Shown here: piece after piece, positions 1 through 64,000 of the stretch
Layout of the letters: each line of letters starts with the position of its first letter
How positions within the stretch are numbered: the first letter of the stretch is position 1
Source of the DNA: Phyto melanocephala
Lineage: Eukaryota > Arthropoda > Insecta > Diptera > Rhinophoridae
DNA: 64,000 nucleotides
Direction: 5' to 3'
Assembly: GCA_941918925.1 (NCBI GenBank)
Contig: OW799233.1
Location: forward strand, 177,537,235-177,601,234
The notes under the pieces: generated by a model
The model's database searches: none
Seen by the model: only the letters and a program-made list of their open reading frames with translations
What the model was told of the DNA's origin: nothing
Position numbers and translations under genes: made by a program

Positions 1-893
1 TAAATACATGGTAGCGCATTTAACAACAAAAATATTACAGTTTTAAAAGTTCTACCCAAAATAATAGTGATATGATATTTACAGATATTACAGAAATTTC
101 GCACAAAGCCTTTAAATGTCCTAAAATTGGTACTATATATTTACCTCCAACAAGAATCTTATTCTACAAAAAAAAGTCGATTGCACAAAAAGAGGTAAAA
201 AAAGGGAGGGTTTTTTTCAAGAAAAAAAACGGCATAAGTGACCTTACATGGTATAAAAAATTTCCATTTTGTATATTTTATAATCTGGAAAAAAGTTAGA
301 TAAAATAATATATAAACGAAATATTTATTTGATTTCGAAGCTCCATGGTGACTTTTGGTCCACCCTTTACTTAATTATAATTGTTGTATGTTCTAGGTGC
401 TTTTTAGAATTTATCCAAAGTAATATCTGTGGCATAAATTTCGACTATTGCTTGCGATGAAGTCATTTTGTTTTAAGAACTTTATACATACTTGAACACA
501 TACGAATTAATTTTGTTATCAACTTGGTTTTTATTTTAAATATTTTTTCCCAAGTTGGCATGTGTCTAAAGATTGTTTAAAAATAAAGTAAATAAATATA
601 AATATCCAATAAATTTTTTAAACTTTCAACTTATGGAACTTGTATTGTTTTCAAGCATTTTCTAATGCTTTATAATAAAATTGTCGTGCCATAAAAAACT
701 AACACACAACATATTCTACAAATTACAGTTCTGTAGCTTTCCAAAATGAGCTAGGAAATGTAAAGCAAGAGATATTTAAGTTCCTGTGAGTTCAAAAGGG
801 CTATAAGACTTACTACAATCTAACTTTGCTTTTAGATTTAAAATCCCTGCAAAAGTTTTTAAATTTTATGTAAAAAGTTTTTACTATAAATAC
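1..893 (-). other. Intron following exon E (partial)
   Basis: This is AT-rich intronic sequence on the minus strand, starting with the donor GTATTTATAG at 893. It has many poly-A/T runs and no convincing exon or transposon. A 75-residue plus-strand ORF at 72-299 is Lys-rich low-complexity translation, not a gene. Confidence 0.6.
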
Positions 894-1051
894 CTGTATT
901 GTTGCTGCAGGACCACAATTAATGCCCGACATGAGAAAATCATCGGGATCACTTTCATATGGTGGCTCATCGTACCAGTGTCCTTGCGGGTGAATGCCAC
1001 CAACAGCATAATGAGGACCACGTAAAGCATCATCATACATATAAGTGTCAT
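894..1051 (-). CDS. Internal exon E of the host minus-strand gene (acidic, Tyr/Pro-rich)
   Basis: This 158-nt exon, with one base from exon D, gives 53 codons. The minus-strand acceptor is GTGTGTTTTAG before ATGACACTT, preceded by a (GT)n tract, and the exon ends ACAATACAG before GTATTTATAG. It encodes DDTYMYDDALRGPHY, then GGIHPQGHWYDEPPYESDPD, then DFLMSGINCGPAATIQ. The acidic Tyr/Pro clusters look like a disordered, possibly phosphorylatable region; this is an inference. The donor is phase 0, so coding continues to the left. No convincing next exon is visible in 1-893, so it probably lies beyond the window edge. A scaffold or adaptor protein would fit the composition, but the family is not identified. 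Confidence 0.87.
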
Positions 1052-1346
1052 CTAAAACACACACACACACACATACAAAAACAGAACATTAATATTAAAG
1101 TTTTAATAAAAAAAAAAATAAACATAAATATTAAATATATTTGTGTAGAAGGAAAAATTATGTGTTTAATGGTTTGCAGCATATAAATGCAATATAAAAC
1201 ATATGGCAAATGCAATAAATTTCATAAAATAATAATAATAGAAAATCACACATAAAAATTGTGAAAAAAAATTAAAAAATATACAATAAATAAAATGTTT
1301 AAACGAGGAGGAGAGTGGAAAATTAAATGCGTACAGTGAAACTTAC
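1052..1346 (-). other. Short intron between exons D and E
   Basis: This intron of about 295 bp runs from GTAAGTTTC to TTTTAG. A dinucleotide (AC)n tract on the plus strand near 1058-1075 forms a (GT)n run directly before the acceptor. Confidence 0.8.
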
Positions 1347-1401
1347 CAATTTTACCCTCTCTGCTCATTTGCAATAAGCCCTGTCGTATGTCACGGAGGA
1401 T
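1347..1401 (-). CDS. Internal exon D of the host minus-strand gene
   Basis: This 55-nt exon has the minus-strand acceptor CATTTTTATTGCAG before ATCCTCCGTG and ends GGTAAAATTG before the donor GTAAGTTTC. It encodes ILRDIRQGLLQMSREGKI plus the first base of the next codon. That G joins AT from exon E to make GAT (Asp), so the phase-1 junction is exact. The residues continue the charged helix of exons B and C. The intron separating it from exon E is only about 295 bp, unlike the giant introns upstream. Confidence 0.87.
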
Positions 1402-2520
1402 CTGCAATAAAAATGTTTGAGAAGAAAAAAGAAATTAAATTAAAATTAAAATATTATGTAAAGGGGGGACAATAAATTCACAGAAAACCAGTTTGCAATG
1501 GGTAAAAACCACAGAAATGCAAGTTAAAAAAAACCAAAAATAAAAAATGGGTTTTCCATTTCAAATAAAATGACAAACTTTAACACATACACACACCAAA
1601 TGCAACCACATTCAAAAGCATTGAAAAAACATAAAAATATAAAAAAAATATTGTTGTTGCAATGTTTTTAAAATAGAAATTTACAACATTTACATTTAGT
1701 TAAATGCAATTACAATATTACTGCCGTTTTTGTTGTTGTTGTTTGCAAACAGAAAATATAAATTTAATTCTTTGTAGTGTTTGCACGTTTTAATGAGAGT
1801 TTGTTAATGCATGTTTGTTCAAGTGAGAGTTTTGGTATTTGTAGTAGTGTGTGTGTAATATTGAAATCAATATGCAAACATAACAAAATAATAAAATTTA
1901 TGTTAAATTTATTGCTTCTTTTACTTTGCGTGTGTTTGTATTGCATAGAAATTTTCTGCACTTTTGTATACTATTTATTTCCTTAACATCTATGCACAAT
2001 GGGCCATCGACATTAAATAAAAATTGTAATAAATATTTATGTAATTTTAAGGTCACGTTTTCTTTCAAAAATTATCAAACAGGATTTAAGATTTCTTAGT
2101 ATGTCTGCAGTTTCTCCACTTATGAACTTTGAATCTAAGATAAAAAGGTGTCAAGGCTTACAACCTTTTAAATTACTTTAAATAGCTTGTGTGTTGTAAG
2201 AAGAGACTGTCCTTTAACCTTAAATATTTTTCTGTTTAATTTTAAAAATAAATAAAGAACCTACAGTATTTACATTTGATATTTAACTTAATGTGCAATA
2301 TTGATTTGATTGTTACTCGTATGCCTGAAGAAGCTGTCCAGCGAATAGCGAAATACTGAACTCAAAAATAAGAGAATTAAATAAAAAAGACCTTGAGCTT
2401 GTCTATTCATTTAACTTCTTTTCAAAGAGTTTTAGATAAGAAACTGTTTGACATCAGCGAAGAAAAATATAAATTAAAAAGTTACGGCTTTTATTTAAAA
2501 AAAGATATACAATTTTTAAA

Positions 2521-4235
2521 CAGTTTATCTATATATATAAAAGAGTAATGTGACTGACTGAATGACTGACTGATTCATGATCGCACAGCCCAAACGCAAA
2601 GAGCTAGAGACATAAAATTTGGACAATCGGTTCCTCTTTCAATGTATAGCTCCACTAAGAAGGGATTTTTGAAAATTCGTACCTAAAGGGGGTAAAAAGG
2701 GTAAAACCGGGTAAAATCGGTAATCTTATATCTGCTTAACTAAAAATGATACAATTGAAATTGAAAAAGTATTGTAATTTGCACAAAAAATAAGCTGACA
2801 GGTGTCTGGCCTTTTTTCGAATTTTCAAACCCTAAGGGGGAAAAACGGGTAAAAACTATAATTTGGTACTTTTTTGGTACCCTATGTTACTTCCAAACAC
2901 ATAAAGCTAGGAAAAAAATTTAAACTACATTAAGTAATCCGCGAAAAAATATTAATAGGAATTCGGCACTTTTTTCAAATTCACATGTATAAGGGGTAAA
3001 AATTGTCCCTTTATGTGGTACTTTTTTTAAAAGAAACTTTTCTTATATTTTTCAATGGGACAACATTTGACAATTATTATTTCCTAATAGAATATGGACA
3101 ACTATTTAGGTGAAATTTTTGGAAACTTTTTTGGGAACCAGAAACGGACCAAAAAGGGAAAAATTACGGAAAATGTATGTAATTCCTAATTAGACGGCCA
3201 ATTTTCAAAAAAATTTTAAACTATTTAATTTAATAAAAATTGAAACACATTCCTAACAGGGTAAAAAGGGGAAAGATCGGGAAAGAAGTTTGGCACTTTT
3301 TAGAACATAATTACTTTTATGCAAAAAAATAGATTTACTGACTTTAAATCATGTCTATTAAAATATTTTGTTACATAGATATTTGAACAATTTAAACTTG
3401 AAATTTGGAACTTCGACCAAAAATGTACTTTGTCGCTTTTCTATGGTACTTTTTGTATTTTCTACGTTTATAAAGGTAGAATTGTAAAATAAAGGACTAT
3501 TGATTCCAGATAAGACTAAAAATGTTATGGGTGATCAAAAAGGTATTTTTTTGAATTTATATGGTACTTTTTGTACTTTCTACGTTTAGGAAGGCAGGAT
3601 TGTACAATCAAGGACTATTGATTCCAGGTGAGACTAAAAATGTTATGTGCGACCAAAAAGGTACTTTTTTTTTAATTATTATGGTCTTTTTTTTGTATAT
3701 TCTACGTTTATGAAGGTGGAATTGTGCAATCAAGGACTATTGATTCCAGGTGAGACTAAAAATGTTATGTGCGACCGAAAAGGTTCTTTTTTTTGAATTT
3801 CTATGGTACTTTTTGTATTTCCAACGTTTGCGAAGCTAGCATTTTGAAATTAGTGGCTATTGATACAAGGTGTGACTGAAAATGTTGAGTTGCCAAAAAG
3901 GTACTTTTTTGGTTTTTTATGGTGCTTTTTTGGTATTTTTTACGTTTATGAAGATAGGATTGTACAATTAGGGACTATTGATTCCAGGTGAGACTAAAAA
4001 TGTTATGGGCGACCAAGAAGGTACTTTTCTGAATTTTTATGGTACTTTTTTATATTTTCTACGCTTAAAAAGTTAAAATTGTGAAATAAAGGATTATTTA
4101 TTCAAGTTTAGAATTAACATGATATTGAAGACACAAAATAGCCTTTTCGCATTTTTGTTGAACTCTTTGTATTTTTACGTTTGATCCGATGTCTAACTCC
4201 TAATATTATAGACGACCAAAATTACTTTTTCTCGT
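2521..4235. repeat. Repeat region with ~120-bp tandem units
   Basis: The region opens with TATCTATATATATAAAAG followed by GACTGACTGA-type short repeats, a layout seen at the starts of some dispersed insect elements (inference). The segment from about 3430 to 4130 holds six divergent copies of a unit of about 120 bp. The landmark GGACTATTGATTCCA or its variants recurs at about 3494, 3612, 3734, 3855, 3972 and 4091, with landmarks such as TGGTACTTTTTGTA and CTACGTTTA between them. The earlier part (2640-3300) has looser repeats of GGGTAAAAAGGG-like sequence. No coding capacity is visible. Confidence 0.65.
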
Positions 4236-4238
4236 TTT

Positions 4239-5012
4239 TGTTATACCCTTCACACAGTGAAAAAGGGTATATATAGGTTTGTCATTCCGTGTGAAATTTC
4301 TACAATTTTCATTTCCGACCCCATAAAGTATATATTTTCTGAAAGCTTATGAATAGAGGAGTCGATTAAGCCCTGACCGTCTGTCCGTCTGACCGTCTGT
4401 CCGTGTGTATGTTGAAATCAACTTTTTGAAGCCCCCCGACATAGGTTGGACCCGGGTAAGGTATTAAAATATCAGAAATATTCGGGAGTAGATCGGTATT
4501 GAAAATCAGAAACATCGGTACATAAACAACTGAGATATGAGCAAAAACCCACGACCACCTCGATTTTCTTTTCATAAAAACAACATTACAACAACAACAT
4601 ACATACATACAAACGTGTATACTGGTTAGAGAAAACGTGGCATCGAATCCCAGCTGAGGCAAAAAAATTTTTTTTTAAATTTTTTTAAAATTTTTTTTTT
4701 TAATTTTTTTTTTATTTTTTTTTTATTTTTTATTTAATATATTATATATATTTTTATTATTATTTTTTTTATTTTTTTTTTTTTAATTTTTTTTTTATTT
4801 TTTTTTTGTTTTATATATATTATATATGTATATAATAATTTTTTTTTTTTAATTTTTTTTTAAAATTTTTTTTTTTTAAATTTTTTTTTTATTTTTTATT
4901 TTTTTTTTTGTTTTTTTTTAACATACATACGTGAATTTACTGTTATTGCATGACTACACGTTGTGAAGGGTATATAAGATTCGGCACGGCCGAATATAGC
5001 GCTTTTACTTGT
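4239..5012 (+). mobile_element. TATACCC-type dispersed repeat, copy 1
   Basis: It begins TTATACCCTTCACACAGTG and ends CGGCCGAATATAGCGCTTTT followed by ACTTG. The internal (CTGTCCGT)-like block near 4378-4404 and the CCATAAAGTATATATTTTCT motif are shared with copies at 18757, 59100, 61914 and 62975. The core 4670-4920 is almost pure A/T homopolymer tracts. The open reading frames inside are by-products and appear in both copies only because the DNA is conserved. The superfamily is unassigned. Confidence 0.7.
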
Positions 5013-7249
5013 TTTTATTTTGTATACATAGAATTCTGAATGTAGGTAATAATAAACCAAGTGGAAGTTTTAGTGACGGAAAAAATGTTACTTTTATTAA
5101 TTGTAGGGTAATATTCGCAAATTATCAATCTTTATTTTTGAAACTCAGTAGCATTGATCTTGCTTTTAGTTAGGAAATATACGCCCGATATATCCTTACT
5201 CTACTTTTTATTTTTCTAAGTAAATTGAATCAGAGATACAAAATTTCATAAATTGAACCAAAAATATTTAATAATTAAAAATAGAACTTCGCAAGTAAAT
5301 CTTCAACAAAATGTTCAAAATTTGAATTAAACGCCAAGGTTCCAACCCATAGTTCCATGCATCCTTTATTAGTAATTTTTCCCCCCACAACTATGACTAC
5401 TTTGAGAAATCAGCACGCTTTTGCATTGAAGAATTTTTATTTGTAATTTCTACAACTTCTTACTATCCAACATCAATATCAATAACAAAACCAACAACAA
5501 AATATGCATCATATCAACAAAACTTCAACGTAACGGAGCCCGTAAGTAAGGAAAAAAACGCAAATGGCAAAAACAAATTTTTTTACAACTACTACAACCA
5601 CGAACAGCAACTACAGTGGCAATTTTTTTTAGATAAAAATTAGCTAAAAGCTTTCTCACGTGCTGCATGCTGTAGCAGGGTATTAAACGTCTACAAAATG
5701 GTAAAATGAAGAACAACACATTAAAAAGTACAAATAAAAATTGCTACCAAAGGAGTGCAATTTAAATGCAAGTCGTTACATTCAAATGTTCGTCGACGAA
5801 CTGCTACTACTATAGCTGAGAGTTGAACAACAAGCAGGAGACACGTTCAACATTTATTTTTTCTTTTCTTAGCAAAAAACTACTGCAGCAATTGCAGCTA
5901 CTAAAAGATTCTTAGTAAAAATTACTAAAAGAGTAAAAAAAATTAAAAAAGGGAGTACAGGGGCGGAGTCAGAGCAAAACGGTCCTTTATGTGAAAAAAT
6001 ATCAACAACCTGCAATCATTGTATGTTGCAAGTGTTTAATGGGTATGGGTTTGTTTGAATATAAATGTGCTGTTGTGTATACTGTGTATATGTGTGTGTG
6101 TGTGTGTTCTTGAGTGTTGGTAGTGAATTAAATTTTTAATGTTTTAAATTGACTTTCTGCAGTAAATATAAAATTCATTATAATAGTTTAGCAGTTGTTG
6201 TTGTACACATTGTGGTTGTAGTATTTGAAGTTGCTTGCTGCTTTAATATGTTCTTTTTCTTTTTTTGATTTTTTTTCTGCTCTCAAACAATTGTTGTTTT
6301 TGTACTATTTGTTCCATATGCATTTCGGTTGCATAAAAAGTTGAGGGCTTTTATTTACATTTCATTTTTTATTTTTTTTTATTTTTATTTTTCGTTGTTC
6401 TTAATTTAAAGATTTTTTGACGGTTTTTTATTTTTACTTTTTATTTGTAAAAAACAAAAGCACAAATAACTTAGAGCCCTTGCACTTTTTTCCTATATGC
6501 AAGAGTAGTAGTCAGCTTTATTTTTTCTATTTGACTTGGTTCGGGGACAATCACCTTTCGTTATAGTGATGACAACTTTTGCCAACAAAATAAAAAAGAA
6601 CTTAAAACAAAGTAATCAAAAGTAAGAAGTTAAAGGCAGGATATGGATATGGCAAAATGGTTTGTATTGCCAAATTAATAAAATTCAAAGGATAGTTGAG
6701 AAGTTTTTTTTTCTCGTAGAAATTAACACAAAGGCCAAATAGAAAACGTACACAAGCAAATGTAATAAAAGGACAGGCTGTGTCACATTTTTTTTAAATA
6801 TTGTATTGACGTCGCTATGTCTAACAGTCTAGGAAACACAGGCGATATTCACTAGGAGCCACAGTATAAACCCACATATATTTATTATAAAGATCTACAT
6901 TATTGCCTCACAACATTTCACTATTGCTCGATAAATTACAGACAAACAAGAGTTACAAGCGTTGTGTTCTGTTTAGACGAAATAATACCGCTAGATTGAC
7001 CTTTATGCAATCACCTTTATGGCATCACCTTTTAGCAATTACAATAGCAAAAACAGAAAGAATAACAAGTAGTTGTTTCGCAGACAACTTCACTACCTAA
7101 AACTCTGGAAAAATCTGATTTTTCAGTTAAGGATTGAGATCGAAAAAACCTTAAAACAAGTTATGCCTCTTAATTTTTGTTGGAAGTAATATTTCAACTG
7201 CTTTTAATTAGCTTTAAACAATATATTGTATCAGTAACAACTGTTAGTG

Positions 7250-8010
7250 ACAACCAAGTTTGATCGAAATGAGTGACAAAAAAGGAATACCTGCTAAAAT
7301 TATTGGAAAAATAATCAAATTGAACCTAAATACAAAAGATGCGGAAAAATGCAGGTTAAACTGTTTTCAATGTCATTAAACAGAATCAGGAGAATTTGAC
7401 CCTTGATACGAAACAAGGCTCGAAAAGAGTCTACATGATATTGGGAAGGCCAAACACATCCGTTAAGAAAGCAACCGGTTAGCATAGTGCACTATTTGGT
7501 GCGAAAAGTTTAAACATACAAAGTCGAAACAGTTTCAAAAAGAAATACTGCAAAAAAAAAAATAAATAGTCAAAAAAAGGACAGACACATTAGATCAAAC
7601 TTGTATAGTGAATGACGAAACGTTTGTATTAGCCGATTTTTCGCATTTTCCGGGACAAACTTTGTATGCCGTTTATGTTTGAGAAAAGGTTAAAGATAAG
7701 TTTAGCAGACATTTCCAAAAAAATTCTGAATAAGGCAAGCTTTATGCAGTTGCGGCAAAAGAAGTAAGTGATTAATTACAGTGGGCTTTAAAAAAACCGA
7801 AATACACATCAAAGAATGTTTGCTTAAGAGAACACAATGTGTCCACACATTTTTGGCATGATGTCACTATGGTAAGGAAGCTTTGAATTGATACCAAAAA
7901 AATAACATAGTTTTTGTACCAAGAGACGCCTCGACGTCCCCGACCCCGAATTCATAAGTATTGCTTAGAACAGTGCAAATTTTCTATTTTAATCTTACAT
8001 GTACGTCTCA
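7250..8010 (+). pseudogene. Tc1/mariner-superfamily transposase remnant
   Basis: Plus-strand fragments in shifting frames resemble a Tc1/mariner transposase. The start at 7270 reads MSDKKGIPAKIIGKIIKLN. The segment 7610-7760 reads NDETFVLADFSHFPGQT and continues to GKLYAVAAKEV. Near 7850 it reads THFWHDVTMV, then after a frameshift FLYQETPRRPRPR, a position equivalent to the conserved FVP-x-D region. Stops and frameshifts are numerous, so it is dead. No terminal repeats were located. Family placement comes from motif order only. Confidence 0.5.
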
Positions 8011-9557
8011 CACTCATCCGTGTTTGTTCTGTTTCCGAAGAAGAATTAAATTGGAAGTGTCAATGCATTATACTGTTGTTTATAGCAATTGAATTTTACT
8101 CGGAATGCAGAACAGGTAGCAAAATACGGTATTCGACCGTTATCAAAATTTTACTCGAACGTTTGATTTGTATGTGCCATTAGTATAGAGATTCCAAAAA
8201 GAAAAATTAAAATTTTGATCGCGTTCTAATGCCTTATTTTGGCACTAGGGCGAATTAATTAAAAATAAACAAACTCTCATCAGCTTTAAGTTTTTTGTAT
8301 GAAATACTATGTAAAATTTATATTAATTTTTGTATCAGTACGTTGTGAGAGGAAGATTCCAAATGCAACACAGGTAAGCCTTTTAGAGCAGTTTTCCTCA
8401 ACGCGGTTTTACTCTAACACGAGTTAAAAACAGCCTCCTTTGCACTGCACTTCTTAAACGTGAAAATAAGATTTTTGACATTATTTTATGTTGTTTGCAG
8501 GGTTATTACATTTAGTTTTTAAGTCTACTACGCAATAAGAAGATTTAAAAATTAATTTTAAAATAATCGTCAAAATGACCACTAATCGTTGTATCTGGCA
8601 GGTTGTTTGCTTGTTTATTTATTTTATTTTTTATTTTGACGTTGGATTCCAGTAACCAAGTAACCAACACGATATATTTAATTATACGCACATATACACT
8701 CGGTATTGTTTTGTTTTCTAACACATACAAGTGTACGTTTGCAATGGAATATTAATCCGCTCAGTTAATAAAACTAGAATATTATTTTAAAATGTATAGT
8801 TTTAGAAAACTGCTTTCACAAAAACAGCTTTTAGAAAACGATTTTTTTTCTACTAAATGAAACCAGATCAAGAAATGTCCATAGCAAGATCCATACTTGC
8901 TTAGAGCTAAATAAACTTTTAATTTCAAAATAGAAATTGATAACTACAATCAAAAAGATTAACTATTGCAACTAAGCCATGCCATTAACTATGCTTATAA
9001 TTGATCAAAACTGAGGCTGTTGTCTCTATTTAGATATCAGATTTCATTACCGAATAAAGCCTTTTTGAATTCCAAAAAATGTTTGCATTCGTTACTTATA
9101 CAACACTCTTCTTTGCTTAATTACCACAACAATATTTGTAAAAATAAAGGGAAAAAGAAAACAACGCATAAGACAATAACATAAGAAACTCTCAACTGCA
9201 TACAGAGCCAAATTGTCAGCAATAGTACAATGGAATGAACTCGAAAATGAACACTCTCGACTAGTATATACAGGAACATGTACGAAGATAACTACACACA
9301 TTTGCAGACACATACAGACAGGCAACTCACAATAAAAGACAGCTAGAATTGAAGTTGAAATTGGAGTTACTTACAGTGTTTTTTTTTAATTGTTCTTCTA
9401 GTTAGTGAACAAACTATACAAGGACACAGTGTAACGTTAAAATTAAATTACATTGAAAGTAATTTGTTTAAGTAATTCACACCAGGCATATCATTCGTTT
9501 TGATAAGAAATCATTGAGTAAATAGTATTTCACAGTGAAGAAGAAGAGATAAAAACA

Positions 9558-10600
9558 CAGGGTGGTCAAACAAAATGGTACGATGTTAATTGTAAATAAA
9601 ACAAAACAGTTTTTAAAGAATTATTTAAAAAATTTCTATTGTGATAAAATAATCTATGACAATTATGTGTGAAACCTAATATCGGCCAAATGCTCGCCAC
9701 GGCTTCGATTGCATACTTCTTTCCAATGGTTCATATTTCCAATTACACTGAGACATACTTAATTGAGTTTCAATATCGTTTTAGTGCCAAATTTCTCATC
9801 CTTTAGATCATAAATTGTTCTTGGCTTATTGACGTACACTTTTTCTTTTAAATATCCCTAAAGAAAGAAGTCCAACGGTGTCATATCACATGATTGTGCG
9901 GCCAATTAACATCGCCACGATGTGAGATAATATGGTCATTTAATTTCTCACACAAAAGAGTCATGGTTTCGTTGGCACAATCCTCTTGAATCCATATGTA
10001 GCCAAGGTCCATATCCTCAATTTCTAGCCACAAGAAATTCAATATCATCTCGCGATAGTGAACACCAATAACGGTAACTGCTTGGCCGACCAAACTTTCG
10101 AAGAACTACGGTCTGAAAAACCGCCCCAAACAATCACTTGTTGTGAATGCATCAGTTTTTCAACAATTACTCGTGGATTCTAATTTGGCCAAATGCAGCA
10201 GTTCTGCATGATAACGTACCACTGAGTTGAAAGTGTGGCTCAGCCTGTTAAACCAACCACTCAGCGTATTGACGACGCTTGAGTCAACCTTAAACTTTGT
10301 AAGCGTGTTTTTTCTTTTCTTTGTTCAAAATTCGCATCAGTGATATTTTTGGGATATTTAATTTTTGGGTACGACGACGATTTGGATTGATGACCACACT
10401 TTAGCGAAAAGAGCAATGTTTTCCGCAGAACAAACTAGGCGGGCATGCACAGGTGTTTTCACAATTGGTATAGAATTATGCGACAAAAAAAACGAAGTGA
10501 ACGAAATGCATTTTGATTTGAACACCCACTTTCATAAAAGACTTCAAAAATCTTAAAGCACTGCTTAAATGTGTGCCTCTGATGATTTTATCACACACAA
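9558..10600 (-). pseudogene. Mariner-like transposase remnant (DD41D-type)
   Basis: The left end starts CAGGGTGGTCAAAC, a mariner-style terminus. On the minus strand, scattered frames give NPNRRRTQKLNIPKISLMRI (about 10370-10310), then YVIMQNCCIWPN, NPRVIVEKLMH and VTVIGVHYREMILNFLW. These are followed by IWIQEDCANET and GDVNWP. This is the usual order from helix-turn-helix to the second catalytic Asp region. The second catalytic motif is degraded (IQEDCAN in place of a FQQDGA-like motif). Multiple stops show long inactivity. The right end is not defined. Confidence 0.6.
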
Positions 10601-13146
10601 AGCAATAGAACTTAATGCTCATATTTCGCAATTATAGTTTGCAGTTTTGAAATTTGGGTAGATAAATAAATTAATTGAATTCAATGTTTTTAGAAGGAGA
10701 ATAGGTGCTTGTATTTTTTCGGACGTGTAGTTTGCATCTAGTAGTGTTAAGCTAATTTTCTCAAAAGTCAGCATAACACAAAATTTCATATTAATGAAAA
10801 ATTTTAAACTAAAAACAATATAACAACACTGAAAAAAATGATTGAGCGTTTTCTGGAATAACATCTCAAGTCATTTATTTCTCAAAACGCTGAACAGTGT
10901 TTTATTTCAAGGAAAGGTTTTTCGTTTTTGGTTAATTGTCTCTTGGCAATAAACCTCTTTGAAAATTTTAAAACAATCGGGGCACTGTACTTTAAAGAGA
11001 TAAATTAAAGTTTCTGTATAACTGCATGTATGTTTTTTTTATTATTCTAGTTAACTTGTGTTCTTCGGCCAAACAATAAAAAGTGTCTCTTGTTTATTCA
11101 TCTTTTATTTATTCTAATTCTTGTATATTTATTTGTTTATTTTCTTCCAAAAATTTTTGCCCTATTTTTGCACAGAATCTGCTTAAACAATAAGAGTTAA
11201 AATTTTAAAAATAGTACAACAGATACAAACAAACTATATCAAGTGAAAAATTCTCATGCCCATTCAAACAAACCAACAACAGCAACATCATCAACGTCAG
11301 CATCAGGGAAAATCAAGAAAACTGTAACATTGCAAACAATAAAATAATAATGCATATAAGTACTAAACACTTAACCATATACATTCAAATACGTAAGATA
11401 CATACATGTGTAAGTATGTCTGTAAGTGTGTTTGTGTATTAAACAAACACACAAAAAAAGAATTGGAAGATGTTGATGGGTATGAGTTAGAAAAATTGTA
11501 AAGTTGCCAAACACATTTTTACTTTTTTTTATTCACAAACTAAAGGGTGTTCTTTTAAGGCACTCTCTACTGTCTCAAATTAGTGCCTTAAACTTAAAGA
11601 TGCGCATGAAAGATTTAAATATAAATTCCAAACATACAAAACATTAGATTCTAAAAAGATAATAATTTTTTACTTAACATTTTGGAAATTTTTGAGGTGT
11701 TTTATACAAAAGGTGGTCATTTTGTATTTTTTGTTTTGGTAAGAGTCTTGTATAAACGATCATTCGCAAGAGGAGTGAATGTTATTTTAGCTTAAAGTTA
11801 CAGAACCATTTTAAATTTCGATTAGAACAGCAGCCGTTTAATACGATGCTTGTATTTATTCAATTATGGGTTGAAAAAAAATACGAGATCCATGCAGCAA
11901 TTAAATTCTTGTAGCAATCTCTAAATGAGGACTTGTTATTAGGATCGACTTAAATGCTCGTCTTATAAGATATAAACAAGCGGACTTTAAATAAAGGGTT
12001 TTATTATTCATTCTGTTTTGCTTTATTCAAGTGACTCTATATTTTAGAACGATGCACTAATGGCCCAACGACTACTTTAAGCGGAAAAAATTGGTATTTT
12101 TCATAGTGAGATTTTAAGTCAACTGCTGTTTCAATTTGTCCACAGCACTCCTAAATAAGAAAAAAAAAACTGGAACTGGATGGCAACAAATGACTTCATA
12201 CTAAACCGTTATATTTCAAGTCTTTTGTTTTACTTTATTTCAATTAATACTGAGTACAACAATGTCTTAATAAAACAAATCTACAAAAATATCTGATTGA
12301 TTTAACGGACATTTCGTATAGATTTCTGACTGATTTGGTACGTATATGTCGGAGATATTTTATTTATATCGTCTACCGACATACTGATAGATTTCAAAGC
12401 AAAAAACCGAATTTTATTTGATTCCGTAAGATTTTTTTAAACGATATTCTTTAAGATTTCTGTCCGAATATTGCTTAATAAATCAGAATTTTCCCTCCTT
12501 TTGTATCACACTTCTTTTAGAGACGTCGGCAAATAACTTTCCCGCTACATGTCTTTCGTGTTAACCGCTTTATATGTTTTCCAGTCTGACAAAACTCACA
12601 TAAAATTCTTACTTGTTTTACTCATTCCTACAGCCGGACAATTTTGCAGGCTGGCTATATTCAACATTTAAAATATTAAAAAAAAATTGTTGATTTAAAA
12701 ATTGTTGATTATAAAACTTTGTAAAATGGAAAGTAATTCACATATACAAAAATTTTTGTGATATTCAAAGTTTTAAAAAATTCTTGTTAAGTGTTAAAGG
12801 TTTTTAAACTGGTTAAAAAATAAGATTTTAAAAACTCCCGGCATTCCTTATAATTAACAGCCAAGCACATTCAATATCATTAGAAAGAAAGACTCATCAG
12901 ATTCAGAAACTGATTCGGATTTTAATTTGAAAGTAGAAGCTGATCAAATATTGTAGGGTTTTTGCGACAATAAGCAATTGGTTTGAAATTAAAAAAAAAA
13001 AATAGATTTAAGGTAAAGTAATTTCAAATGCAAAACAAATTTCGCCGTCAAATATAAAATTATTATTTTTACACACATGTAAACGTACATACATATTATA
13101 ATTTTAAATAAGTCCAATATAGTTTCAAAAACAGTTTTCAAAACTT

Positions 13147-13828
13147 TTTATACCCGCCACCAAAAAAAATAGTGGGGTTATATTCATTTCCTCATTTCGT
13201 TTGTAAAACATCGAAATATGCATTTTAGATCCATAGGGTGACGATCTAGCTATGTCCGTCCCCCTGTTGAAAGCACGATAGAGGTCGGACAGAAAAAGCT
13301 AGGAGGCTAAAATTTTGCCAGAATGCTTCTTCCTTCGAACATTGAATAAAATAGAATTGTGTCCAAACGCATTAACGTAGTGCCATGAAACTTCGAATAT
13401 ATATTTCCCGAGTAAAAACAATATCTTTACCTGAAAATTCCTTAAATCTATGCATTAGGAAAGGTTTTAGAGAAAAATTTTTCGAAAGATTATACCGCAC
13501 AGTGCATTTTTCGGTATTCAATATTAAAAACGTAATAAAACTGACTGATCAAAGGCTTTGTTTTAACGGAAAATAAATGTGACTTTGTATCGAATTCATA
13601 TAATTTCTCTTCGAATAAAAAATAAAGGACTCTATATTGATACATCTAAGTTGTATTTATTAGCAGAAACTTTATTGACACGCCTACTCTAACGCCCTCT
13701 TTCATTGAAAGAGTAAATTTACGAAAACATTTTACTAGCATATCGAATTTATACAAAGAAAGTGATACACATTTTAGTATAAAGATATTATTCCATAGCG
13801 AATATAGTGCTCTTACTTGCTTGTTTTT
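13147..13828 (+). mobile_element. TATACCC-type dispersed repeat, copy 2
   Basis: It starts TTATACCCGCCACCAAAAAA and ends CGAATATAGTGCTCTTACTTG. Internal blocks include GAAAGCACGATAGAGGTCGG, AGGAGGCTAAAATTTTGCCA and TTGTGTCCAAACGCATTAA. The same blocks appear in reverse complement at 59100-59692, so this is a dispersed family. It has no coding capacity; the ORF at 13385-13576 is incidental. Confidence 0.65.
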
Positions 13829-16800
13829 CGTATCTCCTTTGAAGACATATCAGGAGTAAATTTCCATCCTATACCCCCAGTACCTATTTGACTAATATGG
13901 CACAATTATGATTTGTGATGTTGGCAAATTAGTCCAACCATTATTAAACTCTTATTTACAGTTTCAAAAGCTATAGAACTTTGTATCAGGTTTTGGCACC
14001 AAAATTGGTTACTGAGCCGATAGTGCGACCATAGTAACTACAAATTTTTCTGCGCAATATCTTAACTGAGTTAATTTTATAAATGTAATAATGATTACAC
14101 CGACTACCGTATTTTGTAATTAATTAATTAATATTTTTAAACCGCTTCAAATAGAGGTAATGTGGTTTTCCACGGTTCCTACCTAATAGTGGATGTTTTT
14201 TAGTATTCAATTGAATTAACAACTAAATATGGTATTATGAAATTGAAAAAATTGTTACTGAAATATTCTCGAAATACAGTTTTTTGGAAATAAAAAAAAA
14301 AAAAGTTCTCAAGGAAAAATAAATAAAATGCACCACTCATTTATAAAGAAATGTACATACAAAACATACGAAACTATAAAATTCATAGAAAATAATTGTA
14401 ATAAAATAAACAAAAAAAATAACAATAAAAAAAACTAAACAAAACAAAACAACACATAAATTAACTACAAAGCACATGGTCAATTGTAAATGCACACACA
14501 CACACACTTATACAAACATAAAACAAATGTAAACAATGAAAAAATTAGAAAAGAGAGTGTGTGTTTTTCGTATGAATAACTGAAGTGTTCAAGTGTACTG
14601 TTAATGTGGGTGTATAAAAATAAATCTACATTTGTATGTATGTGTGTTTGTATGTGTGTGGGAAAATATTGCTCTAAAGTATGAATGACAAAAATTGTAT
14701 GCAATAAATTATAAAATATAACATGATGTATGACAACGATAAACTTTCTCGCAAATATTGTCAAATTAACAGACTTACATAAACTATGTTTATAAATAAT
14801 AATAATAAACAAAAAACAAACACACACCCCACACCCCACACACTCTGCTAAAACATAAGAACAAAAACCAACAAATAAGCTAAATAATAATCTTCTTTTT
14901 GAAACAATAAACTTAAACATCCCACATACTCACACCGATACTCATACCCTTAAAATATTTACAACTTGTACCATTTGAAATAGAAAAATTTGTGTCATTT
15001 CTGATCCTACACTTGAGTGTGTGTGGGTCGGCTTTATAAAATAAATATTAAATAAATTTTCTTAGCAAGCAGGACAAACAAACAAACGTATTTATGAAAT
15101 TAAAAGATATATATGTATGTATGTACATATGTACATACAAACACATTTAATCTCAACACTTCATAATGGACTGTGGCCAATCAGACATCGAACAAAGACT
15201 CCCCAGTACTGTTGTTTGTCACAAAGTGAAGTTTATAAATTATAAACTTCTTCATTTTATTTATTTTTTTATTTTTATTTTTATTATTTACTTATTCTCT
15301 TTGGTAGCTACAAGATAAATTAGTTTTAAATGTCTCTCGCTGTCTCAGTCTATATATCACTTTCTTTCAATTTTATTTAAATTGTCGTACAATTCATGCC
15401 ATTTTTTTAAGACATAAACAAAAATAATTTTAATAAATTATAACTATACAGCAAAAGAAAAATTCATACACACGCACACACCGCTACGTATACTTAATGT
15501 CTGTTGAACAACAATTAAAATAAAATTCATCATACGCTCAGTAGTATGACTTGTAATTTATTATTTGTGTATTAATTTAAAAATTTCTTCATGAATGTGT
15601 CATAAATATTTAATGTGTTTGCATATTGTGTAAATACGTATTATAAATCGTATTTTTGTTAAATTAATTAACTAAATGCTGGCAATTTATTTGTGTAAAT
15701 TAAATTGTATTGTTTTAGAAATTTAACCTTAAGACACATATTTATGAAAGATTGAAGGATAAAGCAAACAATTTATTAAATATATATGTAAGTTAATTTA
15801 AACGAGACATGAAAGGTTATGTTATTAGCTATGAATTGATTTAAAACGAGTTATGAGATTAAAATGTATATAAAAATTCTGAATAAAATTTAAGTCTAGC
15901 AAAAACAAATAAGAAGAAGCGTAAATAAGTCTCACAATCTTATTTTTTTTAATGAAAAGTGGACATTTATTAGGTGACAGCTGTAACACTTTCTATGAAC
16001 TGGTGACATACGAAAACCAGGTCAGGAAAATGCTTTATTTTTTGTGGCCATCTGACCAAATTTTTTATATGTAAGCGAAAAAGTACACAAATCACCTGCC
16101 AAACAACATGTAGATGCAATAGTTAGGTATGACGCCTTGAATTTATCACAATTGTTTTCACTATAAAACACCAAACACAGTATGTGATTAGGTTTATCAA
16201 GTAAGATAGACATAAGTTTAAGCTAGAATAATGCATTCATTCAATCACTGGCCATCCGACCACAAATATCTTAGTTCTTCTGTTACCCAGTAAAAAAAAG
16301 AATGGAAGTAGTGCAAAGCGAATTACATTTACAACACTTCTTAATCAATTGTGTAAGAGTTTTAATTCTAAATGACTTCCTAACTGTAAGGTAATTTGTC
16401 ATAAATGATGTGCTTTAAAATGAATGCAACATTATGCAAAATATTTTAAACAAACAAATTCAACTCTTGAAATATCCGATGGTTTTCACCAAATATTCAT
16501 GAGTTTCATGAACTTTTTAGAATGAAGTGCAGTTCATTAATAAATTCAGGTTAACACATGATCTCCAGTGACACGCTAATGTTAAAATCATTAGTGTTTT
16601 CATAAAAATTTTGTCACCAGTTGAACCCCTGCAAATTCACTTTTTTGTCTTAGATTTTTTTGCTGAGTAGAAAATTAACAGCGAACAAGAGCATTATAGT
16701 TGGAAACAAGTTCCTGTATTCGATCAGAGTAAATTATATTTCAATATTGATTAAATAATTAAACACGCCACTGTGCAGCTCCAGTCAATAAATAAAATCA

Positions 16801-16861
16801 TATACCCTATTATCACGTATAGCACCTATGCCCAATATTGTCAGCGGTTCAGCTCCTTTCA

Positions 16862-17500
16862 CAAGGTGGGTCAAAAGTCGTCAAAGCGTTTGCAAATTTA
16901 ATGACTTTTTTATTTAAATGTTTGTTGTCAGATTATACAAAAATAGAAAATGGAATTTTACATAAAGTTTGACTGAAAAAGTCACTTAGATGATCACCGT
17001 TTTCAGCTTCACAATATTGGGCTTGTTTTAGAGCATTAACCATAAAATTATATCCTTGAGTTCAAGGATTGTCTCAGGCTTGTTTACAAATACTCGCTCC
17101 TTCATATAACCCCAAGGAAAGTACTCGGATGCTAAAGCATCGCTGTGTTTTATGCTGCTAGAACGTAAAAAGTGTTCTATCATTTTAACTTTCGAAGAAC
17201 TAAGGCCCAATAAAATTTTCAGATGTACTGCCACTGTACTCTTAATGAAATGCAAATGCCGTTGCTAAATCGCTCTTGGATTTTCCGAACCTCAGAACCT
17301 ACAGTTCTGCTCATTAGCAAAGCCATTCAAATGAAAATGAGCTTCATCACTCATAATCAGATTTTTACTAAAAATGATTTCATTTCTTGTAAACTGTTCA
17401 AATTGAACTGCAAAATTAAGACTTTGCTCATGATCTGCGGGTTTAAATTCTCACACGAATTGCACCTTATGCAAAAACGACAGTAATAAATTACAGTAGT
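16862..17500 (-). pseudogene. DD41D-type mariner remnant
   Basis: The left terminus CAAGGTGGGTCAAAAGTCG closely resembles the ends of the elements at 23552 and 54639. On the minus strand, about 17370-17330 reads NLIMSDEAHFHLNG, the first catalytic Asp motif. About 17125-17060 reads SEYFPWGYMKERVFVNKPET, the third motif region, with Asp replaced by Glu. The second catalytic motif is missing, and stops interrupt the rest. It is a shortened relic. The right end near 17500 includes TCTATTGTTCAAAAAATGT, also found at the left end of the mariner at 45469. Confidence 0.6.
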
Positions 17501-18756
17501 GATCTATTGTTCAAAAAATGTCTTACTTCTATTTAGAAAACCAAAAACACACACCAATACACATATAAAAAAGCTTTGATATATATGTTGACTCGTTAGA
17601 GAGCAATAAAATAAGTTAAGTTATTTCCATTAAGGAATAATTATAGAAAAACAAGGAGAAAATGCAAAATAAAATCATGTTAATGCACTACAACATGCTA
17701 AACGAAGAAACACATGAAGGTGAAGATAACATCAGGTGGTGCAGCAGCTCACTGGTATTATTATTTGCATACATTTAATTGAATATAGAGTTTTAAAATA
17801 ATTATTCAACTATTATGCAAACTATTTGTGTTGCTAGTTTAAAAAACAAATACTTTTGACTTGTTTTTTCTTTCTTTCTTTCCTTTTTTCGCTAAAAGTA
17901 TGATGCATTCGCTAATATACAACATGTGAGCACAGGTATGTGTACTTAATTTGAATTTAATATTATTTATTCCTCATGCGTACGTATGACGTACGCATAG
18001 TGTAAAGAAAATTTTAGAGAAGATTTTAATAGAATAAAGTACGAAGAAAAACAAAAAAGTTCAATATGTGATATACAAATACACATACTTTAGTCCCAGG
18101 ATGCAAATAGAGTTTCATTTTAATGCATGAGATTCCATAGGAACAACATACCATCGGCAGCTATAAAAGAAGTATTAGGGTATGCAGTAAATTAGTCAAG
18201 AATTAAAAAAAAAAACTTTGTGCGATTTAATAGAAGTAGCGGCTTTTGAGTAGATTTCTGTAAAAAATTGCTTAAAGGTCTCTTGAGAGAGTTCTCACAG
18301 CACATCAATAACTATACTCCTACTCTTAATTTAATTTACTGCTATTAGCAGAATGCTACGCATAAATAAAATCAATTCCTGAGAACTGGGTCATAGTTCT
18401 GGAAATACCAGGAAATTATTTTATTAAAAAAGACATTCTTCGAAAAAGTTCCTACGATGAGGTATAGAACTTTCACTTGACATTGATATTTAATATTTGA
18501 GCGATATTAATAGCTGTTACCTGTTATGTGTTTAGTTTTGTGTGTGCGTGCCATTTTATCATGAATTGACTGGTATCTAAATAACGCCTGAAAATTATTT
18601 AAGTTTATTAAAAAGTGCATTAGTTTTCAATAATCCCTTCAGTACTGAGGGCATGAACTTAATAAACAAAATTTCTGCAATTCGAGATATTTTCTGCAAA
18701 CAAAAGATCACTGTTTCGTCTGCTTTAAAAGTCGGTTAAAGCACTTCTTCGTATCG

Positions 18757-19556
18757 AAAGCTTATGAATAGGGGAGTAGACCAAGCACTATCCGTCTGTC
18801 CTTATGGCAGTATGTCCGTCTGTCCGTGTGTATGTTGAAATCAACTTTTTTAATCCCCAACACCCGTATAAGGTATGAAAATATCAGAAATATTAAACAT
18901 CAGATTATAATATTTAAAAATATTTTAAGCTCCTGAATAATTTTTGAACATGCTTAAGATACGAAAATACCAGAAGAAATTTCTAAGAAAAACTAACAAA
19001 CCGTTTTTAATCCAACTCAAATATAAGCACTAATCAACTGCTTCGGTGGTTTTCCTAAAATCTAGTAACGAAAATAGATACTTTTTAGTTTTTATACAAC
19101 CAAGAGAGCCAATATGGGGATCAAATAAGAGGGTCTGAGTATATAAATAAAATATAGTTAGATATGAAAAGAAAAAAATCAATATGACGTCATAGATTAA
19201 ATGGCGAATATATGAGTCAAAGATAGTAGTTATGACTTTATCCCCTTAAACCCACAATATTAGTATCGACTATAAAAAGGTGTAAAATCCACGATGGCGT
19301 CTGAAACAAAATGGCGGAGTGAATTTTTTTAATCCCAACAATATGAGTATTAAATAAAAGGTCTTAACTAGTAGAATACAGTAACTACGTAAAAATTCAA
19401 AATCAAAAATGGCGTCGGCAATAATAAAGAAAATAGCGTATCGTATTGCATGAAATCTTAAATCTAGGCTAAGCTACGATGTGGTCACATAGCTGTCTAT
19501 ATGATGGTGAAGGGTATTATCAGATTAGGTACGGCCGAATACAAAGCTATTTGTTG
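18757..19556 (+). mobile_element. TATACCC-type dispersed repeat, copy 3 (with ATGGCG subrepeats)
   Basis: It contains CGAAAGCTTATGAATAGGGG and the (CTGTCCGT) block near the left side, and GGTGAAGGGTATTATCAGAT and TACGGCCGAATACAAAGCTA at the right end. The interior (19080-19440) repeats short CAAAATGGCG-type phrases. A related interior without clear ends lies at about 56150-56620. Neither copy has a coding frame. Confidence 0.6.
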
Positions 19557-20439
19557 TTTTTGTGGGCTTATAGCTTACACCGATAAGCTTTAAATGATCA
19601 ATGTATTAGAGGACAACATTTGACACAATGTCACTAAAATTAGATTTCTTTCGAGATGGCTCTATGCCGAAAAATATATAAAAATTAATACTATTTATCT
19701 ATATCATGCAGGGACAGAAAATAACTGTTATATTTTAAAATTTACATCAAAAAAGCACACATAAAAAATAATCGTAGAAAATTTTGGTCCTTATCATTAT
19801 GATACACAGGTGATGTGCATGCAAATTTTTGTTATGACTTTTAAATTTGTGCCTTTTTTGATAAAAGTCAAAAAATAACTTTTATTTCTGCCTGAAAAAA
19901 TAACTTTTTCCTAACTTTTTCGATAAAACTCATAACAGTTACGGTCCCTGATATCATGTAAAGTTTTACGTCAATAAAAAATCTCTTTTGTGTTCGGAAA
20001 TGTAATCAATTTATATTTGTAAGAAATTTCACGAAAAACGCTTCATTCTTCGGAAAACCTCATTCTTTGAAACTACTAAAATAAAAAATTCAAATTTTAT
20101 TTATTATTCCTCATTGGAGTGAGTAAAAAAGTTTTTTTTCTTAAGTTGGTTGATAAATCAAACAATAAAAACAAGTAAATTGTATACCCTAATGCAAACA
20201 TACTTATACAACTAAATTATGCATTAATGTCTTCATTAATACGCACACATACAGACACACACTCTCTTTACTTTAACACATATGGCACTGAACACACATG
20301 TTTTATATTTAATGCAGACGAAACACATCACAAACATGGGTGAATCGATGGTTTAACATAAAAAAGACGTATCTCGATTCGTAGTACCCTACAGAAGAAG
20401 AAGACAAAAACGAATGAAATGAGAAATGAGTTTGAATTT

Positions 20440-20860
20440 TTTTATGTGGCTAAAAAGCCGTTGCGAGGATTACCTTTAATATTTCGCGATTGAATGCGAA
20501 CAAATCTTTTTTACAGACAACAGTTTGTGAAAATTGAATGTATGTATGTGGGTCCAACTAATATCTAAGATTGCTTTAATCTCACAGTAAGTTACATGAC
20601 GATCTTGCAGTATCACTTCACGCACAGCATCAATGTTTTTCGGAACAATAACCGATTTGGAAAGACCTTCAAGAAATTCGTCGTTAAGCGAACTAAGGCC
20701 ACGATTGAATTCAATAAACCATCGAAAAACACTGGTTCATCCATGCACTGTTGTTTATTCAATTCACGTCGAAAGTTGTACAAACTAATCTCATGAAAAT
20801 GTCTCCGATTTTATTCTATTTTTTGGCCGACATGAATTTTTCAAGATTAACAGTAACTTG
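20440..20860 (-). pseudogene. Mariner-like transposase N-terminal remnant
   Basis: On the minus strand, about 20720-20480, one frame reads FNRGLSSLNDEFLEGLSKSV, then PKNIDAVREVILQDRHVTYC and EIKAILDISWTHIH, then LLSVKKICSHSI. This is the pattern of the paired helix-turn-helix half of a mariner transposase. The catalytic half is absent. No terminal repeats were recognised. Confidence 0.55.
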
Positions 20861-21168
20861 AAAACAAATAGCGTTCACACGTCAAAACATTCTGACCACT
20901 TAAACTTTAATATAGAACCGTCAGTTTCCAGATTGCAGCACCAGGAGTACCTAATCCCGAAACAGAAAAGGAAACGCTCGTATTTTAACTTACAAAAATT
21001 TTTCGGAGTAATAATGTTGCAAGTGGACTACCAGAAAAGAAGATAAGCCTTTTTTATATTAAGCATTCTGTATTCAAGTATGTCTGTATGCGAATATCTT
21101 TGTTATAATTATTAGTGTATATGCGTATACATAAATATGAATTTAAAATACATGTTTCTTCCACTTAC

Positions 21169-21225
21169 CTCTTCATGCTCCCGTTGAAATTTTTCCTTTT
21201 TACGCATTGCTTCTTGTACTTTTAA
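21169..21225 (-). CDS. Internal exon C of the host minus-strand gene (coiled-coil-like)
   Basis: This 57-nt exon encodes 19 codons. The minus-strand acceptor is AAATTTACAG before TTAAAAGTAC, and the donor is CATGAAGAG before GTAAGTGG. The peptide LKVQEAMRKKEKFQREHEE is almost wholly charged and helical, so a short coiled coil is likely when joined to exons B and D. Both borders are phase 0. With about 23 kb of intron before it and about 20 kb after it, this is a micro-exon that ab initio gene finders could easily miss. The splice sites and continuous phase are what support it. Confidence 0.85.
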
Positions 21226-21574
21226 CTGTAAATTTAATTTGGAGAATAGAACGAAAGAAAAAAAACAAACAAAACAGAGAATTAGTATGAGAATATGAGC
21301 AAGAGCATCAGAAGAAATTTAAGTTAGTCTAATAATGATAATATTTTTTAGGAAGAAATAACAAAATTTCAATTATTAAAACTTACGACACTTGCAATTC
21401 TTTTGAGTATAAGATGCAGTGGTTTGAAATAATACAATTTTTTGCATTAAAAACAAAATTTCTTACTTAATAGATGAAAAAATGTTATACAAACTTAAAT
21501 TATATTTTGCTTAGGAAGCTACTTTGAAAAAACTGCAGCTGCTAAACAGTTTCATCCATAAAAGCATTTGTGTA

Positions 21575-22570
21575 CAGGGTACACCAAAAATCACCATGGG
21601 GTTTATAAATTTAATAACTTTTTCGTTTATAGTTTCTTTTATTTTTCTTTTTCAGAAAAGAGAAATAACACCTGAAGTATAAATAATGAAGAGATGAATG
21701 AAACTAAGCAAAAAACAAAATAAGTTTTATTATTTCAATCAGCGATTAATTATTCGCATATCGTCGGAGCATATCGTCGACATTTTAACGTCAGAATTTC
21801 GCTATCTAGAGGAATAATTTGTTGCTTAGTTCATGGTTACCACTAACACGACACCGTTAGAGATTTTCCCAAAACCGGTGGACCACGTTTAATTCCAAGA
21901 TATTGAACCAACAGAGGAAAGTTAAACATCAGAATAATGTACTGGAAGTTGTTCTGCTCAGCTAGAGATGGTTCGTACGCTACTATGGCGCATTTGAAAA
22001 AAGCATTAACTGTTATTCCTATATAAGGGTGCAATTGGGGCAAGAACAAAAACCCACAAATCATCGACAGCATTTAAATTTTGTAGCTAAACTTACGCTA
22101 TGCTGTGGCATTACTCTTGAAAATATCATTGGGCCGTAAGTAGTTCTTTGCGAATAAAGTGATTTAAACGTAAATGGATAGCGGTGTCACTTGATGACAG
22201 AACATTTTGTACGACTTGCTCTTGAAAACACATTTGAGATATAGTTTCAGCAGAAGCCACTGCTCACACTGCCCGAGATACATTGGGGCTTTCAAGCCTA
22301 ATTTTTGGCGAGCTTTCGCACTTTTAGTTTACTTAAAGGAGCGAAACATTTCTTTAACACAGAACCAATATTGTTGCAAGAATTCGAGCGCTACAGTCAC
22401 AAATTTTAAAAGCTTTTGTGGAAAATGCTCTAAAACAAGATCGTCACTGCGAAGATGAAAACAAGGATGATTTGGGTGGAATTATTTTTTATTTATTAAA
22501 ATTTAATAGTGAAAAAATATTTATTAAAAAGTTATTAAATTGTTCAAAGGTGAATTTTGGCCCTCCCACA
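21575..22570 (+). pseudogene. Mariner-like element remnant (DD41D-type)
   Basis: The left end TACAGGGTACACCAAAAATC is a plausible terminal repeat, with a looser inverted counterpart near 22550-22570. Plus-strand fragments read YRRHFNVRISLSRG (about 21775-21815) and VRDFPKTGGPR (about 21855-21890), then after gaps a WFQQ-like start near 22245 and ENALKQDRHCEDENKDDLGG near the 3' end. The last is the C-terminal segment seen intact in the copy at 54763-55448. The catalytic Asp residues are not preserved. Confidence 0.55.
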
Positions 22571-23551
22571 TGGATAACTATTTTCATATTTACATACAAA
22601 TACAAATAAACAAATAAATAAAAAACATTACGGGAAAAATTTTTTTTTTATATTTTTATGTAAAAAATTTTTTCGGAAAAATAAGCAAAAATTCAAGAAA
22701 AATTTTGAAATACAGTCGAACTTCCATAACTCGAACTTCTCTAACTCGAACTAATATGGTTGGCAGTAGCGTTAAAAGAAGAAATCACATACAATTTTCC
22801 TTCCGTAACTCGAACTTCCATAAGTCGAAGTTCTCCATAACTCGAACAAAAACATGCACATTAACTCGTATAACTCGAGGAATTTTGCTTGTTTAAATGG
22901 GTTTTTGTTTTTGTTATAGTTATTGGCTGCTTGTTTTACTCTCGATTGTTTCTTGAGCTGGTTTGTCTATTTTACGTGCTAATTTTATTTTTTTTTTTCG
23001 GGGAACTACAAATTTGTTTCTTTTTGTTTGCGTAAGTATCAGTCCTATGCATAATTTGGGCTAGACGATAAATGTTGAAAATGTTAAAAAAAATATAAAC
23101 TTATAAAAGACCTCGAAGATGGATTAAAGGAAAAAGAAGCGGCATATAAATATGGTATCCCGGCAAGCACGGTCTCAACAATTTTCAAAAATAAGGAATC
23201 AATTATCAACTCATTTGAATCTAAATTTTGTTTATGTAGTAAAAGAGTTAGGATCCCAAGATTCAAATAAGTCGACAAAGCAGTCCTCGATTGGTTTTCA
23301 GCAACTAGAAGCCAAAACATGCATGAGAAACTACTCAAAAGCCAACCAGACATTATGCAGAAAGTTCTTTTGAACATTAAATAATTATTTACAGATAAAT
23401 GACGCAACAACTGATGAGCACTACAAAGCTTTAAGCACATTGGAGTAATTTTTAACTGAAAATAACAGAAAAAGAAGTAAAACGTCAGTCACTTATTTCA
23501 GAATATTTTACTTAACTGTAATTTATATGAGTACATATGCTTGTTCTTTTA

Positions 23552-24866
23552 CAAGGTGGCGCAAAAATAACCTTTTGATGTTTTTTGGCTGTAATTAAAA
23601 AAAATGAAAAACTTTGATTCTTCTTGTGGAGTATTTTTATTTGGTCTTTTAATTTTTTTTTACATCAAGTAGAGAATATGATGTCATGTAAATGGCCGCC
23701 GCCACAGTTGATTGTCATTTGAGCCCTTTTTATGGCATTTTCCATCACTTTGGCCAAAACTTCCGGCGATAGGTCCTCACATTCTTGACGGATATTGTCT
23801 TTAAGAGCTGCAAGAGTCTGAGGCTTGTTGACATAAACCCGCGACTTCAAAAAGCCCCACAAAAAGAAGTCTGGAGCGGTCAAATCAGGCGATCTTGCTG
23901 GCCAGTTCAAATCGCCAAAACGGGTGATTAGGCGCCCGGGAAATGCATCCTTCAGCATATCGGTTGTGGCACGTGCAGTGTGTGCTGTTGCACCGTCCTG
24001 TTGGAACCACATGTTTTCCAATCCCAATTCATCAAGTTGCGGCAAAAAGAACTTGTTGATCATGATCTGTAGCGCTCACCATTCACAGTAACCGTTTGGC
24101 CCTCGACGTCTTCAAAGAAAAAAGGTCCGATGACTCCTCCAGCGAAAACAGCACACCATACAGTAACTTTGAGCGGGTGTAATGGCTCTTCGTGGGTTAC
24201 ACGCGGATTTTCAGTGCCCCAGAAGCATAAATTTTGCTTATTTACGTACCCGCTAAGATGGAAATGGGCCTCATCAATCATGATTATTTTTGATGAAAAA
24301 TCATCTTCCTCTTGGTGGTGATTCAGGATGGCTTGAGCGTATGTTAGACGCGATTGGCGGTCAGCAGCTAACAGCGGATGCACCGTCTGGACTTTGTACG
24401 GAAACATCTTCAAATCTTGTACCAAAATTCGCTGTAAAGACCGTCGACTGATAGCCATTTGCGTGGCACGTTGTCTGGTCGATGTCGACGGCGCTTCCAT
24501 GACATCCTCGGCTACAGCAGCAATTTTCTCTGCAGAACGGCTACTCCGGGGTCTGCCACTCCTGGCAGCATCTCGTGTTGTGCCAGTCTCTTCGAGGCGA
24601 GCGGCTAAACGTCGCAGTGTTTCACCAGTAGGCGTTGGACGGCTAGGAAATCTGCGACGAAATTCACGTTGTGCCAAAGTCACCGACCAAAGTCAAATAA
24701 ATAGTCACCAATATTCCGCGTTCTGGAACAGTGTAGCGTAACATTGTTTATTAACGTGTATTTTGCATGTGTTTACTACACAAATGTCAAAACAGAACTG
24801 ACATTAGGGGCCAATTGCAAAATTTGTAGCATTTTCTGATAGGAGGATTTCTTTTGCGCCACCTTG
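23552..24866 (-). mobile_element. DD41D (rosa-like) mariner transposon inserted in the pogo-like element
   Basis: The terminal inverted repeats CAAGGTGGCGCAAAAATAA (left) and CAAGGTGGCGCAAAAGAAA (right, reverse complement) are flanked by TA on both sides. Length is 1315 bp, typical of mariners. It lies entirely within the pogo-like element, so it arrived later. Its base composition is richer in GC and more codon-like than the surroundings, and the reading frames are nearly intact. Both facts suggest a relatively recent insertion. Confidence 0.85.
23665..24744 (-). pseudogene. Mariner transposase, all catalytic Asp retained but frameshifted
   Basis: The likely start is ATG at 24744 (MLRYTVPERGILVTIYL), which must shift frame near 24680-24720 to enter TLAQREFRRRFPSRPTPTGE. 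A second frameshift near 24062 separates VTVNGERYRS from MINKFFLPQLDELGLE. The rest is well preserved: DNA-binding helices, the GRPRSSRS linker, first catalytic Asp in MIDEAHFHLSGYVNKQN, second in WFQQDGATAHTAR, third in SPDLTAPDFFLWG. There are 41 residues between the second and third Asp, the DD41D spacing of rosa-like mariners. Two small indels are enough to inactivate it. Confidence 0.85.
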
Positions 24867-27020
24867 TATATTCTTAAGTATGTAGTTTTCCATTCGAGGC
24901 TATTTTAAATAAAAATACATAATAAAAAACGTTTTGCTCTATTTTAACAAAAAATCCCTTAACTCGAAGTCTCCGTAAGTCGAAGTTTTTTTTTGGGATA
25001 ATGGTGATTCGAGTTATGGAAGGTCGATTGTACTCTATTTTTTTTTGAAATAAGCTTTTCACCAAAAATGAATACAAATTCACCAAAACTGTCCATATTA
25101 ACAGGTTTTTGCACAAGACCATTGCAAATAATAATAAATCTTTAAAAAAAATAAGTTGCCATTCCTTTATTGCACTGCAGAAATATACCCATCTAAGTAT
25201 GCTAATGTTTTAGTTATAAATTTCTATTAAAATTTATGTTGTATGATAAAACACAAAAAAAAACAAAACAAAAAAAACACAAAAAGAAGATACTATGTAC
25301 AGATAACGTAAGAAAAATGTACAAAATTTTAAAATCACTTGAGTACCATTATGACACCCGCACACAACACAACTGTAATACACACTTAATTAAAATAAAC
25401 TTTTCCCAAAAAGAAAAAAAAAAGCGCAAAAGAATATTTTCTAAACTATAAAATACTAACAGAAAATTAAAAAAAAAATATTCTACGGAAATGACATTGC
25501 TTTAGCAAACAGTATGGGCAAGCTTTGAATGGCTTTAATGGAAAAGTTTTCTTTTAAGTTTGTGCAGCGGAAAATGTTAACGATAGTCGTCATGAAAAAC
25601 GCTTAAGACTTTTTTAATTTCTATTTGTGTTTCTATGTGTGTTTGTATTTTTGGTTCTTTCTTTTTAGGTTAATTTGTTATACAGTTTGTTGATGATGTA
25701 GCTGTTGCTTGCTGTGTTTGCAACAGAAAGATGTTGGCGATGATGATATGCAAGAAAAGTAGTCACAAAGTAGTATAAGTACACTTATAGTTTGGTTATT
25801 GCATTTAAATGATAAGACATTTTCAAACAAAAATTAGAAGAAAAAAATCAGCTATAGTCATGTAACAGCAGCAAACAATAACAACATAAGTGTAAAACAA
25901 TTTACCAAGTGCGGTATACAACTATTACACAAACACATACATGCAATTTATTTGCTTCAACTTGAACATTCAACAAGAAAACTCGAAAAAAGAAAAAAAA
26001 ACAGGACGACTAGAGATTGAAACATAAAAAATTACGCCCACCAATACCTAGAACCACAAACATACACACGCATAGACAGGAAACTATTCTAAATATAAAC
26101 AAGTATATTCTTACTAACACTCGCAGGCAACGTAGTGAAGCAAACCAAAAAAAACGGGACAATTTAAGTACCAGAATCTCTAAGCACACTACGATATACA
26201 GACGCAAAATATCATTATAACTTCAAACGAACCCATAACTACAACAAAATAAAGAAGCATAACAACACACTTACTCTGGGAAGTTATAAAAGAAACTAAA
26301 ACACATGTACAATGATGACAAAATGGTAAGAAAGAATTAAAAACACTTTTAAAATTGGGAACAGCAAGAAAAGTGTCAAAAACTTTTAGCAAACATTTGC
26401 ATACAAGACGTGTGCAACATCACAAGCCACTACAAACAACAAGAAATAAAAAAAACGAAACAAGACTAAACTTAAACATATAAAGAAGCAATAGCAGCAA
26501 CATCATCAAGTAATAGCGGCAGATGTGACAAAAATATACCAAATTGCAGCACACACACACACACATAAATACTAAAACGATTTAAACTTACCGGTCATGC
26601 ATAGTATTTAAAAGGCTAAAGATATATATTTTACAGTTAAAAAACAACATGACTCAGAATGGCAACAGCAAAAAATCAACCTGTTATAAGCTGACAAGCA
26701 TGACTTTCGGTCTGTCTGTTCGTCAAGTTGCCTACAAAGCTGTATAGGGACAGACAGTTGGACATCTAAAAACGAAACATTTAATGTTGAAAAAGCAAAA
26801 GGGACACATATTTTGAATACGATACTAAAGCACTGTGGGTAAACAACTGTAAAATAACTACATATCTATTAAAGGGTATACCTGACCTCTAGCCTCTTAA
26901 AAACACAATTGTATCCAATGAAGCATAATTAAAGATTTAAAACCAAAAAATTTTTGTAATTGTAAAGGGTGGTTAAATTTTAAGGGCCGATGTTAAATAT
27001 GAACCACACCTAAACGTCAA

Positions 27021-27155
27021 TGGGTCGATAATGGATAGCAACCAAACCTCAGCAACTAACAGCTGTCAATTTCATATAAAAATTTGGCAACCGAAAAATT
27101 GTAGTTGCTAGCTGGCAACGCAACTAAAGTTCGGTTGCTATCCATGATCGACCCA
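27021..27155. mobile_element. 135-bp MITE with terminal inverted repeats
   Basis: TGGGTCGATAATGGATAGCA at the left end is matched by the right end (reverse complement TGGGTCGATCATGGATAGCA). The repeat extends through ACC. CAA occurs on both outer sides, a possible 3-bp target duplication. It sits in the 5' untranslated part of the deleted mariner. Confidence 0.65.
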
Positions 27156-27430
27156 CAAGTTTTTTTCTGCATTTCATTTGACATTTCTCAATTTCAGACT
27201 AACTCAATTTGAGCCATGGAAAGATACACAATCAAGCCACGTGTTAAAGTTGTTCAGGTTTATTATAAGAATGGGCGTTTATATTTAAATGTCCAACAAT
27301 TGTGCCTCTCACGCTCGTAGTTGATGAACATTATGCATAAAGACTTGCATTGACATGCTAACAAGGTGCAATTGACTCAACAACTAAAGCCTCTTGACCA
27401 TTCCAAACGTCGTCAATGGTCAAGAGCTAA

Positions 27431-28197
27431 AGCTGGAGTTACATACCATGCGTTGTGTCCGTTGTTCCTTTTTTTATGCGTCTGTCAAAATGTAGAATCA
27501 GTTAATTTGTATGTGACAAGTTACACGGCAAAACGCAAAGAATGCATATACGTATCAAAGCAGCAAAATAGGTTCACTTTCAACTTTTGTATCCGTCGCA
27601 TAAAAGGTGAAAAAATGCCAGCTATTGTTGATAGCCATGGATGACAAATAATATTTTTTTGTCGATGTTATCGATACATCTGATTGTGTGGTGGATTTAT
27701 TTTTTCTATTTTTTATATTAAAAAATGTTTTTAATAAAAGAAAAAACATTCGAAATAAAGTTTACAAGTAATTGTAATAAAATAAAAAAAAAATACATAA
27801 AAACTAATTTAAAAAAAAATTTCATTACCAAAACTTTTATTCTATTTATCGATAACTGTTATGTGCTGAGTGTCATCTCTGTTTGTTTATTATTAAAAGA
27901 AAACATTTGCAATGGAGGAGAAGCTTATTGATGCTCGTGTTATTTTTTAGCTTTTTGTAGGCCCTTGTAGCACAAAATAAACTCAATGAATCCCATTAAT
28001 TCCCTTAAAATGTCAATTTCACTTTCCATTTTGGCCAAATTGTTTTTAGTTAATAAAAATATAACAACACAACAGCTGATTAAAAAAAAAGTTAATGCAT
28101 GAAACGCATTGTGTGTAACTTGAATTTAGAAACGTACAAAATGGTGAATAAGTATCAAACGCAACAACGCACGAACGGATGGTATGTAACTCCAGCT
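27431..28197. mobile_element. 767-bp PIF/Harbinger-like non-autonomous element
   Basis: The ends AGCTGGAGTTACATACCATG and (reverse complement) AGCTGGAGTTACATACCATC are inverted repeats flanked on each side by TAA (27428-27430 and 28198-28200). Three-base TWA duplications are the hallmark of PIF/Harbinger transposons. The interior is AT-rich with no transposase. It interrupts the mariner coding relic exactly after its QWSRA codons. Confidence 0.75.
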
Positions 28198-29429
28198 TAA
28201 TGGATGAGGTAATAATGCGGCACATTAATGGTATAGAACCTCAATTATGCCTCAGCGTCATCGAAAATTTAGACCATCGGATGGAGGTGTGCCGCCGAGG
28301 TCGCGGCTGCCATTTGGCCGATATTTTGTTCAATACATAATTGCACCATACCAATATTATCCATATTAAAAGAAATAACAATAATTTCCTAAATAATAAT
28401 TTCCTTATTTTTATTCAAAATCAAGATCGGCCCTTACCATCCCATATAAACAAATTAGTCATGACTCATGAGACAATCATAAGAAACAAATAAAAGTTGT
28501 ACAGAATCATTACAAAAAATGTAATCTCACAAAAGTGACATTATAAAAAAATAATATTTTGATATTGAATATCGTTAATAACCTTTTAGTACCATAAAAG
28601 TTATAAGCCAACAATAAAAAAAATTGTTTTTGTGTCTTCGTCCCACAGTGCACTTGTACTTTAAGTTTACTGCAATTGCCTCTGTACATGTTCAACCTAT
28701 CAAAAGCAATAACAAAAAGTATCAACGTAAAACAACATTTGTATCCACGACATGCAGAAAAAAAAAACACAAACAAACGTCTTTAAACGAATTTTCAAGC
28801 ATGATTTGACACAAACATGTCGTCAACAACAAGTGTACAAATTGCAACAGAAACTCTAACAATAACAAAGTTAAAAACAATTTACGAACGAGAAATTTTA
28901 AGCAATAAGGCAATGGTTTTAGTGACATCGTCTACTTATTGAAGAAAGAAACTTAATACGCCTAAAAGCATGACATAAAGTTGTAGAATTTAAGTGTAAA
29001 AGGAAATTTAAAACCTTATAAGCGAAAGATGGTATTTATCTTAAATTTAACTCACTTTAAAGCGCATTATAAAACAAAAAAAAAGCTGCTTGTTATCTGC
29101 CAACAGTATTTGCAAAAACTGTCGTATGCATAAATTTCATTTAAGCAAATTTTCATAGAGAATCAGTTGAATAAACCCTTTGATAATTTTTATGCATATG
29201 GCAGTTAACCCTTAATGTTTTTATCCTAAATGAAAAAGTCATCTATTACGTGTTTGTAGTTAAAATTTTTATGCCATAGACATAAATCAAATTAAGGGAA
29301 ACTTTTTCATTAACGCATGACCCTAATAACACTTAACAGTGTTAAACACGTATAACTCTTGCAATTATCATTTGTTTTAATTATATTTTGTATATATTAA
29401 ATAATTTTTATGGAAATCTAAAGACATGA

Positions 29430-31225
29430 GGCATTAGGTTAGTTTAGAGGAGCATTAAAAGCTTAAACCGGTGATAGGTATAATCGTATGTCCAAATTTC
29501 CTCGTTGTGCGTTCTAAGGAATGAAAATTCCTCTACTAGAACCACAATGTAAAACTCATCTTATTTCGACCATATCCCACATGTTGTCCACGTTAAAATT
29601 CTTGTGTCGAATACGAAAATACGCAGGACACTGGCAAAGTTAGTGTTTCAAAGTCTCTTCTTAGTATGCTCTATATGTTGTGTCATCCTACACTCCCAAC
29701 GGGCTAGATGAGTTCTTAGTTTCGTGTGATCTGTTATTACACTAGTTAATCTCGTTAGATGTCTATGTGGGCCACCTCAGTCTTAGAATTTATTTCGAAT
29801 TCTTAATATTCAGCCCTTTAGTACCTTGCCGACAGCAATAATCTGACGTATTATTGTGTCGCTCCAATCTCTAAAAACTTTGAAAGATTTTAGCATTTTC
29901 CAAGATTATAGAATTCAAAAATATTCCTATTTTTAATTTAACATTTTGGATAATTTAAAAGCTTCGTTTTCGTTTACGCCGATATGGCCTGGTATCCTTA
30001 TTAACTCTAGGAGGTCAAAAATTGCCTGCGAGTTTATCTTACTCTTGCATTACAGGACATTCCTAGATTTCACTTTTTTGTTCATTATGGTCTTGAAAAC
30101 TGAATGGCTATCCCTAAAGATACGAATCCGAGTTTTGTTATCAATCTCCTTCATCCATCTAATGCCTTCATTAATTGTCATAATCTCAGCCTGTAAAAGA
30201 GTATTGTGATCTGGTAGACCTGGTATTTACCTCCGTTTAGGTTTATGTCATAGAAAGCCATTACAGTTCCATCACCAATTTTCGATTAGTCTACTTACAT
30301 AAAGATACTTATTTCTTACTCTAATAACTTCATCCCATTCTCTCTCCTCTGGTATTATGGTGATGCAGTTAGCGTCTCAGGTCTCGTTGGGATTTTGTGT
30401 TATGTTACCTATACGATGTTTTCCATCGGTAAGATATCATTTATTCTTTGGTAACTAGTTTAATTGTCTCTCACCATCCATTTACTATTCCCCTTAATCT
30501 AAATGGCTGTTTCATATTTTACCTGTATCTCAATCGGCCGAATTGAAATGCTGATCTGTCCTTGGATCTTTTAAAGAGGTTTTATATTGACCTTCTGCCC
30601 CTGTGGACTAGTCAGTAAAAAACAAGTCAGTTGTTTGGGGGTTGCGGGTTCGATTCCCGCCGGAGACTCTGGAATTGTCTGCTTCTCTTTCTCTTCTATT
30701 CTAAATATTTCTATTCTTATTCTATTCTTCTCTCTATTAAGGCGTCACAATGGACCGTAGTGGTCTCCGAGTGAAGCTGTGAGGGTAACTTTGCACCAGC
30801 CTTACCTACCTACCTACCTACCTACCTCCCTACCTTCTTCTTTTAAAATGCACACTACATTATCAAGGCATTTGTAAGGATCGGACGCAGTATGCTCGTG
30901 TATAGCCAGTGTTACCTTCGGGCATACGCGCTATTTTGAGTCCGTTGCTCGATCACAAAGGCTCAAACTTCTTTAAGCTTTCTCGACTCTACTGCCAATG
31001 TGGTCTCTACGAGAAAGCTTCCAATTTAGTGCTACTCACATTTGTTTGACAGTTTTATTAATTTTTATAGTGTTATCTCGAAAGCCGGGACAGTCATACA
31101 CTATTATCAACATCTTCATCGTAAACCTACAAATGTCCGTCTTTCCCGGGTTGACATTGAGTCCTCGCTCCTTTGTCCAGTTGTAAGATATATTCAATGC
31201 TTCTGTTGCTTTTAAAGACACTCTG
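29430..31225 (-). pseudogene. Decayed non-LTR retrotransposon (reverse transcriptase and RNase H relics)
   Basis: On the minus strand, 31221-31036 reads ALNISYNWTKERGLNVNPGK, then TDICRFTMKM, the conserved palm/thumb segment of LINE reverse transcriptases. Further downstream, 30195-29950 reads EIMTINEGIRWMKEIDNKTR, FRDSHSVFKTIM and IRIPGHIGVNENEAFKLSK, a typical RNase H end. The order RT then RNase H fits RNase-H-bearing non-LTR clades. Stops and frameshifts show it is inactive. A SINE sits between the two parts. Confidence 0.65.
30597..30836 (+). mobile_element. tRNA-derived SINE with (CCTA)n tail
   Basis: A tRNA-like head contains an A-box-like TGGACTAGTCAGTA (about 30604-30616) and a perfect B box GGTTCGATTCC (30647-30657). 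A non-tRNA body follows (GTCACAATGGACCGTAGTGG and GTGAAGCTGTGAGGG), and it ends in CCTACCTACC repeats at about 30803-30830. It is inserted within a decayed non-LTR retrotransposon. RNA polymerase III could in principle transcribe it from the boxes. Exact target duplications were not established. Confidence 0.7.
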
Positions 31226-31243
31226 TGTGCAATATGAAATTAG

Positions 31244-31600
31244 AAAGTACAGCATTTTTATTGATACAAGCATAGGCTATTCAGAGCGCAATTTGCATTA
31301 CACGACGTAATTTTTATGGTTGCAGACTTCGCATATTTTGTTTTAATTTTGCTAACAAAATCTATGTCAATTTTATGCAGTAGGTCCACAGATTATCAAG
31401 CGGTATGTGCAGTTGCTCCATCTTGTTAAAAGAACGAATCAGAGTACTGATCTATCTAAGTTGTTGGCCATTGGTATGTAAATCGTTTGCGTTATTTCAT
31501 CCTTCACGTTGCTTTCAACGCGAACACTTCGATGAGGGTCGATCGGTTCATAATTGGTCTTAAAGACTATAAATATTTAGAGCCTCTGGAAATCACCTAC
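31244..31600 (-). pseudogene. Possible mariner scrap
   Basis: On the minus strand, 31428-31403 reads QDGATAHTA followed by two stops and SVDLLHKIDIDFVSK. The first eight residues match the second catalytic motif of the DD41D mariners elsewhere in this window. Little else is recognisable, so the call is weak. Confidence 0.35.
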
Positions 31601-34504
31601 ATTATTATAATGCCGTTTTAGATTTAAAACAAATTATTTTTATGATTTTCATTGACTGACTTTTTTTAAATAAAATAAATTTACAATCATGATTTTTATG
31701 ATCTTCAATCATAAAGTTGCTCAAATATACACGTATTGGCTGTTTAATTCTTCACTCTACTAAACCCAAACAGTTATAAATAAAAATGAGGCAGACGGAG
31801 AATAAATGACGCATTATGCAGAAACAAAAATAAATTTGCTTTTTATTTTATGTAAATTTTTTTCAGAAGCGGAGAATGTGTTCAGAACAAAATAGATTGT
31901 TGGAATAGAATTTAATCGCCCGACTAGAATCGGAGTAAATAACAGTGTTTGATAGACTATTTTTTGTTTAATTAACTAAACACCTTTGAAAGCTAATGAC
32001 TAGAATCCCATAAATAATTTAATATTGTTAATAAAGTTGTATTTGGTCTTGAACTTGATACAGCTCCAAAGATATGGGAAATCTAAATATAAGTTGGTAT
32101 AGACATTGGATCTACTATCCAGTTTTATCATTAACTCGGCTTTAGCCATTAAAACACTAAAGGCTTTTGTGGATATGTCTTTTATACCTTATTGCACGTA
32201 CAACACACTCAGACTGTAATAATAATTTCATTACCTGCAATGAATGTTTTCTTGTACAAAATTTACATGAACCAATAAAAAAACAAAAAGCCGCATGAAA
32301 TTGCAAAATATTAAGAGAAGATATCTTTTTTCCATTTTGGAGAAATGTGGAAAAAAATGAAAAATTTTAACATATAAAAGCCCAACGAAAAACTAAGAAA
32401 GCATTTAACCAAGACATTTAAAAACATAAACAAACATGGAGGCAGCCTCCAAAACCCCCTCATTTAAAGCAATATCATATCATGATGTCTTTGCTGTAGG
32501 TCGACGACAACAAAACAAATTTATGTTTCTTTTACTAAAGTTTAAGCAAAACTTTTTTTTCTTTTCTCCTGTTTTTTGCAGTCAAGCCAAACAAGTGACA
32601 TTGCAACAACCTAAAACACACATAGACAGACAAAAATACACAAACACTCGTTTGTAGTCATAGTCTAAAAAATAAATAACACATACATACAACATGTTAA
32701 AGGCAAACAAATAAATAAGAACAACAAAATACTTACACAAGTAATATGGAAGGCAAAGGAACAAACAGAACTACACACTGAAAGCACCCTTTCCAACACT
32801 GGCAAGAAAATATTTACATTTTAATTTTTGAAAGAACAACAACTGCAGTGACAGCAAAAAAACGATGATGCTGCTGCTTATACATACATGATGATATAGC
32901 ACGGCCTGATTGCTTTTGTCTTAAAAGGGATGAAGTTCGGTTTTTTTTTTGTCATTTTCCTAATAATAAGATGTCTTGAGGGCGGGTAGGAGTTTAGGGA
33001 ATGACTTTGTGTTTAGCGTGATGTGTGTGTTGGTGAAAGCATCTTATACAAGTGGCGACAAAGTGCCCGTAGCTGAACAATTTAAGCAGATTTTTAAGGT
33101 TTGTATAATTTTTTAGCTTTAGCTTAAGTAGAAAGTCTTCGAATAACGATGGAGTAAGAGACCAACTAGAACTTTTATTCTTATTTATTGTATTGTAAAA
33201 ACCTTATGCCAAAATATTCGTAAGAGAGTTTGGGTCAGTGTTGCAATGTTAGATTAAGATTATACTTGTTTTTTTAACATCGCGTCGCCATTTTTAATCC
33301 GATCATAACATATCGCGTATCGTCAAACTCCAGTTGTGGTTCTCAAATAACTTTCAGGGGGCACAGAGATTTCACAAGGCATCTTTTCTTTGTCTTACTT
33401 TCGTTTCGTTATATTTTTTTCACCAAAGTAGACGATTACTGTAGCCTTTTTCAAGATGTTGGTACTGCCATCTGTCGTTTCTAATGCATAACACCTTTAT
33501 ATGATTGTAAAGTATCTACACCTGCATCCTTTTGATGTGGTGAGAGATCTGGCCGAACATTTTTCTTTACCCTGTCTTTTCTTAACGCAAGGAGTGTGCT
33601 CGAACATTAGGGGGCTCTTATTTTCTTTGGCTTTGAACTTGTCTGAATGGGGTTTGGAGCTTCTTAGTTAAAATCTCTCAGACCAAGGGGACTCGCTTTA
33701 CAGCTTTGGCGCGCTATACATTACACACCACACCATCCACAATGTAATCTTAGTGCGTAGCAAAAAAAGTAAATTTCTGAAATCGTGTTCAAATAGCATC
33801 CTAGATGGTGACTGGCCCTACTTCTTTTTTAACAACCCTAGTAATTCTACGTTGCAAAGTTCTTCCTTTTCAGTTGTAATTTTATGGAATTAACGCCGCT
33901 GGAACAATAATAACTTTAATTCACAAATCTTTACATAACTGTGGCAAACTTTTTGCCTTATTTCCCAAATGTATGGCTAATACAGCGACATATAACAATA
34001 ACAATACTTCACACTTTACCTCAAAGCATAATACTTTTCTAACGATAATATTATAAATAGCAACATCTTGTGTTTGAAAATAATTTTTCTACAATTAAGG
34101 GCAGAATGTAGAAAAAGTATTTAATAAGTATTTGTATGGTGGTTAGTGATATCTTGAATGATACATTTTCAACACTGGGTTGTACTAAAAATTAATAAGA
34201 AAAAAAAATAAACGAGTATAAAAGTTATCGCATATTTATTATACCCTACAACACAATAAACAAAATATAATTATGTGTGATGAATTTTTAATTTCGATTT
34301 AAAAATTACATGATAAAATTGTTTTCGAGAGCTGTTACCAAATTTAATTTTAATGTCAAATGTATGTTTGAAAACCAAATTATGGCTTTAAATATATGTT
34401 ACCGAAGAAATGGGTGAATGTTTTATAAGCCAATGGCAATTCTATACAAAACGTTGTTTTTTTTATATTGAGATAACGTTGTGTTGACATTCATAGGTAA
34501 ATAC

Positions 34505-36637
34505 GTTTCATATATCACAGTACAACACATGATTTGCCAACTCAATTCTGTTAACTGTATGTGAAATTAGACCCAAAAAGAAGAATTTCTGCATCATTCG
34601 TTTTGTCTTCTTACCTGCGATTTGAAGTTAGTATCGATTTGAAGTTAGTACTATCGTATAGGGGAATTTATCACGTTTTAGGCCCTGTTGTTTGAGATAG
34701 CTCGACAACCACTAGCCCAATTTAGTTGAAATGAATTTTAAAAAATTAAGAATTACAATTCCCTTAATCTGTTCATATATTGTTTTCCTATACAAGTAAC
34801 ACTTTCGAAGTTAAAAATGAATGTATGAAGGGAAAAAATTATTTTTTGCCTAAAAATTTAAATTTTTTTTTTTTTAAATACATAAAAAATCCAAAATGGA
34901 AAAAAGTTTCAAGTCAGTCTAGTTAATTTTTCGCAAAGTCACATAACCTATGAGCAAAATGAGACAAAGATCATAAAAATCGATGCACGCGTTTCGCTTT
35001 TATTCGCAATTGAGTAAATGTATGAATTTCAAAAATCAGTTATAGCCACCACCCTTAAAATAAAAATAAAAATATAAATTAAAAAATTATCATGAAAAAA
35101 AAATTTTATTTATAAAAACTTAATGAAAATAAAATAATATGCAATTAATACGCAATTATAATATGCATAAAAACAAAATTTAGAACATTTTTTCAATTAT
35201 TGGCAATATCCATCCTTGTAGAAGTTGACGCTTGTGGTTCTGATGATCTTGTTTTCTTCGTAGGTTGTTCATATTCATGGTCTGAGTCTGTATCGTCATC
35301 CGAGATACGCATAATTTATGCATGCATAGCACCTGGATTCATCATGTCCAGTTGTGTCTTCCACCCAAATTACTGGCTTCATAAAAGATAACTTTCTACT
35401 TTTTCCGTGAATCCATTTTAGAAGGGTAGTATAACAACTGTTGCACACTGTGTTCGGCGTAAAATTTGCACCACTTAAATCTGCTTCATCGAAATAATTA
35501 CAATACGCGGTTTTGAATTGCTCAGTAAACAAATTTTTTCGATCTTTTTTCTGTATTTTTCGGACGATATGACCACAAACGTAACAATATTCATCCAAAT
35601 ATGGGCACTTGTTGTTTTCCATATTGATATATTTTATGTTTTGTTGTTATTCACTTTTAAAAAACTGGAGAAAAATCACTTTTACTGTTCGCGTTCGTCG
35701 GCACTGGCTGAATGCCAAAAGTCGATCAATGCACACCCCTAAATACTACGTATTTTTGAATATTTTACTGCCATGTACTTATAAATGGGCGCATATTTTA
35801 AGGGCGGCTGGCTATATACCTGATTCAGCACTTGTACGTTTCAAACTGTGCAAAACTTTCAAAATAATGACCACCCTTAAATGTGGGTGCAATTTCTGTA
35901 AAAAAATCATATAGGTAGCCACCGGAAAAACCAAAATAATAAAAAGGTCCACTTTCCGTTTAATTGTCCACGTACATTTATTACCGCAATCATAAAAATC
36001 AAATAACCTTTTGTTTATTCCTTTTTTTTTAATTCTCAGAATCATGAAAAAGGTGTCAATGTTTTCTCCAAATAATGTTGTGCATATCTCGAGCAAATTT
36101 TTGAAATTCATACATTTACTCAATTGCGAATAAAAGCGAAACGCGTGCATCGATTTTTATGATCTTTGTCTCATTTTGCTCATAGGTTATGTGACTTTGC
36201 GAAAAAATAACTAGACTTGAAACTTTTTTCCATTTTGGATTTTTTATGTATTTAAAAAAAAAAAAAATTTAAATTTTTAGGCAAAAAATAATTTTGTCCC
36301 TTCATACATTCATTTTTAACTTCGAAAGTGTTACTTGTATAGGAAAACAATATATGAACAGATTAAGGGAATTGTAATTCTTAATTTTTTAAAATTTATT
36401 TCAACTAAATTGGGCTAGTGGTTGTCGAGCTATGTCAAACAACAGGGCCTAAAACGTGATAAATTCCCCTATACGATAGTACTAACTTCAAATCGATACT
36501 AACTTCAAATCGCAGGTAAGAAGACAAAACGAATGATGCAGAAATTCTTCTTTTTGGGTCTAATTTCACATACAGTTAACAGAATTGAGTTGGCAATCAA
36601 TTAACTGAAAAATGTTGTACTGTGTATTTAAACGAGG
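34505..36637. mobile_element. 2.1-kb element with ~0.5-kb terminal inverted repeats
   Basis: Sequence from about 34505 to 35036 is repeated almost base for base in reverse complement at about 36094-36637. Shared landmarks are GCCAACTCAATTCTGTTAAC, GATTTGAAGTTAGTA, GTTTTAGGCCCTGTTGTTTG and CGATGCACGCGTTTCGCTTT. The outermost part (CACAGTACAACA) also matches, but the two ends differ there by a short indel. The arms are interrupted by about 1 kb with a cysteine-rich minus-strand ORF. No clear target duplication was found. This is most likely a DNA transposon of unidentified superfamily. Confidence 0.75.
35210..35622 (-). pseudogene. Cysteine-rich putative zinc-binding protein of the inverted-repeat element
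   Basis: An ATG at 35622 begins MENNKCPYLDEYCYVCGHIV, followed by paired cysteines in CNSCYTTLLKWIHGKSRKL, then FMKPVIWVEDTTGHDESRC and CYACINY. Regular Cys pairs and the His/Cys end suggest a zinc-binding fold. The first frame stops at 35296. The next frame continues MRISDDDTDSDHEYEQPTKK and SSEPQASTSTRMDIANN, an acidic Ser-rich tail. A frameshift or a small intron is therefore likely near 35310. Its location inside near-identical inverted termini says it belongs to a transposon. I cannot name the family and see no DDE-type catalytic core. Confidence 0.5.
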
Positions 36638-36856
36638 CGAGTGACAGCTGTTAAACAACTAAATCTTAAAAATCTTAATTTAAGGACAAAGATATTTTAA
36701 TTTTATTTTCATTATAAAAAAACCTTCAATTAAGTTAAAATCTTCATTCTGCCATCCCTGGGCAACACAAACCAATGGATTTGCAATTGTAAAGGTGAGT
36801 TGCACTCTCTTCTTCCCACAACATATTGAAAAAAGAAATATGCTATTACAGATTTA

Positions 36857-36975
36857 TTGCCGTATTCATAAAAAATATTTAAGCTTTATTAAAGGCTTAT
36901 TTGACAGATGTTGCACAGAAATTTGTCAAATAAGCCTCCAGTAAACCTAAAGTAATGAATTTATGAATACGGCAA
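36857..36975. mobile_element. 119-bp MITE-like inverted-repeat element
   Basis: TTGCCGTATTCATAAA at the left end is exactly inverted at the right end (TTTATGAATACGGCAA). The interior also has nested complementary pieces (GGCTTATTTGACA and TGTCAAATAAGCC). The target duplication is unclear. Confidence 0.55.
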
Positions 36976-39900
36976 TTGCATTTTATAGTTTGATGTACAT
37001 ATAACTTAAACTAATAAATTTAAAATTGTTGAGGTTACAGTAGTTTTATTTACAGTAATTTACGTATATTTAACATTTTCTTTGGTTGGCTGGTTGGTCG
37101 ACTAACATGTTAAGTAACATACAGCCGAAATGTGTTATTATGTGCAGCATACTTTCCTGCATATTAATAAACAGTAACATCTATGTCTTAATTTAAATGT
37201 AACGGCCTTCCAGTAATATACTAGATTGCGTATGTGCGGAAACTTTGGGAAATGTTACAGATTATTACTATGTTACTATTAATAGTCTAACAGTACAGCT
37301 AACAAAGCAGTGTAACAGTAGAGCTTGTTAAGTGTGTATCAAAATGAGTTTGATAAGAATGGTATATACATAACAACATGTAAGATAAATCATTTACTGC
37401 ATACGTAAATTCGAGTATGTTTAAATAAATAAAGTGATCTTACTATTATAATAAATTTCAAGTGTTATTATTTGCAATATAAAAGAATCCCCGGCTTGTT
37501 TAAGGGATATATACCAACGTTTATAAAAGGTATGAACGTAACAATACATTTTACATAGAAATTTAAACCACAAGTTTCAACATAACCTTAAGGTTAAAAG
37601 CTAATGTGAGACTGACTTGTTTATTTATTTTTAGTCAATGCCTGTAAGACGTACACGTAAAACTAAAAGTGAAAATGAGCTCTGGTCTATAGTTTGCCTA
37701 TGAATGTCATAATTGATACAAGGAACAGTTATACTGGATTCTGGTACTAAGCCTAGTAGTCTGTTTAAATTTGTGAAATATATTGAGCTATTATTATTTT
37801 ACAAGAAGAATTTAAAAAACAAAAAAAAAACCCCCGACCACAGAAAAGAAAGCACTTGCCGTGTACTTAATTCCACAGGACGTATAATATTGTTTGAATC
37901 GTGCCACAAACACTTCATGTTTTTGATATATATACTGCTTAGGAAATATAATTCTTATACTACTTAGGAAATATAATTTTTTAAGTTGTGTACGACATTA
38001 TTAATAAGAAGCGTCAAACTCCATTAGTTCGCATGAAATGTTAAACAGAGTACAAGCCCCTGGCTCATTGACAATATGATTAAATCATATTTGGGTGATT
38101 CACAAGGTGTCTTATCATGTTATATTGTTCTAAAATTTTACAATGCTTTTCAAACAAAAAGTGTCTTATAATAATAGACCTTTGTACGCTATGTTTATTG
38201 TGCTGTCGTATTTAATAAGCAGAGACCTGTGCCAAACGGCTAAGCCGGCTAAGCCAAGCCGCAATAGTTTTAAGCCGTTGCCGTTCATTGTATAATTTTA
38301 TCGGGCCGAAATCAAAATTTAAGCGCAGTTGCTATTTTTCGATAACAAAGCACTGGCGGCGTCAAAAAAGATCGGCTAATGATTCTGCTGTTTTTGTTTA
38401 TCAAAAAAATTTAATTTATTTGTGATTTGAGGCAAAACTGAAAAATGGAAAATATTGTGGTAAGATCTAATTAAATAAATACATGGATTAGAAATTAAAA
38501 ATATTTTAATTTAGCCAAAGCCGAATTGTTTTACATCAGCTGAACACAATAGTCCTAATTTTTCATGCTATTATTATAGAACATATGATTTTATGACACT
38601 ATTGTGAATCCCTCAATTGTATATTAGATTTTATAATTTTAACTTTGTTTCTTTAAAAATAAATTTTCTGTTGATGAATTTCAGCATTGATTATTTGTTC
38701 TTTTCCCAGAAGCCATCCATCCATATTTGGATTTGATATATTCCGAGTTTAAACACAGGACGAGATAAGTAGTTGGTAGTTGGCGTCCTAGAATAGAATG
38801 CAACCTGCGAGTTGGCAGTTGGCAGTCAACGTGTGAAGCATTCAAATAAATATTAGTAAAAACAATAAACATTTTAAGAAGCAAGCTATTACAATCTCTA
38901 CAATAAACTCACGACTTAAGACAAAAAAAACATTTGTTATTTGAAATGCAAAATTTTTCTGAAGTAATTATAAATTCTACTAAGACACAATATTTTTGTA
39001 TTTATTACTTTTTATTTAAAATTATATTTTTTCATACGTTTCGCAACAAGATCTTAGAACTCACTATTATTTTAATTTTAACTTTAATTTCCTTGAGATA
39101 TTCCTAAATAACTCCTAATATATAAATACGAATTAGTTGGTCTTCTTTTCCAACAACACAATAACAAAACTTTTCAACATATGCATGTGTGAATGTATGA
39201 CATAGAGACAATTAATATATTTTAGGGTCTACTTTTAGGAGCCCCCAACGAAATTTGTGTGCAGCAGAAAACATACGACAACGACATGAATAACTTACGA
39301 AACTGCTGTAAGTAGAAACACATACATGGCTTCGGTTTTTGTTGTTTTATGTATCTCTCTTTCTCTCTCTCTCTCTCTAGCATGATTTTCATGTGAAAAA
39401 AATAATAATAACAAAAAAAAAACAAACAAAAATAAAAAATTAAATGATAGAGGAGGGAATTGCAAAAGAATACAAACTTATACTACCACTACTGTTACAA
39501 CGATGCTTTACCTTAAATGCATGCTGTTGTTGTTGCCTTCACAATAGTTGTTGGGTTTTTATTCTACTCTTTTTTTAATATGTAGTTTGTGTTGTTCATA
39601 ATATAATAAGAAAACAACAACAAAAAGTTTGCTTGCAGTAAACATTATGATGCTGCAGAAGTTGTTGCTACTGTATAATGCATACGAACACATGTGTACG
39701 TACAAAGATATTACAGGTGTCACCAAGTTGCTCGGTAATGGTTCTTCTTTATTCTTGGTATTTTTTTATGAAGGTAGTTGATGTTGTAGTTGTTGTTTCT
39801 AAGTGTGTATTGATGTTTGTTGTATTTTTTCTGCTTTTTTTCCTATTTTTAATTCAACTTAGTGAGGCGTTATGTTGTCATTAATAATGAATGTTATGAG

Positions 39901-41477
39901 TGACGGCAATGAACTTTTAAATGATTTTTTTTTTGCTCTTAATATTCTTTTGTTTCTTGTATTTCTTCGTTTGTATAATTGTTGGAGGAATTTACTAAAA
40001 TTGTATGCAAGAAAATTGTAGTTATTTCTTGCGTTTGCCGCTATAGTTCATATGCGTATATTAAATAGGAATATGGCAGCAGCAAAATGTATTCTTTTCG
40101 GTTTTAAATTAATATGAAGTTAAAAACAAATAATGCAATTGCATGAACAACTACGCTTAGTGTATAGTGAATTTGTTAGTATTAGTGAAAATCAATGCTA
40201 AAAACCTAAAACTAATTTGAAGTTATATGGTTTTGTTGCACTAATATTTAAAGATTAATATTAGTGTTACTTTCCAGAAAGTCTTAATTTCCAAAAAAGT
40301 AATAGTAGTTTCAAATGAAGAAAAGCACTATGGTACAACATTTAATTAAGATGTCAGTTTACACATACATTTGTATGTATTTCGCTTGTCTAATTAAAAG
40401 TGAATAAATCTCAATAGTATTTTCAATCAAAAGTAGTGGTTACTTCAGCTCAACTTAAATATGTGATATTTCTGGTGTTGAAGGAAAGTCAATCACTTTC
40501 GACGTGTTTATTTTTAACAGTACTCAACGAAATACCAAAATAAAAAATTGTTGCCTAATAGGAACTCTGAATTTAACATAGAAACGTATCAAATGTTTCT
40601 GTTAACATTTAAGCAACATTTTATTTCGCATGAAAAAAAAAACTATTTATACACGTTGGTTTTTTTCTTTATACAAACCGGATTTCTTTTGTATTCCATA
40701 TAATAACACTTGAATTTTACATTTTAGTATACTTTTTAATTTTAAACACAATAAATAATGCACTACTTTATTTATTATTTCACTAAATATTATACACCCT
40801 TATTATCAAACTTAATTTGATATACATGCAACAAAATCTTCTCTTATATTGATCATGTTAACTATGCTGTTCGGCTATTTCTAGTGAACGTGCCATCCAA
40901 TAGTGGTAATCCGACATATGTCAGCTGTCTATCTTTTAGAAATGCCTACAAACAAGTATGAATTCTGTCACACTTCTGACCGAAGAAGTACTTGACACTG
41001 TGGGAAATTCGGAGTTTTTTTACCAACGTATCTGACAAAAATCTGATAAAGAAAAAACATGGGAAATCCTGATTTCTGAAGCGAGGTTCCTACAGATTTC
41101 TTACAGAAATTTAAGAGATTATGTAATGATGAAATTCGTAAAACAATCGCACAGAAAACAAATGAAACTCTGCTTTTTGTGTTTTTCCATTTTATTATTT
41201 AAATGGAATATATTTATAAATCGTCGATGCTCTAACAAATCTAGTTATGTGTTTTTTACGAACTTTCTAGGAAAGCAAAAAAATGTTTTATTTTGTTGTA
41301 TTTTAATTTTATGAACTTTTTTCAATTCGTATTATATTTTAAATTTGATAGGCTATAAGTTCAATGCGATAACGACAAGAATATTAAGGCAAAAATTAGT
41401 CATCCGATACTAGCTGAGTGGAATGCATTTTCGAACCCAGATCAGAACTTAACAGTATTAAACTTACACATACTGAC

Positions 41478-42039
41478 CAGTGTTGCCGCTGACCAACTTT
41501 TTTTCGTAGTGAAATCGACAAAAAAACGCAGTGAAGCGCAGTGACGAGAGATAAAAATATGTCGTTTTCGTTTGGACAAAAAAAAATAAAATTTTTTTCA
41601 CTTTTTTAACACTTTTTTGCCCTTTTTTAAACGCCAACTTACCCATTCATTTCGAAACAATATAAAAATTAATTAAATGGACTGAAAAGCAAATATTTTT
41701 TTCACGAAATAGTTTGTTTGTTTTTCTAACGGGATTTTTGACATTTTAATTCAAGACCTAATCAGTCAACTGCAACGTAACGTAACAGCAGAAAATGTTG
41801 CCATCTAGCTGATATATTTTTAACAGGGTGACAATTTTATCTCGTTGTGTTATAGCCTTTACAGACTTACGTGTTAAACACGTTTGAGGTAAATCATGTT
41901 AAGGCGTTGTTGATTCAAAAAAGAGGAAAACTGCCAAAAACTGAAAAACGCAGTGATATTAAAAAACAACCGCAGTTACGCTGTGACGACGGGCAAATCG
42001 CAGTGAAAAACTGCGATCGCAGTGAAAACGGCAACACTG
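41478..42039. mobile_element. 562-bp hAT-like non-autonomous element with exact 8-bp duplication
   Basis: The ends CAGTGTTGCCG and CGGCAACACTG are inverted repeats, and ATACTGAC flanks both sides exactly (41470-41477 and 42040-42047). Eight-base duplications and CA-starting termini fit hAT transposons. Subterminal copies of CGCAGTGA-like motifs occur at both ends (for example AACGCAGTGAAGCGCAGTGA) and may be transposase-binding sites. It encodes no transposase. Confidence 0.75.
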
Positions 42040-44037
42040 ATACTGACCCATTAAGGTTTAAAATAGAGCAATAAATTTTTTTTTTTTAAATTGTCACATA
42101 ACCGATTACGTCAGGCTACCAAAAAAAAAATTCTTTGAATTATTTACTTTTTCTTAAAACTTATTTATTTGTTAATTATTCTATTACATATTTATTAAAT
42201 TTTAAATACTATTTTTTATAATCACTTAATTATTTGTTTTATTTAAGATAATTTATCAATTCATCTTTATTTTTTAAATTTTAATTTCACTTTTGTTTCT
42301 AACTTATATACGATGTAGAAAGTATGAGGCAATTTTTAAGAATAACAATAGCAAGAGGGACTAAAAAAATTCGACAAATCCGTACAAAAACAATAAGAAA
42401 CATGGGTAAAAAAAAAGAAATTAAATCCCTCCGACATATCCGTACGAAATCAGTTAGAAATCTATCAGACATGTCGCACATTAAATTCAACAGACTTGTC
42501 CGCTAGACATCTTTACGAAATAACCGTAATAATAATCAAATATTTATCAGACATGTCTGATGTAAACACTGTCGTACTGTTTTGCAGGCTGTTTACATTT
42601 AAATAAAGTGATAAGATGTTAAACCCCTTAAAGTATGCCGCATATTATATAACATTACGCAGTAACATGTTACTGTTAACCAACTAACCAAGTCAAATGT
42701 TAAGTGCATAACAATGTTAATCACATTGAATCTGTAACAAAGCCATTGAATCTTATTTGTTTGCTCGATTTAAAATTATTGTTGCTTAACATATTTTACA
42801 AACCGAAATCGAAACCGAATTCTAGACTTTAAACATCACAATGTTGTCTGAAACATGTTGCTAAAAGTAACGTGGCAACCAATTTTCAAACGGCAATGAC
42901 AAATGTAATTGGGTGTTTCATTTCTATGTAACTTGGATTAATAAGCCTTAAATAAACTTTTGATAGTGTTTACACAATTTCGTATGAAAAAAGGAAATTA
43001 TCACTTGCATCAATTTAGTTGCATTTAAAATTAAAAAAAAAAACTCTTATATCTCAGGGCTTTACATTTTCTTTTAAATTTTAATTTATTTCTTATTCCC
43101 AACTAATGACATTTTTTTCCTTTTTTCCTTTATTCTTATAATGAGAAAGCATGGATTTTCATGTCAATTAGAAAAAATTAGCGAAAGTCTTATGGATTTC
43201 CTGTACACAACACAGTGTGAGTATAATGTTTGTTTATCTGCCTCCATGCAAATTGCATGCAAATGCGTTACGCATTATAATTTCAATTTGTTTTAGACAT
43301 ACAAATTTGCTTTTTCTTTTCGTTATTCAAAGATTCATAAAATAAAGCGAAAATGATTAAAGAAATATAAAAATATTTATATCGAGTTCACAAAAGATCT
43401 TAATTTAGCTGTAGTTTGTCTGGGCTTTTTGCCTTTCACAACTTGATTGCAATGGGTCCTTTTAATTTAACCTAAAAGAAAGATAAATGTACTTGGCCAG
43501 AGGCAACGACAAAGTATATGTATGTGCGTTGTTTTAATTAAACTTTAGTGTCGCTATTAAATGCTGCGGTTATTTAAAGTAGTAAGTAAACCTTAGCACA
43601 AAGTAAATGACAACTTTATGATGACAAAAAGCTAAGAAAAGAGTTGTAAGAAAAAATACGAAACTTTTGTTAAAAAAAAGTTAAATTTTCAAGTGTTCAA
43701 AAAGTGAAAAACTTTCAACACTTAAAGCAATTAATATGTATCGAAGAAAATGCAATAATCATAAACTTTCAATAAAAGATTTTGCTGAACTCTGTGGAAA
43801 ATTGAATGCATTGTTTTTTAAAACAAGTTTCTGCTGTTAAAATGTTTTTATTTTTAATTTTCTCCTACATTTTATGTTGCTGCTGAGGCAACATTTTGTG
43901 TTCATTTTTTCCTTTTTTTATAATTTCACTTAAAAGTTTCGTATTTATGGATGGTGTGCTTTTATATTTAGTGCACAAGTGTTAGTGTTAATGATACTTC
44001 AAGGACTTTTAGTATATTTTTCAAGTGTTGTACTTAC

Positions 44038-44115
44038 CCGGTGAATTGTCTCTTCGAAACTGTGCTGATGACCACCATTTAACGTTTGGAAATGTCGTAA
44101 ACGTTCATTTGCCGC
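44038..44115 (-). CDS. Internal exon B of the host minus-strand gene (charged helix)
   Basis: This 78-nt exon encodes exactly 26 codons. On the minus strand the acceptor is TTATCATTTAG before GCGGCAAATG, and the donor is CACCGG before GTAAGTAC. It reads AANERLRHFQTLNGG, then a His/Gln/Ser stretch, then FEETIHR. Both borders fall between codons, so it joins exons A and C in frame. The Glu/Arg/Leu pattern suggests a helix continuing into exon C. It is isolated by introns of about 17 kb upstream and 23 kb downstream, both packed with transposons. No known domain is recognised. Confidence 0.85.
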
Positions 44116-45468
44116 CTAAATGATAAAGAAATAGATAAAAAAAAATTATTTATATAGAATTAAATTTCTTTAACCGACTTTACTTAAAAAAAATAATAAA
44201 ATAAAGGTAGTAGTGAATGGCTGAAAGAATAAATACTTGATTAACAAACAACCACTTTTTTAACAAAAACCGTTTAAGCTTTGATTATTATCAGCAATTG
44301 TAATCAAATTTTAAATTGTGTTTATAAATAAGCGTGTATGTATGTATATGTGTGTTGGTTTATCTCTAAACCCCTTCATTGCCTTGAATATACTAAGAAA
44401 AGAAATTAATCAAATAAGTTAAACAAAAAAAAGGAAAATTGTGTACATTCTGTCAACCTCATTTAATTTTTCTTTTAACTTTTTTCGTGTTTTATCACCT
44501 GTTTAGAGATACGGCAGATTCGAGTACTTTCCCTCTTCTATATATTTGTTTTTTACATTTTGTCTTCTTGCAACTTTGCCTTATTTCTCTGATTTTCACC
44601 TGCTTTTTTTTATATTTTTATCTGTTTCTTACAGTGTTTCTGTTGAAAATGTTGTGCATCTAGATAAAGAATTAACCTTTAATTAATAATGTCAAGTTTG
44701 AAGAGATGTTCAAGATGGTTTAAAAGTAAAACACTGCTGGTAAAAAAATTTATTAAACAGGATGCAACGACTTTCGAGGTACACTTAAGATGCTTGTAGT
44801 GTAACAAAAAACCAAAAAAAGTGACAAAAATTAACATGGCATCATGTTGCTAGATGAAAACAAATGACTCCTCTCATGACAAGTTTTTCAGAAATTTCAA
44901 CATTGTTGTGTTTTTATAGATTTTCTTATCACTTAAACCTTTCGGCTTAAGCATACACAGACCTTTTTAAAAGCTAAAACTTCACATACAACTTTGTAAA
45001 CCACATTTTCACATCGTACTTGTAGATATTAAGAACATGTACACAAAGTGTTACTAAACATATTTCAAAATGCACATACTCCAATATAATTTGGGGAATT
45101 AAATATATTTTAATGATGATGTGAAATATCCATATTATATTTTAATTAAAACCTGCTCTTAAAAATAATTCTAAATGTTCAAACAATTTAACATTCATTG
45201 CCGGGAACAATTCGCAAACGAAAACACGACTTCCTTACATATACAGAACCTAAGCATGTTTCTGCAACATTTTAAAATGTTCCCAGTTTAAAAAATTACG
45301 TAGGAAAAGAAGTAGAGCTGTAAGAAATATTGGGAGCATAACAAAAAAATTCTGGATTCACAACAGATTTTGTATATTTTAAGCACGTTTTCTGTCCTGG
45401 CCAACTTATATCACTTACATATCTGTCATTAATTCATACTTAGTTATTGAACACCATAGCGTAAGCTA

Positions 45469-46690
45469 CAAGGTCTATTGTTCAAAAAATGTCAAATTTT
45501 GTGTCAAGAAAGTGCTTTTGGGTAAAAAATTTATTTACTACTGTAATTTAGGCCAAGGTACCGCTGAAACACACCACTAGTTCGTCGAAGCTTTTGGTGA
45601 ATGTGCTGCATCAGTTTTAACGGGTGAAATATAATTCAGAAGAGGTGATTTCGACACAGATCGATCTTTGTCTTCCGTGTTATACAGTGTAAAGAGTAAG
45701 AATTGAATATCGTTTTAAAGCTCAGCTAGAGCCGTCCAATTTATTGGGAGCTACTCAAGCAGCAATTTCAAAACGTTTTGCGAGCAGCTCATCCAAAAGC
45801 TAAAAATTTCAGTATCATGTTAGTTAAAGTTGAAAGATCTTAAAATGCGATTTTGCATGCCAGAGATGCTGCTTGAACGTATAAAAAGAGAATAATACTT
45901 TAGCCCGAAAAATGGATCCACTATGGTAACCAAAAGCGTAACACATCATGTGAAGTCCGGCGGCCAATCAGCTGAGTCGACAACAAAGACAAATATCATA
46001 GCGCTAAGCTAGTGCTCTGTATTTGGTGTGATCACAAGGGCCATATCTATTACGAATTGCTTAACTCTGGTCAGTCAATTACAGTAAACCTGCACCACGC
46101 ACAACTTATTTCTATAAAGCGAGCATTGGCCGAAAAACGTCCAGAATATGCAGGCAGACATGGAACCGTAATATTTCATCACGATAACACTGGGCCACAT
46201 ATTGCAAAAACTGTTTCTAAAATTAGTAGTAAAAGTTTTATCTCACCCGCCTTATAGGCCAAACATTATCTCTCCGAATACTTCTGGTTTCGATCAATGC
46301 AGAACGATCGCTCTCTAGTATATGCTTTACTTTAAACAGAGTACACAAAATTTCTTTCGTTCTTAGTCTTAAAAGAAGAGCAGTTCGTTTGATGTGATTT
46401 CCATATCTAGCCAAAAAGATGGGAAAACGTCATAGTTAATACCAAGGCGAATTCAATAAGGTGAACTCGTCGCTAAAACAACTACAAAGTTAAAAAATAC
46501 AAACGTGTATTTTGTTAGTGTAAAACAAAACGATATATCAAAAATACACAAAAATTTGACAAGTGGTCCCTAGAAGTAGTCAACAGCTGATGATCAGCTG
46601 AGCTAATAAGTTCACCTTATTGAATTCGCCTTGGTTAATACTTTGAATAAATTTGTACTGTACAAATGTTTCGAAATAAAAGCTTAAATT
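45469..46690 (+). pseudogene. DD34D mariner relic (Mos1-like), interrupted by a MITE
   Basis: The left terminus CAAGGTCTATTGTTCAAAAA follows TA. Plus-strand frames give LGATQAAISKRFAS (about 45745-45785), then after indels CMPEMLLERIKRE-like and WIHYGNQK-like segments. A clean stretch follows from 46012, LCIWCDHKGHIYYELLN and RALAEKRPEYAGRH, then VIFHHDNTGPHIAKTVS with the second catalytic Asp. The third motif region (PPYRPNI) is altered. The 3' untranslated CAAATGTTTCGAAATAAAAG remains. The right terminal repeat was not found. The copy is dead. Confidence 0.7.
46443..46633. mobile_element. 191-bp hAT-like MITE inside the mariner relic
   Basis: The termini CAAGGCGAATTCAATAAGGT plus GAAC are perfectly inverted at the right end. 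The element is flanked by GTTAATAC on both sides (46435-46442 and 46634-46641), an exact 8-bp target duplication. It sits just before the 3' untranslated tail of the mariner, so it inserted after it. Confidence 0.85.
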
Positions 46691-47079
46691 TTTAAAAAGA
46701 AAAATCTATACTTTTTAGTTATATATCTAATAATAATTTTTTTTAAGATTTTCCCAAAATTATTGCAAAATTTCTTGTTGAAATAAACAAGTGTCACATC
46801 ATCCCGACGTAGAGTGTTTGGTGTAGAAATACAAGTAAAAGTTCAAATGTGTGTGAAGATAAATACGCCGAGTTAAATACGTTTTTAGTGATAGAAAAAA
46901 AATATCGCATGCGATAAAAAAGTTTTTAATACGTAAAATTAACAAATTTGCACTAATTTTTAAATTTTCTGTGTGTTTAAACATTAAAAACTAATATTCG
47001 TAGTGCAAATGAACAATACAATAAACTTTTAGTAAAATTATTCTTTTTTTTGTATTTTTTTGTTCTCAAGCAAATTGTT

Positions 47080-49477
47080 CATACATGAGTCCTTTTAGGG
47101 ATTTAGTTAGTACAATCCTATATTACCATCTCAATAAACTAAACCTAGTGGAAATTGAAGGTAACTACCTATGCTATCAAACCACATTTATAATTTTTCC
47201 CAATTGTATTTGTGAATATTTTTATAAAATTTTTAAAATTTGACTTAGTGCAAATTTTCTAATATATGTATGAGCTCTTGGAGGGATGTGGTCAGTATGA
47301 CCATATCTTAACATCTCAATAAATTAAACCTAATGGAAATTAAAGGTAACTACCTATGCTATCAAAACACATTTATACTTTTTCCCAATTGTATTTGTGA
47401 ATATTTTTATAAAATTTTTAAAATTTGACTTAGTGCAAATTTTTTAATATATGAGCTCTTGGAGGGATGTGGTCAGTATGACCATATCTTAACATCTCAA
47501 TAAATTAAACCTAGTGGAAGTTGAAGGTAACTACCTATGCTATCAAACCACATTTATACTTTTTCCCAATTGTATTTGTGAATATTTTTATAAAATTTTT
47601 AAAATTTGACTTAGTGCAAATTTTCTAATATATGTATGAGCTCTTGGAGGGATGTGGTCAGTATGACCATATCTTAACATCTCAATAAATTAAACCTAGT
47701 GGAAATTGAAGGTATCTACCTATGCTATTAAACCACATTTATACTTTTTTCCAATTGTATTTGTGAATATTTTTATAAAATTTTTTAAATTTGACTTAGT
47801 GCAAATTTTCTAATATATGAGCTCTTGGAGGGATGTGGTCAGTATGACCATATCTTAACATCTCAATGAATTAAACCTAGTGGAAATTGAAGGTAACTAC
47901 CTATGCTATTAAGCCACATTTATACTTTTTCCCAATTGTATTTGTGAATATTTTTATAAAATTTTTTAAATTTGACTTAGTGCAAATTTTCTACTATATG
48001 AGGTCTTGGAGGGATGTGGTCAGTATGACCATATCTTAACATCTCAATGAATTAAACCTAGTGGAAATTGAAGGTAACTACCTGTGCTATTAAACCACAT
48101 TTATACTTTTTCCCAATTGTATTTGTGAATATTTTTATATAATTTTTAAAATTTGACTTAGTGCAAATTGTCTACTATATGAGGTCTTGGAGGGATGTGG
48201 TCAGTATGACCATATCTTAACATCTCAATGAATTAAACCTAGTGGAAATTGAAGGTAACTACCTGTGCTATTAAACCACATTTATACTTTTTCCCAATTG
48301 TATTTGTGAATATTTTTATAAAGTTTTTAAAATTTGACTTAGTGCAAATTTTCTACTATATGAGGTCTTGGAGGGATGTGGTCAGTATGACCATATCTTA
48401 ACATCGCAATGAATTAAACCTAGTGGAAATTGAAGGTAACTACCTGTGCTATTAAACCACATTTATACTTTTTCCCAATTGTATTTGTGAATATTTTTAT
48501 ATAATTTTTAAAATTTGACTTAGTGCAAATTGTCTACTATATGAGGTCTTGGAGGGATGTGGTCAGTATGACCATATCTTAACATCTCAATGAATTAAAC
48601 CTAGTGGAAATTGAAGGTATCTACCTATGCTATTAAACCACATTTATACTTTTTCCCAATTGTATTTGTGAATATTTTTATAAAATTTTTAAAATTTGAC
48701 TTAGTGCAAATTTTCTAATATATGAGCTCTTGGAGGGATGTGGTCAGTATGACCATATCTTAACATCTCAATGAATTAAACCTAGTGGAAATTGAAGGTA
48801 ACTACTTGTGCTATTAAGCCACATTTATACTTTTTCCCAATTGTATTTGTGAATATTTTTATAAAGTTTTTAAAATTTGACTTAGTGCAAATTTTCTACT
48901 ATATGAGGTCTTGGAGGGATGTGGTCAGTATGACCATATCTTAACATCTCAATGAATTAAATCTAGTGGAAATTGAAGGTAACTACCTGTGCTATTAAAC
49001 CACATTTATACTTTTTCCCAATTGTATTTGTGAATATTTTTATATAATTTTTAAAATTTGACTTAGTGCAAATTGTCTACTATATGAGGTCTTGGAGGGA
49101 TGTGGTCAGTATGATCATATCTTAACATCTCAATGAATTAAACCTAGTGGAAATTGAAGGTAACTACCTGTGCTATTAAACCACATTTATACTTTTTCCC
49201 AATTGTATTTGTGAATATTTTTATAAAGTTTTTAAAATTTGACTTAGTGCAAATTTTCTACTATATGAGGTCTTGGAGGGATGTGGTCAGTATGACCATA
49301 TCTTAACATCTCAATGAATTAAACCTAGTGGAAATTGAAGGTAACTACCTGTGCTATTAAACCACATTTATACTTTTTCCCAATTGTATTTGTGAATATT
49401 TTTATAGAGTTTTTAAAATTTGACTTAGTGCAAATTTTCTACTATATGAGGTCTTGGAGGGATGTGGTCAGTATGAC
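47080..49477 (+). repeat. Left-arm array of 181-bp units (about 13 copies)
   Basis: The landmark GGGATGTGGTCAGTATGACC recurs at 47283, 47464, 47649, 47830, 48011, 48192, 48373, 48554, 48735, 48916, 49097, 49278 and 49459. Spacing is almost always 181, once 185 because of an extra TATG. Unit variants differ at ATGAGGTCTT versus ATGAGCTCTT. The first partial unit (about 47090) is divergent and joins the outer cap. Each unit holds an imperfect palindrome around GGTCAGTATGACC. Confidence 0.9.
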
Positions 49478-49484
49478 TTTTTGA

Positions 49485-51715
49485 AGTTACCTTCAATTTC
49501 CACTAGGTTTAATTCATTGAGATGTTAAGATATGGTCATACTGACCACATCCCTCCAAGACCTCATATAGTAGAAAATTTGCACTAAGTCAAATTTTAAA
49601 AACTTTATAAAAATATTCACAAATACAATTGGGAAAAAGTATAAATGTGGTTTAATAGCACAGGTAGTTACCTTCAATTTCCACTAGGTTTAATTCATTG
49701 AGATGTTAAGATATGGTCATACTGACCACATCCCTCCAAGAGCTCATACATATATTAGAAAATTTGCACTAAGTCAAATTTTTAAAACTTTATAAAAATA
49801 TTCACAAATACAATTGGGAAAAAGTATAAATGTGGTTTAATAGCATAGGTAGTTACCTTCAATTTCCACTAGGTTTAATTCATTGAGATGTTAAGATATG
49901 GTCATACTGACCACATCCCTCCAAGACCTCATATAGTAGAAAATTTGCACTAAGTCAAATTTTAAAAACTTTATAAAAATATTCACAAATACAATTGGGA
50001 AAAAGTATAAATGTGGTTTAATAGCACAGGTAGTTACCTTCAATTTCCACTAGGTTTAATTCATTGAGATGTTAAGATATGGTCATACTGACCACATCCC
50101 TCCAAGAGCTCATACATATATTAGAAAATTTGCACTAAGTCAAATTTTTAAAACTTTATAAAAATATTCACAAATACAATTGGGAAAAAGTATAAATGTG
50201 GTTTAATAGCACAGGTAGTTACCTTCAATTTCCACTAGGTTTAATTCATTGAGATGTTAAGATATGGTCATACTGACCACATCCCTCCAAGACCTCATAT
50301 AGTAGAAAATTTGCACTAAGTCAAATTTTAAAAATTCTATAAAAATATTCACAAATACAATTGGGAAAAAGTATAAATGTGGTTTAGTAGCATAGGTAGT
50401 TACCTTCAATTTCCACTAGGTTTAATTCATTGAGATGTTAAGATATGGTCATACTGACCACATCCCTCCAAGACCTCATATAGTAGAAAATTTGCACTAA
50501 GTCAAATTTTAAAAACTTTATAAAAATATTCACAAATACAATTGGGAAAAAGTATAAATGTGGTTTAATAGCACAGGTAGTTACCTTCAATTTCCACTAG
50601 GTTTAATTCATTGAGATGTTAAGATATGGTCATACTGACCACATCCCTCCAAGACCTCATATAGTAGAAAATTTGCACTAAGTCAAATTTTAAAAACTTT
50701 ATAAAAATATTCACAAATACAATTGGGAAAAAGTATAAATGTGGTTTAATAGCACAGGTAGTTACCTTCAATTTCCACTAGGTTTAATTCATTGAGATGT
50801 TAAGATATGGTCATACTGACCACATCCCTCCAAGACCTCATATAGTAGACAATTTGCACTAAGTCAAATTTTAAAAATTATATAAAAATATTCACAAATA
50901 CAATTGGGAAAAAGTATAAATGTGGTTTAATAGCACAGGTAGTTACCTTCAATTTCCACTAGGTTTAATTCATTGAGATGTTAAGATATGGTCATACTGA
51001 CCACATCCCTCCAAGACCTCATATAGTAGAAAATTTGCACTAAGTCAAATTTTAAAAACTTTATAAAAATATTCACAAATACAATTGGGAAAAAGTATAA
51101 ATGTGGTTTAATAGCACAGGTAGTTACCTTCAATTTCCACTAGGTTTAATTCATTGAGATGTTAAGATATGGTCATACTGACCACATCCCTCCAAGAGCT
51201 CATACATATATTAGAAAATTTGCACTAAGTCAAATTTTTAAAACTTTATAAAAATATTCACAAATACAATTGGGAAAAAGTATAAATGTGGTTTAATAGC
51301 ATAGGAAGTTACCTTCAATTTCCACTAGGTTTAATTCATTGAGATGTTAAGATATGGTCATACTGACCACATCCCTCCAAGACCTCATATAGTAGAAAAT
51401 TTGCACTAAGTCAAATTTTAAAAACTTTATAAAAATATTCACAAATACAATTGGGAAAAAGTATAAATGTGGTTTAATAGCACAGGTAGTTACCTTCAAT
51501 TTCCACTAGGTTTAATTCATTGAGATGTTAAGATATGGTCATACTGACCACATCCCTCCAAGAGCTCATACATATATTAGAAAATTTGCACTAAGTCAAA
51601 TTTTTAAAACTTTATAAAAATATTCACAAATACAATTGGGAAAAAGTATAAATGTGGTTTAATAGCATAGGAAGTTACCTTCAATTTCCACTAGGTTTAA
51701 TTTATTGAGATGGTA
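49485..51715 (-). repeat. Right-arm array of 181-bp units (about 12 copies, inverted)
   Basis: The reverse-complement landmark CATCCCTCC recurs at 49548, 49729, 49914, 50095, 50280, 50461, 50642, 50823, 51004, 51185, 51370 and 51551. Spacings are 181 or 185. The longer units carry GAGCTCATACATATATTAG, the shorter ones GACCTCATATAGTAG. The order of the two variants is not the mirror image of the left arm, so the arms have evolved separately. Confidence 0.9.
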
Positions 51716-52414
51716 ATATATGATTGTACTAATTAAATCCCTAAAAGGACTCATGTATGAACAATTTGCTTGAGGACAAAAAAAATACAAAAAAAAAGAA
51801 TAATTTTACTAAAAGTTTATTGTATTATTCATTTGCACTACGAATATTAATTTTTAATGTTTAAACACACAGAAAATTTAAAAATTAGTGCAAAATTGTT
51901 AATTTTACGTATTAAAAAGTTTTTTATCGCATGCGATATTTTTTTTTCTATCACTAAAAACGTATTTAACTAGGCGTATTTATCTTCACACACATAAAGT
52001 TCAAGTGTAAAAAATATAAACAATTTAAAGTAGTACAAGAGGACATGTTTTCGAAGGGAAGAAAACAATCACAAGAATTATCAAGAAAAAATCTGTACAG
52101 TTTTTACAGTCAGTTAAAGTCAGTTGATTTGATTTTTTTTTCCTTCTTCTTATTCATCTTTTAAATTATAAACGGCAAATATTTAATTGCTAGCGGATAT
52201 AAGGGAGTTAAAAGAAAAGTTCAAGCACAAAGTTGGTAGTAGGTTGAAGAATAAAAAAAAATATATATTTTGCAGTGATTTCAGTTTTTTTTATATTTAA
52301 TTTTTTATTTTTGTGCTCCAAAAAATATGGCTTTTTAAAGAGGGGTTATAAACCAAAGTTTTTCCTTTTGATTAAATTAACATTTTTTTTATTTTGGTTT
52401 TTTAGCTTACGAAA

Positions 52415-52417
<3 letters not shown>

Positions 52418-52446
<29 letters not shown>
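52418..52446. repeat. (CA)n microsatellite
   Basis: About 14 CA dinucleotides in an uninterrupted run. Other simple runs in the window are (TC)n at about 39354-39379 and (CT)n at about 54547-54565. Confidence 0.9.
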
Positions 52447-52450
<4 letters not shown>

Positions 52451-54638
52451 TTTATTTATAACAATAAACGACTATGCGACCCCTATAAACCAGTTCGTGT
52501 GTGGGGGAAAAATCAACAACAAGAAAGAAAAAAAAAAAAAGGTCACTGAGGTTATGGTCAGGGTAAGTGTATGAGCTAAACTTATGTATAGTGGTATTAG
52601 TAAGTGGTATTAACATTTAAAATATATTATAAACATTATATGCATAAATGTAGTATTTTTGTATAACCCTCCTTAAAAACATACAAACATACATACATAC
52701 ACAACATATTTACATGCATACATGCTAGAGTACAAGCAAAAAGCATTATGTTATTTATTTTATTATTTTTATTATTATTTAACATATAAGCAACCATAAA
52801 TTTAATGTTCTTAGTTGTATTCGGGAAATCTTACTTGCAACACCAGCATTAAGAAAGCAAAACCAAAAACACTACAATTCTTCTTCTTACTTATAATAAC
52901 AATAATAATGAATATCATAGTGAATACAAATAAAAGATGCAACCCCTCTTGTGATATTCAAAATAATAACTCTTAAGTCCCTCACTATTCTACCAACGCA
53001 AGGCGCCTCGTTGTCGTTTAAAACATCACATTAAAATACACATACATACATGCATACAGCATTACTTACTTTGTACTTTGTACAGTGAAAAGCATAATCA
53101 AATGCATTTTTTGTTTGTGTTTTGTTTTCAGTTAAAAACAAGCGAATGTAACAACATTTTTATAAAAAATTATTTGTCCAACAGCAAACGAAATAACCGA
53201 AAAAATAATAATTAAAACAAAGTTGTTGATAAAATAAGTAAAGTCGTATGCACTCACACTTAAAGTGTACACTTTGTTGCAAAACTATAAACACACCGTT
53301 TTAATGTTTATTTTTGTTTCTTTAAAAACCGAGTTTCAATGGGAAACCCAAGATTAACTTTGTGGGAAAAGTTACTTTAACGGCATTATTTCTATGAAAA
53401 GTCGACCTTTTCACAAAAAAAAAAACAAAAAAATAGGCGATACTGATTCAAAACTGGTAATATTTAAGATTATAGTTTCCAGATCCCTCGCCTAACATTA
53501 TGACCGTTTACAGCTGACAATTTAAACTCTAAAGTGTTTTTTTTTTTTATGGACGGTAGCGCCAAAATATTTTTAAAAGAAAAAGCTTCTCGTAATCCCG
53601 AAATAGCTTTTCTATATTATATGTGACTGCTTGTATAAATCACCACTTTTGAAATCACATAAAATTTATAGCTAGAAAATAATTAAATGTTAATAGTTCA
53701 AAATCGAACAGAAAACTACTTCTTCATAATTTGTTACCCATTTTATAAGTACTTGTACAAATATACTTGAGAAACAAGTTCATTTTCTCTATATATATTT
53801 AAGTACTTGAGATGCTGTATTTTGTATCGTGTAGTTTTCTCTTAATTCAAGAAAATATTTTCTACCACACCAAAGCCTTATTACCACATCAATTTCTGCT
53901 ACAGTATTGAGAAACAGCAAACATAACGATTTTGGGTAACAAATAGATTTTAATCTCGTTAAAAATTTTAAAACCAAAATAATTCTTAGCAAAAGGAAAC
54001 AATATTAAATCATTTAATTTCACTTGAAACATAGAGCATTTCTGTTATGAACAACAACTTTGTGATGTTTTAAACAACACAACAACAAATAACGACTTCA
54101 TTCGTCTTTGCATTGTTATAGTTTCTTATATTTTTATGATAATTTTTGAATTCAAGGATATAAAAGTTTTCCGGTAAGTTGTTTTTCACACTGTAGTAAC
54201 AAGTTTAAATGAGCATATTTAAAGATGTTTTCACCACAACTCATACATATGTGTTGCAAATAAATTAAAATTTTGGTTTCTTGTTCTTAAACATAAAAAT
54301 CTATACAAATTGCATAGTCGAAATCTCAAAGAACATCCATTTCAAGTACCGCTATACAGATTTGTATATCTCTTATACTCAGAGATTTTGAAGGTTAAAC
54401 ATAATGTTGCTAAGCAATTATTAATGTTTACATAGACTGGACATTTATAGTTGTTGCATACAATATGACATTTAAAACTCTTCATTGAAAAAAAGAGTCG
54501 TTATATTTTAACAGCGTTTATTTTTATGCTTTTAATTTAAGAAGCGCTCTCTCTCTCTCTCTCTCGCTTAGCAATTCAAAAACGACGGTTTTCAGCAGTT
54601 TCTTATACCTGGGTCTTATAAGGCAGGGTACACTTATA

Positions 54639-55562
54639 CAAGGTCGGGGCAAAAGTCGCGAAGGAATTTGAAAAATTAATAACTTTTCTAATTTAATTTT
54701 TTTTTATTTTTTCTTTATTTTTTTCTATTTAGGACTTGTAAAATAAATCTGGGAGATTAATTATGGAAGGTTACAACGTTATCCAGCGAGCCAAAATCAT
54801 AGAACTTTAATTTGAACATCATCGATCAATAATTCAAACTCAACGAGCCTATCGTCGTCATTTTAATGTGCGGAATTCACTATCCGAATCAATGATTCGA
54901 CGCTTAGTGACACGATTTCAGGAACAAGGCTCAGTGAGGGATCATCCACGAAGCGGAAGACCACATTCTGTAATTAGTGACGCAAATATTCAACGCGTTA
55001 TAGAAAGTGTTGAGGAGAATCCTGAAACATCAACTCGAAGGCGCTCCGCTGAGATATGATCCAAAATTTATTAAGGCCAGCTCTTTCTGACAATCGAGAG
55101 ATGTGGTTCCAACAATATGGGGCCACTGCACACACTGCTCGAGCCACTATGCAGCTCCTAAGGCTGATTTTTGGCGAACGTTTAATTTCCAAAAAATCAG
55201 CATTCAATTGGCCTGCCCGTTCGCCGGATTTAACAGCACCAGATTATTTCCTTTGGGGATATTTGAAAGAGGAGGTGTATATCAATAAACCCAGAACACT
55301 TGCACAGCTCAAAGAGAATGTTCGAGCCGAAATAAGAGCGTTGCAGCCAGATACTCTGACTCGTGTCATGAAAAATGCCATTAAAAGAGCTCAACTTTGC
55401 GAGGCTGAAAATGGTGCTAACTTACGTGACGTAATCTTTCACACCTAAATTTAAAAAATCTCCCAATATCATATTTTATTATTTTGTAAAAAAAAACATT
55501 AGATTAAAAATTAAAAAAGTTATGACTGTTTTAAATCCCTGCGCAACTTTTGCCCCACCCTG
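54639..55562 (+). mobile_element. Internally deleted DD41D mariner
   Basis: The left terminus CAAGGTCGGGGCAAAAGT and the right terminus (reverse complement CAGGGTGGGGCAAAAGT) are flanked by TA (54637-54638 and 55563-55564). At 924 bp it is about 400 bp shorter than the related element at 23552. It resembles that element in both terminal sequence and protein motifs, but it is a separate lineage. Confidence 0.85.
54763..55448 (+). pseudogene. Defective DD41D transposase (deletion and catalytic Asp to Tyr)
   Basis: ATG 54763 starts MEGYNVIQRAKIIEL, followed by a stop and then RAYRRHFNVRNSLSESMIRR, the helix-turn-helix part. GRPHSVISDANIQRVIESV leads to STRRRSAE, where the frame breaks. Coding resumes at 55056 with RPALSDNREMWFQQ. 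The first catalytic Asp region is deleted, well over 100 residues compared with the copy at 23665-24744. The second motif reads QQYGATAHTAR, with Tyr in place of Asp. The third motif SPDLTAPDYFLWG and the C-terminus to ANLRDVIFHT are intact. It cannot catalyse transposition. Confidence 0.8.
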
Positions 55563-56149
55563 TACAAGGTGGCGGTGCCAGCCCAGCTGACTATTTTTTT
55601 GTGTTCTGGAGTATGTCAAACTACATATTTAAAAAAATGATTTCAACTCCGGAAATTGTCAAACTCCATACACAAAAAAAGAGAGACAAAAATGTTTCTC
55701 CTTTATGCTATCACCCTATGTAATTACACCATGTTATAAGGACTGAACATATAGTTCCATCATCGTTAACAATTACTTCTATGGCATACACTGAAAAAAA
55801 ATTTGGCAAAATGTGCCTCTCGCGAGGTAACATTTTAAAAAGATTTTTATACTTTTAGAAAATTCAACCTCAGAATATGTTTGTTTAATTAAATTGAAAT
55901 TTGGACAAATCGGTTGCGAACCGACAAAGTTATAAGTAAAAATTATTTGAAAAAATATTCATACATCAAGTGCCCAAAGTTCTAAATTAGCTTTTGGCCG
56001 CGCTAGTAACACTAAATTGAGATCATTATTCCAGAGAACAACAAGCAAATCGATTTGAAACTAATTGAGAATTGGGGTTTTTCTTAAAATTTACGAACGA
56101 AAATTTTTTTTTATTTCAATATTGGTATTGATCGAAATGGTTTGATTTT

Positions 56150-56620
56150 ACAAAATGGCGTACAAAAAATGTATAAATGTGTCAAATATTGTATTTAAAA
56201 ACTTTATTAAAGGGATAACATTTATTGATATCCAATGAAATAGCTTAACCAGTAAGCCGCATTAAAATATAACAGAATACAAAATCGAAAATGCCTTTCT
56301 AAATAAAATGGCATATGACATATGGGTCAGATATAGTAATTACAAACTTATCCCAATTAATCCCCACAACATTGATATCATCATATCATATCGCTTGATT
56401 AGTAGCAGACAGCTAACTATGAAAAATTGTAAAATCCAAGATGACGTCTAAAACAAAATGGCGAATAATTTGTTGTTTTTTAATCAATATGGGTATCAAA
56501 TAAAAATGATTGGATAATAAAATTCAAAATACAAAATGGCGCTCGAAATAAAATAACGAACACCATTAAATACGAAATGTAGGCTACGCCATGAATATAG
56601 AACTTGTTTCATTTCACGTG
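56150..56620 (+). repeat. ATGGCG-rich repeat interior, second copy
   Basis: It shares ordered blocks with 19190-19460, such as GTAAAATCCAAGATGACGTC against GTAAAATCCACGATGGCGTC, and AAAACAAAATGGCG. No typical ends of the TATACCC family were seen, so this is a partial copy. Confidence 0.55.
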
Positions 56621-57398
56621 TTCACTAAGTAGTTTCGAACTTTATCTGTCTTAATCAACCAGAGTTTTTCTGTATGTATCTTTATTAGTTTTTGGCACTG
56701 TCCACATTTAACTGACAAATAGATGGTTTACACGCTTTATGTCCATTTTCTTTTTAAATGTAATTTTGAACTGTTGGTCTTGCATGGCTAAAATCTGAAT
56801 CATAAATGAATCTAAAATTAATTTTATAGAAATACTGTATTTGCCTAGGCCCTTTCAGTGGTCTGTCTTAATGTTTATAAATTAATCCCTCATAATGACA
56901 GCACCTTGTTAAGGTAACAAAACCCCTTTAGATAGTGTTAGAAACTAAGTACCCTATAAAAAAAAAGAGTAATAGACTACAAAAATAACGCACATTAGGT
57001 AAGCTCTTACCATCCACCTACAAGCTAACTACAAGGTAATCCATATTTAAAACATAGATAAGAGTTTTTATTTTGTTTTGAGAAAAACAGACATTAAACG
57101 GTTGTTTTACTTGTTAGTTTTTATAATTTTGATTTTTGGAGTTTTTTGTGCTGGAAGTTAGTAAAGTTAAATAAGTGAAGTAATTTAAACATGGGAGGTA
57201 GGCGTTAAAGTGGGCGTGACTTCTGAACTTTCTGGCGTAACAATGACATTGACTAGAAGGATATATGTAGCAAATCAAACCATCATCATACCTCTAATTT
57301 TATTGGTTTTATGAGCTTTTAAATTTCATTAACAGTAGATAACGTTAAAAGTGGGCGTTATAGTAGGCGTGTCGAAGTTGTTTCTGCTAATGAATACA

Positions 57399-58710
57399 GT
57401 TCGGATTTAAATATAAACATTCAACTGTCAATGCAATTCATCTACTTACATCTAACATTAATTGGAACTGGAATAAAAAATTATGCACGGGTGCTTGCTT
57501 AATCGACATGGAAAAAGCTTTTGATAGCATTTGGATTCCGGGACTAATTTTTAAATTAAATCAATATAAATTTCCCATAAATCAAATCATACTGATCTAT
57601 AATATGATTTGTGACAAATCTTTTACAATAATACATCAAAATCACAAAAGCAGAAAATTTTTTAAAATCGTAAATGGATTACAACAGGGAACTGTTAACT
57701 CTCCCATTATTTTTAATATATTTATTCTTGACCTTTGGAGTAAAATAGAGAATATTATCTCTTTTGCAGATGATATTATTATATATCACGCGGATAAAAC
57801 AATCGAGAAAATCAATGAAAAACTTCAAGACTTGTTTAATATTGTGGAAAAGTTTACTATAGATTGGAATATGACAATTAATATAAAAAAATGTGAAACA
57901 ATTCTGTTTAGACCTCCAGTTGATAAATGCAATAGTAATATAAGGAAAAATTGGAAAGAATTTGGAATTAAATCTAATTTATCCAATATGGATATACCCA
58001 ACAAAAAAGTAGTTAAGTATTTAGGTATTTACTTAGATAATTTTTTATATTTCAATTACCATGTTAAGGAAGTACTAAACAAAGCTAGAAAGGCATTCTT
58101 TGTATATAAATCGTTGTTCTATTCAAAATACATAAAATCTAGAGTCAAAATAATTATGTACCAATCCTTGATTAGACCAGTCATAACATACGGGAGTCCA
58201 ATATGGTTTAATGTTTCACCTTCTTACATGGAAAAGATACGGGTTTTCGAACGAAAATGTTTAAGAGCTTGCACTTCGTTACATAGATCTCCAAACAGCA
58301 ATTTTTTAAAGTATATATCTAATAAAAAATTATATAACGCTTCAAATATTATAAGAATAGATAATTTTATTATAAACTTAATTAGAGATAATATTTTAAG
58401 ATGTACTAAATGTAACGAAAATAATTTGATAATGGCACCGTACTATACAAATGAAGAATATATAAAAGCGACATTGCAAAAATGATTTGTTCCACCTGAG
58501 GCATTTTTATATCTCGATAAAATAGGGGTTATACAAAACCAAAATGGCATACCAGTCTTTTATCATAATTTTAGACGGGCCAATATTAAAGCAGTAAATT
58601 GCAATGAAACAAATAATTATAATTTACGTCACGACACAAGTATTTCTAATAGAGATTTTTATAGTTTACAGTGTTCGAAAACCAAAAAATTTTGGTGGTT
58701 AAATGAATAA
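57399..58710 (+). pseudogene. Reverse transcriptase of the non-LTR element, one premature stop
   Basis: The frame runs QFGFKYKHSTVNAI, then CTGACLIDMEKAFDSIW (catalytic Asp region A), GLQQGTVNSPIIFNIF (region B) and ISFADDIIIYHADK (the FADD active site). The thumb segment (KVVKYLGIYLDN) and the usual C-terminal RT-connection pattern follow. TGA at 58483-58485 stops it, but the same frame continues FVPPEAFLYLDKIGV to KFWWLNE and a final TAA near 58708. One stop is thus the main lesion visible. The retained motifs suggest it was active recently. The endonuclease part is missing through truncation. Confidence 0.8.
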
Positions 58711-59005
58711 TCTATTATATTTTTTCTTCTTTTTTTACTTTTCGACCATAGTTTTTAACAGTTGCCATATAAATGTAATGTTTTTAAACAATTTTTTTCA
58801 TTACAATCTAATATTATATAAAATATATATCTTCTCCATTTGAAGTACAAAATCTAAATATTTTTTTTTTGAAAATCTAAATCTAAGCCATACTAATAAT
58901 ACTCGAGAGCTCGTTTTTGGAACTTTGTATAAATGTGTAAAAATTAATATTGTTAACTAGTGTTTATTATAGTTTAAGTTTGTACAATATTATGAATTAA
59001 TAAAC

Positions 59006-59008
<3 letters not shown>

Positions 59009-59036
<28 letters not shown>
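59009..59036 (+). repeat. Poly(A) tail of the non-LTR element
   Basis: About 28 consecutive A residues mark the 3' end of the retrotransposon. Confidence 0.9.
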
Positions 59037-59041
<5 letters not shown>

Positions 59042-59099
59042 TTTAAATATTTTAATATAGTCCTTTATTATTCCAAAATCTTTATTCACAGAGAAATTA

Positions 59100-59692
59100 T
59101 ATAAATTTGAGATAAAGCGTTATATGGGAGGTGGGCGTAAGAGTGGGCGTATCACATTTATTTTCCGTTAGAACAAAGCTCTTGAAATATATATTCGAAG
59201 TTTCATGACTTTAATGCGTTTGGACACAATTCCATTTTATTCGATGTTGGAAGGACACGGTTTTTTTTACCTACCCTTGTAAGTATTACGAGCTATAACT
59301 CTCTTCCTAATATTCCGATTTAACATATTTTAAATTCCAAACAAACCTTCGCCTGTCTTCTATATTCCAAGTGAAATTGAATCACTCGGAATTGCCATTG
59401 TAGTGTTATTGTTTATAACAACAATTTCATGGAAATTCCAAGCGATTTTATTTTATTCGGAATGCAGAACACAGGCGCTTGTGTATAAAAAATATTCTGG
59501 CAAAATTTGAGCCTCCTAGCTCTTTTGGTCCGACCTCTATCATGCTTTCAACAGACGGACAGACGGACAGATATAGATAGATCGTCATTAAATGAAACCC
59601 CGATTCAGAATATATATACTTTATGGGGTCTAAAATGTACATAATAACAAAATGAATATGCCCCCACCATTTTTTTGGTGCGGGTATAAAAA
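59100..59692 (-). mobile_element. TATACCC-type dispersed repeat, copy 4
   Basis: Read on the minus strand it starts TTATACCCGCACCAAAAAAA and contains CCATAAAGTATATATATTCT, GAAAGCATGATAGAGGTCGG, AGGAGGCTCAAATTTTGCCA and TTGTGTCCAAACGCATTAAA, in the same order as copy 2 at 13147. The distal end runs into GTGGGCGT phrases. Confidence 0.65.
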
Positions 59693-61202
59693 AAGGTGTA
59701 ACAATTAACAATAAAGTCAACTTAAATACAGCTAATTTAAGGCTAACTAATAATGGGGTGACTTTAAACTAACTTTTAAGAGCTAAATTTAAGTTAGTTT
59801 TAAAGTCATCCAAAATCATACAATTGACTATTTTGTAGGGCATCGCAATGCCCCTATTGCAAAAAAGTTAACTTAAAGTGAGCTTGGTTGCTTATAGAGT
59901 ACGGACTGGCCACACCAGAAAGGAACCTGGTATGGAATTAGTTTAAAATTTCCTCACTTCATGGAATTCTGTTATCGTCCAGTATAATACAAACAAGTAT
60001 TGTTCAAAAATTTTATAAATTTACATACAATTTATTTTAGGTTTTTTTTGCCAAATTATTACTTTGTCTACCTGAGGATTTCTTAATCATATCGTTTGCA
60101 TAAAAATTACTTTCGAAACACTTTACACTCATGCCTCTATTTTGGAATAAAATATTTAAATTTCAAATATAACAGAAGCTAATTTAAATTTTCTTCATCT
60201 TTTTTTTTGTACAAGAATTTATAAAAGTAAATTTAATTTGTATAAAGTCAAAATGCTACAATACAATACAAAGAGTTGAATTTTGTGATGTCGTTATGTG
60301 TGCGTGTATGTGCTCAACAGAGATCTCGCACTTTAAACTATAGAAATTTTTTTTACAAAAAATTTTGCCAAACACTTAACAATATGTCTTATCTTTTAAT
60401 ACTACTCGTATGTACTTAGAAGACTAAAAGAAAGAAAACTTAAAGCCAAAGGAAAAAATTGTTTAAGGATATGTAGATCTGTGAGAAAAGCTTACACCCC
60501 CTTTAAACCATCAACAGCCAGTATCGTTCAAAAACCCCGTAAACGAAAAACTCTTTATAAATAAAAATAAATAACAACAAATACCAACGTTTATATTGTT
60601 TTTTATGTTGACTCTCGCATTATTGTTGCTGTTACAAAAATTTTAAACTGGATTTCTTTTTATAACTTTTATATTTAAAATTTAAAATGATATAAAATAA
60701 CAACAAATATACACACATACACATAGCCATACGCACATACGCATATACACGCACTTAGCCAGGCATAAGTCTTAAGTGATGCGTATGTCTGTTACACTAC
60801 ATATTTACTTACTTATATGTGGGTATGATTTGTTTGTTAGTATGTGTGTATGTACTACGTTGATAAATACATATGCATGCAAATATATTTAAATTATATT
60901 TCATGATAATCGTTTGGATGATATAGTGTTACTGTCTTCTTTTTTTCTCTATACTTTTTAACTTTTCCTGTTTTTCCTTTTTATTTTTCCTGTTTTTTTT
61001 TTAAATTGATATTGATATTTAAGAATAATACACACACACATAAGTAACAAGAATAAAAGTACTTCCTTTGGTTGTCTGTTGTTACACAACAATATTAATG
61101 GCATATTCCATTAAACATGTGTGTACATGTATGCAAGTAAAAAATGTATGATGTTAAATAAAAAATATTTATGCATGTACGGGAGAATGTGTGTATACTT
61201 AC

Positions 61203-61318
61203 TCTAACTTGAGCCTGTGCCGTTGTTTGTTGTTGCTGGCTACGATCTCTTCGATTTACTGTCTTTAAACCTTTTAATAAACGTGCTAAGGTTGTGCGTT
61301 TTTTAGTCTCACGGCCCT
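61203..61318 (-). CDS. Internal exon A of the host minus-strand gene (basic segment)
   Basis: This is the most upstream exon of the host gene recognised here. The minus strand shows a polypyrimidine tract ending TTTTTTTCAG before AGGGCCGTGAG, and the exon ends CAAGTTAGA before GTAAGTAT, a strong donor. An alternative acceptor two bases downstream (end 61316) would also keep the frame. The exon encodes about 38 residues: a basic block with KKRTTLARLLKGLKTVNRRD, then a Gln/Thr/Ala-rich tail. The donor lies between codons, matching the phase of the next exon at 44038-44115. The basic amphipathic stretch could bind membrane, nucleic acid or a partner, but I see no named domain. Real-exon status rests on splice sites, phase and codon-like composition against a stop-rich background. 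The upstream exons and start codon are beyond 64000. Confidence 0.8.
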
Positions 61319-61913
61319 CTGAAAAAAATGTGTAACAATACAAGAAAGGGAAGAGAAAATAAAAAAAGAATTACACATAAAAAGAATTTTCAAATTAGCT
61401 CTGTTTATTAAAAATAAAAAACATAAAAAAGCAGACACATCTAAATAAAAATATACAAATGTATCTGTAAGTACACATCTTTTCACAGTGGCTGAAGTGA
61501 CATTTTTAATAAATATTTTTAAACATTTTCCATTCAGCTGAAAAGGTTGGGTATTTTTATGTATTTAATATACCTAAGAGTGCGAGGACTGTTATTTATT
61601 GTTGTTTTTTTGAACTTAAAAAAAAAACAAAAATAAATAAATAAAAACTTTAAGAGGTTATGCAGCTAACAAGAATACTAAAGGGAAAACCCAAATTGAC
61701 ATATTGTTTGAAACTTTTCTCAAAAGTTCTCTAAGGACTCATTAAAAAAGAGTTTTCCATAAAAAAAAGAACTCATATTTCAATTTTGGGTTTAGATTTA
61801 CTATGTTTTAAATGTATAATGGAAGTCTTTTCAAAAAAAAAAATACAAAACAAAGACTTATTGGATAAATTATTTTGAATTATTTAGTTTACACAAGAAC
61901 TATAAAATACTTA

Positions 61914-62262
61914 ATGTTGTTTTTGTGAAAAAAAAATCGAGGTGGTCGTGGGTTTTTGCTCATATCTCAGTTGTTTATGTACCGATGTTTCTGATTTTCA
62001 ATACCGATCTACTCCCGAATATTTCTGATATTTTAATACCTTACCCGGGTCCAACCTATGTCGGGGGGCTTCAAAAAGTTGATTTCAACATACACACGGA
62101 CAGACGGACAGACGGACAGACTGACAGGGCTTAATCGACTCCCCTATTCATAAGCTTTCAGAAAATATATACTTTATGGGGTCGGAAATGAAAATTGTAG
62201 AAATTTCACACGGAATGACAAACCTATATATACCCTTTTTCACTGTGTGAAGGGTATAAAAA
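61914..62262 (-). mobile_element. TATACCC-type dispersed repeat, copy 5 (partial, inverted to copy 1)
   Basis: About 340 bp is nearly identical to 4239-4580 in reverse complement, so much so that both give the same translated phrase KSRWSWVFAHISVVYVPMF in an incidental frame. The far half of the element is missing here. Confidence 0.75.
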
Positions 62263-62974
62263 TGTTCATAAAACCTGTATTTGTGTAAGTCGCTGTTACG
62301 CATAAAAAAAGATGAGTAAACACTGGATATCAAACTAACCAAGGAACTTAAATTTATATGGCCTGCTAAACACCTAGGCAAAACAGATTATGCCAACCGG
62401 TAGTTTATTTAACTAGCAGGGGTACCTTTGTTAACACATTCAAAGATAAAATTTAAAAAAAATTTTAAGCCTAACACAATGTCATACAAAAATGTCTTCT
62501 TTAGAATTGAATAGTTATGTAACTCCGTAGGAGAGGTTAGCTTTGTCTCAAATTCAATAATAAACGGCAGCAGATTTTAATCCTCACATGTTGCTTAAAT
62601 CAAACCAAAGATTAAGGTAGGTAGGTAAGAGCGGTATACTCGGCTGTGCCAAATCCTAAAATAGCCTTCACAAAAGTGTAGATACGCAACTACAACTGAA
62701 ATAGATTTACACTTAATTGTTTAGCAAACGAAAAACTTTGCTTTTCATATGAACACTTGAACATAAATAAAGAATCAAAAATATAACAACTGCAAACTAA
62801 AAACGCACATCTTTTACTAACATGTGCATGCACTCACACAAACATTGCATGCATTCGTAAGCATGACCAAGCATAAAAAATATTATCATCATGTATAACA
62901 CCTCCTTTGTTGTATTTATTTTTTCCATGAAATTTTGTTTCTGCAATCTCATTAAAAAAAACAAGAAACAAACA

Positions 62975-63285
62975 TGGTTTTTGCTCATATCTCAGCCGAT
63001 AACGAGTCTAAATCGTTGATTCTCAATACCAACATTTTCCAAAGCATATCTGATTAATTTATACTACATACGAGTCCGTGGGATATATTAGGGCTTTAAA
63101 ATGTTGATTTCAACGCTCATACGGACGGACAGACGGACATATCTTAATCGGTTTTTCTTTCGATAAGGATTCAGAAAATGTATACTTTATGGGGTCGAAC
63201 ATAAGTACTGCAGAAATTACAAATCGAATGACAAACGCATGTATACTATTTTGTACTCTCCTGTGGAGGGCATAAAAACGTAAGC
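62975..63285 (-). mobile_element. TATACCC-type dispersed repeat, copy 6 (diverged)
   Basis: It shares TTTTTGCTCATATCTCAG, GGACGGACAGACGGACAT and ATACTTTATGGGGTCG with copies 1 and 5, in the same order. Its end TTTTTATGCCCTCCACAG (minus strand) is a diverged terminus. Confidence 0.55.
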
Positions 63286-64000
63286 AGATAGCAAAACTTC
63301 TGCGGTATACAGAATTCAAAGGAAAGCTGCTAGATCACTACTAAAATAATCAATTAAAAGGCAATAAGCAAAGTGGCTTTATTAACAACGATTTAAAGAA
63401 AATATTTTTTCTTTATTGTATTATTGTATTAGACTATAATACAAGTTGCCAGATTTCAGTTAGATTTTGTAGAAGTAAAATGTGATGAAATTTGCTCCGT
63501 TCTTAAGAAAAAGACAGCAAAAGTATGATGCTAGTGTTTTTAAATGTGCACTATTAGTGTGAAGTAGAACTAAAGTAGACTCATTAAAAAAAATTAACAA
63601 ACTAAGAATCTGATTAACACAACAAATTATAATCGCGACTACAAAAAATGATTTAAAAAAATATCTCCTTTTAAATTATTTAAAGTGCTTTGCGTTTTTT
63701 ACAAAGGTAAAACTTTAGTTTTATTCATTTTCTTTTGTGTTTGAACGTGTTTGACGAATAAAACAATTTATGATGTTTAAAGGTTTAGAAAAACTACAGA
63801 AACAACAAACGACTTTCTTCTTATCTGTGTATCACAATCAAAAACATACATGTTGTTTTTGTAATGGTTGTAGAACTACTGCACACCTTTAATGTGTTTG
63901 CCAATGAATTTTTTAAAATGAACTCTGATCTAATGAAATGCTCCATTATTTTAAACTACATATTTAAAAAATGATAAAATACGGTCCGCTTGTCAAATTT

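What the first reader, a model, noticed from the sequence alone, without database searches (positions are those of the whole stretch)
46847..51995. A complete Foldback-type element with an exact 9-bp target duplication
Two arms of about 2.6 and 2.5 kb are inverted around a spacer of about 7 bp. Each is an array of 181-bp units capped by a conserved non-array end, and AAAGTTCAA flanks both sides. Foldback elements of flies have this design and a 9-bp duplication. The end sequence ATGTGTGTGAAGATAAATAC and the 181-bp unit match no family I can name, so this may be a new lineage.
Basis: partly seen in the sequence, partly recalled or inferred. Interest (0 to 1): 0.88.

Follow-up and report, generated by a model that had tools for sequence, protein, structure and literature searches.

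The report
Jumping palindromes made of satellite DNA
This is a 5-kilobase palindrome of satellite-like repeats in what is likely a fly genome, one of 40 pairs of matching ends 0.8 to 26.5 kilobases apart there, 34 of them between identical 9-base duplications; it likely jumps whole, moved by a transposase predicted to be made elsewhere, and its centre is likely cut and rejoined along the way.

Summary
46847-51995 is a 5,149-bp element: 240/243-bp caps, inverted arrays of 181/185-bp units, a 7-bp centre, exact 9-bp TSD AAAGTTCAA. The window lies in an unnamed 740-Mb genome that could be searched. The terminal 21-mer occurs there at 85 exact places; with two one-mismatch places these form 40 convergent pairs 0.77-26.5 kb apart. 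34 of 40 pairs, this one included, have an exact 9-bp TSD, all different. All 20 copies read in full are cap-array-array-cap without a core; the other 20 were not read in full. 21 centres seen give 18 different array-array junctions; three recur in two copies each, with different TSDs and arm lengths. Two copies differ by 3 substitutions in 4,860 bp of outer arm while one has lost its centre. So whole palindromes transpose, recently, and centres are deleted and rejoined. A sister family shares the first 18 bp and a homologous 172-bp unit; its one copy read has a single direct array. No transposase was linked: none of 135 scored MULE matches lies inside any of 79 pairs of the two families. It works like a Foldback/Rehavkus/Tetris element, probably moved by a Mutator-type transposase; membership of a named family is unproven. 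New variant of a known kind.

The parts
46838..46846 (.). left target-site duplication AAAGTTCAA
46847..47086 (+). left cap (non-array terminal domain, begins ATGTGTGTGAAGATAAATACGCC)
   Evidence: identical over 200 aligned positions to at least one cap of another copy
47087..49477 (+). left array: 14 units of 181/185 bp, outermost diverged, innermost partial (30 bp)
49478..49484 (.). centre, 7-bp filler TTTTTGA joining unit phase 30 (+) to phase 80 (-)
49485..51752 (-). right array: 13 units, 181/185 bp, innermost partial (80 bp)
51753..51995 (-). right cap, 243 bp, 96% identical to left cap, of the variant cap type with T, C, T at three diagnostic positions
51996..52004 (.). right target-site duplication AAAGTTCAA

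Best explanation
This is a Foldback-type DNA transposon made only of two caps and two inverted satellite arrays, which likely moves as a whole palindrome with a 9-bp target duplication, predicted to be moved by a Mutator-type (MULE) transposase supplied in trans, and whose centre is likely deleted and rejoined repeatedly by end joining. Shown: capped ends, arrays, absence of a core in 20 of 20 copies read in full, exact 9-bp duplications at 34 of 40 end pairs, 18 different junctions in 21 centres, shared junctions at different sites, left and right caps of separate ancestry in most copies. Inferred: that it is non-autonomous, the transposase class (from duplication length and resemblance to other foldback families), cut-and-paste, and the way centres are remade (failed gap repair after excision, or nuclease cleavage of the extruded palindrome followed by joining). 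Unit number changes are inferred to come from unequal exchange or slippage.
For: Window anatomy. 40 convergent pairs from 87 sites against 0.135 expected at random. TSDs over the 40: 34 exact 9 bp, all different; 1 exact 10 bp; 1 of 9 with one mismatch; 1 of 7 bp; 3 none. Interiors of 20 copies are unit arrays only, no gap over about 40 bp. Junction phases differ, with fillers of 1-7 bp or overlaps of 1-34 bp (the longest overlaps partly reflect AT-rich or palindromic stretches that align to both strands); C4_109317/C3_89726, C5_29915/C2_42390 and C2_98836/C4_23680 share a junction but have different TSDs and arm lengths. C4_23680 vs C1_33663: 3 substitutions in 4,860 bp of outer arms, the centre of one lost. 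Window left and right caps are each identical over 200 aligned positions to a cap of another copy but differ from each other by 5; 33 of 40 copies have a cap closer to a foreign cap than to their own partner. The genome holds MULE domains, two read with FLYWCH+MULE.
Against: No transposase is linked: 0 of 135 scored MULE matches (150 scored of 654 candidates) lie inside any of 40 + 39 pairs, and 4 MULE loci searched with 10-13 kb lack a pair of these ends (one lone 20-mer with 5 mismatches near L035). 20 of the 40 interiors were not read in full. Three pairs have no TSD; one of them (C5_42121) has inverted flanks, so some palindromes arise or change by local rearrangement. Five of 17 junctions with measured phases join phases within 10 bases of each other, near-symmetric centres that simple non-homologous joining does not predict in particular (about 2 expected by my arithmetic). 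No empty site was found: the window's flanks are single copy.
Confidence: 0.85

Rival explanations
1. Local palindrome formation: each inverted array arose in place by fold-back template switching or inverted duplication, and only looks like a transposon.
For: C5_42121 has about 315 bp of inverted flank (199 of the adjoining 200 bp identical) and identical caps, no TSD, inside an array of the sister family. Five of 17 measured junctions are near-symmetric in phase.
Against: 34 of 40 pairs have exact, different 9-bp direct duplications; in 33 of 40 copies a cap is closer to a foreign cap than to its partner; junctions are shared between distant sites.
Confidence: 0.05
2. Assembly artefact: chimeric or collapsed long reads joined two arrays head to head.
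For: Long near-identical inverted arrays are hard to assemble; unit counts, above all in the longest copies, may be wrong (inference).
Against: The centre is asymmetric and out of phase, arms differ in unit order, TSDs are exact and different at 34 loci, the same junction is found at two loci in three cases.
Confidence: 0.03
3. Foldback element of the P superfamily (Galileo-like) rather than Mutator.
For: Galileo has long repetitive arms, first-found copies made only of arms, and independent change of repeat number in the two arms (PMC3573991, passages).
Against: 34 of 40 duplications are exactly 9 bp; P-superfamily duplications are 7-8 bp (recalled). The genome search for a P-type domain did not complete, so this rival was not tested on the transposase side.
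Confidence: 0.08
4. The palindromes are seeds or remnants of a satellite DNA whose main arrays lie elsewhere; transposition is incidental.
For: Tetris of D. virilis gave rise to satellite arrays (PMC4079207, abstract and sections 10, 17-19); arms here reach 77 units; two orphan ends run into arrays longer than the stretch read (L067, L069).
Against: 80 of 87 listed ends are paired. Uncapped arrays were not searched for.
Confidence: 0.2

Closest known systems
Tetris (Drosophila virilis foldback; PMC4079207, abstract and sections 10, 17-19)
   Same: Outer flanking domain, then tandem repeats (about 220 bp) in the inverted arms; duplications of 8-10 bp; no transposase copy found by its authors; repeat number varies
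   Different: Tetris has an inner and a middle domain; arms up to 1,735 bp, 3-4 repeats in the allelic copies described. Here no middle, arms up to 77 units. Tetris flank and repeat share a 37-bp stretch; here cap and unit similarity did not exceed shuffles. Sequences were not compared
Rehavkus-1_TC (Tribolium; passages of PMC10218199)
   Different: A 9.5-kb DNA transposon; here the 20 copies read in full are coreless. Sequence not compared
Drosophila FB / FB-NOF
   Same: Foldback design; 9-bp duplication (recalled)
   Different: FB repeats are short, 10-31 bp (recalled); full-length FB-NOF carries a gene (recalled); none seen here
Galileo (P superfamily; passages of PMC3573991)
   Same: Long arms with about 210-bp tandem repeats in one subfamily, copies made of arms only, exchange among copies
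   Different: Duplication length (7-8 bp recalled, 9 here); arms to about 1.26 kb only
Tm1 (Phantom/Mutator foldback of root-knot nematodes; passages of PMC3169594)
   Same: Composite repetitive arms of unequal length; 8-10-bp, mostly 9-bp duplications in 45 of 53 elements; non-coding copies beside a copy coding for a FLYWCH-MULE protein
   Different: About 14-bp repeats; a transposase copy is known

Membership tests
Foldback-type (design class) | Long inverted arms made largely of direct repeats | tested here: met
   20 of 20 copies read in full
Foldback-type (design class) | Target-site duplication of about 9 bp | tested here: met
   34 of 40 exact 9 bp
FB/FB-NOF of Drosophila | FB's own short 10/20/31-bp repeats (recalled) | tested here: not met
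   the repeat units are 181/185 bp; the FB sequence itself was not available and shorter sub-repeats were not searched for
FB/FB-NOF of Drosophila | Some copies carry a NOF gene between the arms (recalled) | tested here: inconclusive
   no core in 20 of 20 copies read in full, but 20 of 40 pairs were not read in full
Mutator superfamily (MULE) | 8-10-bp, mostly 9-bp duplication | tested here: met
   34 of 40 exact 9 bp, 1 exact 10 bp
Mutator superfamily (MULE) | MULE transposase in an element with the same ends | tested here: inconclusive
   MULE domains exist but none of 135 scored matches lies inside a pair; 504 of 654 candidates were not scored
Rehavkus | Sequence or transposase similarity to Rehavkus | not testable with these tools
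   no repeat library held
Tetris | Sequence similarity of flank domain or 220-bp repeat | not testable with these tools
   sequence not held; design compared from PMC4079207
Galileo / P superfamily | 7-8-bp duplication (recalled) | tested here: not met
   9 bp

The most novel reading that the evidence does not exclude
A satellite DNA that travels as a transposon: the family has shed its core and spreads over the large chromosomes as pure satellite palindromes of 0.8 to 26.5 kb, and each break and repair of a palindrome's centre leaves a heritable junction that works as a natural barcode, so that transposition, arm growth and centre loss can be read off one genome copy by copy. With the sister family it forms a guild of satellites that share one 18-bp terminus and one unseen transposase, and so turn a transposon end into a general vehicle for satellites.
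Probability: 0.45. Interest if true: 0.75.

Novelty: new variant of a known kind. Interest (0 to 1): 0.58.

Why it matters
How satellites spread to new places and how long palindromes survive in chromosomes are old questions. Here dozens of copies in one assembly, some very young, carry both an insertion mark (the TSD) and a repair mark (the centre junction), so whether palindrome centres are lost during transposition or during replication could be tested directly. Long, similar inverted arms at many sites would also be substrates for ectopic exchange and chromosome inversions (as published for DAIBAM and Galileo; section 18 of PMC4079207).

Tried and rejected
Cap as the source of the unit (as in Tetris): local score 29 against 300 shuffles reaching 39, not supported. 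Terminal 20-mer hidden in the unit as an extra transposase site: 12 of 20 matches, reached by 195 of 300 shuffles, not supported. Core in other ends: of the seven orphan exact ends, L067 and L069 run on in units, L068 turns from + to - units after a few hundred bases, and L063/L064, L065, L066 have a cap and a few units followed by other DNA; so does the one-mismatch L061. These followers share pieces of repeats with each other (70-90% over up to about 500 bp, at different offsets); I judged them, by eye, to be dispersed repeats and not a common core, but did not search them further. The one-mismatch copies L058-L060 are diverged and broken, L062 runs on in units. Link to MULE genes: none. Paralogous empty site: none, flanks single copy. 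Relatives in bacterial and viral contigs: 3 and 1 loci share 18-21 bp of the terminus and nothing more, taken as chance; three further 19-24-mers found nothing in viral contigs. Whole-element alignment of sister copies by MAFFT was uninformative, so units were aligned instead. Rfam and tRNA scans of the window: nothing. Papers seen: PMC4079207 abstract and sections 10, 17-19; PMC3573991, PMC3169594, PMC10218199 passages; PMC12910113 one reference-list passage; all others only as search listings. Searches ended in script errors (36 after printing most results); one search set one boundary of L071 wrongly, the centre printed is used instead.
Full report
OBSERVATION. Reading inward from each end there is a 240/243-bp cap, then an array of 181-bp units (some 185 bp through a GTAT insertion), then a 7-bp centre, TTTTTGA. 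AAAGTTCAA stands on both sides. The terminus matches nowhere else in the window with up to 3 mismatches, and never in 100 shuffles. The caps are 96% identical. The first four unit spacings of the two arms agree, and unit types mostly do; further in they do not. The two arrays meet out of phase: the left stops at unit phase 30, the right begins at phase 80. No stop-to-stop reading frame of 110 codons or more lies within it.

GENOME. The window lies in an unnamed 740-Mb assembly of 9 contigs, likely a fly: a reverse transcriptase in the window has its best named match in Lucilia cuprina (62%), and a MULE transposase of the genome in Zeugodacus cucurbitae (73% over 62% of the query). The 21-bp terminus with up to 2 mismatches occurs 167 + 152 times, against 1 + 2 for the reversed control; this count takes in the sister family below. 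The 85 exact places and two with one mismatch give 40 convergent pairs less than 40 kb apart, 0.77 to 26.5 kb (median 6.2 kb), on C1-C5, against 0.135 at random; 7 of the 87 places stay single. The other one-mismatch places listed were not used for pairing.

TARGET DUPLICATIONS. Of the 40 pairs, 34 have an exact 9-bp duplication, one an exact 10-bp one, one a 9-bp one with a mismatch, one 7 bp, and three none (window; 13 more copies read in full; one pair by its ends only; 25). The 34 are all different. The largest pair (26.5 kb, C3:69869594-69896127) was read only at its ends; both carry GCCACCAAG.

NO CORE. Twenty copies were read from end to end (the window, 13 with one end completed, and six). 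All are cap, array, inverted array, cap, without any stretch longer than about 40 bp that is not cap or unit. A further copy (C2_98836) was read over 12.3 of 17.9 kb, centre included, and at its far end. The other 19 were read only at their ends. Arms run from a partial unit to 77 units.

CENTRES AS BARCODES. In the 21 centres seen there are 18 different junctions: 12 in 15 copies and six more, compared with the 12 by eye. They carry 1-7 bp of filler or overlaps of 1-34 bp. Of 17 junctions with a measured phase on both sides, 12 join phases more than 10 bases apart and 5 do not; C1_33663 is joined at the unit's own short palindrome. Three junctions occur twice, at different sites with different duplications and different arm lengths: C4_109317/C3_89726, C5_29915/C2_42390 and C2_98836/C4_23680. 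Thus whole palindromes move and arrays change length. C4_23680 and C1_33663 show centre loss: their outer arms differ by 3 substitutions in 4,860 bp, while C1_33663 lacks inner units and the junction that C4_23680 shares with C2_98836, and has another. That the shared junction is the older one is inferred.

ARMS ARE LARGELY SEPARATE LINEAGES. The window's left and right caps differ by 5 in 200 aligned positions, yet each is identical to a cap of some other copy. In 33 of 40 copies at least one cap is closer to a foreign cap than to its own partner. A variant cap type (13 of 80 caps, in 12 copies) stands at one end only in 11 of those 12, the window among them. Against full independence, the mean left-right difference within copies (3.5) is below that between caps of different copies (4.8). 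In 14 of 15 copies units of one arm are more alike than units of different copies (window 2.5% against 4.5%; exception C4_4124, 6.1% against 5.7%; outermost two units left out). The outermost unit is its own type, 10% from inner units but 5% between copies.

SISTER FAMILY. L057 begins and ends with the same 18 bp, has TIRs of about 128 bp and one direct array of 172-bp units. No duplication is visible at its ends. Its unit aligns along its length with the 181-bp unit (score 72; 1000 shuffles mean 37.1, sd 6.4, maximum 65); their cap sequences beyond the first 18 bp do not align better than shuffles (73 against a maximum of 91). Its 21-bp terminus with up to 1 mismatch occurs 75 + 72 times (control 0 + 0); the first 100 places, all that were listed, form 39 pairs. 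Only this one copy was read. The F1 copy C5_42121 lies inside an inverted array of this sister unit, with about 315 bp of inverted flank and no duplication: a rearranged locus that my model does not explain in full.

TRANSPOSASE. MULE domains are common in the genome (135 matches at E <= 0.001 from 150 scored of 654 candidates); two of the best are FLYWCH+MULE proteins, the domain pair named for Phantom in PMC3169594. Four MULE loci with 10-13 kb of sequence lack a pair of these ends and no scored MULE match lies inside any pair. The Mutator assignment therefore rests on the 9-bp duplication and on analogy with Tm1 and Tetris.

MECHANISM. Shown by the sequences: insertion marks at most copies, the same palindrome centre at distant sites, caps of separate ancestry, change of centre and of unit number among close sisters. 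Inferred: movement of the whole palindrome by a MULE transposase acting in trans on the caps; centre loss by failed gap repair after excision or by cleavage of the extruded palindrome; length change by unequal exchange or slippage. The choice between the two routes of centre loss is open.

KNOWN KINDS. The design is that of Foldback elements. Tetris and Rehavkus come closest by repeat length, Tm1 by duplication and transposase class, Galileo by arms-only copies. None was compared by sequence. What differs is the lack of a core in every copy read in full, the length of the arms, and the coexistence of a sister family with a direct array.

Noticed in passing
window 46443-46633: A 191-bp MITE-like element with inverted ends (27 bp exact, overlapping the flanks by 2 bp) and an 8-bp duplication GTTAATAC, just upstream of the palindrome; hAT-like by duplication length (recalled).
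   Followed up: partly
window 34534-36596: Two inverted repeats of about 504 bp (98%) around a core with a 116-aa reading frame that matches no Pfam family; no clear target duplication.
   Followed up: partly
window 23665-24692 (-) and 55053-55448 (+): Remnants that read like mariner-type transposases (by eye; Pfam gave only two HTH-type domains for one of the three frames).
   Followed up: no
window 57394-58485 (+): 363-aa reverse transcriptase frame, jockey-like, 62% identical to a Lucilia cuprina protein.
   Followed up: partly
L043, L044 and C5:42121376-42124722: A copy of this family at the centre of an inverted array of the sister family's unit: about 315 bp of inverted flank, identical caps, no target duplication.
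   Followed up: partly
L033 with L049 and L050 (C3:45848558-45861342): A FLYWCH-MULE transposase frame flanked by its own tandem and inverted repeats, unlike those of this element.
   Followed up: partly
C6:10527949 and C6:10599868 (L063, L064): The same truncated copy twice, 72 kb apart, with the same 14 bp of flank printed and 1,660 identical bases of interior: a segmental duplication or an assembly duplicate.
   Followed up: no
L004 1599-1619 (-): An IMG/VR contig holds the exact 21-bp terminus once, with nothing else alike; probably chance.
   Followed up: partly
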